Shown one piece after another: positions 1 to 64,000 of a DNA stretch of 64,000 nt. Source of the DNA: Marinomonas primoryensis. Lineage in GTDB: Bacteria; Pseudomonadota; Gammaproteobacteria; Pseudomonadales; Marinomonadaceae. Numbering within the stretch: position 1 is the first letter of the stretch; each line of letters starts with the position of its first letter. The position numbers and the translations under genes were made by a program. Where the stretch lies: positions 124,001 to 188,000 of the forward strand of contig NZ_CP054301.1 of the NCBI RefSeq assembly GCF_013372285.1, written 5' to 3'. The notes under the pieces are model-generated. The model was not told the DNA's origin and searched no databases. It saw nothing but the letters and a program-made list of their open reading frames with translations.

Positions 1-144
1 TCAGGCGTGTACCGCGTGTTGAACAATATCATTAATGGCACACCGTATTGCCCCAGAATTGGCAACGTGACCCCGATTTCTTTCGTTCCCAGCCAAGATG
101 AAAACGGCTGGACTATTACCCCATTTAAAGGAAAAGTTTTATGA
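1..144 (+). CDS. C-terminal end of an unrecognised protein (cut by window edge)
   Basis: An open frame runs in from the left edge and stops with TGA at 142-144, giving 47 residues that end in TPFKGKVL. The stop overlaps the ATG-ATG start of the next gene, so the two are probably translationally coupled. I do not recognise the fragment. Its neighbour resembles the phosphatase half of T4 polynucleotide kinase, so a nucleic-acid or nucleotide enzyme is possible, but that is a guess from position only. Confidence 0.6.
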   Translation, partial: SGVYRVLNNIINGTPYCPRIGNVTPISFVPSQDENGWTITPFKGKVL

Positions 145-593
145 TGCCAAACGCCGTTATTGTTGATTTAGATGGCACCCTTGCTGAATTTGATCACACT
201 CAAGTTGCCCATTGGGTATTGGGTGCTGAAAAACACTGGGACCCGTTCTTCGAACACATGAAGCATGCGCCAGTGATTGAAGATATATTGCGTTTGGTGA
301 ATATTCTCAAGCAACAAGGTCAACATATTTTGATTTGCAGTGGTCGCCCAGAATCTCATAAACAGCACTCGCTTGAATGGATTCAAAAAAACAATATACC
401 GTGCGATGGCATTTATCTTCGCCCAGAAGGCGCCGATGCCGTGCCTGATGAAGAGGTGAAAAAAGCCTTGTTAGAGCAAATTCATGCGGATGGTTTTTCC
501 CCTTGGTTGGTGTTGGATGATCGCGATGCCGTCGTTAAAGGTTGGCGTAATTTGGGACTGACTTGCTTACAGTGCGCGCCGGGGGACTTTTAA
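141..593 (+). CDS. HAD phosphatase resembling the 3'-phosphatase domain of T4 polynucleotide kinase
   Basis: A 150-residue stand-alone HAD hydrolase. Motif I is DLDGT with the nucleophile and acid aspartates at residues 9 and 11; SGR (67-69) sits at motif II, and DDR (126-128) is the C-terminal metal-binding motif. The arrangement DxDGT / SGR / DDRxxVVxxWR plus the GDF ending closely follows the C-terminal phosphatase domain of T4 Pnkp (recalled family knowledge), which removes 3'-phosphates from nucleic acid or nucleotides. No kinase P-loop is present. A GGA-containing ribosome site lies about 9 nt before the first ATG; the second ATG at 144 is an alternative. It overlaps the stop of the truncated upstream gene. 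The substrate is unproven. Confidence 0.75.
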   Translation: MMPNAVIVDLDGTLAEFDHTQVAHWVLGAEKHWDPFFEHMKHAPVIEDILRLVNILKQQGQHILICSGRPESHKQHSLEWIQKNNIPCDGIYLRPEGADAVPDEEVKKALLEQIHADGFSPWLVLDDRDAVVKGWRNLGLTCLQCAPGDF

Positions 594-665
594 CCGCTGC
601 GTGCGGTAGCTTTTTTGACGTGCTAACCTTTCCTAAATTCAAATCGGAAAGGTTCACTTCGTACC

Positions 666-863
666 ATGAAAATTCTATTCCCAATTTTGCTTATTGTGGC
701 GGTGGTTGGCTGTAGTAAAAAAGAGTTATACAGCAATCTACAAAACAACCATGCGCATTCTTGTCAGCGATTAAAGTCGAATCAATACGATGATTGCATG
801 AGTCAATACAATGACTCGTACGAGGACTATACCCATAAGCGAGAAGGGACATTGGGTAAATAG
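666..863 (+). CDS. small predicted lipoprotein
   Basis: A 65-residue protein with a short positively charged start, a hydrophobic core (ILFPILLIVAVVG) and a lipobox ending VVGC, so Cys16 is the expected lipidation site. The mature part is about 50 residues, polar, Tyr/Asn-rich, with two further cysteines (33 and 44) that could form a disulfide in the periplasm. I do not recognise the family. It stands alone on this strand between the HAD phosphatase and the DUF4432 gene. Confidence 0.6.
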   Translation: MKILFPILLIVAVVGCSKKELYSNLQNNHAHSCQRLKSNQYDDCMSQYNDSYEDYTHKREGTLGK

Positions 864-938
864 AGCAATGTATTCTAGTGTTTAGCCATGTGTTCATGCT
901 CGCGCTAGCATGATGGATTTGTCTTTGGAGTCGTGTCC

Positions 939-2114
939 ATGTTTCAACTTGTTCTTCTTAGTAATCAAAAACATATTGATGTTGGTAATTTGTCGCTGTC
1001 CGCAGAATTAATGGGCTTGCCTAAAGACATTCCGATTAGCATTCGACAAACTTGTTTGATGGGCGGGAAGCAAACAGGTTCTCGATTGATTACGTTAACC
1101 GTTGGCGATTCTGTCGTGCGGATTGTGCCGACACGCGGCATGGCGGTTCTGGATGTCGTTAGGAAAAATGTGGCTGGAGAAGACATTCGATTTGGTTGGG
1201 ATTCTCCTGTTAAGGAAGTGGTTCACCCGAGCTTTATTCATCAAGAAGCGTCTGGCGGCATCGGTTGGTTGGATGGTTTTAATGAAATGATTGTGCGCTG
1301 TGGTTATCAATGGGCAGGGCATCCAGGCCAAGACGGCGATGAGTTTTTGACCTTGCATGGACGAATCCAAAACACGCCCGCTGACGAGGTGATTTTAGAA
1401 GTCGAGCAAGAGCCGCCTTATCGTGTGACGTTACGCGGTCGAGTCGACGAAAAACGCTTTAAGTTCACTAACTTTGAATTGCAAACGGCCTTGTCTTTGA
1501 CGCCAGACGAACCCTATTTGTTGGTCGAAGACACGCTGACCAACAAAGGCAGTTACCCGCGCGAATACCAAGCGATTTATCACAATAATTTTGCGCAACC
1601 GATTCTTGAAAAGGGCGCGCAGCTGCATGTTCCTATTGCGGAACTGTCGCCTTTTAATGACTACGCTGTAGGCGGTTTGAGTGACTGGAACCAAATGCCA
1701 GCGCCAACGAAAGACTTTGATGAAATGGTGTTTAATATTCGACCACTGAGCGACGAGAATGGCTTTTCTCATGCTTTATTACACAATGCCAGCGGACGCT
1801 GCGGCATAGAAGTGAGTTATCAAACGGACACCTTGCCCGTGCTGACCGTGTGGAAAAATACGGACACGGTAGAGCAAGGTTATGTTGTCGGCATCGAACC
1901 GGGCACCAGCTTTGCGTATAACCGTTCTTATCAGCGCGGTTTAGGCTTGGTGCCGACAATTGACGCAGGTGAATCAAAACACTTTGTGGTGCGATTTGGC
2001 TTGTTAACGAATGAAGCCCAAGTCAAAGCAAGTGTGGCGAATATCACCCAACTGCAAAGTACCCAAGCGGCACAAATACTGTCTACGCCGATTGTGCGCT
2101 TTGGTGAGTTATAG
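939..2114 (+). CDS. DUF4432 aldose-1-epimerase-like protein
   Basis: About 391 residues with the galactose-mutarotase-like beta-sandwich features of the DUF4432 family: a TLTVGDSVVRIVPTRGMAVLDV segment near the N terminus in two blocks, GGIGWLDGFNEM and HGRIQNTPADEV in the middle, and a WKNTDT...VVGIEPGTSF region near the C terminus. Members bind sugars and are commonly found beside sugar catabolic or uptake genes; an epimerase or mutarotase role is likely but the substrate is unknown. ATG at 939 is preferred to GTG at 933, because the TTTGGAG ribosome site at 924-930 is properly spaced only for the ATG. Its 3' end overlaps the convergent next gene by 32 bp. Confidence 0.7.
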   Translation: MFQLVLLSNQKHIDVGNLSLSAELMGLPKDIPISIRQTCLMGGKQTGSRLITLTVGDSVVRIVPTRGMAVLDVVRKNVAGEDIRFGWDSPVKEVVHPSFIHQEASGGIGWLDGFNEMIVRCGYQWAGHPGQDGDEFLTLHGRIQNTPADEVILEVEQEPPYRVTLRGRVDEKRFKFTNFELQTALSLTPDEPYLLVEDTLTNKGSYPREYQAIYHNNFAQPILEKGAQLHVPIAELSPFNDYAVGGLSDWNQMPAPTKDFDEMVFNIRPLSDENGFSHALLHNASGRCGIEVSYQTDTLPVLTVWKNTDTVEQGYVVGIEPGTSFAYNRSYQRGLGLVPTIDAGESKHFVVRFGLLTNEAQVKASVANITQLQSTQAAQILSTPIVRFGEL

Positions 2115-2505
2115 TCGTTCTAGAAAATCGTTCCCAATCGCCAGCTTCCATATAGGGCGCGTTGTCTAAAGATTTGTTGTATAGATAAATCCAGCCTCGG
2201 CCATACGGTGAAAAAATACGTTTTCGAATGTACATGGAAGCGTCCACCGCATTTGGGTCGTACCCTTCGAGACGGTCTAATTCTTCTAAAATTTCATCCG
2301 ATACGTCATACCATTCCACCCTAATCCGACCACCGTCGTCATGGGTCGACACAATACCTGGGTAATCGCCTAAATTGTGCATGCGAAAGCCCGTTAACCA
2401 GCCAAGACCGATGCGTTTGCATTCCGAAATTAACGTGTGATTATTTAAACCTTCGCGAAGTGTTCCATATACAGCGACAATGTTGGTAGGCATGTTGAAT
2501 TCCAT
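2083..2505 (-). CDS. gamma-glutamylcyclotransferase / AIG2-like protein
   Basis: A compact protein of 136-140 residues with the signature VAVYGTLREG near the N terminus, the active-site loop of the gamma-glutamylcyclotransferase-like fold. It continues with a DYPGIV segment and an EELDRLEGYDP block, where the acidic residues are typical of the family. Such enzymes cleave gamma-glutamyl amides to 5-oxoproline, but many members are uncharacterised. The start could be the ATG at 2505 or the internal ATG at 2493 (MPTNIVAVYG); the second has the better upstream purine stretch. It overlaps the DUF4432 gene tail to tail by 32 bp. Confidence 0.75.
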   Translation of the reverse strand: MEFNMPTNIVAVYGTLREGLNNHTLISECKRIGLGWLTGFRMHNLGDYPGIVSTHDDGGRIRVEWYDVSDEILEELDRLEGYDPNAVDASMYIRKRIFSPYGRGWIYLYNKSLDNAPYMEAGDWERFSRTTITHQSAQSA

Positions 2506-2625
2506 CTTATAGCAATCAAAGTGTACACGATGGACTTGCTGAGAGTGTAATTCAAGCGCTGTAGAGGGAAATTACGTTGCCATGACACATCCTTGATGTA
2601 TTCATGAAACTAGGTACCTTGAGAG

Positions 2626-2647
2626 ACAGTTTTGTAAGCAAAACTGT
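2626..2647. repeat. perfect 9-bp hairpin at the 3' side of ada
   Basis: ACAGTTTTG (2626-2634) and CAAAACTGT (2639-2647) form a perfect 9-bp stem with a TAAG loop, three bases after the ada stop codon. There is no long T-run on either strand, so it may be an RNA-stabilising or weak termination structure rather than a classical terminator. Confidence 0.5.
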
Positions 2648-2650
2648 GCA

Positions 2651-3703
2651 TCAGCAGTGCGCTTTTTCATGGTCAAGTAACCAGCGTTTTCGTTCTAATC
2701 CGCCTGCGTATCCGGTTAAACTGCCGTCTTTACCAATTACCCGATGACAAGGAATCACGATGGCAATGCGGTTCATACCATTAGCGCGAGCGACGGCTCG
2801 AACCGCTTTGGGGTTATTCAAACGCGTGGCCTGTTCTTGATAGCTTGCGGTTTCGCCATAAGGAATCGTGCCAAGCGCTTGCCAGACGCCATTTTGAAAT
2901 TCGGTGCCTGGCGTTTGAAGCGGCACGGTAAAGTCTTGTCGGCTGCCTAAGAAGTATTCTTCTAATTCTTGTTTAAGTTGCTTCGTATGTGCGTTTTCGC
3001 CCGCGACAATCGGCGCTTTTAAACGACGCTGTAAATCTTCAAACTCGGTTTCTAACATGCGTCGATCAACAAATTCAAGCAAGCAAATACCGTCGTCCGT
3101 GGCACACACAAACATAGGGCCAATGGGCGTGGTAAGTCGGTCGATTAGAATCACTGCATTCTCCAAATGAAGGGTCGGCGAATGGCCGAGTAGCTTTTTA
3201 AAAGTGTAGCCGAAACCACTCAAAGAGTCGTAGCCTGAATCCAACGCAGCGTTAGTCGCACTTTTTCCTGTTTTCAATTCCTGAAACGCATAATTAATGC
3301 GATACATACGCTGAAAGGTTTGAAACGTCATGCCGTAATGTTGATTAAACCAGCGTCGAACAAAGATCGGTCGTATGTTGGCTTCTCTTAATTGCTGATC
3401 GGTGATTTTTGCTTTGGTGCAGTCTCGTACCAAATCCATCGCCACTTTTACTTCGTGAGGCGCTTCATGCGCATTCTCTGTTGGACGACAGACTTTACAA
3501 GGACGAAACCCCGCGTCCATTGCGTCTTTAAAATGACTATAAAACAGTACGTTTTCACGTTTGGGTTTGCGCGCTCGGCACGTCGCAATACAAAAAATCG
3601 ACGTGGTTTTGACACCCACAAAAAACACCCCGACAAAGCTAGGCTCTCGGTTGATCAAGGCTTGGTAATAGCCATCGGCTTGCTTTTCATTTGTTATTAA
3701 CAT
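2651..3703 (-). CDS. ada: bifunctional Ada: methylphosphotriester acceptor, AraC regulator and O6-alkylguanine-DNA alkyltransferase
   Basis: This 350-residue protein has the full Ada layout. The N-terminal zinc domain carries Cys38, Cys42, Cys69 and Cys72, the same positions as in E. coli Ada; Cys38 accepts methyl groups from DNA phosphotriesters and turns the protein into an activator. An AraC-type helix-turn-helix region follows (about 85-175). The C-terminal MGMT domain ends with IPCHRVIG, with acceptor Cys319. It repairs alkylated DNA and probably activates its own transcription. It stands alone; the divergent neighbour is a permease. No truncation is seen. Confidence 0.93.
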   Translation of the reverse strand: MLITNEKQADGYYQALINREPSFVGVFFVGVKTTSIFCIATCRARKPKRENVLFYSHFKDAMDAGFRPCKVCRPTENAHEAPHEVKVAMDLVRDCTKAKITDQQLREANIRPIFVRRWFNQHYGMTFQTFQRMYRINYAFQELKTGKSATNAALDSGYDSLSGFGYTFKKLLGHSPTLHLENAVILIDRLTTPIGPMFVCATDDGICLLEFVDRRMLETEFEDLQRRLKAPIVAGENAHTKQLKQELEEYFLGSRQDFTVPLQTPGTEFQNGVWQALGTIPYGETASYQEQATRLNNPKAVRAVARANGMNRIAIVIPCHRVIGKDGSLTGYAGGLERKRWLLDHEKAHC

Positions 3704-3900
3704 GCTGCTGTCCGTTGTAGATCGCCAGTGTTTTTTCCACTCAAACAGGTTAGCGTGATATCCGTGTGCGCAACAACCGAAAACTGGACGAGCATTTTTA
3801 ATTTTTTATCGAAGAGCGAGTTTATTTGAATAGCGTGAAGAATCCTTTGTCACTCTGTCCGATTCTCCTTATTATCCGTTTCCTCTTTTGATACTTTTCT

Positions 3901-3921
3901 GACTCGCATACGAGTCTTTTT
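3901..3921 (+). promoter_or_regulatory. terminator-like hairpin in the leader of the TauE/SafE gene
   Basis: GACTCG (3901-3906) and CGAGTC (3911-3916) pair around a CATA loop and are followed directly by TTTTT. The structure ends 12 nt before the start codon at 3934 and just before the ribosome site AAGGAC. It could act as an attenuator or a block to readthrough. No competing antiterminator was identified. Confidence 0.45.
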
Positions 3922-3933
3922 AAGGACGATGTT

Positions 3934-4695
3934 ATGGATTACAGCCTGTTTACGGTTAGCCTTTTGATCGGCACTGGGTTTATCGCCGGTATTATTAACA
4001 CGCTGGCGGGTGGCGGTTCTAATTTAACGTTACCGGCGTTAATGGTTATGGGTATGCCAGCTGACATCGCCAATGCGACCAATCGTGTGGGTGTATTTTT
4101 ACAAAATGTCACCGCGACGTTTGGTTTCCGTCAAGCTAAAAAACTCGACACCGTTGACATTATGCCAGTGATGATTCCGTCTTTACTTGGTGGTGTAGTG
4201 GGGGCTTTTGCAGCAAGTTACGCGCCCGAAACATGGCTTAAGCCGCTGTTGCTAAGCGCGATGATCGGCATGACGTTAATCATGATCATTCGCCCTACGT
4301 TAATTGCGCCACCTGAAGGCACTGTGCCGTTTAAAGTAAGTGAAAAACCAAGCGCATGGATCGCCTTATTCATTGCTGGGATTTACGGTGGATTTGTTCA
4401 AGCAGGCGTGGGCTTCATCTTGATTGCGGCATTAGCTGGCACATTGCGTTATGACCTTGTCCGTACCAATGCATTAAAAATGGTCTGTACGCTTGGCTTC
4501 ACCGCGTTGGCGTTGGGCGTGTTTATCTGGAACGACCAAATCCTCTGGATTCCTGGTTTAATCCTCGCGTCTGGCACCATGTTGGGTTCTTACCTTGCCG
4601 TAAAAATGGCCATCAAAGCCAACCCAAATCACCTAAAATGGTTCCTTTTTGTGATGACGGTGTGTGGCAGTGCCGCTGCGTTATTGAGTGATTGA
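3934..4695 (+). CDS. TauE/SafE family membrane permease (sulfite/sulfonate exporter type)
   Basis: A 253-residue inner-membrane protein with about eight hydrophobic segments. The N-terminal GxxNTLAGGGSNLTLPAL stretch and the second-half GIYGGFVQAGVGFILI stretch are the two glycine-rich repeats that define TauE/SafE (DUF81). Family members export sulfite, sulfoacetate or other small organic acids, and the substrate here cannot be read from sequence. ATG 3934 is preceded by AAGGAC at a normal distance. The PaiB-like gene follows 33 bp downstream on the same strand. Confidence 0.8.
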   Translation: MDYSLFTVSLLIGTGFIAGIINTLAGGGSNLTLPALMVMGMPADIANATNRVGVFLQNVTATFGFRQAKKLDTVDIMPVMIPSLLGGVVGAFAASYAPETWLKPLLLSAMIGMTLIMIIRPTLIAPPEGTVPFKVSEKPSAWIALFIAGIYGGFVQAGVGFILIAALAGTLRYDLVRTNALKMVCTLGFTALALGVFIWNDQILWIPGLILASGTMLGSYLAVKMAIKANPNHLKWFLFVMTVCGSAAALLSD

Positions 4696-4728
4696 TTATT
4701 TGTACTCTAAATAAAGGATGAGCCATCA

Positions 4729-5337
4729 ATGTACGCACCAAAACATTTCGAAGTGAAAGATCAAGCTGAGTTGCTTGAATTCATTAAAGCATTTCCTTTC
4801 GCTTCCCTAGTGACCAACGGCACAGAGGGTTTAAACGCCGATCATATTCCCATGCTGGTCCACGTCGATGCTGACAGCAAAGTGTTCCTACAGGGACACA
4901 TCGCCAAAGCAAATACACTTTGGCAAAAAGTCGCGAACAAAGCGGATGTATTGGTTATATTCCAAGGTGATAATGCCTATATCTCGCCCAACTGGTATCC
5001 ATCGAAACAACGTGATGGCAAAGCCGTCCCAACGTGGAATTATCAAGCTGTTCATGTCAAAGGCTCAATCGAATTCATTTATGACGTTGAGTGGAAGCTG
5101 GCACTGTTAGAAAAACTCACCAACACACATGAGCAAACCCAGTCTGCTCCTTGGTCAATGTCCGATGCACCACAGGAATACATAGATAGACTACAAGCTG
5201 CTGTTGTTGGAGTAGAAATAGAAGTGACGGACATACAAGGTAAATTCAAACTCAGCCAAAACCAAAATGATGAGAATAAAAGCGGTGTACGAGAGGGCTT
5301 AACCAAAACAAAGCACCCTATGGCAGATCTGATTTAA
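4729..5337 (+). CDS. FMN-binding PaiB-like protein
   Basis: A 202-residue protein that opens with MYAPKHFEV and carries the split-barrel flavin-binding features of the PaiB / FMN-binding negative transcriptional regulator family: FASLVTNG near residue 25, a GHIAKANTLW block, and ISPNWYPSK followed by VPTWNYQAVHVKG. PaiB of Bacillus was linked to repression of sporulation and protease genes; most homologues are cytoplasmic flavoproteins of unknown activity. The C-terminal 35 residues are polar and probably flexible. It lies 33 bp behind the TauE/SafE gene and may be cotranscribed with it. Confidence 0.8.
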   Translation: MYAPKHFEVKDQAELLEFIKAFPFASLVTNGTEGLNADHIPMLVHVDADSKVFLQGHIAKANTLWQKVANKADVLVIFQGDNAYISPNWYPSKQRDGKAVPTWNYQAVHVKGSIEFIYDVEWKLALLEKLTNTHEQTQSAPWSMSDAPQEYIDRLQAAVVGVEIEVTDIQGKFKLSQNQNDENKSGVREGLTKTKHPMADLI

Positions 5338-5634
5338 AAGCCGAGTAAAGATAAAGGTTAAAGGACATCGCGAAAGGCCGACTTTTGGTATTGATGTGTA
5401 TTACTAGAGAGCTGATATCAAAGGCACTCCAGATCGAGTGACGGTTGGGGTGTGTCTGCGATTTAAAGCGCGGTCGAAGTAAGGAGTGATATATAAAAAA
5501 TAACAAAACATGGCCGGATTTTAACCAAAATAGTGTTTATAATTGATCAGCTGAATAATGCCGCTAACTTTAATTATTGTTAATAATGGACAGCGATATA
5601 AGGGTTATGCACTGATAAACCATTTGGGATTTGT
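5338..5634. other. gene-free spacer
   Basis: No convincing gene, RNA or terminator is visible in these 297 bp. The stretch becomes AT-rich towards the GGDEF gene and presumably holds its promoter. A short minus-strand open frame here has no recognisable features. Confidence 0.5.
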
Positions 5635-6678
5635 ATGGTTACTTTTTTAGAAAAATCGTTTGGAGTCAAACATACCCATCCAGACTTTCGTTTCCGAAGT
5701 TTTTTATTTTCTGCTCTTTTGATTATTTCTTCTGGGTTCGCTTTTTTTAGCTACTACAATCTTGTTGTGGCTTTTTATGTTCCTATGCTCATTTCTAATG
5801 TTATTGGCCTTATATTTTGCATGCTTGGGGGGTATTACCTATTGGTAAAAAAACGTCCTCAAGTAGCCGCCGTTATTTTGCAAACCATTGTGACCGTCGA
5901 TTCTTTTATACTGATTTTGATTGATGGAAACGAAGAGTTTGCTCTAGCATTCGCGTTTTTAACCCCCGTACTGGGTATTTTTCTTTTAGGGTATCGGTTT
6001 GGTGCTGTATTAAGCGCGATTAACTTTGTGTGTGTTTTATATTTTTGTTCCTCTCAAATGGATACTTGGGAACCAGCCCCTTTTCTTCCTATTAATTTAA
6101 TACATTTCTCGGCGATTTATTTTCTTATCTTAATGGTGTCTGTTTTTTATGATTCGAGCCGTCGGAAGGCTTACTCGATGATGGAAGAAGCTAATGGCCA
6201 GCTGCAAGAGTTGGCAACGATGGATGCGCTCACTAAATTACGTAATCGGCGCTATTTAGAAGATCAATTATTGAGTTCAAAAAATAATTTATTTGTGGCG
6301 ATGATCGATGTAGATGACTTTAAGAAAGTAAACGACCTATTTGGTCATGAGGAAGGTGACAAAGTGCTGATAGAGTTAGCACAACAGCTAAAAAATAATG
6401 TTGGGCCAAATGATATCGTTGGCCGTTGGGGCGGCGAAGAATTTGTCATTATTTTTTCTGAATCTGATTTAACAAAATTACAAAAAAGCTTAACAAAGCT
6501 TAACAGAAACATTGCCGCTCATGATTTTAATGTAGGGCGAAAGATAACCGTTAGTATAGGGCTGTCAGACCATCAAGCCAGTAAGCATCGCGATTGCTTA
6601 CGACAAATGGATCAAGCTTTATACGAAGCGAAAGCGGACGGTAAAAATCAATTTTGTGTCGCCATCAGCCCTATTTAA
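5635..6678 (+). CDS. membrane-bound GGDEF diguanylate cyclase
   Basis: A 347-residue protein. The first ~180 residues contain six hydrophobic segments forming a membrane sensor region, followed by a short linker helix and a GGDEF domain that begins with ATMDALTKLRNRR. The catalytic motif is GGEEF within RWGGEEFVIIF, so the active site looks intact. The substrate-binding DVDDFKKVND motif and the C-terminal DQALYEAKADGKN block are also complete. It should make cyclic di-GMP from two GTP in response to an unknown signal. No EAL domain follows. A typical RxxD inhibitory site is not obvious. The ribosome site before ATG 5635 is weak. Confidence 0.9.
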   Translation: MVTFLEKSFGVKHTHPDFRFRSFLFSALLIISSGFAFFSYYNLVVAFYVPMLISNVIGLIFCMLGGYYLLVKKRPQVAAVILQTIVTVDSFILILIDGNEEFALAFAFLTPVLGIFLLGYRFGAVLSAINFVCVLYFCSSQMDTWEPAPFLPINLIHFSAIYFLILMVSVFYDSSRRKAYSMMEEANGQLQELATMDALTKLRNRRYLEDQLLSSKNNLFVAMIDVDDFKKVNDLFGHEEGDKVLIELAQQLKNNVGPNDIVGRWGGEEFVIIFSESDLTKLQKSLTKLNRNIAAHDFNVGRKITVSIGLSDHQASKHRDCLRQMDQALYEAKADGKNQFCVAISPI

Positions 6679-6790
6679 AAACACAAAGTCGCTTCTTCGT
6701 CATTTTTTAATGAGAAAAAGGATCTTTACAGTCCTTTAAAATACTGTCTCTGTTGCTCATAAAGCCTAGGTTATGTATTCAAACTTTTCT

Positions 6791-7900
6791 TTAAACGTCC
6801 CCCGCATTAATCAACATGCCCTGTGGACTCGTATCGAATAACAAGACGCGATTCAAATCGACGGACAGCGAGATGTGTTCTTGGCGTTTTACGTGGGAGC
6901 GTAGGTCAAGTCTGGCCTTGGCGTCTTCGCCGCCGAGTGTGAACATGATTTCTTTGTCGAAGCCAAGATTCTCTATTAATTCCACTTTTATATCATTGAA
7001 TTCAAACAGATTATCACTCAGAGACGACAGTGCGCTGTCTTCAAAGAAATCAGGGCGAATACCGATCAATACCGTGTCGTGAGAACGAAGATCGTGCAGA
7101 TCTACATTGGCAATTTTTGACGCTGGAAGGCGATAGTTATCGAATACAAGGTCGTCGCCTTCTATTGTGGCTTCGAATAAGTTCATCGCGGGCGAGCCGA
7201 TAAACGTCGCCACAAAGGTGTTGGTCGGTTGTAGATAAATATCCATCGGCGTACCGACTTGTTCGACGATGCCATCGCGCATCACGACCACGCGATCGCC
7301 CAGCGTCATGGCTTCTATCTGATCGTGGGTGACGTAGATTGCCGTTATGCTGTATTGATGCTGAATACGAGCGATTTCGGAACGCATATGATGTCGAAGT
7401 TTGGCGTCTAGATTCGATAAAGGTTCATCGAACAAATACACGTCCGCGTCCCGAGCGAGGGCGCGCCCCATGGCAACGCGTTGACGTTGGCCGCCAGACA
7501 AGTCGGCGGGTTTACGATCTAAATAGTCATCGAGTTTGAGCATTTCTGATACATCGGCGAGTTTTTGTTTGATGGTGTCGGCGTCTGCCCCGGATTTTTT
7601 TAGGCCAAAAACGATGTTTTCCCGTACCGACATGTGTGGGTATAACGCGTAGTTCTGAAACACCATGGCGATGTTGCGCTTGTGCGGCGGCAAGTCGTTA
7701 ATGGCGCGGTTGCCGATTTGGATTTCCCCTTGAGTAATGTCTTCCAGCCCTGCGACCATGCGCAAAGTGGTGCTTTTTCCGCAACCACTTGGGCCGACCA
7801 GCACGACGAACTCACCGTCTTTTACTTCCAAATTGAGGTTCTTCACTATGGGCAAGTTGCCGTAGGATTTGTTTACGTTTCTTAAGATTACAGAGCTCAT
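6791..7900 (-). CDS. sugar ABC importer ATPase (MalK/UgpC type)
   Basis: About 369 residues from ATG 7900, which has an AAAGGA ribosome site; a longer frame up to 7954 is less likely. Walker A is GPSGCGKST, the signature is [14 protein letters not shown], Walker B is [12 protein letters not shown] and the switch His is in [12 protein letters not shown]-terminal TOBE/OB region of about 130 residues is present, as in the MalK group. It should power the two permeases encoded upstream (8062-9924) to import a carbohydrate delivered by the binding protein at 10133-11482. It is the last gene of the LacI-SBP-permease-permease-ATPase run. Confidence 0.9.
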
Positions 7901-7976
7901 TGCCAGTTCCTTTCTAATTTTGGTATGACGTAGCCGATGCTGTTCTGCATACATTTTTGTCTATCAAGTGTTCTCA

Positions 7977-8058
7977 GCTCCTCCCCCTGCTAAGGGGGAG
8001 GTTGGGAGGGGGTATTACTGAACCCCACCCTAACCCTCCCCTTATTAAGGGGAGGGAA
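7977..8058. repeat. REP-like inverted pair of C/G-rich palindromic elements
   Basis: Two ~36-bp elements face each other. The first reads CTCCCCCT..AAGGGGGAG followed by GTTGGGAGGGGGT; the second is nearly its reverse complement (ACCCCACCCTAACC followed by CTCCCCTT..AAGGGGAG). Each has its own stem and a G-rich tail, like REP/BIME elements. The pair fills the gap between the ATPase and the permease gene. Related copies occur at 9950-10133 and 15700-15862. Confidence 0.85.
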
Positions 8059-8061
8059 TTG

Positions 8062-9024
8062 TTAGCCTTTTACGCCGCCGTCGGTTAACCCGCCTGACAA
8101 ATGTTTATTGGCAAGCATGAAGCAAATAACCACAGGTAAAAGTGTCAGCATGGACGCGGCCATGATGCGATCCCAGATGGCATTTTTCGAGGTAAATAAG
8201 GTTTGTAATGCCAGCGGCAAGGTTTGGAAATCTTGATACTGTTTTAGAAATACGGAAGCGAACAAGTACTCGTTCCACGCGATGACAAAACAATAAATGA
8301 ACACGGTAAATAACATCGGTTTCGACAGAGGCAATATGATGCGCCAGAAGGCTTCTACCCTTGAGCAGCCGTCCATCATCGCGGCTTCTTCTAATGAGAA
8401 GGGAATGGAGCGGAAGTAATTGCCCAGCATGTACATGGCGACCGGTAAGGTCTGAATCAGGTAGATCAAGAACAGGCTAAGAATCGTGCCGCTGGCGCTG
8501 GATGCCAAGCCCACGTTCACGCTCATTTGATAGAGCGGAACCATCAATAATACGCCGCCGACCATGTAGACAAACAGCACACCATTTGCCATTAGGGATT
8601 GCGCTGGAAAGCGTAATCGAGCAATCGCGTACGCCGCAAGAGACGCCAAAAAAGTCGAGCAAATGCCCGTTACAAAGGAGATCACGAAGGTATTGAGCAT
8701 GTAACGGCCAAAGGGAAAGACATCGCTGCCGGAGCTAAACTTCGCCAGCAGCATCTGTTTTTTCTCGGTCGACAAAGCAGGGTTATCAAGCAATCGCTGC
8801 ACGCTAGCGGGCACATCGACTTCTTTTGTTGGCATTAACCCCAGCAATTCCTTATACGCATCCAAGTGCAACACGCGAGGAATCAAGGATGGATTGCCCC
8901 AATCAATCGGATGTTTTAACGACGTAGAAAGAATCTGCAAAAATGGAAAGACGCAGAAAATCACCAAGGTAAGTACCAAGGTGTACAAGATCACTGATTG
9001 AACAGGAGTGCGTTTATTCATCAT
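8062..9024 (-). CDS. sugar ABC importer permease, MalG/UgpE type
   Basis: A 320-residue inner-membrane protein with six predicted helices and the EAA loop EEAAMMDGCSRVEAFWRIILPLSKP near the C terminus in two blocks, which contacts the ATPase. It is somewhat longer than typical MalG-like proteins because of a ~60-residue periplasmic segment after the first helix (around residues 45-105). The upstream gene is the partner MalF-like permease, 33 bp away. Two consecutive Met codons offer the start. Confidence 0.9.
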   Translation of the reverse strand: MMNKRTPVQSVILYTLVLTLVIFCVFPFLQILSTSLKHPIDWGNPSLIPRVLHLDAYKELLGLMPTKEVDVPASVQRLLDNPALSTEKKQMLLAKFSSGSDVFPFGRYMLNTFVISFVTGICSTFLASLAAYAIARLRFPAQSLMANGVLFVYMVGGVLLMVPLYQMSVNVGLASSASGTILSLFLIYLIQTLPVAMYMLGNYFRSIPFSLEEAAMMDGCSRVEAFWRIILPLSKPMLFTVFIYCFVIAWNEYLFASVFLKQYQDFQTLPLALQTLFTSKNAIWDRIMAASMLTLLPVVICFMLANKHLSGGLTDGGVKG

Positions 9025-9057
9025 AATGTTTCACCTACTTCCCTAACCATGTAAGTC

Positions 9058-9924
9058 TTACCATTTGAGTACTTTTCGAACATACAGCCAAATTAAACCG
9101 ACCAATACCAGCAGTTGAATAACCGAAATGGCCGCAGCACCGCCTTGATCCACAATCCCAGCGAAGGCTTGGTAATAGGTAAAAATAGGCAAAGTTTCGA
9201 CATTCGGTGCGAGTAAGTACACGTCCTCAAAGCGGTTCAAATTCCAGATAATGCGCAGTAACACCACGGTCGCAATGACGAATCTCAGTTCAGGCAACGT
9301 CACATGCCAAAAACGTCCCCATGCGTTTTGGCCGTCGATGGCCGCCGCTTCGTAAAGGTCTTTTGGCACACTTTGCAATTTGGCGAGAAACAGTAAATAG
9401 GCGATAGGAAAATGTTTCCAAATATCGAACAAGATCACCACGAACAACGCCGAATCGGGATTACCGATCAGGTTTTCCCGTGTGTCGGTCAGGTGCAGCA
9501 CATCGACCACCACATGGTTATAAATACCGTTCACCGGATCGAAAATAAACTGCCAGCCAAACACCACGCTGATCACTGGTGCGAAATAGGGCAAAAGAAT
9601 CAAACCGCGAGCGATGTTACGAAAGCGAAATTCTTGATTCATCAGAATCGACGCCGCTAAGCCCAACACCGTGGTGCCGACTACGGTTCCGATGAGATAA
9701 ATGACCGACACGCCAATGGAATGGTAATAACGCGGATTGCCGAGCAAATCCGTGTAGTTATTCAGTCCCACAAAGGTCTTGTTGCCGTTGAGTTGCACGT
9801 CAAAAAAACTCAGGTAGACGTTGAACAAAATGGGGTAAATCACCAGCAAACCGATAATGCCGACGGCTGGCGCAACCAGTTTTAGGCCGAGGCGGGCTTC
9901 GTTTTTGACCAGTATAGAAGACAT
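9058..9924 (-). CDS. sugar ABC importer permease, MalF/UgpA type
   Basis: A 288-residue inner-membrane protein with six hydrophobic helices, beginning with a cytoplasmic segment and a first helix around residues 15-38. The EAA motif is YEAAAIDGQNAWGRFWHVTLPEL. It forms the heterodimeric channel with the MalG-like permease downstream. AAGGGAAG precedes the ATG at 9924. The 208 bp between this gene and the binding-protein gene are filled with REP-like repeats. Confidence 0.9.
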   Translation of the reverse strand: MSSILVKNEARLGLKLVAPAVGIIGLLVIYPILFNVYLSFFDVQLNGNKTFVGLNNYTDLLGNPRYYHSIGVSVIYLIGTVVGTTVLGLAASILMNQEFRFRNIARGLILLPYFAPVISVVFGWQFIFDPVNGIYNHVVVDVLHLTDTRENLIGNPDSALFVVILFDIWKHFPIAYLLFLAKLQSVPKDLYEAAAIDGQNAWGRFWHVTLPELRFVIATVVLLRIIWNLNRFEDVYLLAPNVETLPIFTYYQAFAGIVDQGGAAAISVIQLLVLVGLIWLYVRKVLKW

Positions 9925-9949
9925 ATCGACTTCCCTTATTTAAATGTAA

Positions 9950-10133
9950 CCCCACCCTAGCCCTCCCCTTAACAAGGGGAGGGAACAGATCACTTGCCTC
10001 CTCCTTTATAAGGGGGAGGCTGGAAGGGATTAAAAAGTTAACAACCCCATCCTAACCTTCCCCTTGAAGATAAGGGGAAGGAATAACAACAGCCTACTCC
10101 TCCCCATTTACAAGGGGGAGGCTGGGAGGGGGT
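9950..10133. repeat. cluster of four REP-like palindromic elements
   Basis: Four copies of the C/G-rich element in alternating orientation occupy nearly the whole gap between the permease and binding-protein genes. Stems include CTCCCCTTAACAAGGGGAG and CTCCTTTATAAGGGGGAG, each with a CCCCA.CCTA or GGCTGG.AGGG flank. The last copy runs right up to the binding-protein stop codon at 10133. Their position suggests they act in the mRNA as stabilising or processing structures. Confidence 0.85.
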
Positions 10134-11482
10134 CATTCGCCCATGATGGTTTTCATTTCCGCTTCTGCATTGTCCAACGCCGCTTGTGGGTCTTTGCCTT
10201 CAATCGTCACGTCGTAGATCATTCGAGGAATCACCGACTTGGCAAAAATGGCGCCAGACGCAGGGAAGGTTTTGCCTTTCACCACTGAGAAGGAGCGAAT
10301 GTCGTCGAAGCCCGATACGATTTGCATCATCTTATCCGCGCCATACAGTTTGAAAACACCATTGGCATCGTCCAAGTACGCTGGGTCTTCGGCGATGCCT
10401 TTAAGCATTGGATTCATGCCGCCTGGCGCCATGTGCAAAAAGGTGATGTAGCTGGCAGGGTCGTACATAAATTCGATGAAATCTTTGGTCGCTTGCGTGT
10501 CGTCGGCGTTGTTGGTTTTTAACGCGACAAGGCCAGACAAGGTGCCGTAAGACGCGGCGCTTTTGTGGGTGATAATTGGTGCGAATGCGGTGTTTTTGAC
10601 CAAGTTCGGATCGAAGGTGCCGCCGCTGAGTTCTTTAAAGTTCTCAGAGGACAGCGAGCCTTTGGCGACTTCCGCTAAGGAAAGGTCATCCATGATGTAG
10701 GTGGAGTAAAAGAACATCGCCATTTTACCTTGCAGGTAATAATCGCGGGCGCGCCAGTTCTGTGGTCCCGGTGGGTTGTATTTGGCTAATTCGTTGTAAT
10801 ATTCGATGGTTTCAAGTGTCTCGGCGCTGTTAAAAATCAAATTGCCTTTGGCGTCGAACTCGGCGGCGTTATTCGATAATGCCAATTGTGTGAAGACTTG
10901 CTCGGTGTAGCTGTCTTGTTTGGTGCCGACCAAAATACCGTATTGGTTGTTGGCTTTGTCAGTCAGCGCTTTGGCAGCGGTTTCGATGTTTTCCCATGTG
11001 TTTGGCGCGGCGAGGCCTTTTTCATCGAACCAGTCTTTACGATACCAAATACCTTGAATCCAACCATGATAAGGCAAGCCATAATAATCGCCAGATGGCG
11101 AGGTTAGCGTGGTCAGTGCGCCTTTGTGGAAGCGATTTTTGCCAATGTCATTGATGACGCCTTGGTGTGTTTTTTCATCGACGATGCCTTCTTCACCGAG
11201 CGCCATGATGATCTCGGAATTCACTTCGATAAGCTGTGGTGTGGTACCAGCGGCAACAGCGGCGGCCATTTGAGTCGCTATTTCATTTTCATCTACGGCG
11301 ACGACGTTGACGGTGACGCCATCGTTTAAGGCTTCGAACGTGCTGGCGAGCAGTTCGATGTTTTTCAGTCGATCCGTTTGCGTTTGTGCGGTCCAGAATT
11401 CCACCGTGGCGGCGCTGGCGAGCGAGCTGATAAGCAGTCCATTGACCAGTACGGCACTGGTGACGAGCAGAGAATTTTTCAT
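10133..11482 (-). CDS. sugar ABC importer periplasmic binding protein
   Basis: A 449-residue family-1 extracellular solute-binding protein. A signal peptide of about 24 residues ends with SLASA|ATVEF. The mature protein has the typical GVTVNVV, GLPYHGWIQGIWYRKDWF and GGMNPML blocks of carbohydrate binding proteins (COG1653 type). It delivers a sugar or oligosaccharide to the permeases encoded next. The start has a GAGGA ribosome site. It lies 61 bp behind its LacI gene, so the regulator and the transporter probably share a transcript. Confidence 0.88.
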   Translation of the reverse strand: MKNSLLVTSAVLVNGLLISSLASAATVEFWTAQTQTDRLKNIELLASTFEALNDGVTVNVVAVDENEIATQMAAAVAAGTTPQLIEVNSEIIMALGEEGIVDEKTHQGVINDIGKNRFHKGALTTLTSPSGDYYGLPYHGWIQGIWYRKDWFDEKGLAAPNTWENIETAAKALTDKANNQYGILVGTKQDSYTEQVFTQLALSNNAAEFDAKGNLIFNSAETLETIEYYNELAKYNPPGPQNWRARDYYLQGKMAMFFYSTYIMDDLSLAEVAKGSLSSENFKELSGGTFDPNLVKNTAFAPIITHKSAASYGTLSGLVALKTNNADDTQATKDFIEFMYDPASYITFLHMAPGGMNPMLKGIAEDPAYLDDANGVFKLYGADKMMQIVSGFDDIRSFSVVKGKTFPASGAIFAKSVIPRMIYDVTIEGKDPQAALDNAEAEMKTIMGE

Positions 11483-11543
11483 TGTCGTTTCCTCATTTAT
11501 TTTTATACGAGTGTTCCGAGCCTATTGACTAAAAACCAGCTGG

Positions 11544-12551
11544 CTAAAAGCCTGTTTTTACGACGCCCGGCGCTAAAACGACTTGTAAGTCCTTCACCGG
11601 AACCCCTTTGATGCGCGACACCATCATGCTGGCAAGTTGCTCACCAATTTGTGCGGGTGGCGCTTGCTGAATGCTGGTGATCCCCATACTGGCGGTCAGC
11701 TCATCAACGGGTGTATCGCAACCAATCACACACACTTTTTCTTTATGGTTGAATCGAGTGTTGTGCAATCGCATGACCGCCAAAGCGGCACTGCGCGCGC
11801 TGGTGCTGGTTAAGCAAATCAGCGCAGTGATATTCGGGTGCTGGAGAAGGAATTCGGCACAAGCGAGGTAATTTTCTTCCTCGTCAAAACCGACTTCTAG
11901 ACAGTGTTCGGACGCAATCGAAAGCCCAACTTGCTCGGCGGCGTTGTGAATGCCGCGTTGTCTTTCTTGAGCGAAAAAATATCGCTCACTCACCGAGACC
12001 ACGCCAATGTCACGATGGCCTTGTTCGTAAAGGCGAGTCAGGCTTAAATGGCCAACTTGGTAATTATCCAAATCCAACCACGCAAATTGCGTTGCCCGTT
12101 CGGTGCGTCCGTAACACACAAAAGGCACGTTGAGCTTTAATAAACGATGGACTTTTGGGTCGTTGACCCGAGTGCGAAGGAGCAAGAATCCGTCCTGATC
12201 GCCGGCTTTGACAAGGCGTTCAAACTCGCTTAATTCCTGCTTGCCAGTATCGATTGCCACCACTTGCAGTAAATAGCCTTCTGCTTGCAGCGCTTGTCGA
12301 GTTCCGGCAAGAACCTTCGAAAGAATGGTGTCGAGATATTGCATGTCTTGGCTTGGAACAATCGCCGTTATCACACGCTTTGCTTGTACCCAATGTGCCG
12401 CATCGGCGCCTTTTAATTGGTAACCCTGTCGCGCGGCTTCTTTCAACACGCGCTTCTTCGTACTCGGGCTAATGTCTGGGTAATCGTTCAGTGCTCGTGA
12501 CACTGTGGATACCGACAAATCCAACTGGGTTGCTATCTCTTTAATTGACAT
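11544..12551 (-). CDS. LacI-family repressor of the sugar ABC operon
   Basis: 335 residues: an N-terminal LacI helix-turn-helix (IKEIATQLDLSVSTVSRALN, residues 3-22), the hinge region, and a periplasmic-binding-protein-like effector domain. It is the first gene of the run that leads into the transporter genes at 6791-11482 and most likely represses them until the imported sugar or a derivative binds. A candidate operator lies upstream at 12685-12709. The ribosome site before ATG 12551 is weak. Confidence 0.88.
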   Translation of the reverse strand: MSIKEIATQLDLSVSTVSRALNDYPDISPSTKKRVLKEAARQGYQLKGADAAHWVQAKRVITAIVPSQDMQYLDTILSKVLAGTRQALQAEGYLLQVVAIDTGKQELSEFERLVKAGDQDGFLLLRTRVNDPKVHRLLKLNVPFVCYGRTERATQFAWLDLDNYQVGHLSLTRLYEQGHRDIGVVSVSERYFFAQERQRGIHNAAEQVGLSIASEHCLEVGFDEEENYLACAEFLLQHPNITALICLTSTSARSAALAVMRLHNTRFNHKEKVCVIGCDTPVDELTASMGITSIQQAPPAQIGEQLASMMVSRIKGVPVKDLQVVLAPGVVKTGF

Positions 12552-12684
12552 AAATTATTTCACTGCACCATTCTTATTTTTATCACTGTCCATCATTCAA
12601 AGCGTTTTTAAAAGCCCTAATCGTGCATTCTGTGACCAGCAACAAATGACGTTAAGACCGAAAATGTTTCGATGCAATGATTAA

Positions 12685-12709
12685 TTTTTGCACAACTTAA
12701 GTGCAAAAA
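12685..12709. promoter_or_regulatory. candidate operator upstream of the sugar-operon LacI gene
   Basis: TTTTTGCAC (12685-12693) and GTGCAAAAA (12701-12709) are perfect 9-bp inverted arms around AACTTAA. The site lies about 135-160 bp before the LacI start and may be bound by that protein or another regulator. The centre lacks the CG usual for LacI operators, so the assignment is tentative. Confidence 0.4.
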
Positions 12710-12743
12710 ATGGACGCTGTATTAAGAGGGCATGAAAAGACCT

Positions 12744-12765
12744 CAATGATAGGTGTCTATCATTG
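12744..12765 (-). terminator. likely terminator after the large lipoprotein gene
   Basis: CAATGATA (12744-12751) and TATCATTG (12758-12765) make an 8-bp stem 20 bp past the stop of the minus-strand gene. On that strand it is followed by AGGTCTTTT. Outer sequences ACCTCAAT/ATTGAGGT (12740-12780) allow an alternative longer pairing. Confidence 0.55.
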
Positions 12766-12787
12766 GGACTTTATTGAGGTGTTTTGA

Positions 12788-13942
12788 TTAATTGCAGGCG
12801 AGAGTGTCTACGTCTGACAATACTGCGTAATAGGTTAGGCTTGGTTTAATTGAGCGGGTCATTTTTTTGGCTTCGAAAGCCTCTGGTATAGTGATGTCTT
12901 TATAGTTATTAAGGGTAATCTCTGGGTTGGTTAAATACCCTTTTGATGCAATGGTTCTACTGGCATTTATGCTGGCTTGAATGTCTAATTTTAGTGCTTT
13001 CCCATCTTTGTCCAATAGTTTAGATAGCATTTTGAGTTCATCTGGGGTGAATGAAAATGCGGCATTTAAAGAAAGGCTAGCTTCTTCGTTAGCGTTGTAA
13101 TACAGCTCTTCTGCCGCCAAGGTCATGGTAACGATTTTTAATCGGCCAGCGTCGGGGCGCTTTTGGAGTAATCCTAGTTCAGAGCAAGACATCTGATAGC
13201 GTTCAATAATTAGACCCTTTATTACAGTATAACCAGAGGCCTTTTTATTTGAGTTTACGGTTGCCGAATTTGACTCTGATTGAACAACCACGCCACTTTT
13301 CAACTCATGGTTTTCTGCCCAGTTATAGACTATTTGATTTGGTGCGATGGCGAGCGCTTCTACTTTCAAGCTGGCTTCTTGTAATGCGAGTAGCGCTTTT
13401 TCTTTTGTTTCTCTCTGTGTCGAGCAAGCCGATAGTGCCTGCCGTTTTTCATCAGAGGTTATGTTTTTTACGTCTTGAATTGGATGCTTCGTCAAGCAGG
13501 CTAAAAAATGTGTATTTGAAGTGACGTATTTTAAAGATAATTTCTTTTCTTCGTTGATGGCTTTAAGTAGATCGACAATGGTTTTACTTTGAGGTGTCTC
13601 ATCGCTTTTAGAAGAGTAATATTCTTGATAAATTCTTCCTTTATATTCTAAGTTTGAATCTTGGTTTGTAGCTGCTAAATAACCGAGTGTATTGAGACAA
13701 TTAGACGTGAAAGGAGAGCGATAGCCACTTGCGACACAAACTTGTCCGACCCTTAGCCCTAGTTGCCCATTCAAAGAAACATAGGTTGTTTGTAATGGGT
13801 GGCCTTGGATAAACCACTTGGTGGGATGCATTCCAACGCCATCGTTCTGAGCGGAGACGGTTAGACTATCCACCACATTAAGTTGAGTGTTTGAACAAGC
13901 GGTTAGTAATGAGATAAAAGTGAGAGGGAGCAGAGCACGCAT
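12788..13942 (-). CDS. large predicted lipoprotein of unknown function
   Basis: A 384-residue protein with a short signal (LLPLTFISLLTAC) and lipobox Cys16. The mature protein contains several Cys residues and a central Lys/Glu-rich helical region (about 150-200), followed by a beta-rich C-terminal half that ends in Cys-Asn. I do not recognise the family. It stands alone, with a terminator-like hairpin behind it. Attachment to the inner or outer membrane is expected; position 2 of the mature protein is Ser, which favours the outer membrane by the usual rule. Confidence 0.65.
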   Translation of the reverse strand: MRALLPLTFISLLTACSNTQLNVVDSLTVSAQNDGVGMHPTKWFIQGHPLQTTYVSLNGQLGLRVGQVCVASGYRSPFTSNCLNTLGYLAATNQDSNLEYKGRIYQEYYSSKSDETPQSKTIVDLLKAINEEKKLSLKYVTSNTHFLACLTKHPIQDVKNITSDEKRQALSACSTQRETKEKALLALQEASLKVEALAIAPNQIVYNWAENHELKSGVVVQSESNSATVNSNKKASGYTVIKGLIIERYQMSCSELGLLQKRPDAGRLKIVTMTLAAEELYYNANEEASLSLNAAFSFTPDELKMLSKLLDKDGKALKLDIQASINASRTIASKGYLTNPEITLNNYKDITIPEAFEAKKMTRSIKPSLTYYAVLSDVDTLACN

Positions 13943-14056
13943 ACCAATTGCCTTTTTTATTTACGATTCCTTGACAAAATGTAGAGTGTTTTTTGAACAA
14001 TGACAATATTGTCATTTTAAATAATGTCTTTTTTTAAACTTATCGTCGCTCTTAAT

Positions 14057-14650
14057 TTATGAAGGCCTCACAAACTCCTTTCTCGCTCTATCTATCTTCT
14101 CTCGCATAAAGCAGTCTTCCGCGTGGTCGTTGATCAGTCCCATGGATTGCATGAAGGCGTACAATGTTGTTGGACCGACGAATTGCCAGCCTCGCTTTTT
14201 GAGCTCTTTAGACAGGGCGACAGACTCATCGCAGGTCGTTTGAGTTTCTGGTGGCGGAAGTGTGCTTTCGTCGGGTTCGTAACGCCAGAGGAAAGCCGCT
14301 AGTGAACCTTCTTTTTCGATCATTTCTAGGGCGCGTTTGGCGTTGTTGATGACGGCGAGAATCTTGCGTTTGTTACGCACGATCCCTTTGTTATCTAAAA
14401 GCGCTTCAACGTCTTTGTCACTAAATAGCGCGACTTTGTTGAAGTCAAAATGCTGGAAGGCACTACGAAAGTTTTCGCGCTTAGTCAGAATGGTTCGCCA
14501 GCTCAATCCTGATTGAAAGGTTTCTAGGCAGAGCTTTTCAAACAAACGGCGATCATCATCAATAGGAAAGCCCCATTCCGTATCGTGGTAATCAGGGAAG
14601 TCTGGCGCAGCGCTCGCCCATGCGCAGCGGTGGTTATCGCCCATTTGCAT
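14057..14650 (-). CDS. tag: DNA-3-methyladenine glycosylase I
   Basis: 195-197 residues matching Tag along the whole length: RCAWA near the N terminus, YHDTEWG, the FEKLCLETFQSGLSW block, KRENFR, GIVRNKRKI and the C-terminal LKKRGWQFVGPTTLYAFMQ in two parts, then GLINDH. Tag removes 3-methyladenine from alkylated DNA and binds zinc through N- and C-terminal Cys/His residues. The start may be ATG 14650 or 14644. It overlaps the end of the upstream LysR gene by 17 bp, so they are probably cotranscribed. With ada it gives the window two alkylation-repair genes. Confidence 0.92.
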   Translation of the reverse strand: MQMGDNHRCAWASAAPDFPDYHDTEWGFPIDDDRRLFEKLCLETFQSGLSWRTILTKRENFRSAFQHFDFNKVALFSDKDVEALLDNKGIVRNKRKILAVINNAKRALEMIEKEGSLAAFLWRYEPDESTLPPPETQTTCDESVALSKELKKRGWQFVGPTTLYAFMQSMGLINDHAEDCFMREKIDRARKEFVRPS

Positions 14651-15572
14651 GGCTCTGGCCTTTTTCTAGTTGGGTTTGGGCTTCTAGTTTGCTGATAAGA
14701 GCGTCATAAAAGTCTTTGGCAATCCCCGAAAGAGGGCTCAAGTTAGACGTCAGAACTTCTAGCGGTTCTATTATGTTTGGCGAAAAAGGTTTCAAGACGA
14801 CATTGGGTAATTGGAATACCTTATCAAAGTAACGACAGTTCAGAATATCGACCAGTGTTGCGCCCATGCCTAAATTAACAAATGAAAGACCGTGGATCGT
14901 GGTGTGGACTTCTAAGGTTCGATTAAATGGCAGTCCGATGTCAGCATAAATGCGTTTTAACGTTTTCGTGGTGGCATTTTCTGAATCGAGTGTAACCCAG
15001 TTGAGACCTTGTAAGTCATGTGGAGTAATGACGTCTAATTGGGCGGCGGGGTGGTTTTTAGGCACGGCACAATAGCAGGCTAAATTAAAGGCTACTGAAT
15101 CGTGTTTTGATGAGCTTTGTGCTTTATCAACCAAGCCAATTTGGTATTGCCCTGACGCGATGCCTTGACGAATCTCTGTACAGGCCGAGAGGTGTAAGCT
15201 TACCTCCACACCTGGGTTATTGGTCATATACTCCGCGATGAGCTCGGGTAGAAATTGGTAAGACGGGCCAAAAGTTGTGCAAATACGCAGCCTTCCCACT
15301 TTATTATTTTTCGCACTTTTTATGCTGTCATGTAAATGATTGACGCCTTGCAGTAAACCATAAACTTCGCCATGCAAATAAAGCGCTTCATCCGTTGGAA
15401 TGAGCTTGCCGTTATTACGAACAAACAGTTTATAGCCGATTTCATCTTCGAAATTGGCGAGCATTTTACTGGCGGCAGGCTGGCTTACATTGCTGCGCTC
15501 AGCGGCTCGTGTAATGCTCCCTGTGACAAAGACTTCATGAAATATACGCAGTTTATTGATGTTCATAGGCAT
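14634..15572 (-). CDS. LysR-family regulator divergent from the aap operon
   Basis: 312 residues with the LysR winged helix at residues 3-62 (LRIFHEVFVTGSITRAAERS, then VSQPAASKML) and a substrate-binding co-inducer domain. Its start faces the aapJQMP promoter 340 bp away, and the shared spacer contains a palindrome of the LysR T-N11-A kind (15621-15635). It most likely regulates the amino-acid transporter and perhaps itself. The gene downstream, tag, overlaps its 3' end. Confidence 0.85.
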   Translation of the reverse strand: MPMNINKLRIFHEVFVTGSITRAAERSNVSQPAASKMLANFEDEIGYKLFVRNNGKLIPTDEALYLHGEVYGLLQGVNHLHDSIKSAKNNKVGRLRICTTFGPSYQFLPELIAEYMTNNPGVEVSLHLSACTEIRQGIASGQYQIGLVDKAQSSSKHDSVAFNLACYCAVPKNHPAAQLDVITPHDLQGLNWVTLDSENATTKTLKRIYADIGLPFNRTLEVHTTIHGLSFVNLGMGATLVDILNCRYFDKVFQLPNVVLKPFSPNIIEPLEVLTSNLSPLSGIAKDFYDALISKLEAQTQLEKGQSHANGR

Positions 15573-15620
15573 AACCTAAAGTTATTAGACCATTTATAAT
15601 ATTCATTATGATTATGTAGA

Positions 15621-15635
15621 ATCTTAACATAAGAT
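15621..15635. promoter_or_regulatory. candidate LysR-type binding site
   Basis: ATCTTA-ACA-TAAGAT is a perfect 15-bp interrupted palindrome with the T-N11-A form, 49-63 bp upstream of the LysR start and on the promoter side of aapJ. A second copy of ATCTTAAC begins at 15634. The location fits autoregulation plus divergent activation. Confidence 0.5.
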
Positions 15636-15699
15636 CTTAACGGTTAGTTGTTTGACCTGCATCAGAAAATTTAATAAAACGATGCAATCACGGTATTAC

Positions 15700-15862
15700 A
15701 ACCCCTCCCTAACCCTCCCCTTGAAGAAAGGGGAGGGAACAAGAGTTTTAGTTCCTCCCTGCCAAAGGGGAGGGAACAAGAGTTTTAGTTCCTCCCTGCC
15801 AAAGGGAAGGAGGCGATAACTTTAGCTCCTCCCCCTGACAAGGGGGAGGTTGGGAGGGGGTG
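15700..15862. repeat. REP-like cluster with an internal 37-bp tandem duplication
   Basis: The cluster starts with an ACCCCTCCCTAACC element and ends with an AAGGGGGAGGTTGGGAGGG element. Between them a 37-bp unit that starts with AGGGAACAAG occurs at 15734 and again at 15771, almost identical. The cluster lies between the LysR/aap regulatory region and the aapJ ribosome site, so it would be inside the aap leader or promoter. Confidence 0.85.
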
Positions 15863-15911
15863 CCGAATAAAAAGAAATTAAAAATTCAACAGCATATAAA
15901 AGGAACGAACA

Positions 15912-16943
15912 ATGAATAAATTTTCTATGGTACTCGCTGCAACAAGCACGCTTTTAGCGGCAAACAGCTATGCAGCGGATACAGTATCAACACTAGACGC
16001 GGTCAAAGAGCGCGGCTATGTAAATTGTGTTATTGGCAACTCATTTCCAGGGTTTTACAGCTTAAACAAAGCGGGTGAATGGCAGGGAATGGACATTGAT
16101 ATATGTCGAGGCGTGGCGTCGGCTGTGTTTGGCGACGCTTCTAAAGTGAAATTTTTGCCGGTTCAATGGGCTCAAAGTTTTACTTCGATTAAAAGTGGTA
16201 AGGGTGACATTTTATCAAAAGGTATGACGTGGACGCTTTCGCGTGATGCCGCGCAAGGACTGGATTTTTTAGATACCTATTTTTACGATGGCCAAGGTTT
16301 TATGGTACGTAAAGATTTGGGCGTGAAGTCGGTAAAAGAACTTAAGGGTGCCACGGTTTGTGTACTGACCGGAACATCCAGTGAGCTAAACATCGCCGAT
16401 TACAGTCGGGCGCACAATTTAGACATCAAAACCGTGGTATTCGACGATTCCTCAGTTCGTAATACGGCCTTTTTTAATAAAAACTGTGACGCGCTAACCA
16501 ATGACAAATCTGGTTTGGCCGCTCAGCGTTCTGCTGCTCCGAATCCAGATGACTATATGGTTCTGCCTGAAACGATTTCTAAAGAAGCCTTATCTTTTGC
16601 GGTAAAACAAAACGACAGCGAATGGGCGAATGTTGTGAAATGGACATTTGCAGCCATGGTCGCAGCAGAAGAGTTTGGTGTGAATTCTAAGAATGTAGAA
16701 ACAATGCGTGCTGAAACTCAAAGCCCTGTCGTAAGACGCTTATTGGGTACCGAAGGGGATTTGCATACAGGATTAGGTTTGCCTCAGGATTGGGCGTACC
16801 AAGTGATTAAAAACGTAGGAAATTACGGTGAAATATACGAGCGCAACGTAGGACCAAACAGTGTGTTGGGTATTGATCGAGAAGGCACGCTAAATGCGTT
16901 ATGGAAAGATGGCGGCATGATGTACGCCAAATCTTTCCGCTAG
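15912..16943 (+). CDS. aapJ: general L-amino acid ABC importer, periplasmic binding protein
   Basis: 343 residues. A signal peptide ends near NSYAA|DTVST. The mature protein matches AapJ/BztA: ERGYVNCVIGNSFPGF, WQGMDIDICRGVASAVFGD and KSGKGDILSKGMTWTLSRD, then the conserved C-terminal GLPQDWAYQVIKNVGNYGEIYERNVG in two blocks. AapJ binds many L-amino acids and hands them to AapQM. AAAAGGAACG precedes the ATG. A strong hairpin follows the stop, separating it from the permease genes. Confidence 0.92.
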   Translation: MNKFSMVLAATSTLLAANSYAADTVSTLDAVKERGYVNCVIGNSFPGFYSLNKAGEWQGMDIDICRGVASAVFGDASKVKFLPVQWAQSFTSIKSGKGDILSKGMTWTLSRDAAQGLDFLDTYFYDGQGFMVRKDLGVKSVKELKGATVCVLTGTSSELNIADYSRAHNLDIKTVVFDDSSVRNTAFFNKNCDALTNDKSGLAAQRSAAPNPDDYMVLPETISKEALSFAVKQNDSEWANVVKWTFAAMVAAEEFGVNSKNVETMRAETQSPVVRRLLGTEGDLHTGLGLPQDWAYQVIKNVGNYGEIYERNVGPNSVLGIDREGTLNALWKDGGMMYAKSFR

Positions 16944-16952
16944 TAATGATAG

Positions 16953-16980
16953 AGACAGGTTGATGCAAATCAACCTGTCT
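16953..16980 (+). terminator. strong intercistronic hairpin after aapJ
   Basis: AGACAGGTTGA (16953-16963) and TCAACCTGTCT (16970-16980) form a perfect 11-bp stem with a TGCAAA loop, followed by TTTACTTTGATTTTTT. It probably terminates part of the transcription or protects the aapJ mRNA, so that binding protein exceeds permease. Confidence 0.8.
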
Positions 16981-17016
16981 TTACTTTGATTTTTTATCTT
17001 CTTTCGGTACATAGAT

Positions 17017-18249
17017 ATGACTCAGCCCTCTGTATCCAAACCGTCAAAAAATACACCTAAGCAAACGAATTTATTTTTGTCCCTGATAGAAAAGAACAGG
17101 TTATTGCTTAACGATGACTCATATCGAGCGGTGGTTTTACAAGCGGTTGTCCTCGCGGCTGTTTTGTTTGGTTTGTGGTTCTTGTTTTCCAATGCCAGTG
17201 AAAACCTCAACCGACTTGGTATGACGTTTGGTTTTGATTTTTTGCAAGTTACCGCTGGTTTTAATATTAGCTGGAGCTTAATTCCTTACGATTCCAGTAT
17301 GAGTTATTGGCGAGTGTTTTTCGTTGGTATTGTTAATACGCTTATATTGTCTTTTTGCGTGATTGTGGTCGGTACCATCATAGGGACGGCGGTAGGGATC
17401 TTAAGGTTATCAGCGAACCCATTGGTTTCTCAACTGGCTCGTTGGTACGTAGAAATTGTGCGTAACGTGCCATTATTAATCCAAATTATTTTTTGGTTTA
17501 CGGTGGTTTTTTCTACTTTGCCAGCCCCACGCCAAAGCTACCATTTGGGCGAATGGCTCGTTCTTAATAATCGTGGACTTTATGTTATTTCATTGGAAAG
17601 TGCCTTTTCATGGGGATGGATTTTCGCTCTGATTGGTGCTTTAGGTGCCGCGATTTATGGTCTTTTCCGCTGGTCCAAACCGTATTACAAGGTGTCTGGT
17701 TCTCGTTCTGCAGGTTTTTATATCGGCTTAGTCTTCTGGGCTGTTGCTGCTTGCTGGGCCGTTTGGTTTATTTCCCATTCCTTGTCTTTGTCTATTCCGA
17801 CGTTACAGGGATTCAATTTTAGCGGCGGTGCGTTTCTCCCCGCCTCTTTTGGTGCTGCGTTTGTCGCCATGACAGTGTATCGATCGGCGGCCATTGCCGA
17901 AACGGTTCGTGCGGGAATGCAATCCATTGATCGGGGTCAGTCTGAGGCGGCGTTTACCATTGGTTTTTCGCGTGTTCAGTCATTGCGCTTGATTCTGATT
18001 CCTCAGGCAATCCGTTCCATTATTCCTCCGATGACCAATTCTTGGTTAGCCGCCACAAAAGATTCGTCGTTGGCGGTCGCCATTGGCTTTCCTGAGCTGG
18101 TTTCTGTCTTTATGCAGACCTCGATGAATCAAACCGGCCGGGCGATCGAAATTATCTTCATGGTCATGGGGTTTTATATATTCATCAGCTTGCTGATCTC
18201 TTACTTGCTCAACAAGTTCAACGACAGTGTGCAATATAAGGTGCGATAA
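17017..18249 (+). CDS. aapQ: general L-amino acid ABC importer permease AapQ
   Basis: 410 residues, the large permease size typical of Aap/Bzt systems. The N-terminal cytoplasmic part is followed by a first helix near residues 45-65, a long periplasmic loop, and a C-terminal HisMQ-like core. The core has RNVPLLIQIIFW and the EAA-type loop GQSEAAFTIGFSRVQSLRLILIPQA in two blocks. It forms the channel with AapM. The stop codon is directly followed by the aapM start. Confidence 0.92.
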   Translation: MTQPSVSKPSKNTPKQTNLFLSLIEKNRLLLNDDSYRAVVLQAVVLAAVLFGLWFLFSNASENLNRLGMTFGFDFLQVTAGFNISWSLIPYDSSMSYWRVFFVGIVNTLILSFCVIVVGTIIGTAVGILRLSANPLVSQLARWYVEIVRNVPLLIQIIFWFTVVFSTLPAPRQSYHLGEWLVLNNRGLYVISLESAFSWGWIFALIGALGAAIYGLFRWSKPYYKVSGSRSAGFYIGLVFWAVAACWAVWFISHSLSLSIPTLQGFNFSGGAFLPASFGAAFVAMTVYRSAAIAETVRAGMQSIDRGQSEAAFTIGFSRVQSLRLILIPQAIRSIIPPMTNSWLAATKDSSLAVAIGFPELVSVFMQTSMNQTGRAIEIIFMVMGFYIFISLLISYLLNKFNDSVQYKVR

Positions 18250-19608
18250 ATGGACGATTTGAATGTGAACAATGAACCTGCTTTGAAGCAATTCGTACCA
18301 ACACCATCACGTCCTCCTCGTAAGAGTGAAAGAGGAATTATCGGTGCGATTCGTCATCGTTGTTTTAATAGTATTGGCAACAGTTTATTGACCTTGTGTG
18401 TTGCGGTTGTGTTGTTTTATTTATTGAAATACATCTTGGATTGGGCGGTTTTTAATGCTGTTTTTATCGCCGATAATCGTCGTCAATGTATGGATATCAG
18501 CCCAGATGGTGCGTGTTGGGCAGGTGTTATCAGTTGGTTTAACGGTTTGATCTATGGCCGTTTTCCACTGGAAGAACAATGGCGAGTCAACAGCGGCGTG
18601 TTGCTTGGTCTGGCGTGGTTATTGCCGCTGATGTCTAAGCGCGTGGCGTTGAGAAACTTTATTTTACTGTCTTGGATCGGCTTATATCCTTTTGTGGGTG
18701 CGTATCTTTTCTTAGGTGGACGTTTTGGTGCTGAGCTGGGGCTGGTTCATGGCACGATGACCTGTTTTGCATTGGCTTTTTTAACCATTATTTACACCAA
18801 CTGGATTTTGTCGGGGCTTGGGAAAAAAGGTCTAAACGAGTTGTTTGTTCCACTGGTGTCGCGTTGGGTACAGCGTCGCATTCATCTGCTTAGTTTTCTG
18901 ACGATCTTGTTATTGGTGGCGTTGTTCATCGCTTTTGGACTCAGCTATGTTGCATTGGAACCGGTTGCGATTGAACGCTGGGGCGGGTTGTTTTTAACCT
19001 TCATTATCGCGGGGTTTGCCATCACGATGGCGATTCCGGTCGGCGTGGTATTGGCGTTGGGTCGTCGTTCTAAACTGCCTGTAATTCATTGGATCTCGAT
19101 GATTATTATCGAGCTGGTTCGGTCTGTTCCTTTAATTACGGTGCTGTTCATGGCGGTGACCTTGTTGCCGATCTTTTTACCGGCGGACATGGAGTTTAAT
19201 AAGCTTACTCAAGTTCTGGTGGCGGTGTGTTTGTTTGCTGGCGCGTACATGGCCGAGAACATTCGCGGCGGCTTGCAGGCGATTCCAAAAGGCCAATACG
19301 AAGCCGCAGCGACGCTCGGTTTAGGGTACTTACATACCATGGTGTTGGTTATTTTGCCTCAGGCTCTAAAAATGATGATTCCCAATATCATGACGTCTTT
19401 TATTAGCTTGCTGAAAGACACCACATTGGTTTCGATTATTGGTTTATTCGACATCATGTTGATGGCGCGAAACATTGCGAATGACAAGGATTGGGTGGGA
19501 TTGCATACGGAGCCCTTGGTGATGATTTCCGTTTTGTTCTTTGTCTTGTGTTACAGCATGTCCCAGTACAGCTTGAATCTTGAAAAACGTCTTAAGGTGG
19601 ATCACTAA
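18250..19608 (+). CDS. aapM: general L-amino acid ABC importer permease AapM
   Basis: 452 residues with a polar N terminus, several helices and the C-terminal HisMQ permease domain: [18 protein letters not shown] and [25 protein letters not shown] in blocks. It pairs with AapQ. The ATG follows the aapQ stop with no gap, and its own TAA shares one base with the aapP ATG, so aapQMP are translationally coupled. Confidence 0.92.
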
Positions 19609-20378
19609 TGACACTGCCATCGGCAAATTTAGCTAAGAAAACCGTGACCAATACGGCGATAAAAATTGAGAACTTGAATAAATGGTATGGCGATCATCAT
19701 GTTTTAAAAGATGTGTCATTAGATATTTTTGAAGGCGAAATTATGGTGATCTGCGGACCTTCTGGGTCAGGCAAGTCGACCTTAATTCGCTCTTTAAACC
19801 ATCTTGAAGAATACCAAGAAGGTGTTGTGTCGGTTTTTGATCAGCCGCTTTCTCGGGATAGCCAGAGTCATAAAGTGATACACCAAACCATGGGCATGGT
19901 GTTTCAGAATTTTAACCTTTTTCCTCACCTTACCGTCTTACAAAACTGCGCTTTGGGGTTGATGTGGTTGCGTAAAATGTCGGAAAGAGAGGCTGAAAAG
20001 AGAGTGATGGGCCTATTGGATCGTGTTGGCATCGCCAATTTAGCGTCGCGTTATCCGGGGCAACTATCGGGAGGCCAGCAACAACGCGTTGCGATTTCTA
20101 GGTCTCTCGCGATGGAACCCAAAATTATGCTGTTTGATGAACCAACCTCCGCTCTGGATCCGGAAATGGTCAAAGAGGTCTTGGATGTGATGGTTGATTT
20201 AGCCAAAACCGGTATGACCATGGTGTGCGTTACCCATGAGATGGAGTTTGCACGACAAGTTGCCGATCGAGTGGTGTTTATGACGGATGGTGAAATTGTT
20301 GAAGTCGGTCCGCCAGAGCAAGTATTGGTTCACCCTCAATGGGACAGAACAAAAGAATTTTTACAACACGTGCTCTAA
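19608..20378 (+). CDS. aapP: general L-amino acid ABC importer ATPase AapP
   Basis: 256 residues of the polar-amino-acid ATPase type (GlnQ/HisP). Walker A is GPSGSGKST, the Q-loop is [14 protein letters not shown], the signature is [13 protein letters not shown], Walker B is [14 protein letters not shown] and the switch His is in [15 protein letters not shown]. There is no C-terminal TOBE extension. It energises AapQM on the cytoplasmic face. One base overlaps the aapM stop. Confidence 0.93.
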
Positions 20379-20425
20379 GTTAACGAGCGCGTACACCTCC
20401 CTTATTTTTATGGAATGAAATCGAT

Positions 20426-21736
20426 ATGTTGGCAAAAAACAGATCGACGTATAGCAACATGCCTTATTGGCTGGCGGATACGTCTTTGGCGAGCAAAATT
20501 CACTCTAATGCCCGGTTTGAAATCCCACAAAAAGTGGATGTAGTGATTGTTGGCGGTGGGTTTACCGGAATCTCTGCGTCCATTACCTTAGCTCGCGCGG
20601 GTCTAAAAGTGGTTGTGCTTGAGGGTGGTCGTTTGGGGGAAGGAGCCAGTTGTCGAAATGGTGGGTTACTTGGCCCAAGTTTCAGCAAATTGGGCGTAGA
20701 AGGACTGGAGCGCCAATACGGTCGTGACAGTGTTCACTCAACGATAAAAGAGAGTTTGGTGGCGTTTAATTGGCTGGTGGACTTCATCAAAGAAGAACAG
20801 ATCGATTGTGATTTGTCCTTATGCGGCCGATTTCGTGGCGCCAGTCATCCTAGCCATTACGCTGACTTAATCGAGCAAGCGGAAGCGCTGGCGAAGGTGG
20901 TCGATTTTCCTGCGATTGCGGTGAGTCGTCAGGATCAATTCCAAGAAGTTGGCTCAAATGCCTATTATGGTGGCGTTGTGTATCCTACGGATGGCACGTT
21001 ACAACCAGCGAAACTGCATCGTGGGCTTTGCCAAATCGCCCAACAAGCGGGCGTATTAATGCTAGAACACACCATGGTTCGAGGCGTTACTAAGCAAGGG
21101 AATCACCACCAAGTACAATTTGATGGCGGCATGATCAACGCAGATCAAGTGATTATTGCCACGAATGGCTACACGGGAAACGAATTTGGCAAATTCAAAC
21201 GTCGTGTCATTCCTATTCGCTCCGCGATGATCGCAACAGAAGAACTGCCTGAGTCACTCGTTCGCTCCGTCAGTCCGAAATTACGCGCCCATGGCGGCAC
21301 TGAACGATTGGTGGCGTATTATCGACCTTCGCCAGATGGTAAACGCATTTTGTTTGGCGGCCGAGCATTTGGTAAAGGTGATCAACCTCAGTTGTATTCG
21401 AAATATTTACAGGACTTTATGATCCGTACGTTTCCTCAGCTACAGGAAGCGAAAATTGATTATGCGTGGTCGGGTTATGTGGCGTACACCTTTGACCATG
21501 TGCCGCACATTGGCAAAATGGACAATATGCACTACGCCATGGGCTATTGCGGGTCAGGCGTAGGACGAGCCAATTATTTTGGTCGAAAAATCGCTCAACA
21601 GGCGCTTAACCTCACCGAAGGGAAAACATCGTTTGATGATTTTCCTTTCAAAACGCGCCCGTTATACACCGGAAAACCTTGGTTTCTGCCCGCCATTATG
21701 AAATGGCATGACTTCGCAGATCGACGCGGATGGTAA
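20426..21736 (+). CDS. FAD-dependent amine/amino-acid oxidoreductase (DAO family, PuuB/OrdL-like)
   Basis: 436 residues. The Rossmann FAD motif is VVIVGGGFTGISASITLARAG near residue 37 in outline (GxGxxG type), followed by GASCRNGG, which in the DAO family lies near the flavin. The C-terminal YAWSGYVAYTFDHVPHIG and GYCGSGVGRANYFG blocks match the gamma-glutamylputrescine oxidase/OrdL group. It probably oxidises an imported amino acid or amine. It lies 47 bp after aapP and is likely the catabolic end of the same operon. Confidence 0.85.
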   Translation: MLAKNRSTYSNMPYWLADTSLASKIHSNARFEIPQKVDVVIVGGGFTGISASITLARAGLKVVVLEGGRLGEGASCRNGGLLGPSFSKLGVEGLERQYGRDSVHSTIKESLVAFNWLVDFIKEEQIDCDLSLCGRFRGASHPSHYADLIEQAEALAKVVDFPAIAVSRQDQFQEVGSNAYYGGVVYPTDGTLQPAKLHRGLCQIAQQAGVLMLEHTMVRGVTKQGNHHQVQFDGGMINADQVIIATNGYTGNEFGKFKRRVIPIRSAMIATEELPESLVRSVSPKLRAHGGTERLVAYYRPSPDGKRILFGGRAFGKGDQPQLYSKYLQDFMIRTFPQLQEAKIDYAWSGYVAYTFDHVPHIGKMDNMHYAMGYCGSGVGRANYFGRKIAQQALNLTEGKTSFDDFPFKTRPLYTGKPWFLPAIMKWHDFADRRGW

Positions 21737-21825
21737 CAACGTTATCTTGGCGCGTTTGCTGACTGTTATTTTGTTGGTTTTCTAATGGGGCTAATTATTG
21801 ATTGCCGAGTGCTGATTGCAGAGTA

Positions 21826-22080
21826 TTAGCCGTCTTTTACTGCTTGTAACCGACTCGAATCAGCAACGACGATCGCGTCTAGATACTGGGCAATTTTCTC
21901 AGCATTCCGTTCCCGATCATGACTCCAAGCATGATCGGGGCGTCGTAACCAATCCACACATCGTTGCCTATTTTTGCATCGCCTTTATAGGGTAAGTCAC
22001 CTTCTTTTGAAATTTTTCAAATAACCTATTTGCTGAAATCCCGACATGAGCGTTTTTTCGTCTGGGCTTGGTCCTTTCAT
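21826..22080 (-). pseudogene. remnant of a Vat/CatB-type hexapeptide acetyltransferase
   Basis: On the minus strand an ATG at 22080, preceded by a perfect AAGAGGAGGT ribosome site, starts MKGPSPDEKTLMSGFQQIGY, the typical beginning of xenobiotic acetyltransferases, and stops after 27 codons. In another frame KGDAKIGNDVWIGYDAPIM (about 21940-22020) is the family's hexapeptide signature. A third segment ending at 21826 (EKIAQYLDAIV...) resembles the C terminus. The middle of the protein is missing, so this is a deleted, frameshifted relic. Intact relatives acetylate chloramphenicol, streptogramins or unknown substrates. Confidence 0.8.
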
Positions 22081-22240
22081 GTGACCTCCTCTTAGTGCTT
22101 GAAAATCTGTCTAATCATGACCATTCTTTAAGTATCCCAATGGGATTTGATTTTATAGTAATGACTTCATATTTTAAAAGTTATGCTAAGTTGGCTGTTT
22201 TTTGATCTTCTTTGTGAGTTTTCGACGATTTTACATCGAT

Positions 22241-22276
22241 CTGTAACATATCTGTCATCTCGATGTTTTCTAGTAT
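22241..22276 (+). promoter_or_regulatory. PHO box and -10 element for the phosphoryl-transfer operon
   Basis: CTGTAACATATCTGTCAT (22241-22258) matches the E. coli-type PHO box CTGTCATAWAWCTGTCAY at 16 of 18 positions, including both CTGT direct-repeat cores. TAGTAT at 22271-22276 lies 12 bp downstream, close to the spacing seen in PhoB-activated promoters where the box replaces the -35. The first ATG is 41 bp further on. Control by phosphate starvation is inferred. Confidence 0.7.
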
Positions 22277-22316
22277 CTGTATAGTCTGAAGTAATGTATT
22301 TAAGGTGAACCTATTT

Positions 22317-23975
22317 ATGCCTTCAAACCCCGTTTTATTGACGCTTCAAGAGCATGTATATTTTCTCTTGAATGAAGTCGAAACACACTGCCATATTGTA
22401 GAACTTTTTTTCACATCAGGTGCTACCGGATTGCTGCCCAATATTCGTGGTCGACGTGGCTATGTTCAAGCGCTGCGTGAGAAAGCAGACATTGAAACCG
22501 CTCGCTTATTAGAGCGCCGTAAAGTCAATACAACCTTTCACGCCCAAGTTAGCGGCATGCATTCTTTAGTGATCGCGCTTGAGATGTTGACCAAGCATTG
22601 CTTTGATTGCGTGCGTGAAGGGACGTTAAGCGCGCCCTATGAACACCCTGCAGGCCAAGATTGTTGTAAATTGGCCAAGCGTATACGACGCGCTTTACGC
22701 CTTGTTAAAGTCGGTGTGGCGGATAACCGACGTCGCACGGGCATCAAATTGGGCCGACGCACTCATAAGCTGCTGGCCAGTTACAACGAGCTGCAAGCTC
22801 AGACATTACAAGCGAAATTAACGCTGAGCGATGAGCAGTTACAAGCGGCGATTTTAAGCAATGTCAGTTTGAAACGATTGATTGAACAATTAAGTGTGGT
22901 CGCGGAAGCCTTGATTAAAGCGGATCTTGGTCAAGTGGCGACCTTGCAGAATTACCCTCATTTATTGGACAGTGCATCCAACCTTAACTACAACTTGAAA
23001 GATCTAAAAGTCAGGCGCCTAGCATTAACTCGGTCTGGCAGCGCGATTGCGGCGATCTCGCATAAAAGCGAGTCTGGAAAGAATGTGCTCGCGGTCTACA
23101 AAGAGGGAGATCGCATCAAAATTGACGAGGAAGTGGCGGGTGTGAATCATTGGCGCACTATCGACCCTCGGCTTGCGCCCAGCGTTCTTTCTCAAACAGG
23201 GAGGCTGAATAATGGCGAAGAGAATGAGCAATCGTCTTTGTTGATCGAGCATATTCCGGGCAAAACATTAGAGAAACTGTTGCTTGATGGGGATAAAGAC
23301 GGCGCTCAGGCCGCGCTTAATATTTTGTTTAAAACACTCAATAAGACATGGAAAACCACGCTAACGCCAGAATCTTGCTCGGCAAAGTTTATGCTTCAGC
23401 TGCAAAAACGGATTGGCGACAGTCGCAGGGTTCATCCTGAGTTTTTTAAAGATGAAGAACGGATTTGTGGTTATGTGAGTGCCAGTTTTGATGAATTGGT
23501 TGAAAGGGTTGCCATACAAGAAACGCAATGGCGCGCGCCCTTTTCAGTGCTGACTCATGGAGACTTTAACGTTGATAACCTGATCTATGACGATGTTGAA
23601 CAGCGTATTTATTTTATCGATCTGCATCGCGCGTCTTACTTTGATTATGTGCAGGATTTGTCGGTGTTAATGGTGTCTATCTATCGTTTGCAAGTGCTCA
23701 GTGGCGTCACTCGAAAACAGATGATGGACAGTGCCAAAGCGGTTTATCACTTTGGGCGACGCTTCGCTAATCGACAACAAGATGAGACATTTGAAGTACG
23801 GCTGGCCGCAGGTTTAGCGCGTTCATTTGCCACCTCCACGCGTTTTATTTTTGATAAAAAACTGGCGTCTCGTATGCATTTACGCGCTCGATATTTGCTG
23901 GAACGTTTAGCGAAACTGACGCCGGAACAAGCTCAGACATTCACCTTACCATTGAGAGAACTTTATGTTGAATAA
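22317..23975 (+). CDS. PhoU-like helical domain fused to an aminoglycoside-phosphotransferase-like kinase
   Basis: 552 residues from ATG 22317 (AAGGTG 10 nt upstream; GTG 22305 is less likely). Residues 1-240 are all-helical with two similar halves, and segments such as SLVIALEMLTKHCFDCV and LKRLIEQLSVVAEALIKA look like the two repeats of PhoU. Residues 250-552 form an APH/choline-kinase fold: HGDFNVDN supplies catalytic Asp416 and Asn421, and IDLHRA supplies metal ligand Asp435. The glycine-rich ATP loop is not clear. It heads a six-gene operon with a PHO box and overlaps the ATP-grasp gene by 11 bp. The substrate is unknown; the PhoU resemblance is by eye. Confidence 0.75.
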   Translation: MPSNPVLLTLQEHVYFLLNEVETHCHIVELFFTSGATGLLPNIRGRRGYVQALREKADIETARLLERRKVNTTFHAQVSGMHSLVIALEMLTKHCFDCVREGTLSAPYEHPAGQDCCKLAKRIRRALRLVKVGVADNRRRTGIKLGRRTHKLLASYNELQAQTLQAKLTLSDEQLQAAILSNVSLKRLIEQLSVVAEALIKADLGQVATLQNYPHLLDSASNLNYNLKDLKVRRLALTRSGSAIAAISHKSESGKNVLAVYKEGDRIKIDEEVAGVNHWRTIDPRLAPSVLSQTGRLNNGEENEQSSLLIEHIPGKTLEKLLLDGDKDGAQAALNILFKTLNKTWKTTLTPESCSAKFMLQLQKRIGDSRRVHPEFFKDEERICGYVSASFDELVERVAIQETQWRAPFSVLTHGDFNVDNLIYDDVEQRIYFIDLHRASYFDYVQDLSVLMVSIYRLQVLSGVTRKQMMDSAKAVYHFGRRFANRQQDETFEVRLAAGLARSFATSTRFIFDKKLASRMHLRARYLLERLAKLTPEQAQTFTLPLRELYVE

Positions 23976-24861
23976 GCCAAAAATCGGGGTCATTGGTATC
24001 CCTGGGAAATGGTCTACGGAAGTGTTGGCCGATCGATTAGAAGAGCGCACGGGATTTCGTGCGGTGATCGACATGAATCAGGTCGAATTGCGTTTAGACA
24101 CTCAGCAACTAATGTATCAAGACCTCGACTTAATGACACTGGACGGTTTGATTATTAAAAAGATCAGTGAAGTCTATTCGCCTGCCACAGAAGATCGCAT
24201 CCACATGCTGTCTTATGCGGAGCGTGCTGGCGTGAAAATGTTCAGCCCAACGCAGAGTGTTGGTAACTTGGTGAATCGATTGAGCGGCACATTGGCGTTG
24301 CAGCAAGGCCATATTCCGATGCCAAAGACACGCGTCACCGAAAGCGCAGAGCAAGCGTTTACGACGGTGCGAGAATTTGGCTCAGCGATTTTGAAACCGC
24401 TGTATTCCACCAAAGCACGCGGCATGATTATGCTGACCGAAGACGACAGCGACGAATTTGTTCGCAACGCATTGGAAACGTATCGCCAGAGTCAGACTAT
24501 TTATTACATTCAGCAAACCGTGAAACTGGATGGTCGTGATCTGGGTATGGTGTTTGTGGGTGGTGAATACCTTTGTACTTATGCCCGTGTTGGCAACAAA
24601 GACTCTTGGAATACCACGATTAACAGTGGTGGAAAATATGAATTGTTTGAGCCAGATGCGGCACTGATTGAACTGGGTCGTCGAGCGCAATCTTGTTATG
24701 ACTTGAGCTTCACTACCGTCGATATTGCCTTGACGGATCAAGGTCCAGTCGTGTTTGAAGTGTCGGCATTCGGTGGTTTTAAAGGCGCGTTAGAAGGGTG
24801 TAATATCGACGCGGCCAGTGTGTACGCCGACTATATTTTGAAGGAGATCACCAAACCATGA
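23965..24861 (+). CDS. ATP-grasp enzyme of the GAK-type cassette
   Basis: 298 residues with an ATP-grasp fold related to RimK/glutathione synthetase. The ATP-lid region KPLYSTKARGMIML lies near residues 147-160, GRDLGMVFVGG is the central strand, and the C-terminal metal site reads FEVSAFGGFKG (264-274), where the usual Asn of ExN is Ser. Enzymes of this fold join a carboxylate to an amine or thiol via an acyl phosphate. The sequence resembles the family named 'GAK system ATP-grasp enzyme' (from memory of family names). It overlaps both neighbours (11 bp and 4 bp), so it is made together with a kinase. Confidence 0.8.
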   Translation: MLNKPKIGVIGIPGKWSTEVLADRLEERTGFRAVIDMNQVELRLDTQQLMYQDLDLMTLDGLIIKKISEVYSPATEDRIHMLSYAERAGVKMFSPTQSVGNLVNRLSGTLALQQGHIPMPKTRVTESAEQAFTTVREFGSAILKPLYSTKARGMIMLTEDDSDEFVRNALETYRQSQTIYYIQQTVKLDGRDLGMVFVGGEYLCTYARVGNKDSWNTTINSGGKYELFEPDAALIELGRRAQSCYDLSFTTVDIALTDQGPVVFEVSAFGGFKGALEGCNIDAASVYADYILKEITKP

Positions 24862-25949
24862 TTAAAACATTATTGAACCTATCCCATGTGGATGAAGGGC
24901 TCACCCATTGCGTTCATGATATCCGACTGACATTTGCTGAGTTGTCTATCACAGTGCATTCCAATGAAGCCATGTTACTCGCTGGCTTGGCCGATTATTA
25001 TCGTAGTTATTTAAAAACAAATACGAGTGTGACGTCGTCGTTGAACTTGTATGTCATAGAGCAAAGCGCCGTTGGTGATGAACTGGATTGGTTAGAAGTG
25101 CCTAGAGAAGCGGGCAAACAAGGCCGAAAAGAAGGTTTTCTTGATGTAGCGGATGGCCGTTGGATTAAAAAATTCAAAACGGGCATGGCCTTTTTACAAC
25201 GGACAGAAAAAGCCATAGCAGTGGGCCCTTGCGCGGCCAATTTAGCGCAAATTATTAACTTTATTAATAACCAATTCCTTAACCATTACTTGCGCCAAGG
25301 TTTTACTTTAGGTCATGCGTCTGGGTTTAGTGTAAAGGGTGAAGTAACAGCTATTGCAGCAGGCTCTGGTGGCGGTAAATCCACGCTAATGCTGCGTTGT
25401 CTCGAAAATACAGAACGTGATTTTCTCACCAATGATCGTATTTTGCTGAAAAAAACCGCACATGGAACGTCCGCGATTGGCTTGGCAAAACTGCCTCGGG
25501 TAAACCCTGGTACCTTGCTGCATTCCGATCGTTTGCGTCACATTCTGCCGGAATCTCGACAAGACGTATTATGCCAAATACCTCGAAATGAACTATGGTC
25601 ATTAGAGGAGAAGTACGATGTACAGATCGAAGACAATTATGGTGAAAACCGTGTGCAGTTAGCGGGTAATTTGGCTCGCCTGATTATGCTTGATTGGTCA
25701 TTGGACAGCTCGGAACCGACACAAATAGAACGAGTCAATTTATTACAACAAGCCGACGTGATAGAAGGACTGCGCAAACGCCCAGGGCCTTTTTATCAAG
25801 ATAAAGACGGTGCTTTTACGGATCTCAATGCCATTGACTCTGTGGCGCACTATGCCAGCGAACTCGAGAATGTGGACGTTTATCGTTTAACGGGAAAAAT
25901 CGATTTTGACCGTGCTTATGATTTGATTGCTACCTTGGATCAACCATGA
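24858..25949 (+). CDS. HprK-related kinase B
   Basis: 363 residues. The C-terminal half has the HPr kinase/phosphorylase-like P-loop AGSGGGKSTL (Lys174), followed by ERDFLTNDRILL, where Asp of TNDR takes the place of the family's Walker-B-like acidic site. The N-terminal 150 residues have no match I recognise. HprK proteins phosphorylate a serine on a partner using ATP or PPi and can also dephosphorylate it; the target here is unknown, since no HPr gene is nearby. ATGA overlap with both neighbours (4 bp each) marks tight coupling with the ATP-grasp and histidine phosphatase genes. Confidence 0.8.
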   Translation: MIKTLLNLSHVDEGLTHCVHDIRLTFAELSITVHSNEAMLLAGLADYYRSYLKTNTSVTSSLNLYVIEQSAVGDELDWLEVPREAGKQGRKEGFLDVADGRWIKKFKTGMAFLQRTEKAIAVGPCAANLAQIINFINNQFLNHYLRQGFTLGHASGFSVKGEVTAIAAGSGGGKSTLMLRCLENTERDFLTNDRILLKKTAHGTSAIGLAKLPRVNPGTLLHSDRLRHILPESRQDVLCQIPRNELWSLEEKYDVQIEDNYGENRVQLAGNLARLIMLDWSLDSSEPTQIERVNLLQQADVIEGLRKRPGPFYQDKDGAFTDLNAIDSVAHYASELENVDVYRLTGKIDFDRAYDLIATLDQP

Positions 25950-26656
25950 TCGCTCGCATCGCGCTGATTCGCCACGGTGCTTACGAACAGTTGAAAAATG
26001 TGCCGAGCGCTTTGCAGCCTTTCCCTCTAACCGAGGAAGGTGAGCAAGAGGTGCGACAACAAGCCCGCACGTTTGGTGAGTGGTTAACGCGCAATGGTCT
26101 GCGACTGGATCCACAAGTGGACTCGTCGACTTTATTGCGAGCGTGGCAGACGGCGATGATTTACATCGAAGAATTACGTGAACATTTTGATAGAGAACCA
26201 CAAGTGGTGTCGTTTCCTACTTTGTGTGAGCGCAGTGTTGGCGCCGTTGCCAACTTGCCTGTAGAAGAAATCGAAAGGGTGTTAGCGCTGGATCCGCGTT
26301 TCTCCACACCGCCAGAAAATTGGAAATCAGACAGCGACTATTGTTTGCCTTTCGATGGTGCCGAGTCATTGCTACAAGCAGGTCAAAGAGTGGCGGATCA
26401 TATTCAAGCCTGGCGATCTCAGCACTCCATATTTGAAGGTAATCATGAAGGCGATGGTCTGGTTAAGTTGTTGGTGGGGCATGGGGCATCGATACGTCAT
26501 GGGGCGTTTCATTTAAATGTCATACAATTTTGCGATATTAAACGGCTAAGTATGTTTTATGGCCATCCCATCGTGTTGGAGTTTTCTAACGATCAGCCAA
26601 TAAAAAAAGGGTTCGGAGAGTGGAAGCAACGTCAAACCCATGATGTACCCGATTAA
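25946..26656 (+). CDS. histidine phosphatase superfamily protein
   Basis: 236 residues starting MIARIALIRHGAYE. The RHG motif (9-11) gives the phosphohistidine residue, His10; LLRAWQTA supplies the second conserved Arg; GHGASIRHG near the C terminus supplies the second catalytic His. The size and motifs fit SixA/phosphoglycerate-mutase-like phosphatases. Within this operon it would remove phosphate from a protein or small molecule, perhaps the product of the HprK-like kinase, but that is inference. It overlaps the kinase gene by 4 bp. Confidence 0.82.
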   Translation: MIARIALIRHGAYEQLKNVPSALQPFPLTEEGEQEVRQQARTFGEWLTRNGLRLDPQVDSSTLLRAWQTAMIYIEELREHFDREPQVVSFPTLCERSVGAVANLPVEEIERVLALDPRFSTPPENWKSDSDYCLPFDGAESLLQAGQRVADHIQAWRSQHSIFEGNHEGDGLVKLLVGHGASIRHGAFHLNVIQFCDIKRLSMFYGHPIVLEFSNDQPIKKGFGEWKQRQTHDVPD

Positions 26657-26709
26657 ATATTCCGAATGTAAAAAGTGATTTGTCATCTAATTTTAAAGGT
26701 AAGCCAAGT

Positions 26710-28035
26710 ATGCAGAGCCCTATTCCCGCTATTATAGATCGTCCTAATCACACGGAGATTATTGCTCGTTTACCGAGTGAATGGACGTCGTGGCCTCGGG
26801 ATGATAGCTCGGTAAACAGTCATGTTTTGGCCACCAATAAAACGCCACCACGCTTTAAAAAGAACAAAATACGTTGGCCAAAGCGGTCCGTGGTATTTAT
26901 TTCCGATCCGCATGCCGATGCATTCGCTTTTGAAGCCTCTTTGATTGCCGCTGGTGTCGCAGAGCGTAAAAAGAAAGCCGGATTAGGCCATCTTACCTTG
27001 ACGAAAAAAGGTCGTCAGGCAGAAATTATTGTCGGTGGTGATTGCTTGGATAAGGGGCCGAGTAACCTTGCATTGCTGCGCAGCGTGAAGCAGCTCTATA
27101 AGCTTAAAGCACGGGTGACGCTACTGGCGGGCAATCACGATTTGCGTTTGTTAATGGGTTTATTGGCGTTGGCGCGTAAAAAAGACGTGGGCAATCAGCA
27201 TTTTTTCGTTCGAATGGGAAAGAAAGTGGTTCCGCTGTTTCGTGAAGTGTTTGACGAATATTTAGCAGACACAAAATGGGACAAAAAAATCCCCGATGAG
27301 GACGCCTGCCGTAAGCTGCTTTTCCCTGGAGACGATTGGTTTAAAGAATTTCCATTTCACGCCGCCGGTTTTTTGACGTCAGAAGGTATCGATCGTGAAG
27401 TGCGAAAAATGGAAACGAAGAATCACAGTTTCGAAAAACATTGTCTGTCTGCCGGCTTAAGTTTGCGGCAGGTGTATGCGACATCGTTGAAATGTCAGCA
27501 GTTGTTTCTGTATAAAAAAGGCGAATTTAACTGGTTTTTCCGCAAGATGGAATTGGTTGCTAAGCGTGGGTCGTTTCTATTTCTTCACGCTGGACTGGAC
27601 GATAGCATGGGGCAAATGTTACTAAAAAGTGGCACAAACTACGCGAACAAAGCGTTTCACCGTAATTTGAAACGTCGCGACTTATTCAGTTTCTACTACA
27701 GTTCTATCGCCAATACGTTTCGTACTAAGTATCGGGACGCTGACCTTCCTTTGACGGCGCGTGGTGTGGAAGCGATTCACAAAGCAGGTATTCATGTGGT
27801 GGTACAAGGTCATATCAATCGTCAACAAGGTCAGCGCATTACCATTAAAAAGGGATTGGTTCATGTGGAGGCGGACATCACGCTGGATTCCCATTCACGA
27901 AAAGTAGAAGGATTAAAACACTACGGTATCGGCGCGACATTAATAGACAAGGACGCAGGTATTGTTGGCCTGAGCTGCGATTATCCAACGGCCAAAGTAA
28001 TGACTGCCCAAGAATTACAAGGAATCTACGAATAA
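26710..28035 (+). CDS. calcineurin-like (PPP type) metallophosphoesterase
   Basis: 441 residues from ATG 26710, which follows AAAGGTAAG; the frame also allows TTG 26680. The metal motifs appear in order: SDPHADAF, GGDCLDKGPSN, LLAGNHDLRL, FLHAGLDD and VVQGHINRQQG. The first motif has DPH where most family members have DxH, so it is intact. The GDCLDKGP form resembles PPP-type protein phosphatases and Ap4A hydrolases. A Lys-rich insertion between motifs 3 and 4 (about 175-285) is unusual. It lies 53 bp after the histidine phosphatase and 5 bp before the amphi-Trp gene. Confidence 0.83.
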   Translation: MQSPIPAIIDRPNHTEIIARLPSEWTSWPRDDSSVNSHVLATNKTPPRFKKNKIRWPKRSVVFISDPHADAFAFEASLIAAGVAERKKKAGLGHLTLTKKGRQAEIIVGGDCLDKGPSNLALLRSVKQLYKLKARVTLLAGNHDLRLLMGLLALARKKDVGNQHFFVRMGKKVVPLFREVFDEYLADTKWDKKIPDEDACRKLLFPGDDWFKEFPFHAAGFLTSEGIDREVRKMETKNHSFEKHCLSAGLSLRQVYATSLKCQQLFLYKKGEFNWFFRKMELVAKRGSFLFLHAGLDDSMGQMLLKSGTNYANKAFHRNLKRRDLFSFYYSSIANTFRTKYRDADLPLTARGVEAIHKAGIHVVVQGHINRQQGQRITIKKGLVHVEADITLDSHSRKVEGLKHYGIGATLIDKDAGIVGLSCDYPTAKVMTAQELQGIYE

Positions 28036-28040
28036 GCATT

Positions 28041-28310
28041 ATGAAATCGAAAACAGAATTTAAATACGAAGCCCTGCTTGATCCAGACGATATTCAAGAT
28101 GTACTAAAAGCGCTTTCTAAGGGACTTTGCAAAGGAAAGCTGGAGTTTAGTGATGAAAAAGAAGGCACATTACAGCTTGATCCAAAAGGGTTGTTGCGGC
28201 TAAAGGTAACCGCGTCGGATGACGAAGACAGCCAGCAGTTTGAAGTTAAAGTGCGCTGGGAGAAACGTCCAAAACGATTGAATAAAACGGCGCCAACGAT
28301 CTCGTCTTGA
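28041..28310 (+). CDS. amphi-Trp domain protein
   Basis: 89 residues with the amphi-Trp pattern: an N-terminal helix region (DDIQDVLKALSKGLCKGKLEF in parts), an LQLDPKGLLRLKV strand pair and a final amphipathic strand FEVKVRWEKRP containing the single, near-invariant Trp. The domain is known as a small partner encoded with HprK-related kinases and ATP-grasp enzymes; its role is unknown, possibly a carrier or substrate of the cassette. It is the last gene of the six-gene run, 5 bp after the metallophosphatase. Confidence 0.8.
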   Translation: MKSKTEFKYEALLDPDDIQDVLKALSKGLCKGKLEFSDEKEGTLQLDPKGLLRLKVTASDDEDSQQFEVKVRWEKRPKRLNKTAPTISS

Positions 28311-28319
28311 GCCTTGTTT

Positions 28320-28379
28320 AATTTTTTAGAAAAAAACACAAAAAAATCCGCCTATTTGTTGATTAAAACAGCAAGGCGG
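28320..28379 (-). terminator. rho-independent terminator of the AfuABC-like operon
   Basis: On the minus strand CCGCCT (28379-28374) and AGGCGG (28353-28348) form the stem base, followed by ATTTTTTTGTGTTTTTTTC. It ends the operon whose last gene is the IMPase. The stem may also help stop the convergent plus-strand operon, but no T-run follows on that side. Confidence 0.75.
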
Positions 28380-28407
28380 CGAAGTTGGGAGATATCCGTT
28401 TAGAGTA

Positions 28408-29214
28408 TTAAATGCCTGTCATTTTGTTGAGTGATTTTTTGAGCCCACTCGCAGACACCAGCAAAGGGTTGCCTTTGAGTAGTCCTTCCCCTTCTAAAAA
28501 GTCGTTGGTTACGCCACCGGCTTCGTCCACCATGATGAGACCTGCTAGGCAGTCCCAAGAGTTGATGTGGGGCTCGTAGTAACCAATCAGGCGACCTGAC
28601 GCCACATAGGCCAGCATGAGCGCGCCAGAGCCATTACGGATGAACATACCGCCTTCACTTAATAACTTTTCGATAAAGTTAACGCAAAGAGAGGATGGGA
28701 TTCTATGAGACGTTCCCACTCCCATCACACCTTCTTGTACGGAATTTACTTTGAGGGTTTCGACTTTTTTGTCGTTCACAAAACAGCCTTTACCCGCGAT
28801 AGCACTAAAAAGTTCGTTGCTGTTTGGATCAAATATCAGACCGCACGCGATTTTGTCGTTCACCATTAGGGCAATCGAAATACACCAAGAGTGCATGCCG
28901 TTGAGAAAACACGCTGTGCCATCGATTGGGTCAATCACCCACAAATACTCGTTGTCACCCTTGGTGGTGCCTTGTTCTTCGCCGAGGAAGCCATCTTGCG
29001 CAAAGTGTTTTTGTAAGCCTTCAATGATGGCAATTTCTACATTACGGTCGGCAATACTTACCACGTCTTGGGGCTCCATTTTGGTTTCAACCACGAGTTT
29101 GTCTCGATTTCGAAAATAATCTAGAGCCTGAGCGCCGGCGACCTTTATCACTTTTTCGGCTTGTTCGAATCGGTCAAGAACCGCTTGATCTACTAAGTTA
29201 TGAGCTAAAAACAT
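28408..29214 (-). CDS. inositol-monophosphatase-family phosphatase
   Basis: 268 residues with all Mg-binding motifs of the IMPase family: GFLGEE (Glu at the first metal), WVIDPIDGTACF (Asp-Asp pair) and NSWDCLAG (third Asp). It hydrolyses a phosphate monoester such as a sugar, inositol or glycerol phosphate in the cytoplasm. It is the last gene behind the AfuABC-like transporter, 15 bp from the ATPase gene, so the likely job is to dephosphorylate the imported compound. A paralogue lies at 51611-52378 with the same motifs. Confidence 0.88.
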   Translation of the reverse strand: MFLAHNLVDQAVLDRFEQAEKVIKVAGAQALDYFRNRDKLVVETKMEPQDVVSIADRNVEIAIIEGLQKHFAQDGFLGEEQGTTKGDNEYLWVIDPIDGTACFLNGMHSWCISIALMVNDKIACGLIFDPNSNELFSAIAGKGCFVNDKKVETLKVNSVQEGVMGVGTSHRIPSSLCVNFIEKLLSEGGMFIRNGSGALMLAYVASGRLIGYYEPHINSWDCLAGLIMVDEAGGVTNDFLEGEGLLKGNPLLVSASGLKKSLNKMTGI

Positions 29215-29229
29215 GAGTTGTACTCCACT

Positions 29230-30303
29230 CTAAGCTGTCTTAACTAACGCAAGACCGCGATTTGAAAACGCAATAGACACATCGGAACCGACGGGAATTG
29301 CTTGCTCAACACGATAGTCAACGACGAATAAGCTACCCACTTCAGAATCGACATCGTATTGCATTTGGTTGCCTAAATAGGTTGCTCGTCTGACGTTGCC
29401 AGTGAGCCCTGTAGATTGATGATCAAGCTTGGATAACCGGACAGAACTTGGGTGTACCGCCAACTGTACGCGGCCCTTGCTAAAGTCACGTTGTGGCAAG
29501 GAACAACGCAATGCGCCAACGGCCACTTCCGCGGTGTGGCCATCGGTGGCGATGATGTCGGCGTCGATTAGATTAGCGTCGCCAATAAAGTCGGCAATAA
29601 AACTTGAGGCGGGCGCCTCATACAGTTCACGAGGGCTGCCTTCTTGAGCAATCACCGAGCGGTTCATCACAATAATACGATCAGACACGGCAAGCGCTTC
29701 TTCTTGATCATGGGTGACGTAAACCGCGGTCAAACCGATTTTTTGCTGAAGTTCGCGGATCTCCTCACGAACATGGCGACGTAATTTGGCGTCTAGGTTC
29801 GATAAGGGTTCATCAAGCAGTAGCACTTCGGGTTCGAGAACCAACGCGCGTGCCACGGCGACACGTTGTTGCTGACCACCCGATAATTCACTGGGAAAAC
29901 GTTCTCCGTAACCTTCTAAGCCGACCAACTCTAATCCTTCCTCACTCTTTTCTTTGGCTTCGACTTTGTTCACGCCGCTGGCGCTCAGACCATAGGCGAC
30001 GTTTTCGGCCACCGTCATGTGAGGAAACAAAGCATAAGATTGAAACACCATGCTGACGTCACGATCGGTCGCGGGCAGATGCGTAACGTCTTTGTTACCA
30101 ATCATGATGCGCCCAGACGTTGGGTGTTCCAGCCCCGCCAGCATTCGTAACGTAGTGGTTTTTCCGCAACCGCTTGGCCCTAATAAGGTGACAAGGTTAC
30201 CCGGTTCAATAGTGAAAGATACGTTATCAATGGCAGTCACATTGCCAAAGGTTTTAATGACGTTTTCAAAGCTCACTGAGCCTGATTTGTAATGAAGACT
30301 CAT
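29230..30303 (-). CDS. ABC importer ATPase, AfuC/FbpC-like
   Basis: 357 residues. Walker A GPSGCGKTT, Q-loop MVFQSYALFPHMTVAENV, signature [15 protein letters not shown], Walker [12 protein letters not shown] and switch YVTHDQEEAL are all present, followed by a C-terminal TOBE region. The sequence type is shared by iron(III), sulfate, polyamine and sugar-phosphate importers. It overlaps the fused permease gene by 4 bp. Together with the binding protein and IMPase neighbours, a sugar-phosphate or similar phospho-compound is favoured over iron. Confidence 0.88.
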   Translation of the reverse strand: MSLHYKSGSVSFENVIKTFGNVTAIDNVSFTIEPGNLVTLLGPSGCGKTTTLRMLAGLEHPTSGRIMIGNKDVTHLPATDRDVSMVFQSYALFPHMTVAENVAYGLSASGVNKVEAKEKSEEGLELVGLEGYGERFPSELSGGQQQRVAVARALVLEPEVLLLDEPLSNLDAKLRRHVREEIRELQQKIGLTAVYVTHDQEEALAVSDRIIVMNRSVIAQEGSPRELYEAPASSFIADFIGDANLIDADIIATDGHTAEVAVGALRCSLPQRDFSKGRVQLAVHPSSVRLSKLDHQSTGLTGNVRRATYLGNQMQYDVDSEVGSLFVVDYRVEQAIPVGSDVSIAFSNRGLALVKTA

Positions 30304-32534
30304 GCGTGTTTCTCCTTTAGAGAAGGGCCTGAATTAGAGGATGATGTCGTTGAGGCAGAGACAGATACGTTGCGTCTTAAGCGACGCTCCCCAACAAACA
30401 CATTGATGCCGATGATTGTGGTCAACATGACTAGAATCAGTACGCTACAGTAGGCAATGGCAATGCCGTACTCGCCGTTTTCTACCAGCCCAATAATGTA
30501 AGACGTCGCCATGTTGTGATCGGCACTGACAAGGAAAATCACCGCACTGACCGAGGTGATGGCTCGTACGAAGCTATACACCAACGCCGCGATAATCGCA
30601 GGACGTAATAACGGAAGTATGATGCGTCGGAACGTCATTAGACTGTTTGCGCCCAAGGTCAATGAGGCTTCATCTAAGCTCTTGTCTAATTGGCTCATCG
30701 CCGCAATGCCACCGCGTACACCAACAGGCATATTACGGAAGACAAAACAGATAATTAGAATCACGCCCGTGCCAGTGAGTTCCAACGGTGGAACGTTAAA
30801 GGCAAGGATATAACTGATACCGATAACCGTGCCTGGAATAGCAAAACTCAGCATGGTGCCAAACTCAAAAGCGCTTTTCCATTTGAACTGCTGACGTACC
30901 AATAGGTAAGCGGTGAGCAAGCCAACGATGGCGGTGAATGGTGCGGCAATGGCTGAAATACTCAGTGTCGTCCACAGAGAATCCCACGCGGCGCCTTCCC
31001 AAATGACACCAAACTCGCCCCAGCCAATAGAGAATGCATCCTGATAGTGCTGAAAGGTAAAGCTGTTGTCGTAGCCCCAGTTCTGCACAAAGCCACCAAA
31101 CATGATCATGCCGTAAATGACGATGGTTAACGCTGCCCAAGGCAAAGCCGTCATATAGCAGGCTAACTTCATTCCATGGTTTAAGCCCATATACGTGCCG
31201 GAATCCGCTTTGCCAGTCACGGTAGTATACGATTTCTTACCGATCCAATGACGCTGTAGAAAAAAGGCACTCAAGGTGAAAAATAGCAAAATGATGGCCA
31301 ATACTGCGGCATAACCTTGGTCGTTTTGTGCCCCCACAATGGCGAAGAAGATTTCCGTAGAAAGAACATCAAAATCACCGCCAAGCACCATTGGGTTACC
31401 GAAATCGGCCAAGCTTTCAATGAAGGCCAGTAAAAAGGCATTGGCTAAGCCTGGACGCATGAGCGGCAGAGAGACGTTAACAAAAGTATGCCAGCGGTTT
31501 GCTCGCAAGGTTTGAGACGCTTCTTCCATAGAAGGGCTGACGCCTTCGACAACGCCAATCAACACCAAAAAAGAAATGGGAGTGAAAGACAGTACTTGGG
31601 CGAACAATACACCGGGCATGCCATAGATCCATCGACCTGGCTCAATATTAAACACATCAGCGAAGATTTCTGTCACCACGCCAGAGCGGCCAAATAATAG
31701 AATCAGCGCCAAACCAATGACAAACGGCGGTGTGATAATCGGTAAAACGGTGAGCAGGCGTAACGATTTTTTCCAACGAAAGCCAGTGCGTGTGACCACT
31801 AATGCGAAGGACAAACCGAGCAAGGTCGTGATAGTGGCAGTCAAAACGGCCAGCGTCAGCGAGTTCCATGCGGTGCCGCAAGTATAACCATCGCTTAAAC
31901 ACGATAATGACCAAATGTTATCGCTAAATAATTTGCCAAAGAACGCGGTCGGTGCAAATACGCCGTCGTTATTCATAAAGGCGCTAAGCAATACTTGGCT
32001 AACGGGGAAAAAGACAAACAAGCCAACCAAGGCAACGATCAAACCTATGCTGCCAGTGACAAACACATCACCCTTCAAAAAACCGGTCGCAGCAAGCCCT
32101 GTGGTTAATAGCATCAAAAAAGACAAACCGCAGAGCATGGCGCCGTAGCCAAAGCCGTATTGTTGTTGTTCTAACTCACCAAATAAGGTGTCTAACCCAG
32201 CAAACTGCCAGCCACTGATGCCAATGGCAAAGCCTTGGCTCATCATGTAAATAAGGCCGAGAGCTCCCGAAAAAATCAGATAACGACTGTATCTTGGGTC
32301 ATTTTTTTGTAACGAAATGAGTCGTAATGGTGCGATTAAAGGTAAGGCTAACGGCAGCAGCCAGAGCTTGTCACCAAGCATTCCTTGTAAAATCGCTGGC
32401 GCGTAATATAAGTCGGTTGGGTAACCATCGGTTAACCAAACAAATGACCAAAAGCCGTCTTCGAGCAGATACCAAGGCATCAGTAAAAAACCGATCCAGC
32501 CGAGTAACAGCCACGGGATAAAAGAGTGTTTCAC
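30300..32534 (-). CDS. fused two-domain ABC permease, AfuB-like
   Basis: 744 residues, twice the usual permease size: two copies of the binding-protein-dependent permease domain joined in one chain. Two EAA loops are seen, EEASQTLRANRWHTFVNVSLP (about 340-360, quoted in part) and DEASLTLGANSLMTFRRIILP (about 650-670). About a dozen or more hydrophobic helices are present, including four before the first core domain. Fused permeases of this kind occur in FbpB/AfuB systems. It spans the inner membrane between the periplasmic binding protein and the ATPase. A perfect hairpin separates it from the binding-protein gene. Confidence 0.88.
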   Translation of the reverse strand: MKHSFIPWLLLGWIGFLLMPWYLLEDGFWSFVWLTDGYPTDLYYAPAILQGMLGDKLWLLPLALPLIAPLRLISLQKNDPRYSRYLIFSGALGLIYMMSQGFAIGISGWQFAGLDTLFGELEQQQYGFGYGAMLCGLSFLMLLTTGLAATGFLKGDVFVTGSIGLIVALVGLFVFFPVSQVLLSAFMNNDGVFAPTAFFGKLFSDNIWSLSCLSDGYTCGTAWNSLTLAVLTATITTLLGLSFALVVTRTGFRWKKSLRLLTVLPIITPPFVIGLALILLFGRSGVVTEIFADVFNIEPGRWIYGMPGVLFAQVLSFTPISFLVLIGVVEGVSPSMEEASQTLRANRWHTFVNVSLPLMRPGLANAFLLAFIESLADFGNPMVLGGDFDVLSTEIFFAIVGAQNDQGYAAVLAIILLFFTLSAFFLQRHWIGKKSYTTVTGKADSGTYMGLNHGMKLACYMTALPWAALTIVIYGMIMFGGFVQNWGYDNSFTFQHYQDAFSIGWGEFGVIWEGAAWDSLWTTLSISAIAAPFTAIVGLLTAYLLVRQQFKWKSAFEFGTMLSFAIPGTVIGISYILAFNVPPLELTGTGVILIICFVFRNMPVGVRGGIAAMSQLDKSLDEASLTLGANSLMTFRRIILPLLRPAIIAALVYSFVRAITSVSAVIFLVSADHNMATSYIIGLVENGEYGIAIAYCSVLILVMLTTIIGINVFVGERRLRRNVSVSASTTSSSNSGPSLKEKHA

Positions 32535-32563
32535 GATCGATACTCCAAACAGTAACTTGAATC

Positions 32564-32589
32564 TCTACTGGGCGCGATGACCCAGTAGA
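32564..32589 (-). terminator. intercistronic hairpin between binding-protein and permease genes
   Basis: TCTACTGGG (32564-32572) and CCCAGTAGA (32581-32589) pair perfectly over 9 bp with an 8-nt loop, about 30 bp after the binding-protein stop. No T-run follows, so stabilisation of the upstream mRNA end is more likely than full termination. Confidence 0.65.
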
Positions 32590-32619
32590 TCTCAGGAAAA
32601 ACCAAGTATGTCTGAATGA

Positions 32620-33651
32620 TTAACGTGGTAGAGATTTGATCTCAGCATCCCAACGTTGCAACAAATGTTGGCGCGTGTCCGCGGACCCATATTTTGCAAA
32701 GTCGTAATCGATCAGTTTTAGAGTATCGAAATCAGGCGCGCCTGGCGGCGTTGTTGCCAATTTGTTCGATGGTACTTGATACGCGTTGGCTTTATCGGCC
32801 ATGGTTTGAATGTCAGGACGTAAGGCAAACTCAGCCCAGATTTTGGCTTCTTTTAAGTGACGAGCGCCTTTTACTATGCTCATCGATCCCACTTCATAAC
32901 CAGTGCCTTCACAAGGTGCGACGGCTTTGACGGGGTAACCTTTTTTCACCTGTTTGACGATGTCGTGAATGAAGGTGATACCGATGGCCGTTTCACCATT
33001 GGACGCGGCTTTAATCGGCGCGGAGCCAGATTTTGTGTATTGGTTGATGTTTTTGTGCAGCTGAGCAAGGTAATCAAATGCCTGATCTTCACCCATCATT
33101 TGCACAAAAGTCGCCAATGCCGTGTATGACGTGCCGGATGAATTAGGATTGGCAACTTGCACTTCGCCTTTGTAGATTGGCTTGGCGAGGTCTTTCCAAC
33201 ATTGTGGTGCTGGAAGTCCTTTGGATTTCAGAATGTCTTCATTGTAGCCAAAGCCCAGTGCGCCCGCGTAAACACCGACAGTACGATAACCGGATACTTT
33301 TGCTTGATTCTGAGCCCAATCACGTAGATCAGGAAGGGCTTTAGGTTTATACACTTGAGTGAGTTTTTCTGCCGCTGCTTGAAGGTGTGGATCACCGGTG
33401 CCACCCCACCAAATATCAATTTTTGGATTTTTCGATTCCGCTCGCAGTTGAGCGTAAGCTTCGCCTGAGCTCTTACGAATAAGAGCGACATCAATGCCTG
33501 TTTCTGCTTCAAAGCTTGTTTCCATCAAGCTACACCAATCTGTATCGGTTGAACAAATAACATTTAGCTTACCTTTTGCCATCGCAGGTGCGGCGCTGAG
33601 TGTCGCCGCTGTCGCGAGAGCAAGGCTAAGGATATAGGGAGAGTTTTTCAT
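32620..33651 (-). CDS. ABC importer periplasmic binding protein, AfuA-like
   Basis: 343 residues from ATG 33651, which has a perfect AGGAGG; the frame extends to 33705 but lacks that support. The signal peptide ends SAAPAMA|KGKLN. Features such as YAQLRAESKNPKIDIWWGGT and LPAPQCWKDLAKPIYKGEVQ (partial blocks) match the AfuA branch of iron-like binding proteins. AfuA of Actinobacillus was shown to bind hexose phosphates rather than iron (established knowledge). No Tyr-Tyr iron site is evident. The IMPase encoded in the operon supports a phosphorylated ligand. Confidence 0.82.
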   Translation of the reverse strand: MKNSPYILSLALATAATLSAAPAMAKGKLNVICSTDTDWCSLMETSFEAETGIDVALIRKSSGEAYAQLRAESKNPKIDIWWGGTGDPHLQAAAEKLTQVYKPKALPDLRDWAQNQAKVSGYRTVGVYAGALGFGYNEDILKSKGLPAPQCWKDLAKPIYKGEVQVANPNSSGTSYTALATFVQMMGEDQAFDYLAQLHKNINQYTKSGSAPIKAASNGETAIGITFIHDIVKQVKKGYPVKAVAPCEGTGYEVGSMSIVKGARHLKEAKIWAEFALRPDIQTMADKANAYQVPSNKLATTPPGAPDFDTLKLIDYDFAKYGSADTRQHLLQRWDAEIKSLPR

Positions 33652-33680
33652 TTTTATATTGCCTCCTGATGTTTTGAATA

Positions 33681-33702
33681 GTTGTGCATACGTATGAACA
33701 AC
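33681..33702. promoter_or_regulatory. strong LacI-type operator candidate
   Basis: A 22-bp palindrome: GTTGT and ACAAC arms flank CATACGTATG, with one non-matching pair (g/a). The centre is CG, as in LacI-family operators. It lies 30 bp before the AfuA-like start and 135 bp after the end of the LacI gene, where bound repressor would block transcription of the transport operon. Confidence 0.7.
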
Positions 33703-33836
33703 CAAATAAGCATACTAGGCAAATTACTATAACGAAAGGTTAATTTCAAAAAAAATAAAAACGAAATAAAAATTCTATTGTGATCAATAGGTAACGAAAT
33801 ACCGAGGGTAAAAAACCTGATTATTGGTGGGTGAAA

Positions 33837-34862
33837 TTAATTGCTGGAGGGTTTTGTTAAGGTAGAGCGGTAGATAAGTTTAGCCGCAATAGCTTGTTTA
33901 CTCGGAGGAGATGAGGGTAACTTCAATCGATTTAGCAGCGTTTGCATCACCGCTTTTGCCATGGTTGTTGAAGGTTGTCTGAGCGTGGTTAGATCGTACG
34001 ATTTGTAGCTTGCGAGGGCCACATCATCACAGCCAATTACCCCGATTGATAGTAGGTCGCTGGTGGACAGTTGTTTTTTCGCGGCATCTAAAAAACCACA
34101 GGCAATATGATCCATGCAGAAAAAAAGACCATCTGGGCGGTTTTTAAGTGCCAATATTTGGGTGGCAATCTGGTAACCACTTTCATAGTTACCAGCTTCA
34201 CAAAAGACTTCACTTGCCTGAACGATACCTTTATCCAGATAAGGGTGTAGATAGTTTAAGAAACCTTTAGCGCGCATTACGCTACTGAAGCTTGGGCTTT
34301 TGGCTCGTACGACCACAAGGTTGGTTTTACCGGATTTGAGGAATGCTTCGGCGGCCATGGCCCCAGCATTTTCATTGTCTAAATTGACGATGTCTGCCTC
34401 GTCAGAATGCTCAGTTCGATTCACTAATACCACTGGGGTACCGTGTTTGATGAAGGCTTTGCCAATATTTTCACTGGGTGTACCAGAGGTTATAATGACG
34501 CCGCTGAGTTGATATTGAATCAGCCCTTGTAAGTCTTCATCGATGGTTTGTCGATTGGATACGTCCATGACCATGGGACGAAGTCCACAGTTTTGCACTT
34601 CGATGATTAACTTATGTAGAAACTCAGAACGAAATGGATCTTCCAGACCAGCGGTGACAAGACCGACCAGATCGCTGCGCTGTTTAATCATGGTTTGCGC
34701 GGCTTTATTTACCTGATAACCCAGTTGCTCTGCGGCGGCAAAAACACGCTGACGTGTTGACTCAGATATTCGGCTATTTGGGTCAAAACTTCTCGATACC
34801 GTTGATTGAGAAACGCCCGCCAAAATGGCGACATCGGCAGAAGTGGCATTGCGCTTGTTCAT
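33837..34862 (-). CDS. LacI-family regulator of the AfuABC-like operon
   Basis: 341 residues with a LacI helix-turn-helix at residues 6-30 (ATSADVAILAGVSQSTVSRS) and a ligand-binding domain; GVIGCDDVALASY is the conserved region near residue 280. It belongs to the same branch as the regulator at 50560, which shares GVIITSG and the FRxxFL/FRSSLLEG pattern. It is encoded just before the transporter and most likely represses it through the palindrome at 33681-33702, with an imported phospho-compound or its product as inducer. Confidence 0.87.
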   Translation of the reverse strand: MNKRNATSADVAILAGVSQSTVSRSFDPNSRISESTRQRVFAAAEQLGYQVNKAAQTMIKQRSDLVGLVTAGLEDPFRSEFLHKLIIEVQNCGLRPMVMDVSNRQTIDEDLQGLIQYQLSGVIITSGTPSENIGKAFIKHGTPVVLVNRTEHSDEADIVNLDNENAGAMAAEAFLKSGKTNLVVVRAKSPSFSSVMRAKGFLNYLHPYLDKGIVQASEVFCEAGNYESGYQIATQILALKNRPDGLFFCMDHIACGFLDAAKKQLSTSDLLSIGVIGCDDVALASYKSYDLTTLRQPSTTMAKAVMQTLLNRLKLPSSPPSKQAIAAKLIYRSTLTKPSSN

Positions 34863-35229
34863 GTTTTTGCTCTGATGAATGTTAAATCACGACTTTCCTG
34901 ACAGTTTGAATAGTTTACATTACATTGGATTCGATGTGCGTAACGTTGATCGTATTCATGGTTTTTTAGCTCAATGGAAAGTACTTTTAACAAAACGAGT
35001 CTTATAAGGAATCGTCTGGTGATGTTTTCATCAATGGTTTTTGCTAAGTTGCAGTCTTTTCACCTTTCTTTTTTATGACAATAGAAAAGTATGAAATGAT
35101 ATTGAGAACAATTCACAATAACTTTTTTTAACCTAGCCTTAGTGTTACTTTGTGCAAGTGACGTTGAGTTGTTTGTGGAACGTCTTTGATCTGTTTTTCC
35201 AAATACTAAAAAGGAGAAGGGCTTTGGGA
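34863..35229. other. gene-free AT-rich spacer
   Basis: The spacer lies between divergent genes and should hold the promoters of the LacI gene and of the secreted protein at 35230. I see no RNA gene, terminator or clear operator in it. Confidence 0.5.
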
Positions 35230-35691
35230 ATGCATAAGAACCTCATCTTTATCTTTAGTTTGATGTGCTCGCCGGTAATAATTGCCGCGGGACCGGCTAT
35301 TAACGAAATAAATTCCTGCCTTGCGCTGGTGGATTTTGTGGATATAAAATTAGACGAATCTTCTGACCAATATGATGCTGGTGACATGGTACGCATTCAC
35401 AAAGGTTTGTCTGCTTATAGTGAGTTTCTCCAACATGACATTATTACTCCCAAGTTGTTAAGTATGTACGGAGGAAATGCGGATAGAGCAAAGCTGATGC
35501 AAAGGCTGTTTGAAAGACAAAGAAAGTCTTTTTTTCGACATCTTAATGAACGCTACACACAGAAAAAGCTTTTAACAGATTATGCGTCGGCTATTAATGA
35601 TTGCTCAGGAAAAACGCGTCTCAGCGTAGAGGTGGCGAAAGCATTAAAAGCCGCGCTGGATAATATGGAGATGTTGGCAATGCAGAAATAG
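35230..35691 (+). CDS. exported protein of unknown function
   Basis: 153 residues from ATG 35230, chosen because a signal peptide (KNLIFIFSLMCSPVIIAA|GP) starts there and AAAGGAGAAGG lies upstream. The frame is open back to 35152. The mature part is helical with two cysteines (33 and 128 in outline, NSCLAL and NDCSG) that could be disulfide bonded, and charged stretches such as LFERQRKSFFRHLNERYTQKK. No family is recognised. It is monocistronic and convergent with the ATP-grasp gene. Confidence 0.6.
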   Translation: MHKNLIFIFSLMCSPVIIAAGPAINEINSCLALVDFVDIKLDESSDQYDAGDMVRIHKGLSAYSEFLQHDIITPKLLSMYGGNADRAKLMQRLFERQRKSFFRHLNERYTQKKLLTDYASAINDCSGKTRLSVEVAKALKAALDNMEMLAMQK

Positions 35692-35786
35692 GACCTTTAC
35701 TTTCTTTGTTACAAAATAGACATGACGGTATGACAAACCATGGCCGCTATTTTCCTATTTTTTTTATTCTACTTTCAAATCGGTTC

Positions 35787-36593
35787 TTAAAATCCAACGG
35801 GCTGCACTATTAAGTTAGCCGTCGACAGTAAGTGTTGCTCATTTAGATAGTTGAGCAGCTCTGTGTTGACGCCGTGTTGAATATTTTTCAATCCTTGATT
35901 GCCAAAAATACGATTCAATTCAATTACATAAGGCACTGATCCAACCATAGCTATGTCAAATCCTGCGTGGTTAATATCTAAAGATTCAGCGAGATAGGTA
36001 ACTAGGTCTTGCGCTTCTTTTGGGATCAGAGCAACTTCCACCTGTCCGCCTTGGCTGACGTTATTATGAAAACCATTGTCTGATTGCAAGCGCCAATAAC
36101 CGCTGACGATTTTATTTCCGACCCAAATAATACGCATATCTCTGTCTATTGGCAGATACTCTTGAGCATATAACACATCAGATTGAGCGATATAGTCGCG
36201 CCATTGGCCGAGTGTTTCTATCAAAAATACGCCATTCCCCATGCTGCTGCGTGGAATTTTTGCCACAAATGGCGACGGCATTTCATCCCAGATTCGTTCA
36301 GCTTCATAAGGCGTATTTGCTGCAATGATAGTATAAGGATGTTGTTGTGGTACGAGGGTACGAAATGTACGCGTCATTTCTACTTTATCGTGGCCTATCA
36401 TATAAGAGGCAAGGCTTGGGAAAATACGTTTTTTAAGACCATAAATCAGAGCATTAAGTTGCCAGTACTGAGGGAAAAGAAGCCAATCGGCTTGTTTTAT
36501 TTCGTCTAGATGTTCGTACATGGACTCGGGTTTGATATACCTCACATGAGGTAAGTGGAGCGTTCTTAATGCGTCGAAAGTGATGATCTTCAT
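35787..36593 (-). CDS. RimK-like ATP-grasp protein
   Basis: 268 residues. The ATP-grasp lid is KIPRSSMGNGVFLIE (about 111-125), followed by the YAQEYLPIDRDMRIIWVGN central region and the metal motif IELNRIFGNQG near residue 228, where Glu and Asn are in the normal ExN form. The order matches RimK/alpha-L-glutamate ligase-like enzymes, which form amide bonds using ATP. The gene is alone, so no substrate can be proposed. It is distinct from the GAK-type enzyme at 23965, which has Ser in place of Asn. Confidence 0.72.
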   Translation of the reverse strand: MKIITFDALRTLHLPHVRYIKPESMYEHLDEIKQADWLLFPQYWQLNALIYGLKKRIFPSLASYMIGHDKVEMTRTFRTLVPQQHPYTIIAANTPYEAERIWDEMPSPFVAKIPRSSMGNGVFLIETLGQWRDYIAQSDVLYAQEYLPIDRDMRIIWVGNKIVSGYWRLQSDNGFHNNVSQGGQVEVALIPKEAQDLVTYLAESLDINHAGFDIAMVGSVPYVIELNRIFGNQGLKNIQHGVNTELLNYLNEQHLLSTANLIVQPVGF

Positions 36594-36745
36594 CTTAAAT
36601 AGTCAGTGGCCAAACAGGCCGCGATTGTGGGGCCTAAGATGGAAAAAAGAAACAAAAAAGAGAGCTATTTCGATGCGACTAATTGGTATGAATTAGATTG
36701 TTGAGAATACATGACCCGTAGTGAGTCATGTATAAATGGGTAGAG

Positions 36746-37660
36746 TTACAGAGTTTCTTTTTTAGCCGTGAAGTTCGCCGCTTTAGTTTTTCGTATGCGA
36801 CGAATAGAGTCCACAATCAACATGGCAAGAGCGGACCAAATAAGCACGAAGGTTGTGAGTTTTTCTACGCTTAATGGCTCGTCATATAAGAACACCGCCA
36901 GAAAAAACATCCCCGTTGGACCAATGTATTGGAAGAAACCCAGTGTCACAAGACTGACTCGATTCGCCGCCGCTGCAAAGCACATCAGCGGCACCATAGT
37001 GACAGGACCCGCAGCAAACAGTAACCAATTTACACTCGCATTATTTCCGAAAATATTTGCAGTAGGGGAATCACTCATCATTAAATACAAGAGAGCGAAA
37101 GGCAAAAGAATGGCGGTCTCAATCGCCATGCCGGTAAAGCTATCAACGGCTACTTTCTTACGCACTAAACCATAAAATCCAAAGGTAATCGCTAGGGAAA
37201 GCGCAATCCAAGGCAATGAACCAAACTGAATGACTTCAAAAACCACGGCGCAAAAACACAGAACGACTGCTGCTTTACGTACCCTATCCAGCTTTTCCTT
37301 AAAGAAAATGACACCCAATAAAATACTAATTAATGGGTTAATGTAATATCCCAAACTGGCGCTTAACATTTGATTGTTTTGTATTGCCCAGATAAATGTA
37401 CCCCAATTCACCCCGATCAAAATCGTCGATACGAGCATGGCCATCAGCGTTTTAGGTGATCGCAAAACGGTTTTCAACGCATTGGTATAGCGTAGTAAAA
37501 TGATTAAAACCAAGACGATAAGACAGGACCAGATCACGCGATGGGCAAGGATTTCCGTCGCAGGCACGAAAGACATTTCTTTGAAATAAATAGGCGCGAT
37601 TGCCCATAGAGTAAACGCCGTTAACGCATAAAAAATGCCACTTCGAGAAGAGCTTTGCAT
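36746..37660 (-). CDS. rarD: EamA-family transporter RarD
   Basis: 304 residues from ATG 37660, which has an AAAAGGATG ribosome site; the frame extends further to 37756. Ten hydrophobic helices in two EamA repeats are present. GIFYALTAFTLWAIAPIYFK at the start and the HRVIWSCLIVL and SLGYYINPLISILLG blocks are typical of RarD (named chloramphenicol-sensitive protein). It is an inner-membrane drug/metabolite-type carrier whose natural substrate is unknown. It is divergent from the FMN riboswitch and ribN. Confidence 0.85.
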   Translation of the reverse strand: MQSSSRSGIFYALTAFTLWAIAPIYFKEMSFVPATEILAHRVIWSCLIVLVLIILLRYTNALKTVLRSPKTLMAMLVSTILIGVNWGTFIWAIQNNQMLSASLGYYINPLISILLGVIFFKEKLDRVRKAAVVLCFCAVVFEVIQFGSLPWIALSLAITFGFYGLVRKKVAVDSFTGMAIETAILLPFALLYLMMSDSPTANIFGNNASVNWLLFAAGPVTMVPLMCFAAAANRVSLVTLGFFQYIGPTGMFFLAVFLYDEPLSVEKLTTFVLIWSALAMLIVDSIRRIRKTKAANFTAKKETL

Positions 37661-37820
37661 TGAAATCATCCTTTTCAATGAGTGTTTATTTTTAGAGAGT
37701 GAGTGTATAGGAATATGACGCACGTTAGAAACAGAGTATTTCATTATCGTGCTCACAGTTCTTATTGCCTAAATAAGGTGATGCGTTTAAAGTTAGACGA
37801 TAAATTATTTACAATAATCG

Positions 37821-38016
37821 AACTTCGGGGCGGGGCGAAACTCCCCACCGGCGGTGATTTTGAATAGGTTTGCTAAATCTAATCGAACAGCCCGCGAGCG
37901 CTTAATTCTTTTGGTTGCGATGACGAACCTGTCGTTGTGTACATCGAATTAAGGTCAGCAGATCTGGTGAGACTCCAGAGCCGACGGTTACAGTCCGGAT
38001 GATAGAAGATCGACCA
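37821..38016 (+). ncRNA. FMN riboswitch (RFN element)
   Basis: The hallmark blocks occur in order: CTTCGGGGCGGGGCGAAA, CTCCCCACCGGCGGTGAT, then AGCCCGCGAGCG, GGTCAGCAGATCTGGTGAGA, TCCAGAGCCGACGGTTACAG and TCCGGATGATAGAAGATCG. These are the conserved junction segments of the flavin mononucleotide aptamer. It lies in the leader of a RibN-type transporter, 152 bp before its start codon, and should lower expression when FMN is abundant. A TACAAT hexamer at 37810-37815 could be the -10 region. Confidence 0.95.
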
Positions 38017-38167
38017 AGCAACGAAAAAAACATGACTCTTTATTGAGTGATGGTTCTGTTCGTTGGCGCCATGTATGCGTTTTAGTTTGCCTATCCTTTG
38101 GGTGTGTAAACGGCTTGGTATATTCCTCATCACCCCTGTACATCTTATTCGCTTGGAGAAACCAAAG

Positions 38168-39097
38168 ATGGCAGGTACATTCTTTATCATGATCGCGTGT
38201 TTCACGTGGGCACTTGATACCTTAATTCGCTACCCTTTGTTGGGCGCGGGTTATTCCACTCTACAAATTGTATTAATTGAACATCTCACCTTGGTGCTGT
38301 TTGTCAGCCCTATGCTGTGGCGCTATCGCCATGTTTATCGTCATATGTCGATAAGCGGCTTTTCATGTTTGTTTTTTATTGGCGGCATTGGCTCGGCGAT
38401 GGGAACCTTGGCGTTCACCGAAGCCTTTCATTATTTGAATCCAACCGTTGTTATCCTGCTTCAAAAATTGCAGCCAATCGTGGCGATATTACTGGCGTAT
38501 TGGCTTTTAAAAGAACGGATTGAAGGGGACTTTCTTCGCTGGGCAGCGGTCATTTTATTTGGCAGCTTTGTGATGATGTGGCCAGACCTGCGTTTGTTAG
38601 GCGATGCGCAATGGCATTACTCTAGTGATAGCGTGAGTATCTTAAAAGGCTATGGCTACACGCTGATTGCGGTTATTGCATGGGGCGCCGCGACCGTGTG
38701 TGGTAAATATTTGTCGCATCAACACATGCCAGCGAATGCTATTATGTCGGGTCGTTTTGTGGCGGGTTTATTGGTGTTATTGCCTTTGGCACTGGCGCAA
38801 TCTGATAGCTTGACCACGATGACATCGGTGGATTTCAGCTTGGTTATCGTCATGGCCTTGTTAAGCGGATTCATCGGCATGTGGTTCTACTATCAAGGGC
38901 TCAAAACCGTCCCCGCACAACTCGCCACCTTGGCCGAATTGTCTTTTCCTGTGTTTGCCGCCGCCATTAATTGGCTGTTCTTAGACATGGGACTAACGGC
39001 TTATCAGATAGTCGGTGGTTTGGTGTTGATTCTAGGTAATATTGGTTTGCGTATGAAAGAGCTGAAAAGAGCGGATTTAGCGCCAACGGCTCAATAG
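38168..39097 (+). CDS. ribN: RibN-type riboflavin transporter (DMT/EamA family)
   Basis: 309 residues from ATG 38168, chosen because the protein then begins directly with its first helix (GTFFIMIACFTWALDTLIRY) and GGAG lies just upstream. Ten helices in two EamA repeats; LNPTVVILLQKLQPIVAILLAY and KTVPAQLATLAELSFPVFAA are the repeat ends. The FMN riboswitch in its leader strongly supports riboflavin import, as known for RibN of alphaproteobacteria and Vibrio. The frame continues 35 codons upstream but overlaps the leader. Confidence 0.85.
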   Translation: MAGTFFIMIACFTWALDTLIRYPLLGAGYSTLQIVLIEHLTLVLFVSPMLWRYRHVYRHMSISGFSCLFFIGGIGSAMGTLAFTEAFHYLNPTVVILLQKLQPIVAILLAYWLLKERIEGDFLRWAAVILFGSFVMMWPDLRLLGDAQWHYSSDSVSILKGYGYTLIAVIAWGAATVCGKYLSHQHMPANAIMSGRFVAGLLVLLPLALAQSDSLTTMTSVDFSLVIVMALLSGFIGMWFYYQGLKTVPAQLATLAELSFPVFAAAINWLFLDMGLTAYQIVGGLVLILGNIGLRMKELKRADLAPTAQ

Positions 39098-39342
39098 CAT
39101 TGATGGTAAAAAGTCTGGTGCTTTATAGGTCAGGCTTTTCGCTGATTTTTTTATCTTCTTATTTTTTTGCCGTTTGAGATGCTGCTCTCGTACGGCATTA
39201 TTTCCTCTTTTGATTCCGCAAATACCTGCCCAATCTTGGTGCTTTTTGTTTTAGAATAGCGCTCTATATTTGTCCATAAGGTCAACTTTAAGTGCGTCGC
39301 TTGGTTTTGATGGCTTATATTTGATCTACAAAAGGAAGCTTA

Positions 39343-40551
39343 ATGCCAAGTACCCCCTCTTATTCGTCGGTTGTTGCTCCAAAAACTCAATGGTTGGAAA
39401 TCATTTTGCTTTGGATTGCTGGGATTTCTGCCGCAATGCAATTTGCCAAGTTTTCTGTCTCCTTTGAAACCTTGTTAAATCATTATCAAACCACGGCAAC
39501 ATTAACTGGCGCGTCACTGTCTGCTGTAGGGTTGGTTGGTTTGGTATTTGGTGTGTCGGCTGGGATGATTGCTAGCCGTGTAGGGTATTTAAAAGTGTTG
39601 GTCGGTGCTTTGCTGCTGGGTGGCAGTTTGTCGTTTATCCAGTCTTTTTTGCCGCCGTTTAATGTGCTATTTATCACCAGAATACTAGAAGGGCTTTCTC
39701 AGTTAGGCGTTGTTGTGGCGGCGCCAACGTTAATTGCGAAGTTAAGTGCGCCTCAGCATAAATCCTTGACGATGGGCATCTGGGGAACGTTTTTTGGTGT
39801 CGCGTTTGCGGTATCCGGTTGGGCTGGTAAGAGTCTTTTAGACCAATATGGATTGTCTACATTGTTTTTGAGTCATGGCATTTTGATTTCGACCATCGGT
39901 GTCGTGTTGTTTGTCATTTTGAGGAAAAACCCTGTGTTGGATTTGGTGCCTGCCGCTGACAACCAAGGTGGATTCTTTTCTCAAATGATGAGGATTTACC
40001 GTAATCCACGTGCTCTTTTACCGAGCTTTGTTTTCCTGTTTTATACCTGCACTCTGGTGTCTGTGTTGACTTACGTGCCGGGGTTGATTAATGACCTGTC
40101 TTTGCAGAAGTGGATGTTGGTTCTATTGCCTTTAATTACCACCAGCGGAACATTTTTAGCGGGCGCTATTGCACAATATTTGATGCGACCTCAACGAGTG
40201 GCGTTGGTCGCTTATTCTGGTGTGGCGGTCAGTGCGCTGGTTTTGTCATTGATTGGCGATACGGCGTTGCTATTTTGTTTGGTGGTCGGTGTTATGGTGT
40301 TGTTTCTTGGTATGGTGCCAGGCGCTTCGTTGGCAATGATTCCAACGTTGGCACGTAACCCAAGCGAACAGGCTCAAGGTTATGGTTTGCTGGCTCAATT
40401 TGGTAATCTTGGTGCCACAGTAGGGCCGCCAACGTTTGCCACTGCCTTGGTTGCCTATGGTTTGTCTGGACTGGTGGTGTTGGTATTGTGTGTTTGTTGT
40501 TTCGGTATTTTGTTTAGTCTTTTGGCTGGGCGCATTAAAACCGTCTATTAG
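39343..40551 (+). CDS. MFS transporter
   Basis: 402 residues with twelve predicted helices and the MFS layout of two six-helix halves around a cytoplasmic loop near residue 200. The loop motif after helix 2 reads GMIASRVGYLKVL, a weak form of GxxxDRxGRR. The C-terminal half contains MVPGASLAMIPTLARNP, and the whole resembles CynX/NimT-like or related efflux/uptake carriers. No substrate can be assigned. AAAGGAAGC precedes the start. A GC-rich terminator follows its stop. Confidence 0.8.
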   Translation: MPSTPSYSSVVAPKTQWLEIILLWIAGISAAMQFAKFSVSFETLLNHYQTTATLTGASLSAVGLVGLVFGVSAGMIASRVGYLKVLVGALLLGGSLSFIQSFLPPFNVLFITRILEGLSQLGVVVAAPTLIAKLSAPQHKSLTMGIWGTFFGVAFAVSGWAGKSLLDQYGLSTLFLSHGILISTIGVVLFVILRKNPVLDLVPAADNQGGFFSQMMRIYRNPRALLPSFVFLFYTCTLVSVLTYVPGLINDLSLQKWMLVLLPLITTSGTFLAGAIAQYLMRPQRVALVAYSGVAVSALVLSLIGDTALLFCLVVGVMVLFLGMVPGASLAMIPTLARNPSEQAQGYGLLAQFGNLGATVGPPTFATALVAYGLSGLVVLVLCVCCFGILFSLLAGRIKTVY

Positions 40552-40572
40552 TAGTTTGCTTTCTTACCTAAA

Positions 40573-40596
40573 CCGCGTTTGCCTCGCTAAACGCGG
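40573..40596 (+). terminator. terminator after the MFS gene
   Basis: CCGCGTTT (40573-40580) and AAACGCGG (40589-40596) form a perfect 8-bp stem with an 8-nt loop, followed by the pyrimidine-rich CCTTCCTTTCTTCC. It lies 22 bp after the MFS stop codon. Confidence 0.7.
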
Positions 40597-40764
40597 CCTT
40601 CCTTTCTTCCTCTCTCGTATTTATTTTGTGTGTTCTGGCTTTTACTTTAAAAAAATAATCTACCTTGCTGTAATAATTCGAGCCTGTATTGTGTCTAACT
40701 AACATTCACTTAATTGAGTAATTTTATTTTTCCTGAGTTGAAAGACTCTGTTGGAGCGTTGGTA

Positions 40765-42915
40765 ATGAAGAAAATCGGATTATTGGTGTTAATCGCTATT
40801 TTGGCTGCGGGGTTTTTCTATTTTGATCTGCACCAGTTATTAACATTGCAGGGTTTGAAGTCCGGCCTCGCTCAGTTTGAAGTATGGCGGGCTGAAAGCC
40901 CTCTGCTTGTTGGTGGCGCATTTTTGATTCTGTATGTCATTGTGACTGCCTTGTCTTTACCCGGTGCCGTGATTATGACACTGGCGGCGGGCGCATTGTT
41001 TGGTTTAGGTTGGGGTCTGCTTATCGTTTCTTTTGCTAGTAGCATTGGTGCGACCTTGGCGTTTCTTGTTTCTCGTTACTTACTTCAAGACATGGTGCAA
41101 AAGCGCTTTGGTGATCGTCTTAAAGCGATCAATGAAGGCGTTGAAAAAGAAGGCGCGTTTTATTTGTTTACGCTTCGCCTTGTTCCTATTTTCCCTTTCT
41201 TTTTAATAAATTTGTTGATGGGACTGACGAATATTCGCGCGGTGACATTTTATTGGGTCAGCCAAGTAGGTATGTTGGCGGGCACGTTTGTTTTCGTTAA
41301 TGCGGGGACGCAATTGGGACAGTTAGAAAGTTTATCCGGTATTTTATCGCCTTCCTTGTTGTTGTCTTTTGTTTTGTTAGGCGTGTTCCCTTTGATTGCA
41401 AAAAAATTATTGAACGTTATTAAAGCGCGTCGTGTGTACGCGGGTTTTACGAAGCCAAAAACATTTGATCGTAACCTTATTGTTATTGGCGCTGGTGCGG
41501 GTGGTTTAGTAAGCGCTTACATTGCAGCGGCGGTAAAAGCCAAAGTGACACTAATTGAAGCCAATAAAATGGGCGGTGATTGCCTTAACTATGGATGTAT
41601 CCCAAGTAAGGCTTTGATCAAGAGTGCGAAAGTGGCGCAGCAAATGCGCCATGCTGAAAACTACGGTTTAGACAGCAGTGAACCGACCTTTTCGTTCAAA
41701 AAAGTCATGGCGCGTGTTCATGATGTGATTAGTAAAATAGAGCCTCATGATAGCGTAGAGCGCTATACGAATCTTGGTGTAGACGTCGTACAAGGTTACG
41801 CTCAATTAATTGATCCTTGGACAGTAGAAATCAAGCTAAATGATGGTGGTACTCAGCGTCTGACGGCGCGGAGTATTGTGCTGGCGACGGGCGCGCGTCC
41901 ATTTGTCCCTGATTTACCGGGTTTGAATGACGTGGGTTATTACACCAGTGATAACTTGTGGGAAGAATTTGCTAAGTTCGATGAAGCGCCAAAACGTCTT
42001 GTCGTATTAGGCGGTGGCCCAATCGGTTCTGAATTGGCGCAAAGTTTTGCTCGTTTAGGTTCTAAGGTGACTCAGGTCGAACGTGCAGCGCGAATTATGG
42101 CCAGAGAAGACGAAGAAGTGTCTGAACTTGTTCAAGAAAGCATGAGATCCGATGGCGTAACGACCCTGACGTCTCATAATGCGATTCGTTGTGAAAAAGA
42201 AGGTGATGTTAAGCGCTTGATCGTTGAAAAAGACGGTGTTGAAAGCGTGATTGAATTTGATGCGCTACTTTGTGCCGTTGGTCGTCAAGCACGTCTTGAA
42301 GGTTACGGTTTAGAAAACTTAGGCGTCGAAACCAAGCGTACTATCGTCACCAACGATTACCTTGAAACCTTGTTTCCGAACATTTTTGCGGTAGGCGATG
42401 TGGCTGGCCCTTATCAATTCACTCACGTTGCAGCTCATCAAGCTTGGTTTGCGGCGGTGAATGCGTTGTTTGGTACATTCAAAAAATTCCGTGCGGATTA
42501 CCGAGTGATTCCATGGGCGACCTTTGTTGATCCTGAAGTGGCTCGCGTTGGCTTAAGCGAACAAGATGCGAAAGAACAAGGCATCGCTTATGAAATGGTT
42601 CGTTACGGCCTTGATGACCTAGATCGCGCCATTGCAGAAAGCGCGACGAAAGGCTTTGTGAAAGTCTTAACCGTGCCAGGGAAGGATAAAATCTTGGGCG
42701 TTACCATTGTGGGAGAGCATTCTGGCGAGTTATTGGCTGAGTTTGTTTTGGCGATGAAACACGGCTTAGGCTTGAATAAAATCTTAGGCACGATTCATAC
42801 ATACCCAACATGGGCGGAATCCAATAAATACGCAGCAGGCGAGTGGAAACGCGCTCATACACCAGAGCGTATATTGGCTTGGGTCGAAAAATACCACACA
42901 TGGCGTCGAGGTTAA
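40765..42915 (+). CDS. TVP38/TMEM64 membrane domain fused to a pyridine nucleotide-disulfide oxidoreductase
   Basis: 716 residues from ATG 40765 (GGAG upstream; TTG 40714 is possible). Residues 1-225 are a TVP38/DedA-type membrane domain with LPGAVIMTLAAGALFG and FYLFTLRLVPIFPFFLINLL. Residues 235-716 are a lipoamide-dehydrogenase-like flavoprotein: VIGAGAGGLVSAY (FAD), the redox pair Cys273/Cys278 in GGDCLNYGCIPSK, VVLGGGPIGSELAQ (NAD(P)H) and IFAVGDVAG. At the C terminus the usual catalytic His is Tyr680 in IHTYPTWAE. It probably moves electrons at the inner membrane; the acceptor is unknown. The DUF547 gene begins 4 bp later. Confidence 0.85.
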   Translation: MKKIGLLVLIAILAAGFFYFDLHQLLTLQGLKSGLAQFEVWRAESPLLVGGAFLILYVIVTALSLPGAVIMTLAAGALFGLGWGLLIVSFASSIGATLAFLVSRYLLQDMVQKRFGDRLKAINEGVEKEGAFYLFTLRLVPIFPFFLINLLMGLTNIRAVTFYWVSQVGMLAGTFVFVNAGTQLGQLESLSGILSPSLLLSFVLLGVFPLIAKKLLNVIKARRVYAGFTKPKTFDRNLIVIGAGAGGLVSAYIAAAVKAKVTLIEANKMGGDCLNYGCIPSKALIKSAKVAQQMRHAENYGLDSSEPTFSFKKVMARVHDVISKIEPHDSVERYTNLGVDVVQGYAQLIDPWTVEIKLNDGGTQRLTARSIVLATGARPFVPDLPGLNDVGYYTSDNLWEEFAKFDEAPKRLVVLGGGPIGSELAQSFARLGSKVTQVERAARIMAREDEEVSELVQESMRSDGVTTLTSHNAIRCEKEGDVKRLIVEKDGVESVIEFDALLCAVGRQARLEGYGLENLGVETKRTIVTNDYLETLFPNIFAVGDVAGPYQFTHVAAHQAWFAAVNALFGTFKKFRADYRVIPWATFVDPEVARVGLSEQDAKEQGIAYEMVRYGLDDLDRAIAESATKGFVKVLTVPGKDKILGVTIVGEHSGELLAEFVLAMKHGLGLNKILGTIHTYPTWAESNKYAAGEWKRAHTPERILAWVEKYHTWRRG

Positions 42916-42919
42916 GTGG

Positions 42920-43723
42920 ATGAAAAAGTGGCTGATTACCTTGTTCGCTGTTATTGGACTGCAAAGTGCGGTGGCCAATGCTGAAAACGTCTTTGATCAC
43001 TCATCATGGAATGCGTTACTGCAACAGAATGTTCATTTACTTGAAGGCGGTAAAGCAAGCCAAGTGGATTACCAAGGGTTTGCAGATGATAAAGCGTCTT
43101 TGGACGCTTATTTAAAAACGTTAGAAAACGTTAGCCAGTTTGAATTTGATGGCTGGCCGAAGAATGAGCAATTGGCGTTTTTGATCAATGCTTACAATGC
43201 TTGGACTGTCGATTTAATTCTTACGAAATGGCCTGACTTAAAATCAATCAAAGACCTAGGCCGCTTTTTTAGCTCTCCTTGGAGCAAAGAGTTTATTCCT
43301 TTATTAGGAAAAACGCGTTCTTTGGATGATGTTGAGCACACGCTGATTCGTGGTTCAGATCGTTACAAGGATCCTCGCATTCACTTTGCCGTTAATTGCG
43401 CCAGCATTGGTTGTCCTGCCTTGGCGAATCAAGCTTTCCAAGGCGATAACGTCGACAGTTTGCTACAGACACAAACGCAATTGTTTCTAGCCGATAGCAG
43501 TCGTAACCGTTTGAATGGTAAGACATTAGAACTGTCTTCTATCTTTAAATGGTATCGTGAAGACTTTGAAAAAGGCTGGAAAGGTTATCACTCATTAGAA
43601 GCATTTATCAGCCACTATGCGTCTTCTATGTCGTTACCTGACAGCGTAAAAACCGCGCTTGATAACAAAAAAGTGGACATCAAGTTCTTGGATTATGATT
43701 GGACGTTGAACAAGAAACCATAA
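42920..43723 (+). CDS. exported DUF547 protein
   Basis: 267 residues with a signal peptide (KKWLITLFAVIGLQSAVANA|EN). The DUF547 core spans about 90-210: FLINAYNAWTV, GKTRSLDDVEH, DPRIHFAVNCASIGCP and the SIFKWYREDF block near the end. The conserved Cys pair in NCASIGCP may be redox-active or bind a metal. The protein is periplasmic or membrane-associated. It starts 4 bp after the TVP38-flavoprotein fusion, and the pair is probably one functional unit: a membrane flavoprotein and a thiol-bearing periplasmic partner (inference). It ends 3 bp from a convergent LysR gene. Confidence 0.85.
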   Translation: MKKWLITLFAVIGLQSAVANAENVFDHSSWNALLQQNVHLLEGGKASQVDYQGFADDKASLDAYLKTLENVSQFEFDGWPKNEQLAFLINAYNAWTVDLILTKWPDLKSIKDLGRFFSSPWSKEFIPLLGKTRSLDDVEHTLIRGSDRYKDPRIHFAVNCASIGCPALANQAFQGDNVDSLLQTQTQLFLADSSRNRLNGKTLELSSIFKWYREDFEKGWKGYHSLEAFISHYASSMSLPDSVKTALDNKKVDIKFLDYDWTLNKKP

Positions 43724-43726
43724 TTT

Positions 43727-44641
43727 CTATTCGTTCATTTTGTCATCGGACTTATTAGAAAGAGCCTTCATCATTTCCCAAAAAAGATTGGCCTGATAGC
43801 TTTGTGTTTGATGGCGTAAGCGAATCATAAAAATCGGCAGTTGGCTTTGTGAGGTAAAATTTTCGACATCGATCGGAATCAACTGACCACTTTCCAGTTC
43901 GGAATGAATAATGTGTTTGGGCATTCGTGCCCACCCAAGACCATGCATCAGCATGGTTTTTTTTGTCTGGAAATCATTCACGTACCAACGCTTCCCCGTC
44001 GGCAGTATGTATCGGTGGCCGTTTTCGGCGGAATTCGCGGTGGTGTTGGTGACTAAAATTTGCGGAATGCCATAAAGCGATTGTTGTTTTACTTTGCTGC
44101 CGCTGAGATTGAGCGTATCGAGCAACTCTGGGCTCACCACCGTCACCATGGAGATCTTGTTTAACTCAATAAAGGCATGTCGATCATCTAAACCATATCG
44201 TGGCCCAATGGCTATCTCACACTGATTCTTGGTGAGTGCTTCTTGTACGCCGTATAAGTGGTCTGTTGTGATGTCTAAAGACGTGTCTGGGTACTGTTTC
44301 TGAAAGGCTTTGATTCGCATCATGCAGTTGTTATCGACAGCCATCTGACTTAAGCAAAGGTGCAGCGGCGCTTCGATGCCTTTGGCCAAATCATGGCCAA
44401 GGTTTTCCAGCTGTTGCGCTTGAGAAATTAGTTTTTTACTTTGTTGAAAAAACGCATGACCTTCGGCGGTTAACGTTGGGCGATAGCTGTCTCGGTCAAA
44501 TAACAAAATCCCGTATTGTGCTTCCAATGTTTTGACGGCGGCACTGATGCCCGGCTGAGTTTTGTGTATTGCATCCGCTGCAGAACGAAAACTTCCTGTT
44601 TCGACAACCGCAATAAAAGCTCTGAGTTGATCGAGTTTCAT
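43727..44641 (-). CDS. LysR-family regulator divergent from a TauE/SafE gene
   Basis: 304 residues with a LysR winged helix (LRAFIAVVETGSFRSAADAI, then KTQPGISAAVKTLE, residues 5-60) and an effector domain. The start is separated from the TauE/SafE start by 142 bp, which contain an inverted repeat suitable for LysR binding (44670-44689). It likely controls that exporter. The target could include other genes; the downstream neighbour is convergent. Confidence 0.85.
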   Translation of the reverse strand: MKLDQLRAFIAVVETGSFRSAADAIHKTQPGISAAVKTLEAQYGILLFDRDSYRPTLTAEGHAFFQQSKKLISQAQQLENLGHDLAKGIEAPLHLCLSQMAVDNNCMMRIKAFQKQYPDTSLDITTDHLYGVQEALTKNQCEIAIGPRYGLDDRHAFIELNKISMVTVVSPELLDTLNLSGSKVKQQSLYGIPQILVTNTTANSAENGHRYILPTGKRWYVNDFQTKKTMLMHGLGWARMPKHIIHSELESGQLIPIDVENFTSQSQLPIFMIRLRHQTQSYQANLFWEMMKALSNKSDDKMNE

Positions 44642-44669
44642 AATGACACCATATGATAATTAAATATGA

Positions 44670-44689
44670 TCGTTTTAATAACAAAACGA
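44670..44689. promoter_or_regulatory. candidate LysR-type inverted repeat
   Basis: TCGTTTT (44670-44676) and AAAACGA (44683-44689) are perfect arms around AATAAC. The site sits 29-48 bp upstream of the LysR start and 95-114 bp upstream of the TauE/SafE start, the usual place for a divergent LysR control site. Confidence 0.45.
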
Positions 44690-44783
44690 GATTATTTATT
44701 GTTCATTATTTGCCGTATTATTGCACGCATAAACGAACAGATTGGTTATCCAATTGTCGTTATCAATCAATAAGGAGGAATAA

Positions 44784-45509
44784 GTGGATTTGTCATTGGC
44801 TGTGTTGTTTTTGGCTGGTTTGATTACCGGCTTTTCAAAATTTTCAGTCGGCGGAATGGGATTGCTGGTGTTGCCGATTGTGATGATTGCGTTTCCTGGC
44901 CCTGAGGCGCTGGGCGTCTTGTTGCCGCTTTATATCATTACCGATTTAATGGCGATTGCCAGTTATAGAAGCAAAATTGATTGGTCTGTTTTAGCGCGAT
45001 TTCTTCCCTTGGCTTTTTTGGGGGTATTTGTAGGAAGTTACTTTTTGGCCAATGTCGACGCCGATCAATTTCTGACCTTCCTCGGCGTGACCATTATCGC
45101 GATGATTGGATTGGGGCTTTACCTCGACTTTCGTCCTGCTGCGTTTATGCGTAAGCCTTGGGCGGCCTATTCAATGGGGTTCTTTGGCGGCGTGATTAGT
45201 ATGATCGCCAATGCTGCGGGGCCGATTTTTAGCTTATTTTTACTAGAGCAAAAATTGGAGAAAGCCTCGTATGTCAGCACTCGGGCATGGGCGTTTTTCA
45301 TTATTAATCTGGTGAAATTGCCTTTTTACATCGGCCTCGGTTTATTGTCGGTCGAGAGTACAGAAGCCAGCTTATACGCGATTCCAGGGCTGATCATTGG
45401 CTCGTTTATTGGTTTTCATTTCTTGAAGAAAGTGAACCCAATCCAGTTCAAGTGGATGATCCGTATTATGTCGGCCCTGGCGGCGTTTAAGCTGTTTCTG
45501 TTTTCTTAA
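44784..45509 (+). CDS. TauE/SafE family membrane permease
   Basis: 241 residues with a GTG start behind a clear AAGGAGGA ribosome site. It has about eight helices and the TauE/SafE glycine motifs: LITGFSKFSVGGMGLLVLP near the start and GFFGGVISMIANAAGPIFSL in the second half. It probably exports a small anionic compound such as sulfite or an organic acid in response to the divergent LysR protein. It is not a close copy of the TauE/SafE protein at 3934. Its end is 5 bp from a convergent permease gene. Confidence 0.82.
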   Translation: MDLSLAVLFLAGLITGFSKFSVGGMGLLVLPIVMIAFPGPEALGVLLPLYIITDLMAIASYRSKIDWSVLARFLPLAFLGVFVGSYFLANVDADQFLTFLGVTIIAMIGLGLYLDFRPAAFMRKPWAAYSMGFFGGVISMIANAAGPIFSLFLLEQKLEKASYVSTRAWAFFIINLVKLPFYIGLGLLSVESTEASLYAIPGLIIGSFIGFHFLKKVNPIQFKWMIRIMSALAAFKLFLFS

Positions 45510-45514
45510 CGTGA

Positions 45515-46366
45515 TTATTTCCCCAGTTTAGACAGCATCTCAGGACGCATGAACTTATGAATAATCACCATAAATAAGATAGAAGGCACGAGCAAAATCA
45601 AGGCGGTAATAGACGCAATTTGATAATTGCCTTCCATACTGGCGGTATAAAGTAAAAGTGGCAGAGTGCTGATGTTTGGGGCCCCGACAAAGAAGGTGCC
45701 AGTGAATTCATCTAATGATTCTAAGAAGACAAAAATGCAGCTCGCCACAAGACCCGGAGCCGCTTGAGGGAGAACGATATGGAAGAAGGTATAAAAAGGT
45801 CCAGCGCCTAAGTTTCGAGACGCACGTTCTAGCATAGGATCTGTTGAGCTGAACGCCGCCACACTGATCCAAATCGAAAACATCAAACCATGCACGCTGT
45901 GTACTAATATCACGCCCAACAAAGTACCGTTCAGTCCGAAGTCGTAAAAAAGACGGGCAATGTTCATGTATACAGTGAGATTTGGAAACGCCTGTGGAAT
46001 CAAAAACAACAGCATCCAAAAGACTCGAAATGGCATGCTCTGTTTTGACAGCGCATAACCCGCTGGTACAGAAACCAACAAGCAAACGAGGACGGTTAAA
46101 ACCGCAATCAATAAGCTGGTGAGCAAGGAGCTGGACACGTCGCTGTAAGGGTTAAAGACTTGATGCCAATACTTGAATCCCCATTGCGTTGGCAGTGAAT
46201 GCGGGAAGTACCAAGTTTCTGTTACTGTCCAAATTAATAGGTTGACGATCGGGCCAAACAGGACCAAGGCGAGCAGTAATATAAACAAGCTTTGTAGCCA
46301 GAAATTCAGGCGCAAAGAGCGGACGCTCAAACGGTCAAATAGACTTGAGTTTCGTGTAGTGCTCAT
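45515..46366 (-). CDS. ABC importer permease (second subunit)
   Basis: 283 residues from ATG 46366, whose A is shared with the TGA stop of the upstream permease gene; the frame extends to 46426 but would overlap more. Six helices and the EAA-like loop ERASRNLGAGPFYTFFHIVLPQA in two blocks identify a PotC/UgpE-like subunit. It forms the channel with the product of the preceding gene. It is the last gene of the four-gene transport operon 45515-49556. Confidence 0.87.
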   Translation of the reverse strand: MSTTRNSSLFDRLSVRSLRLNFWLQSLFILLLALVLFGPIVNLLIWTVTETWYFPHSLPTQWGFKYWHQVFNPYSDVSSSLLTSLLIAVLTVLVCLLVSVPAGYALSKQSMPFRVFWMLLFLIPQAFPNLTVYMNIARLFYDFGLNGTLLGVILVHSVHGLMFSIWISVAAFSSTDPMLERASRNLGAGPFYTFFHIVLPQAAPGLVASCIFVFLESLDEFTGTFFVGAPNISTLPLLLYTASMEGNYQIASITALILLVPSILFMVIIHKFMRPEMLSKLGK

Positions 46367-47214
46367 CAAACAGCTCCTTTTTCTTTTAGATTCTGACGAA
46401 GGTAAAACCAAGCCAAGCCAGCGCAAATGGCATACGACACCAAACCAAGCGCATTCGCGACGTGATAATCGCCGTAGGAATTAATTCGAAACGCCATGTC
46501 TGCGGTCATCATGGTCGGAGAACCTGTGCCAATCATTAGAGGAACCGACAGCACGGACATAATAGTGACAGTGGATAACACCATGGCTACACCAATACTT
46601 GGCGTAATTTGCGGCAAGATGATTTGAAATAAAATGCGAAAACGAGACGCGCCTAAATTACGGGCGGCACGTATTTGTGAATCGTCCAACGCCGCCATCG
46701 CACCAGAGATTAACAAAGTAGAAAAAGCCATTTGCTTCCAAACAAACGTAATAATAATGCCCGTCCAACCAAGGAAGGACACGGTTTCCATTGGTGTTAA
46801 CAAGCCCGCTTCAATAAAGGCGTTATTCATCAGGCCATTCTTGGCTAAAAAAGTCCGCATCATTTGTGCAGTGACAATGAAGGGAATAAACAAAGGCAAG
46901 CGATAAAGAAAACCCAGCAAGCCGACTAAAATACGGAACGGCGACAGGGTAATTAGCGCCGCAATGGAAATCGATAAAACCGCTAAAATAGACACCGAAA
47001 TCAGCACAATGAAAACGGTAAAGAGCATGTCTTTTGAATACAATTCAAAGGCTTTATGTAGATGAATTAATGTAAAGCCACCTTCGTCCAAGGTCACGGC
47101 GGAATAGAGCGAGAAACACAAAGGGTATAAAAAGAAGATACCGACCATGAGTGCAGCGGGTGCGACCAGCCAAAGGTTATGTGATGTCGTTTGACGCATA
47201 TTTCTTTTTTCCAA
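46366..47214 (-). CDS. ABC importer permease (first subunit)
   Basis: 277-282 residues; ATG 47199 (MRQTTSHNLWLVAP) or 47214. Six helices, with the first at about residues 15-35, and the EAA-like loop DDSQIRAARNLGASRFRILFQIILPQI in two blocks. PotB/UgpA-like. Its stop shares one base with the next permease start, so the two subunits are coupled. A perfect hairpin lies between this gene and the binding-protein gene upstream. Confidence 0.87.
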   Translation of the reverse strand: MEKRNMRQTTSHNLWLVAPAALMVGIFFLYPLCFSLYSAVTLDEGGFTLIHLHKAFELYSKDMLFTVFIVLISVSILAVLSISIAALITLSPFRILVGLLGFLYRLPLFIPFIVTAQMMRTFLAKNGLMNNAFIEAGLLTPMETVSFLGWTGIIITFVWKQMAFSTLLISGAMAALDDSQIRAARNLGASRFRILFQIILPQITPSIGVAMVLSTVTIMSVLSVPLMIGTGSPTMMTADMAFRINSYGDYHVANALGLVSYAICAGLAWFYLRQNLKEKGAV

Positions 47215-47234
47215 TAACGAACACGGGATAAAAT

Positions 47235-47260
47235 CGCCCTGAGCAAAATAACTCAGGGCG
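47235..47260 (-). terminator. intercistronic hairpin after the binding-protein gene
   Basis: CGCCCTGAG (47235-47243) and CTCAGGGCG (47252-47260) make a perfect 9-bp stem with an 8-nt loop. On the minus strand it is followed by ATTTTATCC. It separates the binding-protein gene from the permease genes. Confidence 0.7.
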
Positions 47261-47309
47261 TTAGTCGAGTGATGAATGCACTCAATGGCTCAACTAGATA
47301 CTCAATAAC

Positions 47310-48458
47310 CTAGTTAGAAACGTTACGTTCGTAACCTTCTTTGATGTCGTCAAAATAAGGTCCGATTGGGAAACTCTTACCGTATTTTGCTAAATCGCTT
47401 GGTGTGATTTCGGCAAAAAGCTTTTCCCATGTTGCGCTGTCTAGCTTGCTCTTCACTTGTTCAGCATCAATACCTGGGTACCAGTTAAAGCGTTTTACAA
47501 TGCCTTCGGCCTGTATTTCTGGGCTTGTTGCTAGTTCGATAAATTCACGAGCAAGCTCTGGGTGTGCGGCTTTTGTTGGCGTCACGTAGTACATAGGTTG
47601 GCCAGGCATGCCTGGGGCGATCAAAGATAATTTCATTGATGGTGGGATTTTGCCCTGCTCTTTCCAGCTGTAGAACATATCGACCCAAACAGGCCCCATG
47701 AAAATTTCGCCACGATTTAACATATCCAATGTGCCAGCGTTGCCTGGTGTAAAGGTGATGTTCTTGTTGAAATCTTTAAGGTCTGCGAAGGCTTTGTCCC
47801 ATGATGCAGCGACATTTTTGTCATAAGGCGCGCTGGAAAGCGTGTCTGCTTTGGTACCGTAGGCATAAATCCAACCGGTTACAAAGCTCACCCCTGACAT
47901 GCCGTTTTTAATGCCGTTGTAGCCAAAGGACTTTGGATGCTTTTGCGTCCATGTGACGAGTTCGTCATAAGACGTTGGTGGGTTGGTCACGAAATCACTG
48001 TTGTAAGCGATGGCGGTTTGGCTATGAAACATCGGCATGACATAGCCTTCTACGTTTACGCCAAGCGCATTTATAGCACTGTCACGAGTGACCATTTTAC
48101 CTGTTTTGATGTCTGTTCGATATTTTGAAAGCAGACCACCTTCCACCATCTCGCCACCAATCTTTTGGTGAACAACAGCAACATCAATGTCCCAAGAATC
48201 CAAGCCGCTGCTGTTTTGTGCTGACAGCTTTTCTTTGATTTTATGAGAACCTGCATCGCCAGGGCCTGTGCCTACGACATTCACTTTTACGCCTGGATGT
48301 GACGCCTCAAATTTTGGGGCGAGGTACGTTTTTACGTAGTCGACCATATTTTGACCGCCGGCAGAAACCACATTTAATGTGGTCTGTGCGTGTGCAAAAC
48401 CTGAAAATTGGGTAAGACCAATGGCGGCAAGTACAGCTATCTTCGTTTTATAGAACAT
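47310..48458 (-). CDS. ABC importer periplasmic binding protein
   Basis: 382 residues. The signal peptide ends SGFAHA|QTTLN. The mature protein is a family-1 solute-binding protein with SHPGVKVNVVGTGPGDAGSHK, GLLSKYRT and a PVWVDMFYSW block; it resembles polyamine/glycerol-3-phosphate/iron-like binding proteins without a clear ligand signature. The operon also encodes an MBL-fold hydrolase and an IMPase across the divergent promoter, so a phosphodiester or phosphate ester is the favoured ligand (inference). Confidence 0.83.
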   Translation of the reverse strand: MFYKTKIAVLAAIGLTQFSGFAHAQTTLNVVSAGGQNMVDYVKTYLAPKFEASHPGVKVNVVGTGPGDAGSHKIKEKLSAQNSSGLDSWDIDVAVVHQKIGGEMVEGGLLSKYRTDIKTGKMVTRDSAINALGVNVEGYVMPMFHSQTAIAYNSDFVTNPPTSYDELVTWTQKHPKSFGYNGIKNGMSGVSFVTGWIYAYGTKADTLSSAPYDKNVAASWDKAFADLKDFNKNITFTPGNAGTLDMLNRGEIFMGPVWVDMFYSWKEQGKIPPSMKLSLIAPGMPGQPMYYVTPTKAAHPELAREFIELATSPEIQAEGIVKRFNWYPGIDAEQVKSKLDSATWEKLFAEITPSDLAKYGKSFPIGPYFDDIKEGYERNVSN

Positions 48459-48470
48459 GGTTTATCCTCA

Positions 48471-49556
48471 TTAATTTGACTGAAATGGCATGGTTGTTTG
48501 AAACACTGAATGCTCAACGTCTTGAGCGTAAATATGCAGTGCATCGGGTAGGACACGTAAAGTCACGGGAGTCTGTTCAGACAGGTTTTGATCATGTTCT
48601 GCCTGTATTGTGTGCTTCCCGCAGCGCACACTAATTCGATAATTATTGCCAAAAAACGCACTTTGCTCGACGACACCTTTGATGATTAAGCCATTGTTGC
48701 TTAAGTCGTTTTCGGGGCCTTTTTGAGTTGAGAGCGAAACGTTTTCACTACGAAAATACACACTCGAGGGTTTGCTTGGATTGTCTAGCTGACCGCCAAG
48801 GTTTAAAGCGAAAGCGTCGTCCGATAATGGCCAGTCGATATGATTGTCTGCGCCCATAAAATCGGCCACAAAAGGCGTACTTGGGTGATGGTAAATTTCT
48901 TCTGGCGTCCCAATCTGTTCGATTCGACCTTGATTTAATACCGCAATGCGATCCGCCATGACTAAGGCTTCTTCTTGGTCATGGGTGACGATCAGCGAAG
49001 TAAAACCAAGTTGTTTCTGCAACGCTTTGATCTCGTGGCGTACGCTCAACCTGACTTTGGCGTCTAAGTTGGAAAGCGGCTCATCAAGCACCAATACATC
49101 GGGACGAATCGCCAACGCTCGCGCCAAGGCGACACGTTGACGCTGTCCGCCAGACAGTGCGGTGACTTTTTCGTTTTCTAATCCGTTAAGTTTTACGATG
49201 TCTAACAATTCCGCCACGCGAACGTCTATCTCCGCGCGTTTTATTTTTTTCACTTTTAGGCCGTAGGCAATATTTTGTGACACCGTCATATGAGGCCATA
49301 GTGCGTAGTTTTGAAAGACCATGGTGATGTTGCGTTTTTCAGCGGGCAATTGAGAGATGGCACGCTGACCGGAGAAGATTTCACCGTGACTGACGGGAAC
49401 AAAACCACACAGCGCATTCAACAACGTGGTTTTTCCACAGCCGGATGGGCCAAGTAAGGCAATCATTTCTCCTTGCTCGACGTGTAGGTTGATGTTGTTC
49501 AAGATCAACTTATTACCGTAGCCCGCTTGTAGATTTTCTATTTGTAAGTGCGCCAT
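48471..49556 (-). CDS. ABC importer ATPase with TOBE domain
   Basis: 361 residues from ATG 49556 (frame open to 49574). Walker A GPSGCGKTT, signature [15 protein letters not shown], Walker [13 protein letters not shown] and switch IVTHDQEEAL are intact. The C-terminal TOBE region (about 240-350) is typical of PotA/FbpC. It is the first gene of this transport operon, 12 bp before the binding-protein gene, which is an unusual order. The shared divergent spacer holds a perfect palindrome. Confidence 0.88.
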   Translation of the reverse strand: MAHLQIENLQAGYGNKLILNNINLHVEQGEMIALLGPSGCGKTTLLNALCGFVPVSHGEIFSGQRAISQLPAEKRNITMVFQNYALWPHMTVSQNIAYGLKVKKIKRAEIDVRVAELLDIVKLNGLENEKVTALSGGQRQRVALARALAIRPDVLVLDEPLSNLDAKVRLSVRHEIKALQKQLGFTSLIVTHDQEEALVMADRIAVLNQGRIEQIGTPEEIYHHPSTPFVADFMGADNHIDWPLSDDAFALNLGGQLDNPSKPSSVYFRSENVSLSTQKGPENDLSNNGLIIKGVVEQSAFFGNNYRISVRCGKHTIQAEHDQNLSEQTPVTLRVLPDALHIYAQDVEHSVFQTTMPFQSN

Positions 49557-49615
49557 GCCTTGCTCCAAGTGCAATAAAACGTTTGCCGGAGATTTTTTTC
49601 ACTTTTTTTCATGAA

Positions 49616-49631
49616 ATGAACACGTGTTCAT
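49616..49631. promoter_or_regulatory. perfect 16-bp palindrome in divergent promoter region
   Basis: ATGAACACGTGTTCAT is its own reverse complement and has a central CG like LacI-family operators. It lies 60 bp before the ATPase start on one side and 106 bp before the MBL hydrolase start on the other, so one bound LacI protein (gene at 50560) could control both operons. Confidence 0.7.
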
Positions 49632-49736
49632 CGTTCTGTAAAAAAAATGCAATCTATAACCGACATGATGGGTGCCTACTTTGTCGGATCTTTATGACAA
49701 TTTAATTAAACTAAAAAGACATCTTGGTGAGACAGT

Positions 49737-50555
49737 ATGAAAATTGACGTGATTGGTTGTGGTAGCGCGTTTTCTCAGCGCAACAATACTTCTTCCATTA
49801 GGATCATCGATTCACAGCAAAACCAATGGCTCATCGACTGTGGACCGACGGTGCCAAGAGCCATTTGGCAGCGTGATATTGGCGTGAATGACATACAGGT
49901 AATTTATTTTACGCATATCCATCCTGATCACAGTTCTGGGTTAGCGGCACTGATTAATCAGTGGAAAAGCTTTCAACGCACTGAGCCGTTGACAATTTTT
50001 TGCCAAGCAGAACAACGAAAGCCATTGGAAGCGTTGGTGGCATTGTCGGTTTGGCCTGAAACAGAGGTGTGCTTTGAGATTCATTGGCAGGATATTCATG
50101 ATGCTTTTGAGTGGAAGCATTGGCAGATTCGCACCGCCAATACACAACATGAAATGGCCAATCGAGCGATTCGAATTGAGATTGACCAGCAAACAGTATT
50201 TTTTAGCGGCGACGGACGACCAACGGCCGCCAGCCAAGCATTAATGCTTGGTGCTGATATCGCTTTTCAAGAATGTGCGTCTTTTGATGCTTTGCCAACA
50301 GACTCTTCCCATGGAGATTTCCCCGACTGTGAACGATTACTAGCACAGACGAGCGCCAAAGCGCTGGGTATTTATCATTGCTTTGATGCGGCGATTCCTA
50401 GTCTGCTTGATGCTGTTCGGCATACGCCCAACTTATTTGTCAGCCAAGACGGTTTGGTTATTGATTTGGACGATGATAACTATGTTCAGCACACGCTGGA
50501 TTCTACCTCAGTCGGTTCTATTCCGCTGGGCTCAGCTTCAACAGAAAAGGGATAG
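49737..50555 (+). CDS. metallo-beta-lactamase-fold phosphodiesterase-like hydrolase
   Basis: 272 residues. The metal motif THIHPDHSSG (His60, His62, Asp64, His65), a later SGDGRPT and the C-terminal YHCF block match the RNase Z / PhnP / cyclic phosphodiesterase branch of the MBL superfamily. No RNA-binding exosite arm is present, so a small-molecule phosphodiesterase such as PhnP is more likely than tRNA processing. It heads the operon MBL - LacI - IMPase, divergent from an ABC importer. A diester opened here could be passed to the IMPase (inference). Confidence 0.8.
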   Translation: MKIDVIGCGSAFSQRNNTSSIRIIDSQQNQWLIDCGPTVPRAIWQRDIGVNDIQVIYFTHIHPDHSSGLAALINQWKSFQRTEPLTIFCQAEQRKPLEALVALSVWPETEVCFEIHWQDIHDAFEWKHWQIRTANTQHEMANRAIRIEIDQQTVFFSGDGRPTAASQALMLGADIAFQECASFDALPTDSSHGDFPDCERLLAQTSAKALGIYHCFDAAIPSLLDAVRHTPNLFVSQDGLVIDLDDDNYVQHTLDSTSVGSIPLGSASTEKG

Positions 50556-50559
50556 AAAA

Positions 50560-51609
50560 TTGACGAATACTCGAAAAAGAGGCTCAGTCACGGCGGAAGA
50601 TGTCGCAAAACTCGCTGGTGTCTCGCGCGCGGCCGTGTCTCGTACATTCAGTAATAACGGCAGTGTCGCGCGCGAGACGCGCGAAAAAATAGTCAAAGCC
50701 GCCAATGAACTCGGCTATCAAGTGAATTTCTTGGCGCAAGGGTTAAACCGCAAACGCAGTCAGTTAATCGGCGTTGTGGTCGCGCGCTTAAGTGATCCTT
50801 TTCGCAGTAGTTTGCTAGAAGGCTTATTGAGCGAAATCCAACGAAAGGGTTATCAAGCGCTGGTAACGGAGGTGCGAGATGATGACGAATTAGAAATGAC
50901 CATTCGACGTTTTACGCAATTTCGAGTGTCTGGGGTGATTGTCACATCGGGGCAGCCGCCAGCGAATTTAGTCAAAGAGTGTGTTCAACACAATATTCCT
51001 GTCGTTGGCATTAATCGTCATATGGACATTCCCGACGTGGATTTTGTTTGTTCGGATAACCAGATGGCGGCGGTGCTCGTATCGGAGCAATTGATTCGCT
51101 CTGGTTGTTCTCGTGTGGGTTGGTTGAACTATGAAAATTCGACGTGGTCTGGCATTAATCGAGGCGACCTTTTTCGTCACATGATGATTGAAGAGCATGC
51201 TTTTGATGTGTCTGATTTTTTGGAAATAACCGCGCAAGCCGATGGCTACGAAGGCGGCAGAAAAGCCGCTCATGTTTTTTGTGAGCAAGGAAAACGCGTC
51301 GATGGTATTTTTTGCGCCAACGCTCAACTCGCGTGCGGTTTTTTAGATGGCATGCGTGAAAATGGCTTTGATGCGCCAAACGATTTTCACATAATTGGTT
51401 TTGATAACACGCTTCAAACGACGCAATACAGCTACCGATTAACAACGATTCATCAAGACGTACAGCAAACCGCACAGCGGGTTTTGACTTGCTTGGAAGC
51501 ACGAGGACAAGATCCACATATTCGTCAGCGTTTCGAAGAAATTCCCGTCAAATTAATGATTAGAAACACATCTCCAGATGTGGATTCGATTAATAAAAGG
51601 ATGCCATAG
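50560..51609 (+). CDS. LacI-family regulator of the second phospho-compound module
   Basis: 349 residues with a TTG start at 50560, chosen because an AAAAGGGA ribosome site precedes it and the helix-turn-helix (TAEDVAKLAGVSRAAVSRTF) begins 13 residues later; the frame is open further upstream inside the MBL gene. The effector domain has GVIVTSGQPP and IIGFDNTLQTTQY. Rather similar to the regulator at 33837. It likely binds the palindrome 49616-49631 and controls both divergent operons. Confidence 0.85.
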   Translation: MTNTRKRGSVTAEDVAKLAGVSRAAVSRTFSNNGSVARETREKIVKAANELGYQVNFLAQGLNRKRSQLIGVVVARLSDPFRSSLLEGLLSEIQRKGYQALVTEVRDDDELEMTIRRFTQFRVSGVIVTSGQPPANLVKECVQHNIPVVGINRHMDIPDVDFVCSDNQMAAVLVSEQLIRSGCSRVGWLNYENSTWSGINRGDLFRHMMIEEHAFDVSDFLEITAQADGYEGGRKAAHVFCEQGKRVDGIFCANAQLACGFLDGMRENGFDAPNDFHIIGFDNTLQTTQYSYRLTTIHQDVQQTAQRVLTCLEARGQDPHIRQRFEEIPVKLMIRNTSPDVDSINKRMP

Positions 51610-51610
51610 A

Positions 51611-52378
51611 ATGGAACATGAATACCAAATTTTAGAATCGGCAATTAAGAAAGCTGGAAAGCGTGCTCAGGTTATTCGCCAGTCTGGATTGTCGGTCACG
51701 GTCAAAGGACGACAAGATTTCGTTTCTGAAGCAGACGTGAGTGTAGAAAACGAGCTAAAAGAGGTGATCCATGCCTTGTTTCCTGAGGATGGTTTTTTAG
51801 GAGAAGAAAGTGGTTTGGTGCTAGGAACGGATACCAAGAAAAGTGGCGTTTGGGTGATCGATCCAATCGACGGTACAACAAACTACCTTCAAGGCATGGA
51901 CTATTGGTGTATTTCCGTCGCTTACGTGATTAATGACGTTATTCAACTTGGCTTTGTTTACGCACCGGACAGAGACGAATTTTTCTTTGCGCAGCGTGGT
52001 AAAGGCGCGTATCTAAATGGTGCTTCACTCACGATCCAAGAGCCTGAAAAGGGGCAAGCGATTATTGGCGTCGGGCGCTCTAATCGTCGGCCATTGCAGG
52101 CGTATTTTGATCTTCTTGCGGTGTTGGATACGAACAATGTCGAGCATCGACGTTTTGGCGCTGGCGCTTTAATGCTGGCTCATGTTGCTTCAGGGTTGGT
52201 GCATGGCTATTTCGAATCTCATCTCAATAGTTGGGATGCTCTAGCGGGTCTGTTACTGATTGAAGAGGCGGGAGGTCGAGTGCCTAACTTTCTTGAAAAT
52301 GATGGGTTATTGAATGGGAATCCAGTGTGGGCAGCGAGCTCACAGTTGTGGCTGGATTTGGATCATGTGCTTAATTAG
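51611..52378 (+). CDS. inositol-monophosphatase-family phosphatase
   Basis: 255 residues from ATG 51611, one base after the LacI stop. It carries GFLGEESG, VIDPIDGTTNYLQG and NSWDALAG, the three metal-binding motifs of Li-sensitive phosphomonoesterases. It is a paralogue of 28408-29214, sharing the motifs, the GFLGEE spacing and a closing GNP.. segment. It likely dephosphorylates the compound brought in by the neighbouring ABC importer after the MBL enzyme has acted. Cytoplasmic, no signal. Confidence 0.88.
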   Translation: MEHEYQILESAIKKAGKRAQVIRQSGLSVTVKGRQDFVSEADVSVENELKEVIHALFPEDGFLGEESGLVLGTDTKKSGVWVIDPIDGTTNYLQGMDYWCISVAYVINDVIQLGFVYAPDRDEFFFAQRGKGAYLNGASLTIQEPEKGQAIIGVGRSNRRPLQAYFDLLAVLDTNNVEHRRFGAGALMLAHVASGLVHGYFESHLNSWDALAGLLLIEEAGGRVPNFLENDGLLNGNPVWAASSQLWLDLDHVLN

Positions 52379-52497
52379 GTAAATAAAAAGCGCTGTACAA
52401 AAATCATACAAAAAATATTGGGCGTTATCTTGTTTTGTTTCGGGCTCTCGCGTGTCTATGTCTGTTGACCCTAAATATTATATAAGAATGCTCTTTA

Positions 52498-53901
52498 GTG
52501 GATATTTGTATGGATATAAACTCAAAGGATGACATTCGGTTAGAAGATGTTCTAAACACCACCCCTGTTGCCGTTGGTTGGTCTAGTGTTTCTTCCGGCC
52601 GTATTGAATACGTAAACAAGGCTTTTCGCGACCTTTTCGGTTATACCTTGGACGATATACCCAATATTGAAAGTTGGTATTCGAGTGTGTCATCAAAACC
52701 TCAATACTATCAAGACGTCATAGAGCCTTGGATCAAGGAATGCCAAGAAAGCGATGTCGCGCATGCATTAAAGACAATGCTGCATTGCAAAGATCGTTCG
52801 CTCAAGCAAGTCAGCGTGACTTTTTCATTAGTGGGAGATAAGCGGCTTTGGTACTTCAGTGATGTTACTGATTATTGCATTGCTGAAAAAAGACTGCGTG
52901 CTCGCAGTGAAATGCTCGAGATGGTCGCAAAGAGCTCTGCATTAAAAGATATTCTTAATGTTATTGTGAAACAGGTTCAACAAGAAAGCCCCTTCTCATT
53001 ATGCAGTGTTTTATTATTTGATAAAGCCAATCAATGTTTAAAACTCGGCGCTGCGCCGGATCTCCCAGATTTTTATAATAACGCGATTGATGGCATTAAA
53101 ATTGGTGCTAATGTTGGCTCTTGCGGTACCGCGGCTCACTTAGGTGAGCGTGTTATTGTTGACAACATTCATACGCATCGATATTGGAAAAACTTCACTC
53201 AGCTTGCTCGTGAAGCAGATGTTGCGGCTTGCTGGTCAGACCCTATTATGTCTTCTAAAGGCGACTTACTAGGCACCTTTGCTATTTATAAGCGTTTCCC
53301 TTCTTCTCCGACAGATAAAGACTTCGAACTTATTAACTTCGCGAGTAATTTGGCGAGTATTGCCATTGAGAACTTTAGGGTGCAGGAAGAGCTTGAGCGA
53401 AGAGCGCACTTCGATCATTTAACCGGACTGGCAAACCGGAGACAATTTTTTGAACAATGTGAAACTATTCTTAATCAATCGAAGGAAGCGCATTTATCTT
53501 TAGCGATTATGATGATGGATGTGGACCATTTTAAACAAGTAAACGATGATTATGGTCATAAATCGGGTGATTTAGCGCTACAAAAACTTGCAGAAACGAG
53601 CCTGTCTATCTTGCGGAAAGAAGATCTAATCGCCCGAATTGGAGGGGAAGAGTTCGCTATTTTATTGCCACTTACAGGGAAAAAAGAAGCCTTACTGATC
53701 GCTGAGAGGCTGCGTGCAAACATTGAAAATTGCAGCTTGTTCAGCCCAGATAACGAAAAGATTCATATTACAGTGTCGTTGGGCGTGGCGTTTAAACAAG
53801 GCGGTCGTTGTTCGGTCGATGAATTCTTAAATAAAGCAGATAAAGCCTTGTATAGATCCAAGGCGTTAGGGCGAAATTGTGTGTATCTTTTAGAGGATTG
53901 A
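52498..53901 (+). CDS. PAS-GAF-GGDEF diguanylate cyclase
   Basis: 463-467 residues; GTG 52498 or ATG 52510 may be the start. A PAS-like domain (about 15-125, with GRIEYVNKAFRDLFGY), a GAF domain (about 145-300, with GSCGTAAHLGERVIVDNI and WSDPI) and a GGDEF domain (about 310-467). The active site is GGEEF in ARIGGEEFAILL, and DVDHFKQVND is intact. It has no membrane segments, so it is a cytoplasmic sensor that makes cyclic di-GMP. The signal could be a small molecule or redox state bound by PAS or GAF. Confidence 0.9.
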   Translation: MDICMDINSKDDIRLEDVLNTTPVAVGWSSVSSGRIEYVNKAFRDLFGYTLDDIPNIESWYSSVSSKPQYYQDVIEPWIKECQESDVAHALKTMLHCKDRSLKQVSVTFSLVGDKRLWYFSDVTDYCIAEKRLRARSEMLEMVAKSSALKDILNVIVKQVQQESPFSLCSVLLFDKANQCLKLGAAPDLPDFYNNAIDGIKIGANVGSCGTAAHLGERVIVDNIHTHRYWKNFTQLAREADVAACWSDPIMSSKGDLLGTFAIYKRFPSSPTDKDFELINFASNLASIAIENFRVQEELERRAHFDHLTGLANRRQFFEQCETILNQSKEAHLSLAIMMMDVDHFKQVNDDYGHKSGDLALQKLAETSLSILRKEDLIARIGGEEFAILLPLTGKKEALLIAERLRANIENCSLFSPDNEKIHITVSLGVAFKQGGRCSVDEFLNKADKALYRSKALGRNCVYLLED

Positions 53902-54146
53902 AGCGATTCACGCACTGCGTAGCTTCATATACTAACAAAGCCACTTCTATTTATTTTTTTGATTTCCCCTCATGCAAGGATTTATTGGTTGGAAACGGTG
54001 AGAGTTGTAACGCGGTGAATACTAGAAAGTACGGTATAATATTCGGTGAGAAGTGAGGTTAGTGATTGACGCTATAAAACGGCATGGAGTCGATGTTTTA
54101 ACCTGATTTTTAACGTTGTTTATCGCCTTTCAGGATATTGCCTTTT

Positions 54147-54686
54147 ATGCCCAAGACACCATCTGCCACTCGCCCAAAAAACCAATCTAGTGGTTATTTG
54201 AGGGGCTATAGTGAGCAAATTCAACGTCAAGTAGAAGCGTTGTTAGACGCTGAAAAAACCGGTGAGCTGTTACTTAAAAAATACCCTAAAGCTCATGAAC
54301 TAAGTGGCACTCGCCCACTCTATGATTATGCAATAGAGCTAAAAAATCATTTTATGCGCAGCTCTTCTCCCATCAGCAAAGTTATCTATGACGATAAAAT
54401 TCACGTTATCAACAATGCGCTTGGTTTGCATACCTATGTGTCTCGTATGCAAGGTAATAAACTGAAAGCAAAGCATGAGATCCGTATCGCGTCCTTGTTC
54501 CGAAATACACCAGAACCGTTACTAAAAATGATATTGGTACACGAGTTGGCTCACTTACGTGAAAAAGAACACAACAAAGCTTTTTATAAGCTTTGTTGTT
54601 ATATGGAGCCTGATTACCATCAATTAGAGTTCGACCTACGACTGTATTTGAGTCATCGAGATCGATTTGGCGATCTTTGGGGATAG
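54147..54686 (+). CDS. YgjP-like metallopeptidase (M48/DUF45 family)
   Basis: 179 residues from ATG 54147 (CAGGAT upstream; TTG 54138 is possible). The zinc motif HELAHLREKEHNKAFYK contains HExxH-like HELAH plus a downstream His, as in YgjP/DUF45 proteins. The N terminus is Lys-rich and probably disordered. These are cytoplasmic metallopeptidases of unknown function. It ends 2 bp before the convergent yhhQ stop, so the two transcripts must overlap at their 3' ends. Confidence 0.82.
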   Translation: MPKTPSATRPKNQSSGYLRGYSEQIQRQVEALLDAEKTGELLLKKYPKAHELSGTRPLYDYAIELKNHFMRSSSPISKVIYDDKIHVINNALGLHTYVSRMQGNKLKAKHEIRIASLFRNTPEPLLKMILVHELAHLREKEHNKAFYKLCCYMEPDYHQLEFDLRLYLSHRDRFGDLWG

Positions 54687-54688
54687 TT

Positions 54689-55360
54689 TTATGGCCTAGC
54701 GCCAACCAATGTAAAGTCTGGCTGAATCGTCGTTATCTTTTTCGCTAGATAATTAAGCAATATGCCGTACATTGGAATGAATAAACCAAGACTGATAATT
54801 AACTTAAACGCAAAATCCGCCAGTGCAATCTCTTGCCAATGCTGTGCCATGAAAGGGTCTGGGCTCTGGTAGAAGGCGATGCCAAAGAACGCCAGGGTGT
54901 CTAAACCATTACCAAATAACGTGGATGCCGCCGGTGCAATCCACCATTTTTTAAGTTGGCGAAGACGATTAAATACTTGAATATCAAGTACCTGACCAAG
55001 TAAATACGCCAAAAGACTGGCTATCGCAATTCGTCCTACAAACCCATTGAATGAGGACAAGGTCTCAATTCCCTGAAATGCCCCTTGAGCGAACAGAACA
55101 GACAAAACGTACGATACGATTAACGAGGGAATCATCACTAAAAAAATGATTTTACGTGCTAATGACGCACCGAAAATTCGTACGGTTAAGTCGGTTGCTA
55201 AAAAGATAAAAGGGAAGGTAAACGCACCCCAAGTGGTATGAAACCCTAAAATAGTAAAGGGAATTTGTACTAGGTAATTGCTCGAAGCAATGATTAGCAG
55301 GTGAAACATCGCAAGATAAAGCAAAGCCTTAGCTTGTTGCTCTGTAGTGAACGTACTCAT
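54689..55360 (-). CDS. yhhQ: queuosine precursor (preQ0/preQ1) transporter YhhQ
   Basis: 223 residues, six hydrophobic helices. The match to E. coli YhhQ is strong along its length: LFHLLIIASSNYLVQIPF, LGFHTTWGAFTFPFIFLATD, RIFGASLARKIIF, FNRLRQLKKWWIAP and STLFGNGLDTLAFFGIAFY in order. It imports 7-cyano-7-deazaguanine (preQ0) or preQ1 for queuosine tRNA modification. It is monocistronic; a 9-bp hairpin lies about 100 bp upstream of the start. Confidence 0.93.
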   Translation of the reverse strand: MSTFTTEQQAKALLYLAMFHLLIIASSNYLVQIPFTILGFHTTWGAFTFPFIFLATDLTVRIFGASLARKIIFLVMIPSLIVSYVLSVLFAQGAFQGIETLSSFNGFVGRIAIASLLAYLLGQVLDIQVFNRLRQLKKWWIAPAASTLFGNGLDTLAFFGIAFYQSPDPFMAQHWQEIALADFAFKLIISLGLFIPMYGILLNYLAKKITTIQPDFTLVGARP

Positions 55361-55451
55361 ATTGTGACCTTTTTCGTTTGATTGGGGTGAGGGAACCCAA
55401 ATATAGGTGTTCGATTGTTGAAACGAACCGTCTGTTTTCGATTAAGTTTTA

Positions 55452-55483
55452 CTCCGTATTCGACCAGTTGACCAAATACGGAG
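55452..55483 (-). promoter_or_regulatory. hairpin in the yhhQ upstream region
   Basis: CTCCGTATT (55452-55460) and AATACGGAG (55475-55483) form a perfect 9-bp stem with a 14-nt loop, 92-123 bp before the yhhQ start. It could be an operator or a leader RNA structure. I could not match it to any known preQ1 riboswitch class. Confidence 0.4.
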
Positions 55484-55581
55484 CGAAATTATACATTAAA
55501 TAGCTGGTTAAAAAAGACCCACATAGAAAAAACACGAATAGTCATGAGCAATAACAGAAAGTATTCACCGCCTTCACGTTT

Positions 55582-56079
55582 TTAAGGTTTTAATCTGAGT
55601 GGGTAACCTATGCGTGAAATCCAATTATGATAAAACCATCCAAATAGTACAATGAGCAAACACCCTGACAAAACTGGCGTGAATAAAAAGTCCCACGATA
55701 CGTTGAGTGACAGTACTAAGATTGGGTTCGCCCCTGCTGGAGGGTGCAGAGTGTTTGTTAGCATCATCAAAGAAACGCCTAACCCAACGCTGATAGCGAT
55801 GCTGATGGGCGTCACTTCCCAATAATACAAAGTGATTAGGCCAATGGCCGTTGTCAGTAGGTGGCCTCCGAGGATGTTTTTAGGTTGCGCTAATGGGCTT
55901 TTGGGTAATGCAAACAGAATAACCATGGTTGCGCCAAAAGGCGCCATGATTCCAAGGTATGAAGGTGCTATTTGTGCACCTTGTGCCATGATGAAAATGC
56001 AGACTGTCGCCCCCATGCCCGCCAAAAAAATAGCAAAAATTCGAGAGCGATAAAGTACATTAAACTTATGTAATCGCAT
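55582..56079 (-). CDS. HPP-family integral membrane protein
   Basis: 165 residues from ATG 56079 (AAAGGA upstream; frame open to 56142). Four to five helices with the HPP family signature: MAPFGATMVILFALPKSPLAQPKNILGGH (about 48-76, in two blocks) and LHPPAGANPIL, from which the family takes its name. Plant and cyanobacterial relatives transport nitrite; the role here is unknown. It is divergent from a TetR gene 110 bp away, whose product probably represses it through sites at 56112-56148. Confidence 0.85.
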   Translation of the reverse strand: MRLHKFNVLYRSRIFAIFLAGMGATVCIFIMAQGAQIAPSYLGIMAPFGATMVILFALPKSPLAQPKNILGGHLLTTAIGLITLYYWEVTPISIAISVGLGVSLMMLTNTLHPPAGANPILVLSLNVSWDFLFTPVLSGCLLIVLFGWFYHNWISRIGYPLRLKP

Positions 56080-56111
56080 GAGTAAGTCCTTTATTTGAGT
56101 GTGTAATGAGG

Positions 56112-56148
56112 TATACCGATCTGTCTCCTTGATGGTAGACAAGTCTGT
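56112..56148. promoter_or_regulatory. candidate TetR operator pair
   Basis: Between the HPP and TetR genes, 56112-56127 (read on the minus strand as GAGACAGATCGGTATA) resembles the AGACCnnnnGGTCT pattern of some TetR/NemR-like operators, and GTAGACAAGTCTGT at 56135-56148 is a second near-palindrome. The pair sits where a TetR protein would block both divergent promoters. Confidence 0.4.
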
Positions 56149-56189
56149 GCACCTATGTCAATATTCTTTTACGGCAAGAGGGGAAAGCA

Positions 56190-56744
56190 ATGTCTAAACC
56201 TGATTTATTGATACATACGGCGTTTAAACTTTTTTACGAGCATGGCATTCACGCTGTGGGCGTTAATGCCATTTTGGCAGAAACAGGTGTGGCAAAAAAA
56301 ACGCTCTATCGTCACTTTGGTAGCAAAGATGCTTTGGTTGAAGCGGTGCTTATTTATAGAGATCAGGTCTTTATGGATTGGCTTACATCAAGAATGATGG
56401 CAGCAGGAGAGGGTAAATCGGCGATTTTGGCGTTATTTGATGCTCTTGATGATTGGTTTCATGACCGGGTGGATGTTTTGCTGCCTTTTAAAGGCTGCTT
56501 TTTTGTGAAGGCAAATGGTGAGTTTTCTAACCATACAGTGAATGATTTGTGCCAAAAGCATAAACAGAATATTACGTCTTTTATTCAAGCTAATCTGGTT
56601 GGTTGTTCGTCAGCGTTGGTGCCATCGGACTTGGCACAAAGCGTCAGTGTATTAAAAGAAGGGGCGATTTCACAAGCCTATGTTGCGGGTGACCTAGAGG
56701 CAGCTAAGAGAGCAAAAGCCATGGCTGTTGCTCTCTTAGGTTAA
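56190..56744 (+). CDS. TetR-family regulator
   Basis: 184 residues with an N-terminal TetR helix-turn-helix (residues 8-50; VNAILAETGVAKKTLYRHFGSKDALVEAV in blocks) and a variable ligand domain with FKGCFFVKANGEF. It is divergent from the HPP membrane protein gene and most likely represses it, perhaps in response to an electrophile or other small molecule. The ligand domain contains Cys99 and two more cysteines, which could be sensory. Confidence 0.85.
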   Translation: MSKPDLLIHTAFKLFYEHGIHAVGVNAILAETGVAKKTLYRHFGSKDALVEAVLIYRDQVFMDWLTSRMMAAGEGKSAILALFDALDDWFHDRVDVLLPFKGCFFVKANGEFSNHTVNDLCQKHKQNITSFIQANLVGCSSALVPSDLAQSVSVLKEGAISQAYVAGDLEAAKRAKAMAVALLG

Positions 56745-56804
56745 TGCGGAAAATCTGTATCTATTTTATTTAAAATCAGAACGCAGTCGCGAAGGATTTT
56801 AACA

Positions 56805-57665
56805 CTAATCTTCGTCGTCATTTGCCGTGTTGATTCGAGCCAAGCGTTCTTGTTCTTCTTCAAACGCTTCTTTAATTTCCGTTAGGACAGAGTCTACATC
56901 GGCTTCTTCGGTTGGTTCATCAAATAAACCAGTTAGTACGGTTTCTGTCGTTAGCTTGCCAGCTTCAAACAATGACCAAATTTCTTTGGCGTATTTCGTT
57001 TCAAGTAATTCGGGCGCAGACATACCATAATAGTTACGCATATTATTGATATCGCGCTCTAACATCCATTCCGCATTGTTATTGGCGGCAGCATCAACGG
57101 CTTGAGGTAAGTCAATGATGACAGGGCCATGGGAATCAACCAGTACGTTGAATTCAGATAAATCACCATGAATTAAGCCAGCGCACAGCATGCGTACAAT
57201 GTCTTTGATTATGGTGTCATGATCTCGTTTGGCTTGTTCTTCACTAAGCACGACATCATTCAGGCGAGGTGCAACTTCGCCACTGTCGTCAGTGACAAGC
57301 TCCATTAGCAAGACGCCATCAAAGCAACCGTAAGGCGTAGGTGCACGAACACCGGCAGCGGCTAAACGATATAGCGCATCCACTTCTGCATTTTGCCAAA
57401 GGTTCTCTTGCTCGTCTCGACCAAACTTAGAGCCTTTTTCCATTGCTCGTGAGCGTCGGCTATTGCGAACTTTTCGACCTTCTCTGTATTGCACAGCTTG
57501 CTTGAAACTGCGTTTACCGGCTTCTTTATAGACTTTCGCGCAGCGGATTTCTGATCCACAGCGTACTACATAGACAGTCGCTTCTTTTCCGCTCATTAAT
57601 TGTCGAAGGACTTCGTCTATTAAGCCATCTTCGATGAGGGGTTGTATTCTTTTAGGGATTTTCAT
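56805..57665 (-). CDS. RIO-family serine/threonine protein kinase
   Basis: 286 residues from ATG 57665 (GGGATTTTC... upstream region weak; frame open to 57695). The RIO signature is complete: ISGKEATVYVV-type P-loop (MSGKEATVYVVR), AKVYKEAGKRSFK, the catalytic loop HGDLSEFNVLVD and the metal loop IIDLPQAVD. Bacterial RIO kinases are cytoplasmic and poorly characterised; archaeal and eukaryotic relatives work in ribosome maturation. The C-terminal 60 residues are acidic. It stands alone. Confidence 0.88.
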   Translation of the reverse strand: MKIPKRIQPLIEDGLIDEVLRQLMSGKEATVYVVRCGSEIRCAKVYKEAGKRSFKQAVQYREGRKVRNSRRSRAMEKGSKFGRDEQENLWQNAEVDALYRLAAAGVRAPTPYGCFDGVLLMELVTDDSGEVAPRLNDVVLSEEQAKRDHDTIIKDIVRMLCAGLIHGDLSEFNVLVDSHGPVIIDLPQAVDAAANNNAEWMLERDINNMRNYYGMSAPELLETKYAKEIWSLFEAGKLTTETVLTGLFDEPTEEADVDSVLTEIKEAFEEEQERLARINTANDDED

Positions 57666-57770
57666 GCGGCTCGTTATACAGTGATTAGATGACAAATGAA
57701 ACTACCAGAAATAGAAATTAGACTATATTTCTGGTGAGGCGAAATCATTTTTACCCTTTCATCATTAGGG

Positions 57771-58679
57771 CTATTCATTGAAATTACGTTTTTTATATTC
57801 ATTTTTGACTAGATATTCAACCATATCATTGATTTTCATACCTTTTTCCTCTGCCAATGCATTTAGCTTTTGCTTTGTATTTAGCGTCATACTGATGCTG
57901 TAAGGCTTTTTACCACTCGATTTTTCTCGAAATTTTTTCTGACTCCATGCCTTCTTCATTTTATCAATGACGAGTGCTTTACGGTCTACGTTATCAGATA
58001 AATCGATAGTAGCAATAACCGCTGCTTTTTTTTCTGAATCGTTGCTTGGTATCCAAGCGGGTTCTAGCGGTCGTTGCGTGATGTTTTGGAGGTAAGACCA
58101 GGCCCAAGCCCATTGGGAAGGGTTATTTTCTTCGAACCAATGCGTTATGCCTTCATTTGTACGTATGTCCTGCCATTTACTTTTAAGATGATCAAGGATG
58201 TCTTGTTGTTGTTGAGCGTCCGCTTCACCATCATAAAAAGCGGTAAGAACATCGCTTTGTCTGTCTGCCGCGTTTTCTCTTTCTATAGTAAAGGCTTTTT
58301 CTGCCAGTAACAGCAGCTCGCTGTCTTTAATGACGTCTTTTTCTAGGTCGGTTTCTGTTTTCTTGGTTTTGCCTTTTAGATAACACCAAGCCCAGTTGCA
58401 CAATCGTTCGTCTTTTTTATCTAGCCATCGAAAATAACTGGAAGGAAGTTGAGTGGATTTAAAAGCAGAGCGCATCTGAGTTGAAAAATTCTGAGGAGCC
58501 CGGTTTTTCTTAATGAGATTGTCTAACTCTTCATTCAGTTTATTTACGCGTTCTGTTGGCGAGTTACCACGTAAGTTTTTTAGCGAAGCGCTTCTTATAT
58601 TTTTCAGTAAATAATCCACATAAAAAGCACATTCTCTTTCGGATGCGGCGTCCAGAAATTCGGCGTTGCTTTTCATCAT
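57771..58679 (-). CDS. ribbon-helix-helix protein with duplicated Trp-rich repeat
   Basis: 302 residues, no signal or membrane segment. The C-terminal ~45 residues (SISMTLNTKQKLNALAEEKG, then MKINDMVEYLV) look like a ribbon-helix-helix DNA-binding domain. A repeat occurs twice with exact 96-residue spacing: Trp85/96/98, Tyr100, Leu101 and Trp181/192/194, Tyr196, Leu197 (NWAWCYL and WAWAWSYL). The WxWxYL plus KMKKAWSQKK and RHH order faintly recalls MatP, which organises the Ter macrodomain, but MatP is shorter. Family otherwise unknown. Confidence 0.65.
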   Translation of the reverse strand: MMKSNAEFLDAASERECAFYVDYLLKNIRSASLKNLRGNSPTERVNKLNEELDNLIKKNRAPQNFSTQMRSAFKSTQLPSSYFRWLDKKDERLCNWAWCYLKGKTKKTETDLEKDVIKDSELLLLAEKAFTIERENAADRQSDVLTAFYDGEADAQQQQDILDHLKSKWQDIRTNEGITHWFEENNPSQWAWAWSYLQNITQRPLEPAWIPSNDSEKKAAVIATIDLSDNVDRKALVIDKMKKAWSQKKFREKSSGKKPYSISMTLNTKQKLNALAEEKGMKINDMVEYLVKNEYKKRNFNE

Positions 58680-59221
58680 TTCTTATTACCTTTTGGTATA
58701 TAAATATTCCATTAAGCTAAAAACTACGGTGTAGAGTGTTCCGTAAATACTACGTGTATTTGTGTAAATTGACAATAATTTTACAGTTGATTTATTGATT
58801 TTATTTGAAATAAAGCTGCCGTTTTTATCGGAAAATAGGTGTTTTTCACTCTTGGTGACGATCGAGTGTGGTTTTTAAATAAAAGGTTATAAGAGGGGGT
58901 GGGTTTAGATGAAATTGATGTGTTTCCCCGTATTTTTTTCATGCCGTAGTCTGGCAGGGGCATTAAATAGAGAAATAGACTGATCGAGGGGGATAGAGTG
59001 ATGAGTAAAACAGGATTGCTTTGTGTTTTTTGATAATGTGAAGCGACAGTCGGAGGGTTTTAGCAAAACCAAACGAGAAGTAGGCAAGAGTGAGATGATC
59101 AGATTCGATTGGTATTTTATGGTGTGGGGATAATAGAGGGTTGTTTAATAAGAAACGGCTACAGAAGTACTATCCGTAGCCGTGCTAAGTCTACATTCAG
59201 GGTGGTTTGGATATGAATGGT
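58680..59221. other. gene-free region
   Basis: 542 bp between two minus-strand genes. No open frame here has plausible coding character or a recognisable product. The last 75 bp contain the rhlE terminator (59155-59183). The remainder is AT-rich in its left half and purine-rich in its right half; I cannot assign a function to it. Confidence 0.5.
59155..59183 (-). terminator. terminator of rhlE
   Basis: On the minus strand ACGGCTAC (59183-59176) and GTAGCCGT (59162-59155) form a perfect 8-bp stem with a 13-nt loop, followed by TTCTTATT. It lies about 40 bp past the rhlE stop. Confidence 0.7.
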
Positions 59222-60472
59222 CTAACGGCGCTTTTTCTTTGGCTTTTTATCTTTTGAAGAATGTAAGCCAAGCGCTTTTGCTCTTTGTTCTTTTTTAGAC
59301 GGCTCACGCTTTTTGCTAGGGCTATCTACTTTATTTAAATCAGGTTCGAATCCTGGCAACCACTGGGGAACAAATTGCTCACCGACGAGCTTTTCGATAT
59401 CGGTGAGTAAATAGCGCTCTTTTTCAGAGACTAAGGAAATAGCAAGCCCCGTTGCGCCAGCGCGTCCTGTTCTGCCTATTCGATGAATGTAATCTTCTGC
59501 GTTATAAGGTAGTTCGTGATTCACTACATATAGTAGCTGTTCAATGTCGATGCCTCGTGCTGCGACATCGGTTGCCACTAGTGCTCGCACTTTGCCAGCC
59601 TTAAAGTCCGCTAAGACACGATCGCGTGCCCCTTGAGATTTATCACCGTGAATAGATTGGGTCGCTACCCCGTCTTTCTGCATTTCTTTTGCTAATTCAT
59701 CTGCACCTTGTTTAGTACGAGTAAATATAAGTACTTGCTGCCAATTTTTTGAGCCAATTAAATACGATAAAAGCGCGCTTTTTCGATCTTTATCAACGGC
59801 ATAAATGGTTTGCTCAACTTGAGTTGCCGTTGTATTACGATTGTCGACCTCAATGAGTTGAGGGTCTTTTAATAAGACTTTACTGAGTGCAAAAATATCG
59901 TCATTAAAGGTGGCGGAAAAGAACAACGTTTGCCGCTTATAAGGGAGGGTCTTCAGTATTCTTTGAATATCGATAATGAAGCCCATGTCGAGCATTCGGT
60001 CGGCTTCATCTAACACCAAGGTTTGCACGGCGCTTAAATCAATTAGTTTTTTCATGACCAATTCAAGCAATCGCCCCGGTGTTGCGACCAATACATCACA
60101 ACCATTTCTTAGTGCATCAAGTTGTACATTAATGCTCGCACCGCCATAAACGACAACGGACTTTATGGGGAGATTCTTACTGTATTTTACAAAGCTAGCA
60201 TGGACTTGTTGTGCAAGCTCACGAGTGGGCGTCAACACAAGAACCTGGATTCGAGGGGCATCATTTGTACTTTTAGCTTGTAGTATTTTGTGTAGAAGAG
60301 GCAAGGCAAACGCCGCCGTTTTCCCCGTCCCTGTTTGGGCGCCAGCCATGACATCTTTCTGTGCGAGTACGGCAGGAATGGCAGCTTGCTGAATGGGGGT
60401 GGGAATTGCATAGCCTAATTCATCTATGACATCGGTGATTTCTTTAAGAAGTCCTAAAGAGGTAAAATTCAT
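59222..60472 (-). CDS. rhlE: DEAD-box ATP-dependent RNA helicase RhlE
   Basis: 416 residues with the whole DEAD-box set: Q-motif region PTPIQQAAIPAVL, GAQTGTGKTAAF, PTRELAQQ, TPGRLLEL, DEADRMLDMGF, SATF, then ARGIDIEQLLYVVN and HRIGRTGRAG. The short basic C terminus (KKREPSKKEQRAKALG, ending KKPKKKRR) is typical of the RhlE group. It unwinds RNA in the cytoplasm, in ribosome assembly or RNA decay, especially in the cold. Monocistronic, with a terminator. Confidence 0.92.
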   Translation of the reverse strand: MNFTSLGLLKEITDVIDELGYAIPTPIQQAAIPAVLAQKDVMAGAQTGTGKTAAFALPLLHKILQAKSTNDAPRIQVLVLTPTRELAQQVHASFVKYSKNLPIKSVVVYGGASINVQLDALRNGCDVLVATPGRLLELVMKKLIDLSAVQTLVLDEADRMLDMGFIIDIQRILKTLPYKRQTLFFSATFNDDIFALSKVLLKDPQLIEVDNRNTTATQVEQTIYAVDKDRKSALLSYLIGSKNWQQVLIFTRTKQGADELAKEMQKDGVATQSIHGDKSQGARDRVLADFKAGKVRALVATDVAARGIDIEQLLYVVNHELPYNAEDYIHRIGRTGRAGATGLAISLVSEKERYLLTDIEKLVGEQFVPQWLPGFEPDLNKVDSPSKKREPSKKEQRAKALGLHSSKDKKPKKKRR

Positions 60473-60605
60473 GGGTATCTCGCTGGTTATAAAAGGCGCT
60501 GAATAATGGCGCTAGTGTAGCATTGCATAAAAGAGGTCGGCCTTATTATTTACTTTGTATGATGAAGTAAAAGGTGAAGGCTGTGCCATTGTATGGCGTA
60601 ACCTA

Positions 60606-60875
60606 TCAAAGTGACCGCTTTCGTATGGTTAAACACGATAGCCCATACAGCACGACGATTAAGGCTGAGAAAAAAGTGGGATCGATTCCCCAGTGAAGGC
60701 TAATCGGTCTGATCATGAATAAGCTGAAAGCCACGGGAAGTAAAAGTAAAAACATACGACTAATGCTAATGGTGAGTGTAAAGCCTTCCGCACAATTTCG
60801 ACAAACTTGCGCTCGGCGCAGGCTTTTTTTAACGGTTGAGAACGGCAGTTTTGCTTCGCAATGAGGGCATTTCAT
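60606..60875 (-). CDS. small zinc-ribbon membrane protein
   Basis: 89 residues. An N-terminal zinc ribbon with Cys3-x2-Cys6 and Cys25-x2-Cys28 (CPHCEAKL, CRNCAEGF), 18 residues between the pairs, is followed by two hydrophobic helices (about 37-55 and 66-82). It resembles the small CxxC-x(~20)-CxxC membrane proteins of unknown function. Monocistronic; the start has the spacing of a short leader. Confidence 0.65.
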   Translation of the reverse strand: MKCPHCEAKLPFSTVKKSLRRAQVCRNCAEGFTLTISISRMFLLLLPVAFSLFMIRPISLHWGIDPTFFSALIVVLYGLSCLTIRKRSL

Positions 60876-61328
60876 AGGGCAGACCTAAGTTGTGGTTTAT
60901 TGTCGATGCGCGACAGTCTGCATGAGTCTTTGAGATGGCACAAGTCGAGGTGTTTAAAGGGCGAGACTAAGGTGGCAATACACCTTCATTCAGAGCATGA
61001 ATTATTGTGCCACTCTTTCTATCTAGCTCGGATTTACTGACATATATTTATGTAATTAAATAACCAAATAAAGAGAAGGTTGAAAATTATATTCTTATTT
61101 TTTTCTTATTGTTTTTTATCATCTAATCAGATTCGTATTTTTATTGTTATTTAACAATCAATTAAGGTGTATCGTTTTTATTTTTAGGAATTAAGTAAAA
61201 AATAAGAATAATTATCAACTGCGTTTCGTTGTAATAAAGTTACCAAAATGTATCATTGTTTTTGAAAACATATGTTTTTGACAAGCTCTATTTATTATAA
61301 AAACAACATACATTTAGGTCTGATAATC
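60876..61328. other. long AT-rich leader region of the porin gene
   Basis: About 450 bp without a gene; strongly AT-rich from 61050 onwards, as is usual upstream of highly expressed outer-membrane protein genes. A Fur-box-like sequence lies at 61203-61217. Confidence 0.5.
61203..61217. promoter_or_regulatory. weak Fur-box-like sequence upstream of the porin
   Basis: TAAGAATAATTATCA agrees with the 7-1-7 Fur pattern TGATAATNATTATCA at 12 of 14 informative positions. It is 112 bp before the porin start. The area is AT-rich, so chance similarity is possible. Confidence 0.3.
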
Positions 61329-62291
61329 ATGAAAAAATCTATTCTACATACTGCTATTATTAGCAGTATCTTGTCTGTCAGTGCTGCTCATGCCGCCCCT
61401 TCTTTTGATGCTAATTTCGAGTTAAATACCGATGCTATTTCTAAGGCGGAAGGCGATACGACGTATGACCAAAATGGTCGTGTTGAGTTGAATGCATACA
61501 GTAAACATACTGCAGGTGATAACTTCTTCGCAGGTAAAGGAACTGTTCTGCTAAATACGGATGGTGAAGCAACCGTTGACGATGCTTTTATCCAGCTGGG
61601 CAATAATGCTTGGGATGTCCAGCTTGGTCGTTTTGAAGGAGTGAATCTATTTCCGCTTGGTAAAGACACCATGGTCGAACACGTTGCTAATGTTGATGTT
61701 TATCAAGCGAATAAAGTACGTGGCCGTGCTGGTGATGATGGTGGACAAATTGCTTTCCATTTCAATGCGAGTGAAAACGTAAAATTCGAAATTGATACTA
61801 TTTTTGGTGATGATGATACAGCGGGTGATGATACAGCCGCTATCTCAGGTGTTCGCCCATCTGTTACGTTTATCACGGATACTGCAACGTTCACGGCTGG
61901 TTTTGAAAGCGTTAAGTACGACTTAACGGCGGGTGGCGATGTTAGTCAATCCGGTTATGCTTTAACGGCAAATTTTGATGTTGCCGCTGCGAACGTTAAT
62001 CTTTCTGCTGCTTTCATGGACGATGATAATACCGATCAGAAGGTATCTTCTTTTGCGGCAAACATGACCTATGGGAATTTTGGTTTGGGTGTGATTGGAT
62101 CGAATGTTGATAACAAAACAGGCAATGATCCGTCCTTGCTAACGACGTATGTTGCTTACACAATGCCAGTATTAGACATTGAAAATGCGACAGTTACATT
62201 AGCAGGCTCCTACTCCACCGCGGATAAAGTTGCCACTGGCGCCAATGATAAAACAACCGCGGCACGTGTTCGTTTTAACTATTCGTTCTAA
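61329..62291 (+). CDS. outer-membrane porin-like protein
   Basis: 320 residues from ATG 61329, where the signal peptide begins (KKSILHTAIISSILSVSAAHA|APSF); the frame runs back to 61272. The mature part alternates short beta strands with acidic, Asp-rich loops (GDDDTAGDDTAA) and ends RVRFNYSF, the C-terminal Phe signal for outer-membrane insertion. It resembles small porins in Oceanospirillales. Selectivity unknown; the acidic loops suggest cation preference. A weak hairpin follows the stop. Confidence 0.8.
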   Translation: MKKSILHTAIISSILSVSAAHAAPSFDANFELNTDAISKAEGDTTYDQNGRVELNAYSKHTAGDNFFAGKGTVLLNTDGEATVDDAFIQLGNNAWDVQLGRFEGVNLFPLGKDTMVEHVANVDVYQANKVRGRAGDDGGQIAFHFNASENVKFEIDTIFGDDDTAGDDTAAISGVRPSVTFITDTATFTAGFESVKYDLTAGGDVSQSGYALTANFDVAAANVNLSAAFMDDDNTDQKVSSFAANMTYGNFGLGVIGSNVDNKTGNDPSLLTTYVAYTMPVLDIENATVTLAGSYSTADKVATGANDKTTAARVRFNYSF

Positions 62292-62379
62292 TACATAGTT
62301 AAAGGTAAGAGCAATACCGCTGGTTATTCCCTTTTCTGGCGATATTGTTCTTTCTTTATGTGCCCTTTCTACCTTTGTC

Positions 62380-62402
62380 CTACATACCTATTAGGCATGT
62401 AG
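62380..62402. terminator. weak bidirectional hairpin between porin and gss
   Basis: CTACAT (62380-62385) and ATGTAG (62397-62402) pair, with a further CCT/AGG pairing after one mismatch, and TTATTATT follows on the plus strand. It lies between the convergent ends of porin and gss. Confidence 0.45.
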
Positions 62403-62405
62403 TTA

Positions 62406-64000
62406 TTATTCAATAACGCGTAAGGTCATTAAGTCGCTGTCTTTGGTGATGACCAATGTTGGATCAACGCGCAAACAGCTGCCAGCATAGTGTCCAGCCA
62501 CGGAAAAAGTACAGACTTGTGAGCGGTAGCCTTCAATGTCGGGCAGTTTCCAAAGTGCTTGAAAGATTTGGTCCTGATGGGAAAAACGACCCGCTGTTTC
62601 TTCCATCAAAGCGTCTTCACCATCGAATAAACTGATGTTAAAGCCACAACGGCCAGCAATAGGTTTACTCACATATCCGTTGGTTTTAAGAGAGTCGCTT
62701 AGTTCAAAAGACGATTCCAATAAATAAGGATGATCAGGGAAAAGCATCCATAAAACGGGTAAAATCGCTTTATTGCTCGGAATAAGTGTCCAAAGTGGTT
62801 CATATACCATCACGTCTTTGCGCAATAACACATCCACTAAGCGTGGTGCTGTACTGCGCGGCGTATCAGTCTGATAATCCCGTAGGCGTTGTTCATCGTC
62901 GTCACATTCAGCACGAATCTGATCTAACGCGGTTTCCCATGCCCAAGTCTTCCATACCCAGCGAATTTTGACGCCATCGGCATCGACCACATCACCCTCT
63001 TCGTCCCAACGTAAGTTGGCGACACCTTTGATCACTTTACAATTTAATCCGGCTTTTTCCATGGTGCGTTTCATGAAAAGAGCGTGATAGTTTTCTTCAA
63101 GGTCGGTGTCTTGCATGATGTGAATCACGCCTTTCACGTCGCTGTTTTTCCACGCTTCAATCAATTCGTCGATCAGTTCCGTAGCTGAACCATCTCCTTC
63201 ATTGCCGCCATAATGCTTGGCCCATTTCTCTTGGATAATCCCCGCTTCCATATAGCAAGAAGCCGAGTCACAGTTGTACTCGTAAACCTTGATACCTTGT
63301 GCGGATACGCTGAAATCGAACCTTCCAGTGATCATTTGATTACGACGATTGTCCCAAGATTGATGAATCTTCGGCCATAACGCCGGTGGAATGTTAAAGC
63401 TAGATAACAGTTCATCGTTTTGTAATACGTAGTCTGTCGCGTGCATAAACAAAGCGTGCAATTCGTTCGTCGCGCGTTTCAGTTCCCGTTCAGCGGTCTC
63501 GGTCATGACCATGTATTTGTGGTCGTCTTCGACTCGGCTGGCGAGTTTGTGTCCACCCATCATATCGACAAAGGCTTCTTCCGCTGGATTGGCGATATTT
63601 AACCAAGCGCGTGTGGCTTGACCCTTGTCCGGCACATGGCGTAGTTGTAGATCGAAAAGTGTTGGATCGTCAGGCTCAATATTTTCTGCATGCTGGTCAT
63701 CGTCGGTTTGAATGACCCAACCTAAAATAGAAGCGTCACCATAGGAGCAGCGTAACCAGTAGCCGCCATCGTCGCTGATTCGTGCTTCTAGTTCGCGGGA
63801 ATAGTCTTGCCCTTCAGACCAAACGTGGTGACCGACGTTTTGTTCAATCAAATGCAGGCGATCCGGCATGACTTTGGTGATAATGGCGACATGGCCGGTG
63901 ACTTCAAATTCGCCGCCTTCGCTCCAAATTAACAAGGAGCCAACTTCTGGATGACGCAAGGATCCATTGCGAAACGATTTCAGCGGTAAGCGGCTTTCGT
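62406..64000 (-). CDS. gss: bifunctional glutathionylspermidine amidase/synthetase (5' end beyond window)
   Basis: 531 residues are visible and the frame is open at the right edge, so the N terminus is missing. The first part is the end of the CHAP amidase domain (GSLLIWSEGGEFEVTGHVAIITKV, with its catalytic His in GHVAIIT); the nucleophilic Cys would be in the missing piece. The synthetase follows: ATNELHALFMHATDYVL, MITGRFDFSVSAQGIKVYEYN, ADSASCYMEAG-like DSASCYMEAGI and the ATP-grasp-like KPIAGRCGFN near the end. It joins glutathione to spermidine and can hydrolyse the product. The match to E. coli Gss extends over the full visible length. Confidence 0.9.
   Translation of the reverse strand, partial: ESRLPLKSFRNGSLRHPEVGSLLIWSEGGEFEVTGHVAIITKVMPDRLHLIEQNVGHHVWSEGQDYSRELEARISDDGGYWLRCSYGDASILGWVIQTDDDQHAENIEPDDPTLFDLQLRHVPDKGQATRAWLNIANPAEEAFVDMMGGHKLASRVEDDHKYMVMTETAERELKRATNELHALFMHATDYVLQNDELLSSFNIPPALWPKIHQSWDNRRNQMITGRFDFSVSAQGIKVYEYNCDSASCYMEAGIIQEKWAKHYGGNEGDGSATELIDELIEAWKNSDVKGVIHIMQDTDLEENYHALFMKRTMEKAGLNCKVIKGVANLRWDEEGDVVDADGVKIRWVWKTWAWETALDQIRAECDDDEQRLRDYQTDTPRSTAPRLVDVLLRKDVMVYEPLWTLIPSNKAILPVLWMLFPDHPYLLESSFELSDSLKTNGYVSKPIAGRCGFNISLFDGEDALMEETAGRFSHQDQIFQALWKLPDIEGYRSQVCTFSVAGHYAGSCLRVDPTLVITKDSDLMTLRVIE

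Follow-up and report, generated by a model that had tools for sequence, protein, structure and literature searches.

E/DxxxD is the metal-ligand motif of PhoU proteins (PF01895). PhoR is contacted at its PAS domain by stand-alone PhoU, which has been proposed to act on it as a kinase/phosphatase switch (PMC4423584). Two other described systems are close to the locus considered here: the APH family (PF01636, with the APH(3') models of NCBIfam) and the GAK system of NCBIfam (TIGR04354-TIGR04358), which has been named but is uncharacterised. A literature search confined largely to papers available without subscription returned nothing on the GAK system, on HprK-related kinase B or on the amphi-Trp domain, and no account of a fusion of PhoU to a kinase.

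The gene described here, which we call PhoU-APH, lies in a window (the whole stretch of DNA that was analysed) of 64,000 nucleotides from Marinomonas primoryensis (NCBI RefSeq assembly GCF_013372285.1, contig NZ_CP054301.1, positions 124,001 to 188,000). Its product has the same six-helix, two-repeat fold as PhoU, matched over the whole of PhoU, but it carries a kinase, does not conserve the ExxxD motif, and has no pst or phoR gene adjacent to it or within its cassette. With the APH family it shares the complete nucleotide-loop and catalytic residue set, whereas the PhoU domain and a highly conserved C-terminal helical region (RLAxGLARSFATSTRFI) are additional to that family, and it scores far below the curated cut-offs of the APH resistance genes. 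Of the GAK models, TIGR04356, TIGR04355 and TIGR04354 are matched above their cut-offs in the operon, and the CofD-like TIGR04357 is matched elsewhere in the same genome, unlinked (471.7 bits against a cut-off of 340; G000:C1:3615481-3616572). The search for XXXCH (TIGR04358) gave no match in the genome, nor a match anywhere. NCBIfam has, however, no model for PhoU-APH itself, the best matches being APH resistance models below their cut-offs. We find that PhoU-APH is an unrecognised constant member of the GAK system.

Table 1. Coordinates of the PhoU-APH gene, its predicted domains and motifs, its promoter elements and its operon partners in the window
Feature	Position	Strand	Basis or remark
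Predicted PhoB site (Pho box), three half-sites 11-bp-spaced, CTGTAAC-ATAT-CTGTCAT-CTCG-ATGTTTT(CTAG)	22241..22273	+	
Predicted -10, TATAGT	22280..22285	+	10 bp past last half-site (22263-22269)
PhoU-APH fusion protein, 552 aa	22317..23975	+	ATG 22317, stop ends 23975
PhoU domain, residues 5-205, two three-helix bundles	22329..22931	+	AlphaFold2, Foldseek, profile, Pfam
APH-type kinase domain, residues 230-552	23004..23972	+	Pfam, NCBIfam, profile, structure
Nucleotide-binding loop TRSGSAI (238-244)	23028..23048	+	Conservation
ATP lysine K262, invariant	23100..23102	+	Conservation
Salt-bridge glutamate E272, invariant	23130..23132	+	Conservation
Catalytic loop HGDFNVDN (414-421)	23556..23579	+	Conservation
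Metal-binding IDLHRA (434-439), D435 invariant	23616..23633	+	Conservation
GAK ATP-grasp, RimK/LysX/MptN-like	23965..24861	+	TIGR04356, 453.6 bits (cut-off 300); overlaps fusion-gene end
HprK-related kinase B (HprK_B), P-loop SGGGKST invariant	24858..25949	+	TIGR04355, 296 bits (cut-off 200)
Histidine phosphatase, branch 1	25946..26656	+	RHG and GHGA regions conserved
Calcineurin/ApaH-like metallophosphoesterase	26680..28035	+	Metal motifs conserved
Amphi-Trp domain protein	28041..28310	+	TIGR04354, 58 bits (cut-off 31)

A PhoU-fold domain joined to an APH-type kinase

A sequence-only reading of the gene had proposed that a PhoU-like bundle is joined to an APH-type kinase. The open reading frame proved to be real and the joined arrangement was confirmed. 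The start codon is preceded by AAGGTGA, a Shine-Dalgarno-like sequence, and a GTG 12 bp upstream of the ATG is a possible alternative start. Other proteins of the same architecture, the existence of which had been left to a search, were found, and a full-length fusion is encoded in 13 of 398 genomes. Relatives on contigs of 12 other species (Marinomonas and Neptunomonas) show full-length identities of 62-87%, and distant relatives (23-42% identity) occur in many further Gammaproteobacteria as well as in Alphaproteobacteria. From this family, 23 diverse members with 23-77% identity to the window protein were used for a profile and for scoring conservation. RefSeq labels the fusion only as 'phosphotransferase' or 'aminoglycoside phosphotransferase family protein', and phage records gave no match.

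The N-terminal half had been described as helical, with two repeat-like halves. An AlphaFold2 model built from 13 sequences, of moderate confidence (pLDDT 74.5, falling below 50 at residues 205-243), bears this out, with six long helices in two triplets over about 200 residues (5-34, 37-65 and 73-99; 113-135, 141-169 and 172-201). Foldseek aligned the model with P. aeruginosa PhoU (4q25; target TM 0.82/0.83, 3.0 Å) and with the PhoU structures 2i0m (0.79) and 1t72 (0.77); over this range of target TM (0.77-0.83), superposition on the solved PhoU structures gave 3.0-3.6 Å. The top-ranked Foldseek match to the fusion, mTOR, was discarded (TM 0.12-0.19, rmsd 24.7 Å). When the 23-member profile was compared with the PDB, it matched 4q25 over profile positions 6-223, covering the whole of PhoU (E=5.4e-10), as well as A. 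aeolicus PhoU 1t72 (E=1e-8) and 1xwm (E=4.9e-8), and its next-best matches in the 398 genomes were stand-alone PhoU-sized proteins aligned via positions 5-220. Searched singly, 15 of the 23 family members matched Pfam PhoU (best E=9.8e-14). An assignment originally made by eye is thus supported by structure, profile and Pfam alike, and the predicted N-terminal fold is that of PhoU rather than an unrelated one. Residues 1-231 of the M. primoryensis member searched alone gave no Pfam match, which explains why the PhoU domain has gone unannotated.

The PhoU half has diverged much more strongly than the kinase half. The PhoU signature of the second repeat is recognisable in many family members as HxIEQMGDALLNISEAIIS, and the ExxxD motif of this repeat is kept in few of the 23 and lost in Marinomonas, including the window protein. 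Because the motif is so poorly conserved, phosphate or metal sensing by the PhoU half is not implied, and we file this half as a PhoU-fold domain and not as a functional PhoU. A separate, ordinary phoU is present in the pst operon of the same genome. Elsewhere in that genome, a 545-aa open frame has a single PhoU-type match (G000:C1:211134-211367); we take it to be perhaps a Na/Pi symporter.

The two motifs from which an APH fold had been read in the C-terminal half, HGDFNVDN and IDLHRA, are both present, and the ATP-binding loop, which had not been obvious, could be located. TRSGSAI is an APH(3')-type loop (TxSGxxI in the family), with S240 and G241 invariant and T238 nearly so among the 23 members, and the ATP site is completed by the conserved K262 and E272 (Table 1). 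The H, G, D and N residues of HGDxNxDN are likewise invariant, and the Pfam APH match scores 39.0 bits against a cut-off of 23.2. The loop, K262, E272, HGDxNxDN and D435 are all invariant or nearly so over the 23 members; the C-terminal half is thus a complete APH-type kinase and is expected to be active.

A predicted GAK operon headed by the fusion gene

PhoU-APH heads a predicted six-gene operon in which the five downstream genes overlap or nearly touch and which, by its NCBIfam matches, is the GAK system. The partner enzymes have conserved catalytic motifs. Compared with the PDB, the ATP-grasp profile was closest to RimK, LysX and MptN and related amide ligases, with no inositol kinase among its matches at E≤0.01, and HprK_B gave P-loop-level matches only. 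The small amphi-Trp gene occurs in nearly every cassette; its product has no strictly invariant Ser, Thr, Tyr, Glu or Asp over 12 loci, and its fold prediction (pLDDT 47) was too low in confidence to be used.

PhoU-APH is as constant in the cassette as the GAK members that NCBIfam models. HprK_B was found above its cut-off in 14 of the 398 Pseudomonadota genomes, and the full-length fusion was found in 13 of those 14 and in no others (Fisher 1.7e-23); in the remaining one, the contig is cut so close to HprK_B (match from base 214) that the upstream neighbours are missing. In about 30 loci, drawn from many families of Gamma- and Alphaproteobacteria, the cassette genes are kept together, and the cassette persists despite shuffled gene order (L066, L067) and on alphaproteobacterial plasmids. 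Sequence comparison and structure prediction together establish for PhoU-APH two predicted domains, intact active-site residues and membership of this cassette. Optional in the cassette are genes for a Nudix enzyme and for a SixA-Nudix fusion, as well as the CofD-like gene. The SixA-Nudix gene, which encodes a SixA-type histidine phosphatase with a C-terminal Nudix domain, is recurrent and sits between HprK_B and the histidine phosphatase gene (L061:10989-11954, L076:7167-8141 and L081:7301-8326).

CHAD domains bind polyphosphate (PMC6537752). At five loci from three families (L063, L064, L071, L084 and L085), the cassette is accompanied within several kilobases by a CHAD gene and a ParA-like ATPase gene, in varying order and, in L085, directly upstream of the fusion, which suggests a link to polyphosphate. 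The genome of the window encodes no CHAD protein.

A conserved Pho box upstream of the operon in Marinomonas

A predicted PhoB site and a predicted -10 element precede the fusion gene (Table 1). The first 18 bp of the site agree with the published Pho box consensus of E. coli (PMC3465305) at 16 of 18 positions. When the upstream regions of 15 loci were aligned, the half-sites and TATAGT were conserved, with positions T1, A2, A4, G5 and T6 of the latter invariant; further upstream, beyond the box, the DNA was unalignable. A box with at least 15 of 18 matches was present at -72 to -86 in Neptunomonas and in 13 of the 14 Marinomonas loci, M. transparens being the only exception, compared with 3 (~1%) of the 283 regions that precede other ORFs of these loci. 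The plain 14-position consensus gave at least 11 matches in 13 of the 15 loci versus 4 of 287 controls; of these four control matches, two belong to the metallophosphoesterase gene of the same cassette (L004 and L006). The Marinomonas sequences are related and hence not independent observations. A lone 12/14 match is not significant in the 4-Mb genome (34 occurrences versus 24 with the reversed control), and therefore only the cross-species conservation of the box carries weight.

The pstS-pstC-pstA-pstB-phoU operon of the same genome has a like box before pstC in the same orientation. No clear Pho box precedes the CofD-like GAK gene, which is unlinked to the operon. A sigma-70 scan found no promoter before the fusion gene, as expected if the Pho box takes the place of the -35 element. 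Most loci of other lineages lack the box, which reaches at least 14 of 18 matches in 2 of 22 loci versus 6 of 789 controls; given this rarity outside Marinomonas and Neptunomonas, Pho control may be a local trait. Judged by this sequence footprinting, control of the operon by PhoB is well supported in Marinomonas and weakly so in other lineages. The link to phosphate, which had been a guess from the PhoU resemblance, has thereby gained independent support from the box conserved ahead of the gene.

In L004 and L006, which are from two Marinomonas species, the histidine phosphatase gene is missing and a 13/14 Pho box lies in the gap before the metallophosphoesterase gene (L004:10736-10753 and L006:10736-10753). 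A box-like site also occurs inside the coding sequence of the histidine phosphatase gene (window 26506-26523), and likewise in other species.

Proposed function and rival readings

The explanation that we judge best overall, and hold to be somewhat probable, is that PhoU-APH heads a PhoB-switched GAK operon and that its PhoU half regulates the kinase in cis. The Marinomonas operon would be turned on by PhoB during phosphate starvation, and the most likely target of the kinase would be a small molecule or a protein encoded by the cassette itself. The PhoU half would tune the kinase in cis according to phosphate status, as stand-alone PhoU switches PhoR in trans, and the histidine phosphatase and the metallophosphoesterase, together in other lineages with the Nudix and SixA-Nudix enzymes, would work in the opposite direction. 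We infer this regulation by the PhoU half, the direction of the chemistry and the class of substrate. The amide-ligase-like ATP-grasp and HprK-like enzymes would be in keeping with a metabolite that is conjugated or a small protein that is modified, and the Nudix, SixA and ApaH-like partners would suit a pyrophosphorylated or nucleotide-like compound. A broader proposal, that GAK is a widespread proteobacterial phosphate-status module centred on a sensor-effector, the PhoU domain controlling a kinase in cis, that yields a new phosphorylated metabolite or protein, is offered tentatively, as a possibility that we would not yet bet on. The PhoU half and the Pho box together provide the first testable hint of GAK function, namely phosphate starvation, and a natural covalent PhoU-kinase fusion would allow the effect of PhoU on a kinase to be measured directly within a single protein.

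The PhoU half could instead be a scaffold only, which dimerises the protein or docks its kinase to another GAK enzyme and plays no part in phosphate sensing. The unconserved ExxxD motif, the greater divergence of this half and the single-sequence Pfam search that missed PhoU in the window member would all be consistent with such a role, but most members retain PhoU similarity, CHAD neighbours recur, and the Pho box is conserved ahead of the gene in Marinomonas; we consider the scaffold rather unlikely. Similarly doubtful in our view is a system for peptide or protein modification, in which a small cassette protein such as amphi-Trp receives amino acids from the RimK-like ATP-grasp enzyme and phosphate from HprK_B and PhoU-APH, and the phosphatases reverse this; it concerns the substrate and is compatible with the best explanation. 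The HprK family consists of protein-serine kinases, amide ligases are what the ATP-grasp profile matches most closely, and the near-constant amphi-Trp gene would provide a small protein as target, whereas the presence of Nudix, SixA-Nudix and ApaH-like enzymes speaks for a nucleotide or pyrophosphate substrate and amphi-Trp offers no strictly invariant Ser, Thr, Tyr, Glu or Asp.

Another reading is that a pyrophosphorylated small molecule, comparable to eukaryotic inositol pyrophosphates (ATP-grasp kinase, histidine phosphatase and Nudix enzyme), or polyphosphate is made and broken down by the cassette. Three kinase or ligase genes beside up to four phosphohydrolase genes, the phosphate-starvation box and the CHAD neighbours would fit it, but the ATP-grasp enzyme resembles RimK/LysX-type structures and no inositol kinase, no polyphosphate kinase was seen in the cassette, and Marinomonas lacks CHAD, so that we regard it as improbable. 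For the ATP-grasp enzyme as an inositol-pyrophosphate kinase, the profile matches, mainly to RimK/LysX-like ligases, led us to leave it as a minor rival. Least credible by far is that PhoU-APH is an aminoglycoside-resistance kinase, as its RefSeq name might suggest. It has APH(3')-type motifs and matches NCBIfam APH_3p with E=3e-11, but the score of 43.3 bits compares with a curated cut-off of 205, and a fixed position in a conserved chromosomal cassette, the fusion to PhoU and the Pho box all speak against resistance, which we rejected because of the score and the genomic context.

Further genes flank the operon in the window. Upstream (15912-21736) lie genes for an amino-acid-type ABC transporter and a DAO-family FAD oxidoreductase, a pair that is not near the cassette in most relatives. 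Downstream, an inositol-monophosphatase-family gene (28408-29214, - strand) is convergent to the operon, as it is in some other Marinomonas; in L009 it lies upstream and is divergent.

Follow-up and report, generated by a model that had tools for sequence, protein, structure and literature searches.

MatP is the organiser of the Ter macrodomain, and matS reads GTGAC-N3-GTCAC. The ribbon-helix-helix (RHH) fold is that of the repressors CopG, Arc and ParG, and it is shared by ParR, the RHH protein of type II plasmid partition, which in plasmid R1 is reported to require at least two 11-bp repeats (PMC9426499). A class of genomic islands is defined by the gene set AlpA, inovirus-Gp2, YqaJ and RadC (PMC12595487). 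The gene described here lies in a 64-kb window (the whole stretch of DNA that was analysed) from Marinomonas, and new at this locus is a phased 11-bp half-site array that ends in a palindrome and extends over a sigma-70-like promoter. The features are collected in Table 1.

Table 1. Features of the RHH-protein gene and its upstream region (positions in the window).
Feature	Position	Strand	Description	Basis
RHH-protein gene	57771..58679	minus	302 aa, ATG start	ORF
Helical unit 1 (probable)	58446..58658	minus	residues 8-78, SERECxFYxxYL	hhalign
Helical unit 2	58155..58445	minus	residues 79-175, W85/W96/W98/Y100/L101	hhalign
Helical unit 3	57909..58154	minus	residues 176-257, W181/W192/W194/Y196/L197 and KMKKAWSQKKFREK	hhalign
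Predicted RHH domain	57780..57914	minus	residues 256-300	CopG superposition of predicted model
Six phased half-site repeats	58725..58790	minus	A-Y-Y-A-C-N6; 11-bp steps, one 10, one 12	
Palindrome, last array unit	58724..58734	minus	CTACACCGTAG; CTAC-N3-GTA[GA]	18/18 orthologue upstreams
Sigma-70-like promoter	58747..58775	minus	TTGTCA-17-TAGTAT, within array	9/12 matches

The earlier note had claimed a 96-residue repeat in the encoded protein, and this repeat is real: all five pairs (W85/W181, W96/W192, W98/W194, Y100/Y196 and L101/L197) are found at +96. Residues W85, W96, W98, L101, W181, W192, Y196 and L197 are present in 16/16 aligned Marinomonas orthologues; Y100 is kept in 13 of the 16 (one H and two F in the others) and W194 in 11, with Y in the other five. 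The single sequence would not prove the repeat, because a raw identity scan of it alone ranks the offset of 96 outside its six best. Using a 37-member alignment (A3), hhalign matches unit 2 to unit 3 in the exact +96 register with P = 2.5e-13 (3.3e-13 with slightly different limits), and a reversed control gives P = 0.19. Unit 1 aligns with unit 2 (P = 1.6e-5, over 17 columns only) and with unit 3 (P = 1.3e-3 over 61 columns); its reversed control gives P = 0.68. Since unit 1 matches both of the others, a third, N-terminal unit is likely, and judging by these alignments the protein is probably a three-unit rather than a two-unit repeat. In the orthologue from Marinomonas rhodophyticola (L037:5001-5903) the ORF stops at 5684, yet tblastn spans all 302 residues; the shortened frame may represent a frameshift or sequencing error.

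The C-terminal RHH that had been proposed was borne out by AlphaFold2, which predicts the fold with high confidence; two models were built, model 1 (16 orthologues as input; pLDDT 83.5, pTM 0.71) and model 2 (31 diverse sequences as input; pLDDT 88.7, pTM 0.76). The RHH residues superpose on CopG (2cpg, 1ea4 and 1b01) with an rmsd of 0.8–1.2 Å over 43–45 residues and Z of 6.5–7.1, and Arc and ParG are also among the structure matches of this part. By this superposition of the monomer the predicted domain belongs to the RHH superfamily, which is characterised by a short strand and two helices after it, as in CopG and Arc, although DSSP assigns no strand to the monomer model. The RHH stretch is near-invariant across Marinomonas orthologues. 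Library searches match the C-terminus only, as a generic RHH, and the best matches, NF010256 (E 0.0013; 18.7 of 87 bits) and PF10723 (RepB-RCR_reg; E 0.079; 13.3 of 21 bits), are far under their curated cut-offs. The suggestion of a new regulator family is supported. The proteins make up a genuinely new family of the RHH type, marked by a distinctive predicted self-site, and no description of it was found in the open-licence PMC literature.

A resemblance to MatP had also been put forward, and it is supported, with weak scores, for the layout, in which unit 3 is followed by the RHH, but not for a chromosome-organising role, which is discussed below. In Foldseek searches of 350,542 PDB chains, MatP takes ranks 1, 4 and 8 with model 1 and ranks 2, 3, 4 and 6 with model 2, the best E-values being weak (0.41 and 0.33, respectively). 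MatP provides the only RHH entries in the VIA lists that align beyond the RHH: residues 181/183–302 lie on about 4–134 of MatP in the same order, with an rmsd of about 7, the aligned part being unit 3 and the RHH. The VIA-align Z-scores against MatP are 6.6 and 5.0 for model 1 and 7.0 (7nyw), 6.2, 5.7 and 5.2 for model 2, all below 8, under which a score may reflect a mere common arrangement. Comparison with a profile of 17 MatP proteins (alignment A2) gave P = 9e-6 over 105 columns, a signal that comes mostly from the RHH (P = 1.6e-6 when only the RHH is compared, and 0.008 when unit 3 is set against the N-terminal part of MatP). Because the profile signal is mostly RHH and the Z-scores fall under 8, we claim a likeness of layout, which the predicted models support with weak scores, and not membership. 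ParR entries are absent from the Foldseek and VIA lists, which is no evidence against a ParR-like fold.

The promoter-like pair within the upstream array is not significant as a match on its own, since shuffles give 3.3 per region; the stretch is kept in most orthologue upstreams as judged by eye. In an alignment of 18 orthologue upstreams the palindrome lies just downstream of this pair, and it is also kept at four loci (L013–L016) where the remaining upstream DNA has diverged. The array has a chain score of 13.5, the best in the window on both strands and little above the highest of five shuffled windows (8.6–12.3), and the training set of the half-site model included this locus. An EM fit returns A-Y-Y-A-C-N6, with arrays that reach 10–14 repeats in some relatives; its shuffled control comprised fewer trials than the real run.

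For the comparison of upstream regions, relatives were picked by protein only. In the 120 bp preceding the gene in 29 relatives from outside Marinomonas, none of 576 palindrome patterns is more frequent than TAC-N3-GTA, which is found in 18; its mean in shuffled sequences is 1.6, and over 60 shuffles no pattern at all exceeded 12. The extended form YTAC-N3-GTAR is present in 15/29 near regions versus 0/29 far regions; it is absent within 120 bp in the other 14, and TAC-N3-GTA does not occur in the 320 bp upstream of the E. coli relative. Left out of the 29 were L019, L020, L022, L023, L085, L093, L096 and L099 (partial or weak), L075 (internal stop), L071 (the same gene as L043) and L045, L046, L097, L098 and L100 (the same as or close to L044), and L049, which is in two ORFs, was counted here and is absent from alignment A3.

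The 11-bp phasing extends beyond the palindrome. Over the 80 bp ending at it, sequence identity peaks at lags of 11 (z 7.3) and 22 (z 6.0), with flat far controls, and the 15 relatives that lack it are still phased (z 7.8 at lag 11). An automatic set, from which identical upstreams were removed with no other hand pruning, comprised 21 unique Marinomonas upstreams and 40 others. The former gave z 8.0 at lag 11, a value inflated because these upstreams share ancestry; the latter gave z 9.2, 8.4 and 7.3 at lags 11, 22 and 33, with 4.0 for the largest other lag. When one representative was taken from each of 26 clusters below 40% identity, z was 8.5, 5.6 and 6.0 at the same lags, and 22 of the 26 exceeded the mean of their own off-period lags. 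In these clusters it is the word AC that is phased, on one strand: AC-to-AC pairs number 39, 29 and 30 at 11, 22 and 33 bp against 14.6 off-period, and GT pairs 12, 14 and 5 against 9.2. Promoters of 17 MatP genes gave z 1.8 at lag 11 and YTAC-N3-GTAR in 0/17.

The reading that we favour, and consider likely, is of an autoregulatory RHH protein with a MatP-like layout that assembles on the parC-like array at its own promoter and represses its own gene. The analysis itself establishes the helical repeats, a predicted RHH, conservation of the palindrome and of the 11-bp phasing, the gene order and the setting on islands; binding of the array by this protein, cooperative assembly and repression are what we infer. 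RHH dimers would recognise the half-site A-Y-Y-A-C, and assembly would start at the CTAC-N3-GTAG palindrome, which lies a short way downstream of the presumed transcription start. Dimers would then be added side by side on the same helix face in 11-bp steps, with the helical units holding neighbouring RHH dimers together, and the assembly would cover the −35 and −10 boxes and thereby repress the gene. The family would belong to AlpA/inovirus-Gp2 islands, and in Marinomonas it would have settled in the chromosome, next to the gene of a RIO-type kinase, and be inherited vertically.

Full-length orthologues are found in 18/35 Marinomonas genomes (own included), the others being 49–98% identical. 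Their neighbours are unrelated chromosomal genes for a RIO kinase and a DEAD-box helicase, and the RIO-domain kinase gene follows the RHH-protein gene in 17/19 Marinomonas loci. At five kinase loci of gene-less genomes (G022, G034, G818, G008 and G020) the helicase and kinase genes adjoin, with no trace of the RHH-protein gene. The gene need not be paired with the kinase, since the four genomes carrying L013–L016 (G004, G009, G013 and G032) keep gene and palindrome and have no RIO-domain kinase match. In this genus the gene is a fixed chromosomal one. Directly upstream of it, at several Marinomonas loci (L026, L027 and L039), are GGDEF-type genes whose products resemble the protein encoded at 52498–53901 of the window. 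The genus also contains an island form: in G022, which lacks the chromosomal gene, a diverged relative (L020; G022:C1:1649789-1649965) is located ~1.6 kb from a Gp2 (PF11726) gene (L140; G022:C1:1651535-1652032).

Profile searches beyond the genus returned relatives in 45/394 genomes of the order that holds Vibrio and, across a sample of the class, in 2/369 genomes including the own one (3/369 with a wider profile). Plasmid records with relatives come from Klebsiella, E. coli, Aeromonas, Psychrobacter, Proteus, Pseudomonas and a few others. The earlier note had named, as an outcome that would speak against it, homologues confined to plasmids or phages and having a different role that is known. 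This applies by half: the inspected relatives outside Marinomonas do sit on genomic islands or plasmids, but with no known role. A phage origin was rejected, as tblastn with two queries gave no match in 50,697 phage records and two viral-contig scans gave no relative; PHROGs matches over the RHH are weak and Arc-like. A defence-system reading was likewise set aside, PADLOC returning nothing for the protein itself and three weak single-member matches among 37.

At the inspected island loci the gene adjoins or lies near genes for inovirus-Gp2 and/or AlpA, often with RadC, DUF932 or integrase genes. Such AlpA/inovirus-Gp2 islands with relatives occur in Vibrio, Klebsiella, E. coli, Proteus and others, and the relative is usually divergent to gp2. 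The divergent neighbour at the Vibrio locus is a YagK/YfjJ (Gp2) domain protein (E = 1.6e-52); at the Gilliamella locus the neighbour matches YagK/YfjJ (Gp2) below the cut-off, and REP_ORF2-G2P (replication-associated) slightly better. On this context the family, whose gene is annotated 'hypothetical protein', appears to belong to AlpA/inovirus-Gp2 islands. One Klebsiella record filed as a plasmid (L049; CP125156.1) has 5.37 Mb, holds MatP and is surely a chromosome; the copy of the gene in it is the one split into two ORFs.

The islands and plasmids also bear on an unlikely alternative of ParR/parC type, in which the array would be a centromere-like partition or incompatibility site of the island, the protein its binding adaptor, and autoregulation secondary. 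It would account for an RHH protein encoded behind 11-bp direct repeats that lie over its own promoter, and for the longest arrays among relatives, but the annotation shows no neighbouring ParM/ParA-like partner at six plasmid-collection loci, on a Klebsiella variicola plasmid or in E. coli ATCC 25922. A GTPase gene lies near the RHH-protein gene in four of these loci. The E. coli form is present in 214/5426 complete genomes and is chromosomal in 216/217 places, where partition would be needless, and Marinomonas retains the array without the island.

It is improbable that the array serves a different factor, as iterons or as an operator, with the RHH-protein gene merely downstream; such a factor could be a replication protein of Gp2 type, AlpA or some regulator of the host. 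The island array does sit between the divergent gp2/alpA genes and the RHH-protein gene; in Marinomonas, however, array and palindrome are kept beside the RIO kinase and DEAD-box helicase genes, and Gp2 (PF11726) is absent from 15/20 gene-bearing Marinomonas genomes, including the own one, which makes Gp2 iterons unlikely. Because Gp2 is missing from most gene-bearing Marinomonas and the gene stands there among unrelated chromosomal genes, the simplest factor common to islands and Marinomonas would be the encoded RHH protein, which is our candidate array binder as against Gp2. Immunity of Marinomonas against the islands was rejected as a role, since Gp2-type genes are found in 5/20 gene-bearing versus 2/19 gene-less genomes and exclusion is not seen.

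We regard as very unlikely a MatP-type chromosome organiser with many dispersed sites that would bridge or tether a macrodomain. The module of unit 3 and RHH finds its best structural match in MatP, the profile comparison also links the two, and the operator shares AC-N3-GT geometry with matS, but beyond the RHH-dominated signal the specific marks of MatP are missing: PF06303, the N-terminal MatP domain, has no match in the own genome at E ≤ 10 and matches 0/19 relatives at E ≤ 0.001, and the predicted model has no coiled coil after the RHH, the last helix spanning 283–300 in a protein that ends at 302. Nor is the exact palindrome CTAC-N3-GTAG enriched, with 25 copies in the 4.07-Mb genome versus 51 for a read-backwards control and 15–27 copies in five other genomes examined, two of them gene-less. 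The 20 palindromes listed of the 25 show no visible Ter cluster, and among 19 other sites inspected in the own genome 17 are inside ORFs and none has an array. The organising role proposed in the earlier note is consequently unsupported. A true MatP is also present in each carrier searched for it, one from Vibrio, two from Gilliamella and one from Klebsiella.

Since the palindrome is not enriched and the other own-genome sites have no arrays, the protein seems to serve its own promoter and not a domain of the chromosome. Among 17 other sites in G009, one (L172; G009:C1:384840-386050) is an intergenic palindrome with three phased half-sites and a score of 11.2, within the range of the shuffled windows; it is a possible second target in that species. 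A large regulon was rejected, with none seen among the sites inspected and this one score in the shuffled range. CTAC-N3-GTAG does not occur over 0.92 Mb of the own genome (G000:C1:1468392-2389246), a gap that is borderline by chance, and avoidance of the terminus is too weakly significant to claim.

Finally, generic A-tract periodicity of bacterial promoters can hardly explain the 11-bp signal, for although AA and TT have peaks close to 11 bp as well and AT content is 72% in the family upstreams versus 64–67% in controls, 60 control sets, each of 40 promoters of other genes at these loci, gave a mean z of 0.93 at lag 11 (maximum 2.65), and the phasing is carried by AC and not by GT pairs.

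The autoregulatory reading provides a testable function and a precise predicted site for a 'hypothetical protein' gene of a widespread island class, and the self-site makes the binding prediction directly testable. More speculatively, the unnamed island-borne family, with its MatP-like triple helical repeats, might form a filament or wrapped complex on phased 11-bp arrays, centromere-like without a motor and domesticated in Marinomonas, and might mark an evolutionary link between parC-type adaptors and MatP; we put this forward tentatively, as a rather unlikely possibility. That a protein of islands carries MatP-like repeat units also prompts one to ask whether MatP itself descended from such elements.

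In comparison to known systems, the protein has the RHH domain in common with the CopG, Arc and ParG repressors, from which it differs by the 255 residues of helical units that precede it. The resemblance to the replication-regulatory RHH of RepA/RepB (NF010256, PF10723) is limited to the RHH part and lies below cut-offs. The genes of the islands in PMC12595487 are the same as those next to relatives outside Marinomonas, and its passages on them make no mention of this protein. MatP (PF06303; MatP_C, PF17414) appears to share the order of W-x-W-x-YL helical unit, basic helix and RHH, and both have a palindrome with an AC-N3-GT core; MatP has one helical unit where the protein here probably has three, and it has a C-terminal coiled coil and a dispersed site set, which the protein here lacks along with a match to the family. 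ParR/parC of plasmid R1 has the actin-like ParM, of which no counterpart is annotated beside the gene at the island, plasmid or Marinomonas loci, and ParR lacks the long N-terminal helical repeats. The RHH protein and the 11-bp direct repeats at its own promoter are common to both, and ParR on parC is the nearest working analogue.
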